DNA of 11,361 nt, from contig JAKLHH010000127.1 of assembly GCA_022710245.1 (NCBI GenBank), forward strand, positions 1 to 11,361, in the 5' to 3' direction. Both the position numbers and the translations under genes were made by a program. The notes beneath the pieces were generated by a model, which saw nothing but the letters and a program-made list of their open reading frames with translations, was not told where the DNA came from and searched no databases. Source of the stretch: Myxococcota bacterium (GTDB lineage Bacteria; Myxococcota; Polyangia; GCA-2747355; JAKLHH01). This document shows, piece by piece, positions 1 through 11,361 of the stretch (position 1 is its first letter; every line of letters starts with the position of its first letter).

Positions 1-2388
1 GCCACGGCCACCGCCGGCGCCGTCGACAAGGCGACGCTGACCGTGGTCTCCGACGATCCCGAGCACAAGAAGGTCGAGCTCCCGCTGACGCTGACCCCGA
101 CGGGCGGCGTCCTCGCGCTCACCCCGGCCACCGCCGACTTCGGCCTGGTGCCGGTGGGGAGCGAGATGAAGGAGCTGCCCCTCATCCTCACCAACATCGG
201 CAACCAGGCGGTCGGGGTGCTGATCGCCTCGCCGACCGACGCGCAGTTCAGCTTCGCGTGGGACGGCGGACCGTCGGCGGTGTCGGTGGAGCCCTCGGCC
301 TCGATGAGCGGCCTCGTCGCGCGCTTCAAGCCCACCGCCGCCAAGGCCTCCTCGGGGAGCTCGCTGATCTCCGTGCAGGGCGCCCTCTGCGCGGGCGGCG
401 TCGGCTCGGTGGCGTACAAGGGGCAGGGGAGCATCGGCGCGGTCGGGGTGCAGCCGGGGGCGCTCGACTTCGGCAAGGTCGCCTGCGGCGGCACGCCGAC
501 TCCGCAGAGCATCACCCTCTCGAACTCGGGGAACGCGAGCTTCACCTACACCATCACGCTCGCCGCGGCCGCGGCCTCCCCCTACCAGGTGAGCCCCGCG
601 GCCGGCACCGTGCCCGCCAAGGGGAGCGCCACCATCAAGGTGACCCCCGACGCCATCCCGGCGGTCTCGCTCGTCACGCCCGACCTCTACGGCGACACGC
701 TGATCATCACCACCAGCGTCGCGGGCGACGCCCCGCACACCGTCCCGCTGCACCTCACGGCGCAGGGGGCGCGGCTCGCCTTCAACCAGAACAACATCAG
801 CTTCGGCGACGTGCCGCTCACGACGACGAAGAAGGCCGGCCTCGAGCTGATCAACTCCGGGAACGCGAGCGCCACGGTCACCCTCGGGACGGGGGCGCCC
901 TTCAGCCTGACCCCGAAGACCGCGACCGCGGTGGCGGCGGGGGCGAAGCTCCCCGTCAGCGTCAGCTTCGCGCCGACGACGGCGGCGCCGGTGAGCGAGG
1001 TGATCACCGTCTCGGCCGCGGCGGGCGACCAGCTCTGCGCGCCGCTCCCCACCGGCCTGCCCCTCGCGGGGACCGGGACCAGCGGGAGCCTCGCCATCTC
1101 GGTGCAGACGCTGATCTTCGGCGACGTCGACTGCGGCAAGCAGGCCGCCCCGCAGGACGTGCTGATCCAGAACGTGGGGACCAGCGCCTTCAGCTGGACC
1201 GGCACGCTGACCAAGGGCGCGGCCTCGCCCTACGGCGCCACCCCGCTCTCGGGCACGCTGAACCCTGGCGACCTCGCCACGATCAAGGTGACGCCGAAGG
1301 CGATCCCGGCGAGCTCGCCGGTCACCGCCGGGCTCTTCGAGGACCTGCTCACCATCAAGACCACCATCACCGGCGACTCGCCGCACCCGATCCCGCTGGA
1401 GATGGGAGCGCGCGGCGTGATCCTCGCCTTCCAGCCGAAGACGCCGATCGCCTTCGGCAAGGTGCCGGCGGGGGAGAGCGCCGACGCGGAGCTCTCCGTG
1501 GTCAACAGCGGCAACCTCGCTGCCTCGGTCTCCTTCGCGATGAGCAACGGTCCCCTCTTCACGCTGAGCGAGGCGGGGCCCGCCACCCTCGAGGCCGAGG
1601 ACAGCTACGGCCTCACGGCGACCTTCGCGCCCACCTCCACCGCGACCTCCACCTCCACCATCACGCTCAGCGTCGGCGCGGGCACCGTGCTCTGCGCCCC
1701 TCTCCCCACGCTGGGCGCCTCGGGGACCGGCAGCAACGGCTCCGTCGGGATCTCGCCCACCAACCTCGACTGGGGCTCGGTGACCTGCGGCACCCAGGGC
1801 GGGCCGCGCACGGTCGTGCTCAGCAACGCGGGGACGCTGCGCTACAACTGGACCGCGGCGCTCGAGGGTGACTCCGCGGTGGCCTACGGGCTCTCGGCGG
1901 CGAGCGGCTACGTCGACCCGGGCGTGCCCGTGACGCTCACCGTGACCCCGCCCGCGATCCCGGCAGCGACGGAGACCACCGCGGGCCTCTACAACGACAC
2001 GCTCACCATCACCACCGACGTCTTCGGGGACACCCCTCACAGCGTGCCCCTGACCACGACGGCCTACGGCGCGATCATCAACACCTCGGTCGGCGACGTG
2101 CCCCTGGGCGACGTCCTCCTCGGCGCGACCGCCTACGGCTCGTTCACGGTCAGCAACACGGGCAACGCGCCGGCCACCATCTCGATCGGCGTGGGCAACG
2201 CCGTCTTCGGGGTCAGCCCGCAGAACCGCCTCACCGCGGCAGGGGACAGCTACCTCGCGAGCGTGAGCTTTCACCCCACCGCCGCGGTGGTCTACTCGAC
2301 GACCGCGACGCTCAGCGTGCCCCCCGGGACTCCGCTCTGCGAGCCGATGCCCACGGTGACCCTCGAGGGGAGCGGCGACGTCCCCTGA
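1..2388 (+). CDS. Choice-of-anchor-D / ASPM-SPD-2-Hydin-like repeat protein, 5'-truncated
   Basis: The frame is open from base 1, so the real start lies upstream; GTG at 43 is only the first possible start inside the window. The visible 795 residues are an alternation of two Ig-like beta modules. Type B modules begin near residues 46, 267, 484 and 701 (FG-x-VP or LGDV, then N-x-GN). Type A modules begin near 156, 372 and 590 (FG-x-V-x-CG or WGSVTCG). One A+B pair recurs every ~217 residues. Each A has a Cys after its FG-x-V motif, and each B ends in an LC-containing segment (LCAPLP, LCEPMP, LCAGG). Such modules belong to the choice-of-anchor-D/Hydin-like superfamily and are usually found in secreted or surface proteins. 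No C-terminal anchor is present: the protein ends soon after the last B module with TGA. The product is probably an extracellular or periplasmic structural or adhesive protein; its ligand is unknown. The permease gene starts 16 bases downstream. Confidence 0.8.
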   Translation, partial: ATATAGAVDKATLTVVSDDPEHKKVELPLTLTPTGGVLALTPATADFGLVPVGSEMKELPLILTNIGNQAVGVLIASPTDAQFSFAWDGGPSAVSVEPSASMSGLVARFKPTAAKASSGSSLISVQGALCAGGVGSVAYKGQGSIGAVGVQPGALDFGKVACGGTPTPQSITLSNSGNASFTYTITLAAAAASPYQVSPAAGTVPAKGSATIKVTPDAIPAVSLVTPDLYGDTLIITTSVAGDAPHTVPLHLTAQGARLAFNQNNISFGDVPLTTTKKAGLELINSGNASATVTLGTGAPFSLTPKTATAVAAGAKLPVSVSFAPTTAAPVSEVITVSAAAGDQLCAPLPTGLPLAGTGTSGSLAISVQTLIFGDVDCGKQAAPQDVLIQNVGTSAFSWTGTLTKGAASPYGATPLSGTLNPGDLATIKVTPKAIPASSPVTAGLFEDLLTIKTTITGDSPHPIPLEMGARGVILAFQPKTPIAFGKVPAGESADAELSVVNSGNLAASVSFAMSNGPLFTLSEAGPATLEAEDSYGLTATFAPTSTATSTSTITLSVGAGTVLCAPLPTLGASGTGSNGSVGISPTNLDWGSVTCGTQGGPRTVVLSNAGTLRYNWTAALEGDSAVAYGLSAASGYVDPGVPVTLTVTPPAIPAATETTAGLYNDTLTITTDVFGDTPHSVPLTTTAYGAIINTSVGDVPLGDVLLGATAYGSFTVSNTGNAPATISIGVGNAVFGVSPQNRLTAAGDSYLASVSFHPTAAVVYSTTATLSVPPGTPLCEPMPTVTLEGSGDVP

Positions 2389-2404
2389 CCGAGGCCAGGA
2401 CCCG

Positions 2405-3499
2405 ATGATCGAGCCGAGAGCGACCCCCGCCGGGGGCGACGCCCAGCCCTGTCGCGGCGCCGCCCAGGTGCGCCCCGGAGGGGGGCGGCAGTCGGGCGAA
2501 GCTGCCGCGACCCAAAGCGGCGCTCGCGCCGGCACCCGACCTGGAGACAACGTCGGGGTCGCGGCGCTCCTGCAGCTCGTCGGCTCGCTGCTCTTCGTCG
2601 GCCTCGCCGCGCTGGTCAAGCTGGCGGGCGACGAGGCGACGCCGATGCAGGCCGTGCTCTACCGCTCGGTCTTCTCCATGCTGCCGCTGCTCCTCGAGAT
2701 GGCCCGGCGGCGCATCTCGCCGATCGGCCGGCGCTGGCGGCTGCTCGTCCTGCGCGGGGTCGCGGGCTACCTCGCGCTCTTCGGCTACTTCTACGCGATC
2801 GCCCACATCCACCTGGCGAACACCCTCGCGCTGCAGCAGCTCGCGCCCATCTTCGTCGCCTTCTTCTCCGTCTGGCTCCTCGGCGAGCGGCCCCGGGCGC
2901 TCCACTACCTGCTGGCCGGCGTCTGCCTCGGCGGCGCCATGCTGGTCGTGCGGCCGGACCGCGGCCTGCTCTCGGTCCCCTCGCTGGTCGCGGTGGGATC
3001 GGCGCTCTTCTCGGCGCTCGCGTACGTCTCCGTGCGCGCGCTGACGCGGAGCGAGCCCACGCCGCGCATCGTCCTCTGGTTCTCCATCGTCGCCAGCGTG
3101 CTCGCGCTCCCCTTCGTGCTCCCCGGCTGGCGCTGGCCCGGGCCGCGCGCGAGCTTGCTCCTCGTCGGCGCCGGGCTCCTCGCCGCGCCGGCGCAGGCGC
3201 TGATGACAGCGGCCTACCGGCGCGCGCCGGCGCACGTCGCGGCGGTCTTCAGCTACGTCAGCGTGCCGCTCGCGTACCTCTCCGGCGTCGTGGTCTGGGG
3301 CGAGCGCCCCGACCACCTTGCCAACCTTGGCATCGGGCTGATCGTGACCGGCGGGGCTGCGCTGGTGGCCTCGCTGCGCGGCGGGCACGAGCGCGACAGA
3401 CACGAGCGCGGCGCCGAGGCGGACACTTCAGCGGCGGCGACGTCCGAGGGTGAACGCCATGGCCGCGAGGACGAGCAGGGCGAGGACGGCGCGCGGTGA
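2405..3499 (+). CDS. EamA/DMT-superfamily permease (10 predicted TM helices)
   Basis: 364 residues. About ten hydrophobic helices run from residue ~50 to ~325 in the two-fold arrangement of EamA transporters (drug/metabolite transporter superfamily). The first half ends near VWLLGERP (~146-153) and the second near VVWGERP (~296-302), the repeated helix-end GE-x-P signature of this family. The substrate cannot be told; relatives export amino acids, nucleotides or other small metabolites across the inner membrane. ATG at 2405 is chosen because AGGA lies a few bases upstream; GTG at 2468 is an alternative that would remove part of a ~48-residue hydrophilic Gly/Arg/Ala-rich N-terminus not typical of the family. 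The ~39-residue tail is also hydrophilic, and residues 342-364 are encoded by DNA that is antisense to the end of the convergent Cys-rich protein gene. The 16-base spacing suggests co-transcription with the beta-repeat gene upstream. Confidence 0.88.
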   Translation: MIEPRATPAGGDAQPCRGAAQVRPGGGRQSGEAAATQSGARAGTRPGDNVGVAALLQLVGSLLFVGLAALVKLAGDEATPMQAVLYRSVFSMLPLLLEMARRRISPIGRRWRLLVLRGVAGYLALFGYFYAIAHIHLANTLALQQLAPIFVAFFSVWLLGERPRALHYLLAGVCLGGAMLVVRPDRGLLSVPSLVAVGSALFSALAYVSVRALTRSEPTPRIVLWFSIVASVLALPFVLPGWRWPGPRASLLLVGAGLLAAPAQALMTAAYRRAPAHVAAVFSYVSVPLAYLSGVVVWGERPDHLANLGIGLIVTGGAALVASLRGGHERDRHERGAEADTSAAATSEGERHGREDEQGEDGAR

Positions 3500-4219
3500 G
3501 CCCGGCGCGCCGACGCGGCACGAGCAGTCGGGCGAGCCCTTCGTGTCTCCCGCGTCGCCAGCCCCCGCCTCGCGGGAGGTCAGGTCGGCGCTGGCCTCGA
3601 TCCAGCCGCCGGCCTCGGTCCACGGCTTCGGGCAGTCGCGGGCGTGCTTGCCGCTCGGGTCCACCTTCCCCTCGGTGCCGCAGTCGTAGTACTGGCCGTT
3701 CGGCAGCCAGCCGCAGGTCGGGTTGAGCCCGCAGCTCAGCGACTTCAGCTCTCCGCTGTCGCAGTAGCGGAGCACGTTGCCAGCGCAGCAGCCGACCCGC
3801 GTGATCTGGCCACAGCCACGCCCGGCGTCACCCACGACGCCCCCGTCGGAGGTCGGTAGCTTGACGCCGAGGAGCACGCACTCGCGGGGGTGGAGGCCGG
3901 CGGGGTCCTGCGCGCCCGCCGTGTTGCAGTCGTAGATCGCGGACGCGGTGGACCAGCCACAGCGCAGGGCGCTGCCGCAGCGCAGGGTCTTCAGCGCGCC
4001 GCCCTGGCACCACCACAGCGTCTCGCCGTCGCAGCAGCCCTCGATGGGGATCACGCAGCCAGCGTCGCCGCTCGCCTCGCGTGCGGCGTCGACCGAGAGC
4101 TCGGCCGCCCCGTCGCCGCCCCCGGCGGCGCGGCGCTGGCTACCGATGATGGGACCAGGCTCGACGCAGCCGACGGTGGTGAGCGCGCAGGCTGCCAGCG
4201 TGAGAAGCCTCCGGGTCAC
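3428..4219 (-). CDS. Lipoprotein-like protein with two 8-Cys modules and MYXO-CTERM-like tail
   Basis: 263 residues from GTG at 4219, whose GTG overlaps the TGA of the upstream paralogue as GTGA; GAGGAGGAG lies 3 bases upstream. The frame stays open far upstream, but that part is Arg/Ala-rich shadow of the neighbour. The N-terminus VTRRLLTLAACALTTVGC resembles a short lipoprotein signal with C18 as acylation site; the -3 Thr is imperfect for a lipobox. Two copies of a ~60-residue module follow, with cysteines at 55, 62, 63, 71, 81, 87, 98, 114 and at 136, 144, 145, 153, 163, 169, 180, 196. The C-terminus has C232-S-C234, a hydrophobic stretch (~243-258) and ends GRRRR, matching the MYXO-CTERM layout. 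In Myxococcota such tails are processed for surface display. The module's function is unknown; eight cysteines suggest disulfides outside the cytoplasm. The last 72 bases overlap the convergent permease gene. Confidence 0.8.
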   Translation of the reverse strand: MTRRLLTLAACALTTVGCVEPGPIIGSQRRAAGGGDGAAELSVDAAREASGDAGCVIPIEGCCDGETLWWCQGGALKTLRCGSALRCGWSTASAIYDCNTAGAQDPAGLHPRECVLLGVKLPTSDGGVVGDAGRGCGQITRVGCCAGNVLRYCDSGELKSLSCGLNPTCGWLPNGQYYDCGTEGKVDPSGKHARDCPKPWTEAGGWIEASADLTSREAGAGDAGDTKGSPDCSCRVGAPGSPRAVLALLVLAAMAFTLGRRRR

Positions 4220-5286
4220 TGTCTCCTCCTCGCTCGCCGCGCCCGGCGACGGAGCGCCCGGCGACGGAGCGCCAGCGCGAGCCCCAGCGCGACGAGCGGC
4301 AGCGCCGCTTGCAGGTCCTCGCCGTCCCCGGTGGCGAGCGCGCAGCTGCAGCCGCCGCCGCCGCCCACGGTCTTGCTGCCTCCGCGCTCGCCCTTGATCA
4401 CGTCGAGGCCCGACGGATCCAGCCCCAGCGCGTCGCGCCCGGTGGCGTCGCGGCCAGGGCCGTCGAGGCGCGCGTGATCGGCCGCGTGTCCCTCGCGGGG
4501 GGCGTCGGCGCGCGGCAGGTCCTTGCGCGGCCCGTCGGCGAGGCCGGCCTCCGCCGCGCCCGCCTCGCGGGGCGGCCCCGCGTCCACCAGCGGGAGCGCC
4601 CCGCAGCTCTTCGGGTGGACGCCGGCGGGATCGGCGAGCCCGGCCGTGCCGCAGCGATAGAGCGCGCTCGCGGCGTCCCAGCCACACGCGGGCGACGCGG
4701 CGCAGTCCAGCTGGAGCAGCTGTCCGCCGACGCAGAAGAAGAGGTGCGCGCCCTGGCAGCAGCCCGTGTAGGTCACGCTGCCGCAGACCGAGGCGTCGCT
4801 GGCCGCCAGGTCGGCCGTGGAAGCGTCCTTCGCCGGCGAGGCGTCCTTCGCCGTGGAAGCGTCCTTCGCCGGTGCGTCGCCCTTCGCCGGTGCGTCGCCC
4901 TTCGCGTCCTTGCCCTTGGGCCCGTCGAGAGCGCCGTCGACACCTGGGCAGCTCCTCGGGAGGCTGCCGCTCGGATCCGCCCCCGCCGAGGAGCCGCAGG
5001 CATAGAGGCCGAAGAGCTGATCCCAGCCGCAGCTCGCGGGGCTGCAGGCCTGGTTGACGAGCTTCCCCGCGGCGCAGTAGCGGAGCACGCTCCCCTGACA
5101 GCAGCCCTGGTAGGGGATCGCCCCGCAGCTCCCGCCGTCGCTCGCCGACCCCGCGTCCTGACCCAGCGCTCCCCGGCGCACTCCCTGGCTCGCCGGCTCG
5201 CCGCGGCAGGCCGCGACGAGGAGCACGAGCCCGGCGAGGGCCAGCGAGGCCGCGCCGGTGAGCCTGCTCGAGGAGCGTTCCATCAT
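4216..5286 (-). CDS. Lipoprotein with two 8-Cys modules, KDAS/KGDA linker and MYXO-CTERM-like tail
   Basis: 356 residues; ATG at 5286 (a second ATG follows directly). The signal peptide ends in LVAAC (C27), a convincing lipobox. Module 1 has cysteines at 54, 62, 63, 71, 81, 86, 97, 113; module 2 at 168, 176, 177, 185, 195, 201, 212, 228. Between them is a hydrophilic linker containing five six-residue repeats (129-158). After module 2 comes a ~75-residue Asp/Gly/Arg/Ala-rich region, then five Gly and C313-S-C315, a hydrophobic helix (~327-340) and a long Arg-rich end. This is the MYXO-CTERM pattern, although the basic tail is longer than usual. It is paralogous to the next gene downstream, with which it shares a 4-base overlap, so the two are probably made together. 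An 82-base gap separates it from the upstream hypothetical gene. No enzymatic motif was seen; a surface structural or binding role is inference. Confidence 0.85.
   Translation of the reverse strand: MMERSSSRLTGAASLALAGLVLLVAACRGEPASQGVRRGALGQDAGSASDGGSCGAIPYQGCCQGSVLRYCAAGKLVNQACSPASCGWDQLFGLYACGSSAGADPSGSLPRSCPGVDGALDGPKGKDAKGDAPAKGDAPAKDASTAKDASPAKDASTADLAASDASVCGSVTYTGCCQGAHLFFCVGGQLLQLDCAASPACGWDAASALYRCGTAGLADPAGVHPKSCGALPLVDAGPPREAGAAEAGLADGPRKDLPRADAPREGHAADHARLDGPGRDATGRDALGLDPSGLDVIKGERGGSKTVGGGGGCSCALATGDGEDLQAALPLVALGLALALRRRALRRRARRARRRQ
4223..4231 (-). promoter_or_regulatory. Ribosome-binding site deciding the GTG start at 4219
   Basis: GAGGAGGAG on the minus strand ends 3 bases before the GTG, and its first hexamer is 6 bases away, good Shine-Dalgarno spacing. 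It is encoded inside the last Arg codons of the upstream paralogue, so translation of the second gene is probably coupled to the first. It supports a start here rather than at the far-upstream starts in the same open frame. Confidence 0.7.
4813..4902 (-). repeat. Five 18-bp in-frame tandem repeats (six-residue linker repeats)
   Basis: Five exact-length 18-bp units, read on the minus strand, encode KGDAPA, KGDAPA, KDASTA, KDASPA, KDASTA (residues 129-158 of the 356-residue lipoprotein). The two KGDAPA units are nearly identical in DNA, and the first and third KDAS units are near-identical with a diverged one between. The tract forms a charged, probably disordered spacer between the two 8-Cys modules. 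Unit number is likely to vary between strains, since gain or loss keeps the frame. Confidence 0.85.
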
Positions 5287-5290
5287 CTGG

Positions 5291-5320
5291 ACTCTACGCT
5301 GCCGCTCGGCGAGGCGTCAA
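5291..5320 (-). promoter_or_regulatory. Candidate sigma70-like promoter for the Cys-rich lipoprotein pair
   Basis: On the minus strand, TTGACG (5320-5315) is followed after 18 bases by TAGAGT (5296-5291). The ATG at 5286 lies only 4 bases beyond the -10, so a transcript from here would begin at or just inside the first codons and be leaderless; no strong Shine-Dalgarno sequence precedes that ATG. The match could be chance. It may instead be that the pair is read from the gene upstream. Confidence 0.3.
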
Positions 5321-5368
5321 ACGCGGGGGCCGCACCGAACCTGGCTCGACCCACGCCACCGCCCTCCT

Positions 5369-6475
5369 CTAGCGGGCTGGCACCCGCAGCGCCGGGAGGC
5401 CGTATCTCCGCTCCTCGCGCTGCAGCTCGGAGGTCAGGCGCTTGCCGAGGCGGGCGATCAGCTTCTCGGCGGAGAGGGAGGCGAGCGTCTTTTTCTGGGC
5501 GGGGAAGCTCGCCTCGAGCGCGCGCAGGGCGTCGGCCCAGCGCGCCTCCTGCAGCGCTCGCGGCGCCAGCCACTCCGCGAAGCCGACGGCGAGGGCGCGC
5601 ATCCCGGGGCGGGTGCCGTGCAGCTCCTCGGCGCAGGCGCCGGTGGCCAGCTGGGTGAGCCCCCGGTTCAGCCCGATGGTGGTCTGCTTGATGCCCTGGA
5701 ACGTCCGCTTGTTCCACTCCTCGACCAGCTCGGCGAGGATGCGCTCGTCCGCCTTGCTCGCCGCCTCCTCGGCGCGCCTGGCCAGGTGGCCGACGCGGTT
5801 CGCCCAGCGCTGCAGCGTCTTCATCCCCTCCCAGAGCGCCGCGCTGACGCTCTGGCCGTTCCTGAGCAGAGGGATGAGGCCGCGCCCCTCCTCTGCGTCG
5901 TAGCGCCAGAGCCAGACGTCCTCGGCCGCGCACTGGAGACCGCCAGCGACGGCGCCAGCGACGGCGGCCGCCAGGCGCGCAGGGTCGAGGTCCTCGAACC
6001 AGCCCTCCGTCGCGGCGATGGAGCCGAGGCGCTGGTCCCTCAGGTGACCGCAGCGCGCCGCGACGTGGTCGGCCCATGCACGCGTCCAGTCCAGGTCAGC
6101 GACGAGCTGCTCGACGAGGTGGCAGAGGTAGTCCCCGAGCAGGGCAGGCGTCAGCTGTCCGTCGAGGAGCTGGGCGCACTCCTCGACGAAGGCCTGGGCG
6201 CGGGCGGTGAAGGTGCGGCCCTCGATGTCGTACATGCTCACGCCGGAGGTGAGGGCGAGGGCTCTGCGGGCCTCGACCGTCGCCGCGTCGTCGCCGGCCT
6301 CGACGGCGGCTCGCAGCCTCGCGAACGCCTCCGCCAGGGTCACCAGGCACTGGGTCTCCAGGGCGGCGAGGGAGACGTCCAGGGGCCCGGGAAAGGTGGG
6401 GGCGTCGAGGAGCTCGGAGAAGGGGAGGTCGCGCCTCGCGCCGAAGCTGCGGCGGGTGGTCTCGTGGCTCAACAT
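5369..6475 (-). CDS. Hypothetical mostly helical soluble protein
   Basis: 368 residues, not recognised. ATG at 6475 is well supported by GAGGAG 8 bases upstream (6489-6484). There is no signal peptide or membrane helix, so it is probably cytoplasmic. Composition suggests almost all alpha-helix, with many Ala, Leu, Arg and Glu, and runs such as residues ~40-75 and ~240-275 that could form coiled-coil or helical-bundle segments. Three short, more conserved-looking stretches are SMYDIEGRTF (~80-89), AEDVWLWRYD (~184-193) and EEWNKRTFQGIKQTT (~258-272). No catalytic motif could be identified. It lies between the FHA/LRR-like gene (196 bases upstream) and the Cys-rich lipoprotein pair (82 bases downstream), all on one strand, so it may share a transcript with either. 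A 17-bp tandem repeat array occupies its immediate upstream region. Confidence 0.75.
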   Translation of the reverse strand: MLSHETTRRSFGARRDLPFSELLDAPTFPGPLDVSLAALETQCLVTLAEAFARLRAAVEAGDDAATVEARRALALTSGVSMYDIEGRTFTARAQAFVEECAQLLDGQLTPALLGDYLCHLVEQLVADLDWTRAWADHVAARCGHLRDQRLGSIAATEGWFEDLDPARLAAAVAGAVAGGLQCAAEDVWLWRYDAEEGRGLIPLLRNGQSVSAALWEGMKTLQRWANRVGHLARRAEEAASKADERILAELVEEWNKRTFQGIKQTTIGLNRGLTQLATGACAEELHGTRPGMRALAVGFAEWLAPRALQEARWADALRALEASFPAQKKTLASLSAEKLIARLGKRLTSELQREERRYGLPALRVPAR

Positions 6476-6496
6476 GATTCGTGCTCCTCGTCGCTT

Positions 6497-6598
6497 CGGC
6501 TCGTCTGCGCGGACGGCTCGTCTGCGCGGACGGCTCGTCTGCGCGGACGGCTCATCTGCGCGGACGGCTCATCTACGCGGACGGCTCATCTACGCGGA
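6497..6598. repeat. Six perfect-length 17-bp tandem repeats (102 bp)
   Basis: Six head-to-tail units, plus-strand consensus CGGCTCGTCTGCGCGGA, at 6497, 6514, 6531, 6548, 6565 and 6582. Units 1-3 are identical, unit 4 has one change (position 7 G to A), and units 5 and 6 share that change plus position 11 G to A, with no indels. The array fills most of the intergenic space between the FHA/LRR-like gene and the hypothetical gene and stops 8 bases short of the latter's Shine-Dalgarno sequence. In units 1-3 each junction forms an imperfect dyad CGTCTGCGCGGACG; the change at position 7 breaks it in units 4-6. Confidence 0.95.
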
Positions 6599-6637
6599 CG
6601 CCGGGCCCATCTTCCGCCACCGCGGCCCTGATGAGAA

Positions 6638-6670
6638 CCCCTTCGCAGCTTTCGGCCTCTGCCGGAGGGG
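6638..6670 (-). terminator. Possible stem-loop just after the FHA/LRR-like gene
   Basis: Directly after the TGA at 6674-6672, the minus strand reads CCCCT, then CGGC-AGAG-GCCG, then AGGGG. It can thus form a short inner hairpin inside a 5-bp outer stem, followed by TTCT rather than a proper T run. This is weak for an intrinsic terminator but is the only structure seen at the end of this gene. The rest of 6599-6671 shows no gene or clear promoter. Confidence 0.25.
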
Positions 6671-6671
6671 C

Positions 6672-8357
6672 TCAAGCGACCGTGAGCCGCGGCGACCAGC
6701 GCCCGTAGACAGGCTCCAGCTCGACGATGGTCCCCAGCGCCTGCACCAGCCGCTGCCGCGCCGCCTCGCCGAGCACGCCGTCCGGCGGCCGCGGCGTCGG
6801 CCCGAGCTCGAGGCTCTGCAGCGCCGGGGGAGGCGCCGCGAGCAGGAGCTCGAGGACGGCCCCGTCGGCCGGCAGCGCGAGCCGGCGCAGGCGGTCGAGC
6901 CGGCCCTCGGCCAGCGCCGCGGCGAAGGAGGCGCGGTCGACGTCGAGCCGGACCTCCAGCTCCTCGAGCTGGTCGAGCCAGGGCGCACCCCAGATGAGGT
7001 GCGCGCCCCCGCAGGGATAGCCGTCGCCGAGGGCCACGCGTCGCAGACCGCGGAGGTGTGACGCGCGGCAGAGGGCCTCCAGCCCCCGAGCGCGGACGCA
7101 GGTCGCCGGATCGACGTGCGAGCAGAGGCCGCCGGTCACCTCGAGCGTCTCGAGGCCGGCGAGCTCCTGAGAGGCGGCCACGCGCAGGGCGCCGCTGTCG
7201 CCGAGCCGCTGCCAGGGGAGCGCGAGCACCCGCAGCTCGCTGCTCTGCTCGCTGCGCAGGACGGCGTCCACGCCGCGCGCGGTGAGGCGCCCGAAGCCCT
7301 GCAGGTCGCAGCGGTCGCGCCGGGGGAACAGACGCTGCGCCAGCAGGGCGATGAGGTCCTCGTCGCCGAGCGACGTGGACACGAAGCGGACGTCGGCGGA
7401 GGCCAGCGAGGGCGCCGAGAGCAGGGCGCTGGCCCCCTCCGCGGTGAGCTCGTCCACGGTGTAGACGTCCACCTCCCGGAGCCCGGCGAGGTGCGCGCTG
7501 CGAGCGATGGCGCGCGCGGCCGCGTCGTCGAGCCAGGCGCCTTGCAGCGCCAGGCGGCGCAGGTCGCGCGTCGTCCGGTTCGCGGCGAGGGCCTGGAGGT
7601 CGCGGCTGGCGATCTGGAAGGCGAGCGAGAGGTCCTCGACGCCGGTGAAGTCGCCACGGCGCGCCAGCTTCGCCTGCGCGCGGCGATCGAGCGTGAAGAC
7701 GTTGAGCCGGCGGAGGTCGGCGGAGCGGCGGAGCACCTCCCTCGCGTCGAGCCAGGTGCCGGCGTCGCACTCCACCCCCCTCACCAGCCCGCGCTCGAGG
7801 AGATAGGTCCCCGGAGGCAGCCCCGCGGTGAAGAGGCGTCCGTGCGTCGCCAGGATCCGGTCGACCTCCTCGCGGATCCGCAGGGCTCTGCGCCCGGGCG
7901 CGGTCCGCTCCAGCTCGCAGAGCAGCCCGATCAACACGCCGCGCGCGTCGCCCACCTCCTGCAGGGCGTCGGCGGCGACGAGCAGCGCGTCGACGTCGTC
8001 GCCGGCCCGCCGCGCCGCCGCCCAGAGCGCGTCGGGCGCGACGCGCGACGGCTCGCGCTCGGGCTCCGGCGCCTCGAGCACCTCGAGGCGGCAAGCGCCG
8101 AGGAGCACACGGTCGCCCGCGCGCAAGACCCAGCGCGCGGCGACGCGTCGTCCGTTCACCAGCGCGCCGTTCCCGCTGCTCAGATCGACGAGCGTGGCGC
8201 TGTCTGCCTCGACGACGATCCGCGCGTGGCGCTGACTGACCGTCGCGTCCCGCAGCTGGAGCTCGCAGTCGGACGCGCGGCCGACGGTGATCGAGCCGGG
8301 ACCGAGCTCGACGCGCCGCCTGGGGATGTCTGGCTGATCGACCTCGAGGACCATCAC
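6672..8357 (-). CDS. FHA-domain protein with TIGR02996-like segment and leucine-rich-repeat-like C-terminus
   Basis: 561 residues from GTG at 8357; ATG at 8354 is an equally plausible start, since AGG lies 5 bases before it. Residues ~20-92 form a forkhead-associated domain with the key residues G26-R27, S41-x-x-H44 and N68-G69, so it should bind phosphothreonine peptides. Residues ~115-150 (LLVAADALQEVGDARG, then LIGLLCELE) resemble the repeat-companion domain TIGR02996, which precedes LRR-like repeats in Myxococcota and Planctomycetota. The remaining ~370 residues hold irregular leucine-rich strands (LRRLNVFTL, LRRLALQGA, LREVDVYTV, LRVLALPW, LETLEVTGG, LRRVALGDG, LEELEVRLD, LRRLALPAD, LQSLELGP) fitting an RNI/LRR solenoid. 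There is no signal peptide or membrane helix: it is probably a cytoplasmic scaffold reading Ser/Thr-kinase signals. It follows the deacetylase by 36 bases and is probably co-transcribed with it. Confidence 0.85.
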   Translation of the reverse strand: MMVLEVDQPDIPRRRVELGPGSITVGRASDCELQLRDATVSQRHARIVVEADSATLVDLSSGNGALVNGRRVAARWVLRAGDRVLLGACRLEVLEAPEPEREPSRVAPDALWAAARRAGDDVDALLVAADALQEVGDARGVLIGLLCELERTAPGRRALRIREEVDRILATHGRLFTAGLPPGTYLLERGLVRGVECDAGTWLDAREVLRRSADLRRLNVFTLDRRAQAKLARRGDFTGVEDLSLAFQIASRDLQALAANRTTRDLRRLALQGAWLDDAAARAIARSAHLAGLREVDVYTVDELTAEGASALLSAPSLASADVRFVSTSLGDEDLIALLAQRLFPRRDRCDLQGFGRLTARGVDAVLRSEQSSELRVLALPWQRLGDSGALRVAASQELAGLETLEVTGGLCSHVDPATCVRARGLEALCRASHLRGLRRVALGDGYPCGGAHLIWGAPWLDQLEELEVRLDVDRASFAAALAEGRLDRLRRLALPADGAVLELLLAAPPPALQSLELGPTPRPPDGVLGEAARQRLVQALGTIVELEPVYGRWSPRLTVA

Positions 8358-8393
8358 GACCTGGACAGCATGAGCAATCGTGAGAGGGAACCG

Positions 8394-9419
8394 CTAGACG
8401 AGGTAGAAGAACCGCTCGAGCTGCACCGCGATCTCGGGGAGCCTGGTCGCGTAGACGCTCACCCGCCGCAGCTCGTACGGGTTGATCGCCGAGGTGTTGG
8501 CCCCGAAGATCATCGTGCAGGCCAGGTGGAAGCCGGCGCGCCGCACCTCCTGCATCACCTCGAGGTTGTAGTCGGCGGGGCCGCCGTTGGGGTAGGCGAA
8601 GAGGCTCACGGGGTGCCCGAGCTGACCCTCGAGCTCCTCCTTGCAGCCGCCGAGCTCGCGGCGGAGCTGGGCGTTCGGCTCGCGGGAGAGGATCGGGTGG
8701 TTCACCGTGTGGCCGCCGGCCATGAACCCGCTCGCCTCCATCTCCCGGAGCTGGTTCCAGGTGAGCATCTCGCGGCGCAGCCCGTCGAAGCTCTCGACGC
8801 GCATCACCTCGGCGAGCTCGGCGAGGAACTCCTCGCGCTCCACCGTGTCCTGCTCCTTCAGCTCCTGCTTGAGCCGGCCGAGGAGCTGCAGGCGCACCTG
8901 CTTCGACGCCAGCGCCAGCCGCTCGCCGCGCACCACCACCGGCTCGGCCGGCGCCTGGCCGTGCTCGAGGATCCAGCCGAGGCGGGAGGTCCAGAGGAGG
9001 TTCTGGCCCTCCATGCAGCCCGTCGTGATGAAGACCGTCGCCGGGAGCTTGTGACGGCGCAGGATCGGGAGCGCGAGCTCGTAGTTGTCCGCGTAGCCGT
9101 CGTCGAACGTGATGGCGACCGCCCCGGAGGGCTGAGGCCGCGAGAGCCGCTGGGTCTCGAGCTCGGCGAGCGGGAGCACGCGGTAGCTCTCCGCCAGGTA
9201 GCCGCAGAGCCAGTCGAAGAGCGCCAGCGGCGTGCCGGGCTGGAACGGGTTGGGCCGCTCGGTGATCCGGTGGAAGACCAGGATCAGCACGCCACGCTCG
9301 AGCTGCGGGAGCAGGCCGAGGTGCTTGTTCACCCGATCGAGGGCGATCGCACCCCGGCGCCAGACCTTGAGCAACCGCGAGCGATACGCGAACGACGCTA
9401 TGGCTCGCTTCAGGCTCAC
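8394..9419 (-). CDS. Polysaccharide deacetylase family protein (carbohydrate esterase 4 / NodB fold)
   Basis: 341 residues from GTG at 9419, overlapping the acyl carrier protein stop as GTGA. The CE4 motifs are present: TFDDGY (104-109; D106 as catalytic base and D107 as metal ligand by family rule), the metal-binding H-x-x-x-H at H237/H241 (GGHTVNHP), and FAYPNG (274-279). About 130 residues separate the first two motifs, far more than in classical NodB (~50), so a helical insertion (~150-220) is present, as in many exopolysaccharide-cluster deacetylases. CE4 enzymes remove N- or O-acetyl groups from sugars in a metal-dependent way. There is no clear signal peptide; residues 1-40 are basic and amphipathic, so it may act in the cytoplasm or be membrane-associated. 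Position between the ACP and FHA genes suggests a role in modifying an exopolysaccharide or its lipid-linked precursor; the substrate is not determined. Confidence 0.92.
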   Translation of the reverse strand: MSLKRAIASFAYRSRLLKVWRRGAIALDRVNKHLGLLPQLERGVLILVFHRITERPNPFQPGTPLALFDWLCGYLAESYRVLPLAELETQRLSRPQPSGAVAITFDDGYADNYELALPILRRHKLPATVFITTGCMEGQNLLWTSRLGWILEHGQAPAEPVVVRGERLALASKQVRLQLLGRLKQELKEQDTVEREEFLAELAEVMRVESFDGLRREMLTWNQLREMEASGFMAGGHTVNHPILSREPNAQLRRELGGCKEELEGQLGHPVSLFAYPNGGPADYNLEVMQEVRRAGFHLACTMIFGANTSAINPYELRRVSVYATRLPEIAVQLERFFYLV

Positions 9420-9667
9420 GCCGCGGCTTGCTTCCGCTCGAGGAAGGAGGTCAGCTTCGCGAGCGAGTCGAAGTTCTCCGGCACGAGCTCGGCGTCGCCG
9501 ACGCTGATGCTGAAGGTCTCCTCGATGAACCCGACCAGCTCCAGCACCCCGGTGGAGTCGATCACGCCGTTGTCGATCAGCGACATCTCCCGCGTGAGCT
9601 TGGCCTCGTCGTCCGTGTACATGAAGTTCTGCAGGATGAACTTCCGGAGCTGCGCTTCAATCTTCAT
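9416..9667 (-). CDS. Acyl carrier protein
   Basis: 83 residues, normal ACP length. The phosphopantetheine attachment motif is D37-S38-T39-G40 in the context GVIDSTGVLELV, followed by helix II and a conserved-looking LVPENFDSLAKLTSFL segment. ATG at 9667 is preceded by GAGG at 7 bases. It resembles specialised ACPs of exopolysaccharide/exosortase-type and D-alanyl-ligase-like clusters rather than the fatty-acid-synthesis AcpP, which typically has DSLDTVEL. It would carry an acyl or aminoacyl group for transfer by a partner ligase or acyltransferase, but no such partner is in the window. Its TGA overlaps the deacetylase GTG by 4 bases, so the two are translationally coupled. A candidate promoter lies ~80-110 bases upstream, and it is probably the first gene of a transcript running through the deacetylase and FHA genes. 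Confidence 0.93.
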   Translation of the reverse strand: MKIEAQLRKFILQNFMYTDDEAKLTREMSLIDNGVIDSTGVLELVGFIEETFSISVGDAELVPENFDSLAKLTSFLERKQAAA

Positions 9668-9745
9668 TCAGGTGCCTCGCAGGGTCCACGCCGCAGCGTT
9701 GGTCGCGACAGCTCCGCACGACCGCCCGACCTGTGCGGCGCCGCT

Positions 9746-9775
9746 ATTACGCTACGACGCGCGACGCCTTGTCAA
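9746..9775 (-). promoter_or_regulatory. Candidate promoter for the acyl carrier protein operon
   Basis: The minus strand has a perfect -35 hexamer TTGACA (9775-9770) and, 18 bases on, CGTAAT (9751-9746), which matches TATAAT only at its last four positions; TAGCGT at 15-base spacing is an alternative. This is the most AT-rich patch of the 141-base gap between the CpsD-like gene and the ACP gene. It would give a leader of ~70 bases. The -35 is good and the -10 is poor. Confidence 0.4.
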
Positions 9776-9798
9776 CCGCGCATCGCATCGACGCGCGG
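9776..9798. other. Inverted repeat between the CpsD-like stop and the ACP -35
   Basis: Arms CCGCGC and GCGCGG pair perfectly over 6 bp with an 11-base loop. It lies 10 bases beyond the CpsD-like stop codon and directly abuts the candidate TTGACA. It could be a weak terminator for the CpsD-like gene (no T run follows) or a binding site at the ACP promoter. In DNA this GC-rich, chance remains possible. Confidence 0.35.
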
Positions 9799-9808
9799 GA
9801 TCGTGACT

Positions 9809-10621
9809 CTACCGTGGGATGTAGCGGTCCTGCACGTCGAGCATCAGCATGCCCTGGATCTTGCTCCGCCCGAGCTGGGAGATGGCCGAGTGGAGCGTGG
9901 CTCGCGTGGAGCCCCCCGCCCGGCAGACCAGCACCAGCCCGTCCAGCTGCTCCTGCACGATCTTGACGTCGGCGGCGAGCAGGACGGCGGGCAGGTCAAC
10001 CACGACGTAGTCATAGAACTCGGCGAGGTCCGAGAGCAGCCGGGAGAGCTCGTCGGAGTTGAGCAGCGCGGCCGGGTTCTCCATCGGCGCGCCGCCGGCG
10101 ATGAGGTGCAGGCGGGAGCCGAGCTCGAGGACGTCCCAGTAGGTGTCCGGATCGCGCCGCTTGCGACGCAGCTGGTCCGCCACGCTGGCGGACGGGGGCA
10201 GGCCGAACATGCCGCTCAGGTCCGGCTTGCGGAGGTTGAGGTCGAGCAGCATGATGCGCACGCGCCGCCCCTCGGCGAGCGCGAGGCCGAGGTTGGCCGC
10301 CGCGGTGGTCTTGCCCTCGCCCTGACGCGGGCTGGTGACGCCGATGATGCGCGGGTCGAGCCCCTCCTTCAGCTTGTACTTCAGCAGCCGGTACTGCTGA
10401 GAGGAGAGCGCGTCGGGACGCCGGGCGATGCAGAGCGAGCGCGCCGGCCGCACCTCACCGGCAGGTCGCACGCGGAACGGGGCTGGCGCCGCGAGCTGGC
10501 GCCGCTCGCCCACGTACGACGCTCCTCCCCGGCGAGGCGGGAGGGCGCGCTCGTAGCGCTCATCGTCCTCGGGCAGATCGATGACGTCCACCCCGTCGCG
10601 GTAGTCGTTGTAGCGCGGCAC
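9809..10621 (-). CDS. CpsD/CapB-type tyrosine-kinase-family ATPase of exopolysaccharide synthesis
   Basis: 270 residues from GTG at 10621; AGAAGGGA 4 bases upstream supports this start. After a ~60-residue hydrophilic N-terminus comes the BY-kinase/ParA-like ATPase core: Walker A SPRQGEGKTT (97-106), Walker A' RIMLLDLNLRKP (122-133) and Walker B YDYVVVDLPA (203-212). In this family the cytoplasmic ATPase works with a membrane polysaccharide copolymerase (Wzz/CapA-like) to control chain length and export; no copolymerase gene is visible here. Oddities: Walker A' has Asn129 where kinases usually have the second Asp of D-x-D, Walker B has DLPA instead of DTPP, and the C-terminus has a single Tyr (267) instead of a tyrosine cluster. 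It may therefore bind ATP without being a good autokinase. Its own promoter lies just upstream, and the ACP operon follows in the same direction 141 bases on. Confidence 0.88.
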   Translation of the reverse strand: MPRYNDYRDGVDVIDLPEDDERYERALPPRRGGASYVGERRQLAAPAPFRVRPAGEVRPARSLCIARRPDALSSQQYRLLKYKLKEGLDPRIIGVTSPRQGEGKTTAAANLGLALAEGRRVRIMLLDLNLRKPDLSGMFGLPPSASVADQLRRKRRDPDTYWDVLELGSRLHLIAGGAPMENPAALLNSDELSRLLSDLAEFYDYVVVDLPAVLLAADVKIVQEQLDGLVLVCRAGGSTRATLHSAISQLGRSKIQGMLMLDVQDRYIPR

Positions 10622-10641
10622 GTCGTCCCTTCTGAGCCAAG

Positions 10642-10669
10642 ACTATACTCGGTTCTCTCGGTGGGTCAA
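10642..10669 (-). promoter_or_regulatory. Sigma70-like promoter of the CpsD-like gene
   Basis: The minus strand reads TTGACC (10669-10664), a 16-base spacer and TATAGT (10647-10642). Each hexamer is one mismatch from consensus, which stands out in such GC-rich DNA. The expected transcription start is near 10635, leaving a leader of ~14 bases that holds the Shine-Dalgarno sequence. It is the best promoter candidate in the window. Confidence 0.65.
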
Positions 10670-10676
10670 TGTGACC
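10664..10676. promoter_or_regulatory. Small dyad overlapping the -35 of the CpsD-like promoter
   Basis: GGTCA-ATG-TGACC is a perfect 5-3-5 inverted repeat that covers the -35 hexamer and the bases just upstream of it. A regulator binding here would compete with or contact RNA polymerase. It is short enough to be chance. Confidence 0.3.
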
Positions 10677-10768
10677 GGCCAGCTCAGCCTCGGAACCGCG
10701 CGCGGGGAAACTGTTCATCGGCGCGCGTGGCGGCGAGCGCGGGCGAGGCACGGTGCGGGCGGCTGGAT

Positions 10769-10784
10769 CCCCGCCCCGGCGGGG
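10769..10784. other. GC-rich hairpin in the divergent intergenic region
   Basis: CCCCGCCCCGGCGGGG is a self-complementary stretch (6-bp stem with a 4-base loop) about 60 bases before the XdhC-family start. There is no T run on either side. Function is unknown; the rest of 10682-10845 shows no gene. Confidence 0.3.
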
Positions 10785-10800
10785 CGTGCACCGCGCCGCC

Positions 10801-10829
10801 CAACCCCGTGGACGACGAGGGCGGGGTTG
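10801..10829. other. 8-13-8 inverted repeat upstream of the XdhC-family gene
   Basis: CAACCCCG and CGGGGTTG are perfect inverted arms around a 13-base centre, ending 16 bases before the ATG at 10846. The position suits an operator or a 5'-leader hairpin for the molybdoenzyme maturation gene. No convincing -35/-10 pair was seen around it. Confidence 0.4.
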
Positions 10830-10845
10830 CGGTATCGTGCCAGCC

Positions 10846-11361
10846 ATGCTCTGGCACACCCTGGTGAGCTGGCTCGAGGCAGGGCACTCGTGCGCGATGG
10901 CCACCGTCGTGCGCTCAGAGGGCTCGGTCCCGCGCCAGCCCGGCGCCCGGCTCCTGGTCCGCCACGACGGGGTGACCGCGGGGACCGTCGGCGGCGGCGC
11001 GCTCGAGCACGCGGTGATCGAGCTCGTCCCCGAGGTGCTGCGCGCCGGCGAGCCGCGGCTCCTCAGCTACCAGCTGAAGCCGGACCTGGGCATGGCGTGC
11101 GGCGGCGCCGCCGAGGTCTTCGTCGAGCCGCTCCTCGCCTCGGAGCAGCTGCTCCTCTTCGGCGCGGGTCACATCGGACAGGCGCTCGCGCCGCTGGCGG
11201 CCCGCCTCGGCTACAGCGTCACCGTCGTCGACGATCGCCCCGAGCTCGCCACGCTGGAGCGCTTCCCGGACGCGGCCCGGCTGGTGCACGGCTTCGCGCC
11301 GGAGCAGTGGGGCGACCTGCCGCGTGGCCCTCGCAGCTGCTGCGTGGTGGTGACCGCCAGC
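10846..11361 (+). CDS. XdhC/CoxI-family molybdenum-enzyme maturation protein, 3'-truncated by window
   Basis: 172 residues are visible and the frame is open to the window end; family members are usually ~250-350 residues. The N-terminal XdhC_CoxI domain is clear: ATVVRSEGSVPRQPGARLLV (19-38), GTVGGGALE (46-54), and GMACGG with VEPL (82-96). The Rossmann-type XdhC_C domain begins with GAGHIGQAL (106-114) and VVDDRPE (127-133). These proteins bind molybdenum cofactor, assist its sulfuration and hand it to xanthine dehydrogenase or CO dehydrogenase-like enzymes in the cytoplasm. ATG at 10846 gives the usual short N-terminus (WHTLVSWLEAGH); in-frame GTG at 10837 is an alternative. There is no strong Shine-Dalgarno sequence. 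The gene diverges from the CpsD-like gene, so it probably starts a separate unit, and the target enzyme may lie to the right of the window. Confidence 0.9.
   Translation, partial: MLWHTLVSWLEAGHSCAMATVVRSEGSVPRQPGARLLVRHDGVTAGTVGGGALEHAVIELVPEVLRAGEPRLLSYQLKPDLGMACGGAAEVFVEPLLASEQLLLFGAGHIGQALAPLAARLGYSVTVVDDRPELATLERFPDAARLVHGFAPEQWGDLPRGPRSCCVVVTAS

What the first reader, a model, noticed from the sequence alone, without database searches (positions are those of the whole stretch)
3428..5286. A strictly spaced 8-cysteine module present four times in two adjacent coupled genes
The four ~60-residue copies fit C-x(6,7)-C-C-x7-C-x9-C-x(4,5)-C-G-W-x8-C-x15-C, with further shared residues: G before the CC pair, G after it, G-x-L after Cys4, Y or YD before Cys7, D-P-x-G and P-R/P-K near Cys8. 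Seven of the eight spacings are fixed or vary by at most one residue. I do not recognise this as a named domain. The pattern suggests four disulfides and a compact extracellular fold, possibly a Myxococcota-specific module.
Basis: seen in the sequence. Interest (0 to 1): 0.7.

Follow-up and report, generated by a model that had tools for sequence, protein, structure and literature searches.

The report
Unnamed eight-cysteine bacterial surface module
Two neighbouring genes encode predicted cell-surface proteins, each built from two copies of a small disulfide-rich building block that has no family name and recurs on many secreted enzymes in the same bacterial phylum, where it probably acts as a binding module resembling an animal chitin-binding domain.

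Summary
Four copies of 60-61 residues lie at 3632-3814, 3878-4057, 4603-4785 and 4948-5127 (minus strand), in two genes overlapping by GTGA. The strict pattern occurs in 0 of 4000 residue shuffles. Pfam, NCBIfam and PDB sequence searches name no domain there.

It belongs to a large unnamed family. Its profile hits 102 of 282 genomes sampled from one phylum, inferred to be Myxococcota. Of 108 module-bearing reading frames scanned, 18 carry an arginine-deiminase domain and 20 a trypsin domain.

Best reading: surface proteins with a lipobox-like N terminus and a MYXO-CTERM-like tail, displaying disulfide-locked binding modules that elsewhere accompany secreted hydrolases. The ligand is unknown.

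The parts
4216..5286 (-). Gene 1 (356 aa, ATG): lipobox-like N terminus (VAAC, Cys27), two modules, Ala/Asp/Lys/Pro-rich linkers, C-terminal GGCSC + hydrophobic stretch + Arg-rich tail
   Evidence: TIGR03901 gave no hit for this protein, tail read by eye
4948..5127 (-). Module 1 of gene 1 (60 aa, 8 Cys)
4603..4785 (-). Module 2 of gene 1 (61 aa, 8 Cys)
3428..4219 (-). Gene 2 (263 aa, GTG start overlapping gene 1's stop): lipobox-like N terminus, two modules, MYXO-CTERM tail
   Evidence: (TIGR03901, 24.0 bits, cut-off 20, residues 232-263)
3878..4057 (-). Module 1 of gene 2 (60 aa, 8 Cys)
3632..3814 (-). Module 2 of gene 2 (61 aa, 8 Cys); modelled alone with short flanks (3620-3826)
3431..3526 (-). 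MYXO-CTERM sorting signal of gene 2 (residues 232-263)

Best explanation
Genes 1 and 2 encode two surface proteins, each with a lipobox-like N-terminal Cys and a MYXO-CTERM-like C terminus, that display two tandem copies of a disulfide-locked, peritrophin-A/CBM14-like module on flexible Asp/Ala-rich linkers. The module is a general binding (adhesion or targeting) domain of the phylum: elsewhere it accompanies secreted arginine deiminases, trypsins, esterases and other hydrolases and would hold them on a polymer or surface. Proposed pairing: Cys1-Cys4, Cys2-Cys8, Cys3-Cys6, Cys5-Cys7. Shown by computation: the module, its copies, spread and fusions, Cys2/Cys8 co-loss, a confident model. Inferred: kinship of the fold, three of the four pairs, surface display, binding. 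The ligand is unknown; a glycan is my guess.
Confidence: 0.55

Rival explanations
1. The module is a passive spacer or stalk: a rigid, protease-resistant disulfide bead between enzyme and anchor, with no ligand.
For: Runs of tandem copies (12 hits in one 762-aa ORF), Asp/Ala/Pro-rich linkers, mixing with other Cys-rich repeats; no ligand evidence.
Against: Conserved aromatic residues (position 17: 312 of 357; position 36: 312 of 349; position 43: 322 of 337 counting His) and other conserved residues beyond the cysteines; single copies on many enzymes; a wide range of partners is typical of binding modules. The aromatics may be plain core residues, since coordinates were not readable.
Confidence: 0.25
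2. The module is a secreted antimicrobial or inhibitor fold, like the fungal antifungal protein PAFB that Foldseek ranks first for the single module, used against prey.
For: Foldseek rank 1 for the single module is PAFB (E 0.25, prob 0.63, TM 0.36/0.42), rank 2 for the full protein (E 0.44).
Against: The match is not significant; the module is fused to enzymes and sorting signals rather than made as a small free peptide.
Confidence: 0.06
3. A metal-binding cysteine cluster rather than disulfides.
For: Eight nearly invariant cysteines including a CC pair.
Against: Secretion and sorting features; cysteines vanish as one specific pair, as expected of a disulfide; mean pLDDT 90.9 without metal.
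Confidence: 0.05

Closest known systems
Peritrophin-A / CBM14 (chitin-binding type 2, PF01607)
   Same: Predicted order of strands (three, then two); a C-x2-G-x6-C hairpin with the same x9 spacing as PAD Cys3-Cys4; used in tandem (EHEP) and as appendage of a secreted hydrolase (CHIT1); the chains reported by the structural second looks.
   Different: Eight cysteines with a CC pair and a long C-terminal loop, against six with CX15CX5CX9CX12CX5-9C; no sequence-profile match; low Z; no chitin-binding evidence.
MYXO-CTERM surface proteins (TIGR03901, sorted by myxosortase; PMC11980579, abstract and passages read)
   Same: Gene 2 has the motif over cut-off; gene 1 has the same layout by eye; 17 of 108 other module ORFs match at E up to 0.01.
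   Different: MYXO-CTERM is the anchor, not the module; here it is combined with an N-terminal lipobox-like Cys.
Hevein / CBM18 (PF00187)
   Same: Small, Cys-rich, contains CC and CG motifs.
   Different: Profile comparison probability 0.1%, 10 columns.
Fungal antifungal protein PAFB
   Same: Foldseek's top rank for the single module, 51 columns.
   Different: E 0.25, not significant; a small free secreted protein rather than a fused module.

Membership tests
CBM14 / peritrophin-A (PF01607) | Match to the Pfam model over its cut-off | tested here: not met
   Window proteins and 32 modules: PF01607 not among the hits at E up to 10; 0 of 16 module-rich genomes over cut-off
CBM14 / peritrophin-A (PF01607) | Six cysteines spaced CX15CX5CX9CX12CX5-9C (PMC10619976, as given for EHEP) | tested here: not met
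   Module spacing x7, CC, x7, x9, x5, x9/10, x15; only the x9 interval is shared
CBM14 / peritrophin-A (PF01607) | Three antiparallel strands followed by a two-stranded hairpin (PMC4844120) | tested here: met
   Predicted strands 13-15, 18-23, 26-31, 38-41, 46-49; number and order of strands only, as coordinates were not readable
CBM14 / peritrophin-A (PF01607) | Structural superposition on known members | tested here: inconclusive
CBM14 / peritrophin-A (PF01607) | Disulfides 1-3, 2-6, 4-5 | tested here: inconclusive
   Cys2-Cys8, the proposed counterpart of 2-6, supported by co-loss; the other cysteines hardly vary, so the other pairs cannot be tested this way
CBM14 / peritrophin-A (PF01607) | Chitin binding (not universal in the fold) | not testable with these tools
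   Needs a binding assay
MYXO-CTERM (TIGR03901) | Model match over cut-off at the C terminus | tested here: met
   Gene 2: 24.0 bits, cut-off 20. Gene 1: no hit, so met for gene 2 only
Hevein / CBM18 | Profile similarity | tested here: not met
   hhalign probability 0.1%, 10 columns, against a profile of 8 sequences
PAFB-type antifungal proteins | Structural superposition on known members | tested here: inconclusive
   Foldseek E 0.25, prob 0.63
DUF6237 (PF19750) | Model match over cut-off | tested here: not met
   20.6 bits against 25; 0 of 8 genomes over cut-off; weak matches in 5 of 8 genomes and in 7 of 14 controls

The most novel reading that the evidence does not exclude
The module is a true bacterial relative of the peritrophin-A/CBM14 domain of animals and fungi, with a fourth disulfide, radiated in Myxococcota as the general targeting domain of surface hydrolases including arginine deiminases, and possibly on the line from which the eukaryotic domain came.
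Probability: 0.12. Interest if true: 0.75.

Novelty: new variant of a known kind. Interest (0 to 1): 0.5.

Why it matters
An abundant extracellular domain (up to 36 hits in one genome) without a family model is attached to secreted deiminases and proteases of a phylum known for predation and social life (general knowledge). Naming it would help annotate many 'hypothetical' surface proteins and gives a testable targeting module. If the peritrophin-like fold is real, it raises the question whether animal and bacterial versions share an origin. The natural loss of one cysteine pair is a neat example of reading a disulfide from sequence.

Tried and rejected

Faulty counts, not used: the Cys8 tables (a greedy pattern took Cys8 for Cys7) and (its rule discarded true Cys8 before other Cys-rich repeats). 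One search is the corrected count: 51 of 357 modules whose Cys1 or Cys7 was not aligned were left out and 4 more dropped as repeats of the same core, leaving 302. The earlier count by alignment column alone: 196 with both, 97 with neither, 13 with Cys2 and Cys8 unaligned; all 13 show a downstream Cys by eye. The genomes were picked by me for weaker hits, so the share of six-cysteine modules is not a natural frequency, and the search profile was built from eight-cysteine modules. One search was a failed script, redone. Of 117 non-redundant module ORFs (stop to stop), 108 were scanned; left out were six over 2000 aa, two of 1329 and 1630 aa and L128 (762 aa). Alignments used parts of what was held: A1 27 of 32 proteins, A2 25 of 27 second modules printed, A3 32 of 69 modules, A6 123 of 125 listed module stretches plus the four of the window.

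Not found in print, as far as searched: (open-licence PubMed Central only). Judged from titles and the starts of abstracts, none of the papers listed describes this module; two searches listed 20 of 36 and 20 of 31. Read: abstract and passages of PMC11980579; passages of PMC4844120, PMC10619976 and PMC13190605. Everything else was seen as a listing only.

Full report
WHAT IS THERE. Two minus-strand genes, 4216-5286 (356 aa) and 3428-4219 (263 aa), overlap by GTGA. Gene 2 ends in a MYXO-CTERM signal over its cut-off. Gene 1 ends in CSC, a hydrophobic stretch and an Arg-rich tail that the model does not score. Both begin with a hydrophobic stretch and a lipobox-like Cys. By lenient patterns of my own, 25 of 29 family proteins are lipobox-like and 28 of 29 have the C-terminal layout (P0030-P0032 not counted).

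THE FAMILY. A protein search found 29 relatives of gene 2 besides itself, E from 1.9e-51 to 2.6e-11, and one of gene 1. Three of them, P0030-P0032, carry the module among other Cys-rich repeats. The window's own genome is not held. Two metagenome-assembled genomes titled 'uncultured proteobacterium' gave handles, with 29 and 36 module hits at E up to 0.01. In the phylum of one of them, 102 of 282 sampled genomes have a hit at E up to 1e-3, with at most 22 candidates scored per genome. The tool does not name the phylum; MYXO-CTERM is over its cut-off in 51 of 57 of its genomes and in 0 of 14 control genomes, which fits Myxococcota, where the motif is said to be universal (PMC11980579 abstract). 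The proteins nearest to gene 2 among the genomes searched sit in one order of four held genomes (3 of 4 with hits; best E 2.6e-60). Whole genomes of other phyla were not searched with the module. Phage and plasmid records gave no match.

NO NAME. Pfam gave no match over cut-off for the two proteins. Of 32 modules scanned singly at E up to 10, four had weak DUF6237 matches and one each matched two other families; DUF6237 gives weak matches in 5 of 8 module genomes and 7 of 14 controls, none over cut-off. PDB sequence profiles had no significant match.

COMPANY IT KEEPS. From 188 loci I kept 117 non-redundant module-bearing ORFs and scanned 108. At E up to 1e-5: PAD_porph (arginine deiminase family) in 18, Trypsin in 20, SGL in 5, CAP in 3, PPC in 3, Esterase in 2, clostripain in 1, M23 peptidase in 1, besides a few others (47 and 61 ORFs). 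MYXO-CTERM matches in 7 of 47 and 10 of 61 at E up to 0.01. In the nine PAD proteins scanned singly the modules found follow the enzyme domain. A search with one PAD protein's module returned 17 proteins, 11 with PF04371; that query came from a PAD protein and may favour them.

DISULFIDES. Of 357 distinct modules, 302 with Cys1 and Cys7 aligned and distinct cores were classed. All 208 with Cys2 have a Cys with 4 to 22 residues between it and Cys7. Of 94 without Cys2, 73 have none. In 21 a Cys is there: in 20, by eye, it belongs to the next repeat or module; L184 residues 389-440 is unclear. In two long proteins (L102 residues 1736-1795, L103 residues 1620-1679) the tail is kept but Cys2 and Cys8 are both replaced. 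Ten ORFs hold both kinds. On a tree built without the Cys2 column the Cys2 state changes at least 19 times, against 74-85 for 30 shuffled label sets, but the tree rests on 44 columns and only one independent pair lies on well-supported branches. I take Cys2-Cys8 as a likely disulfide. Cys3, 4 and 5 are nearly invariant (357, 356, 356 of 357), so nothing can be learned there.

VERDICT. A real, widespread, unnamed extracellular module. It most likely works as a disulfide-locked binding domain that decorates surface proteins and accompanies secreted hydrolases; it looks like PAD/CBM14 but is not filed there, since two sequence criteria were tested and not met.

Noticed in passing
window 3428-5286 (both genes) and relatives P0003-P0029: Lipobox-like N-terminal Cys and MYXO-CTERM-like C terminus in the same protein, which would mean lipid anchors at both ends; 25 of 29 and 28 of 29 by my own lenient patterns.
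   Followed up: partly
L128 1-2286 (+), L034 1-1737 (-), L125 601-1884 (-): A shorter six-cysteine form of the module, without Cys2 and Cys8, in tandem arrays (12 hits in one 762-aa ORF).
   Followed up: partly
L035, L036, L037, L040, L047, L052, L053: Arginine-deiminase (PAD_porph) proteins with C-terminal modules are frequent among module ORFs. Two paper searches pairing such deiminases with Myxococcus or Myxococcota returned none; one search listed one RiPP preprint holding both terms once, not read.
   Followed up: partly
window 2405-3499 (+) against 3428-4219 (-): The EamA-transporter ORF and module gene 2 are convergent and overlap by 72 bases at their 3' ends.
   Followed up: no
window 9416-9667 and L111 9470-9718: A small acyl-carrier-like gene (so named by me; no Pfam hit) lies 4 kb from the module genes in the window and directly beside a module gene in G380 (56% identity).
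   Followed up: partly
window 1-2388 (+): Protein with repeated ASH/HYDIN-type Ig-like domains, cut by the window start.
   Followed up: no
L095, L097, L098, L100: A second Cys-rich repeat, roughly C-x-P-x-C-x-G-K-x-C-G-x-D-G-C-G-G-x-C-G-x-C, often lies beside the module.
   Followed up: no
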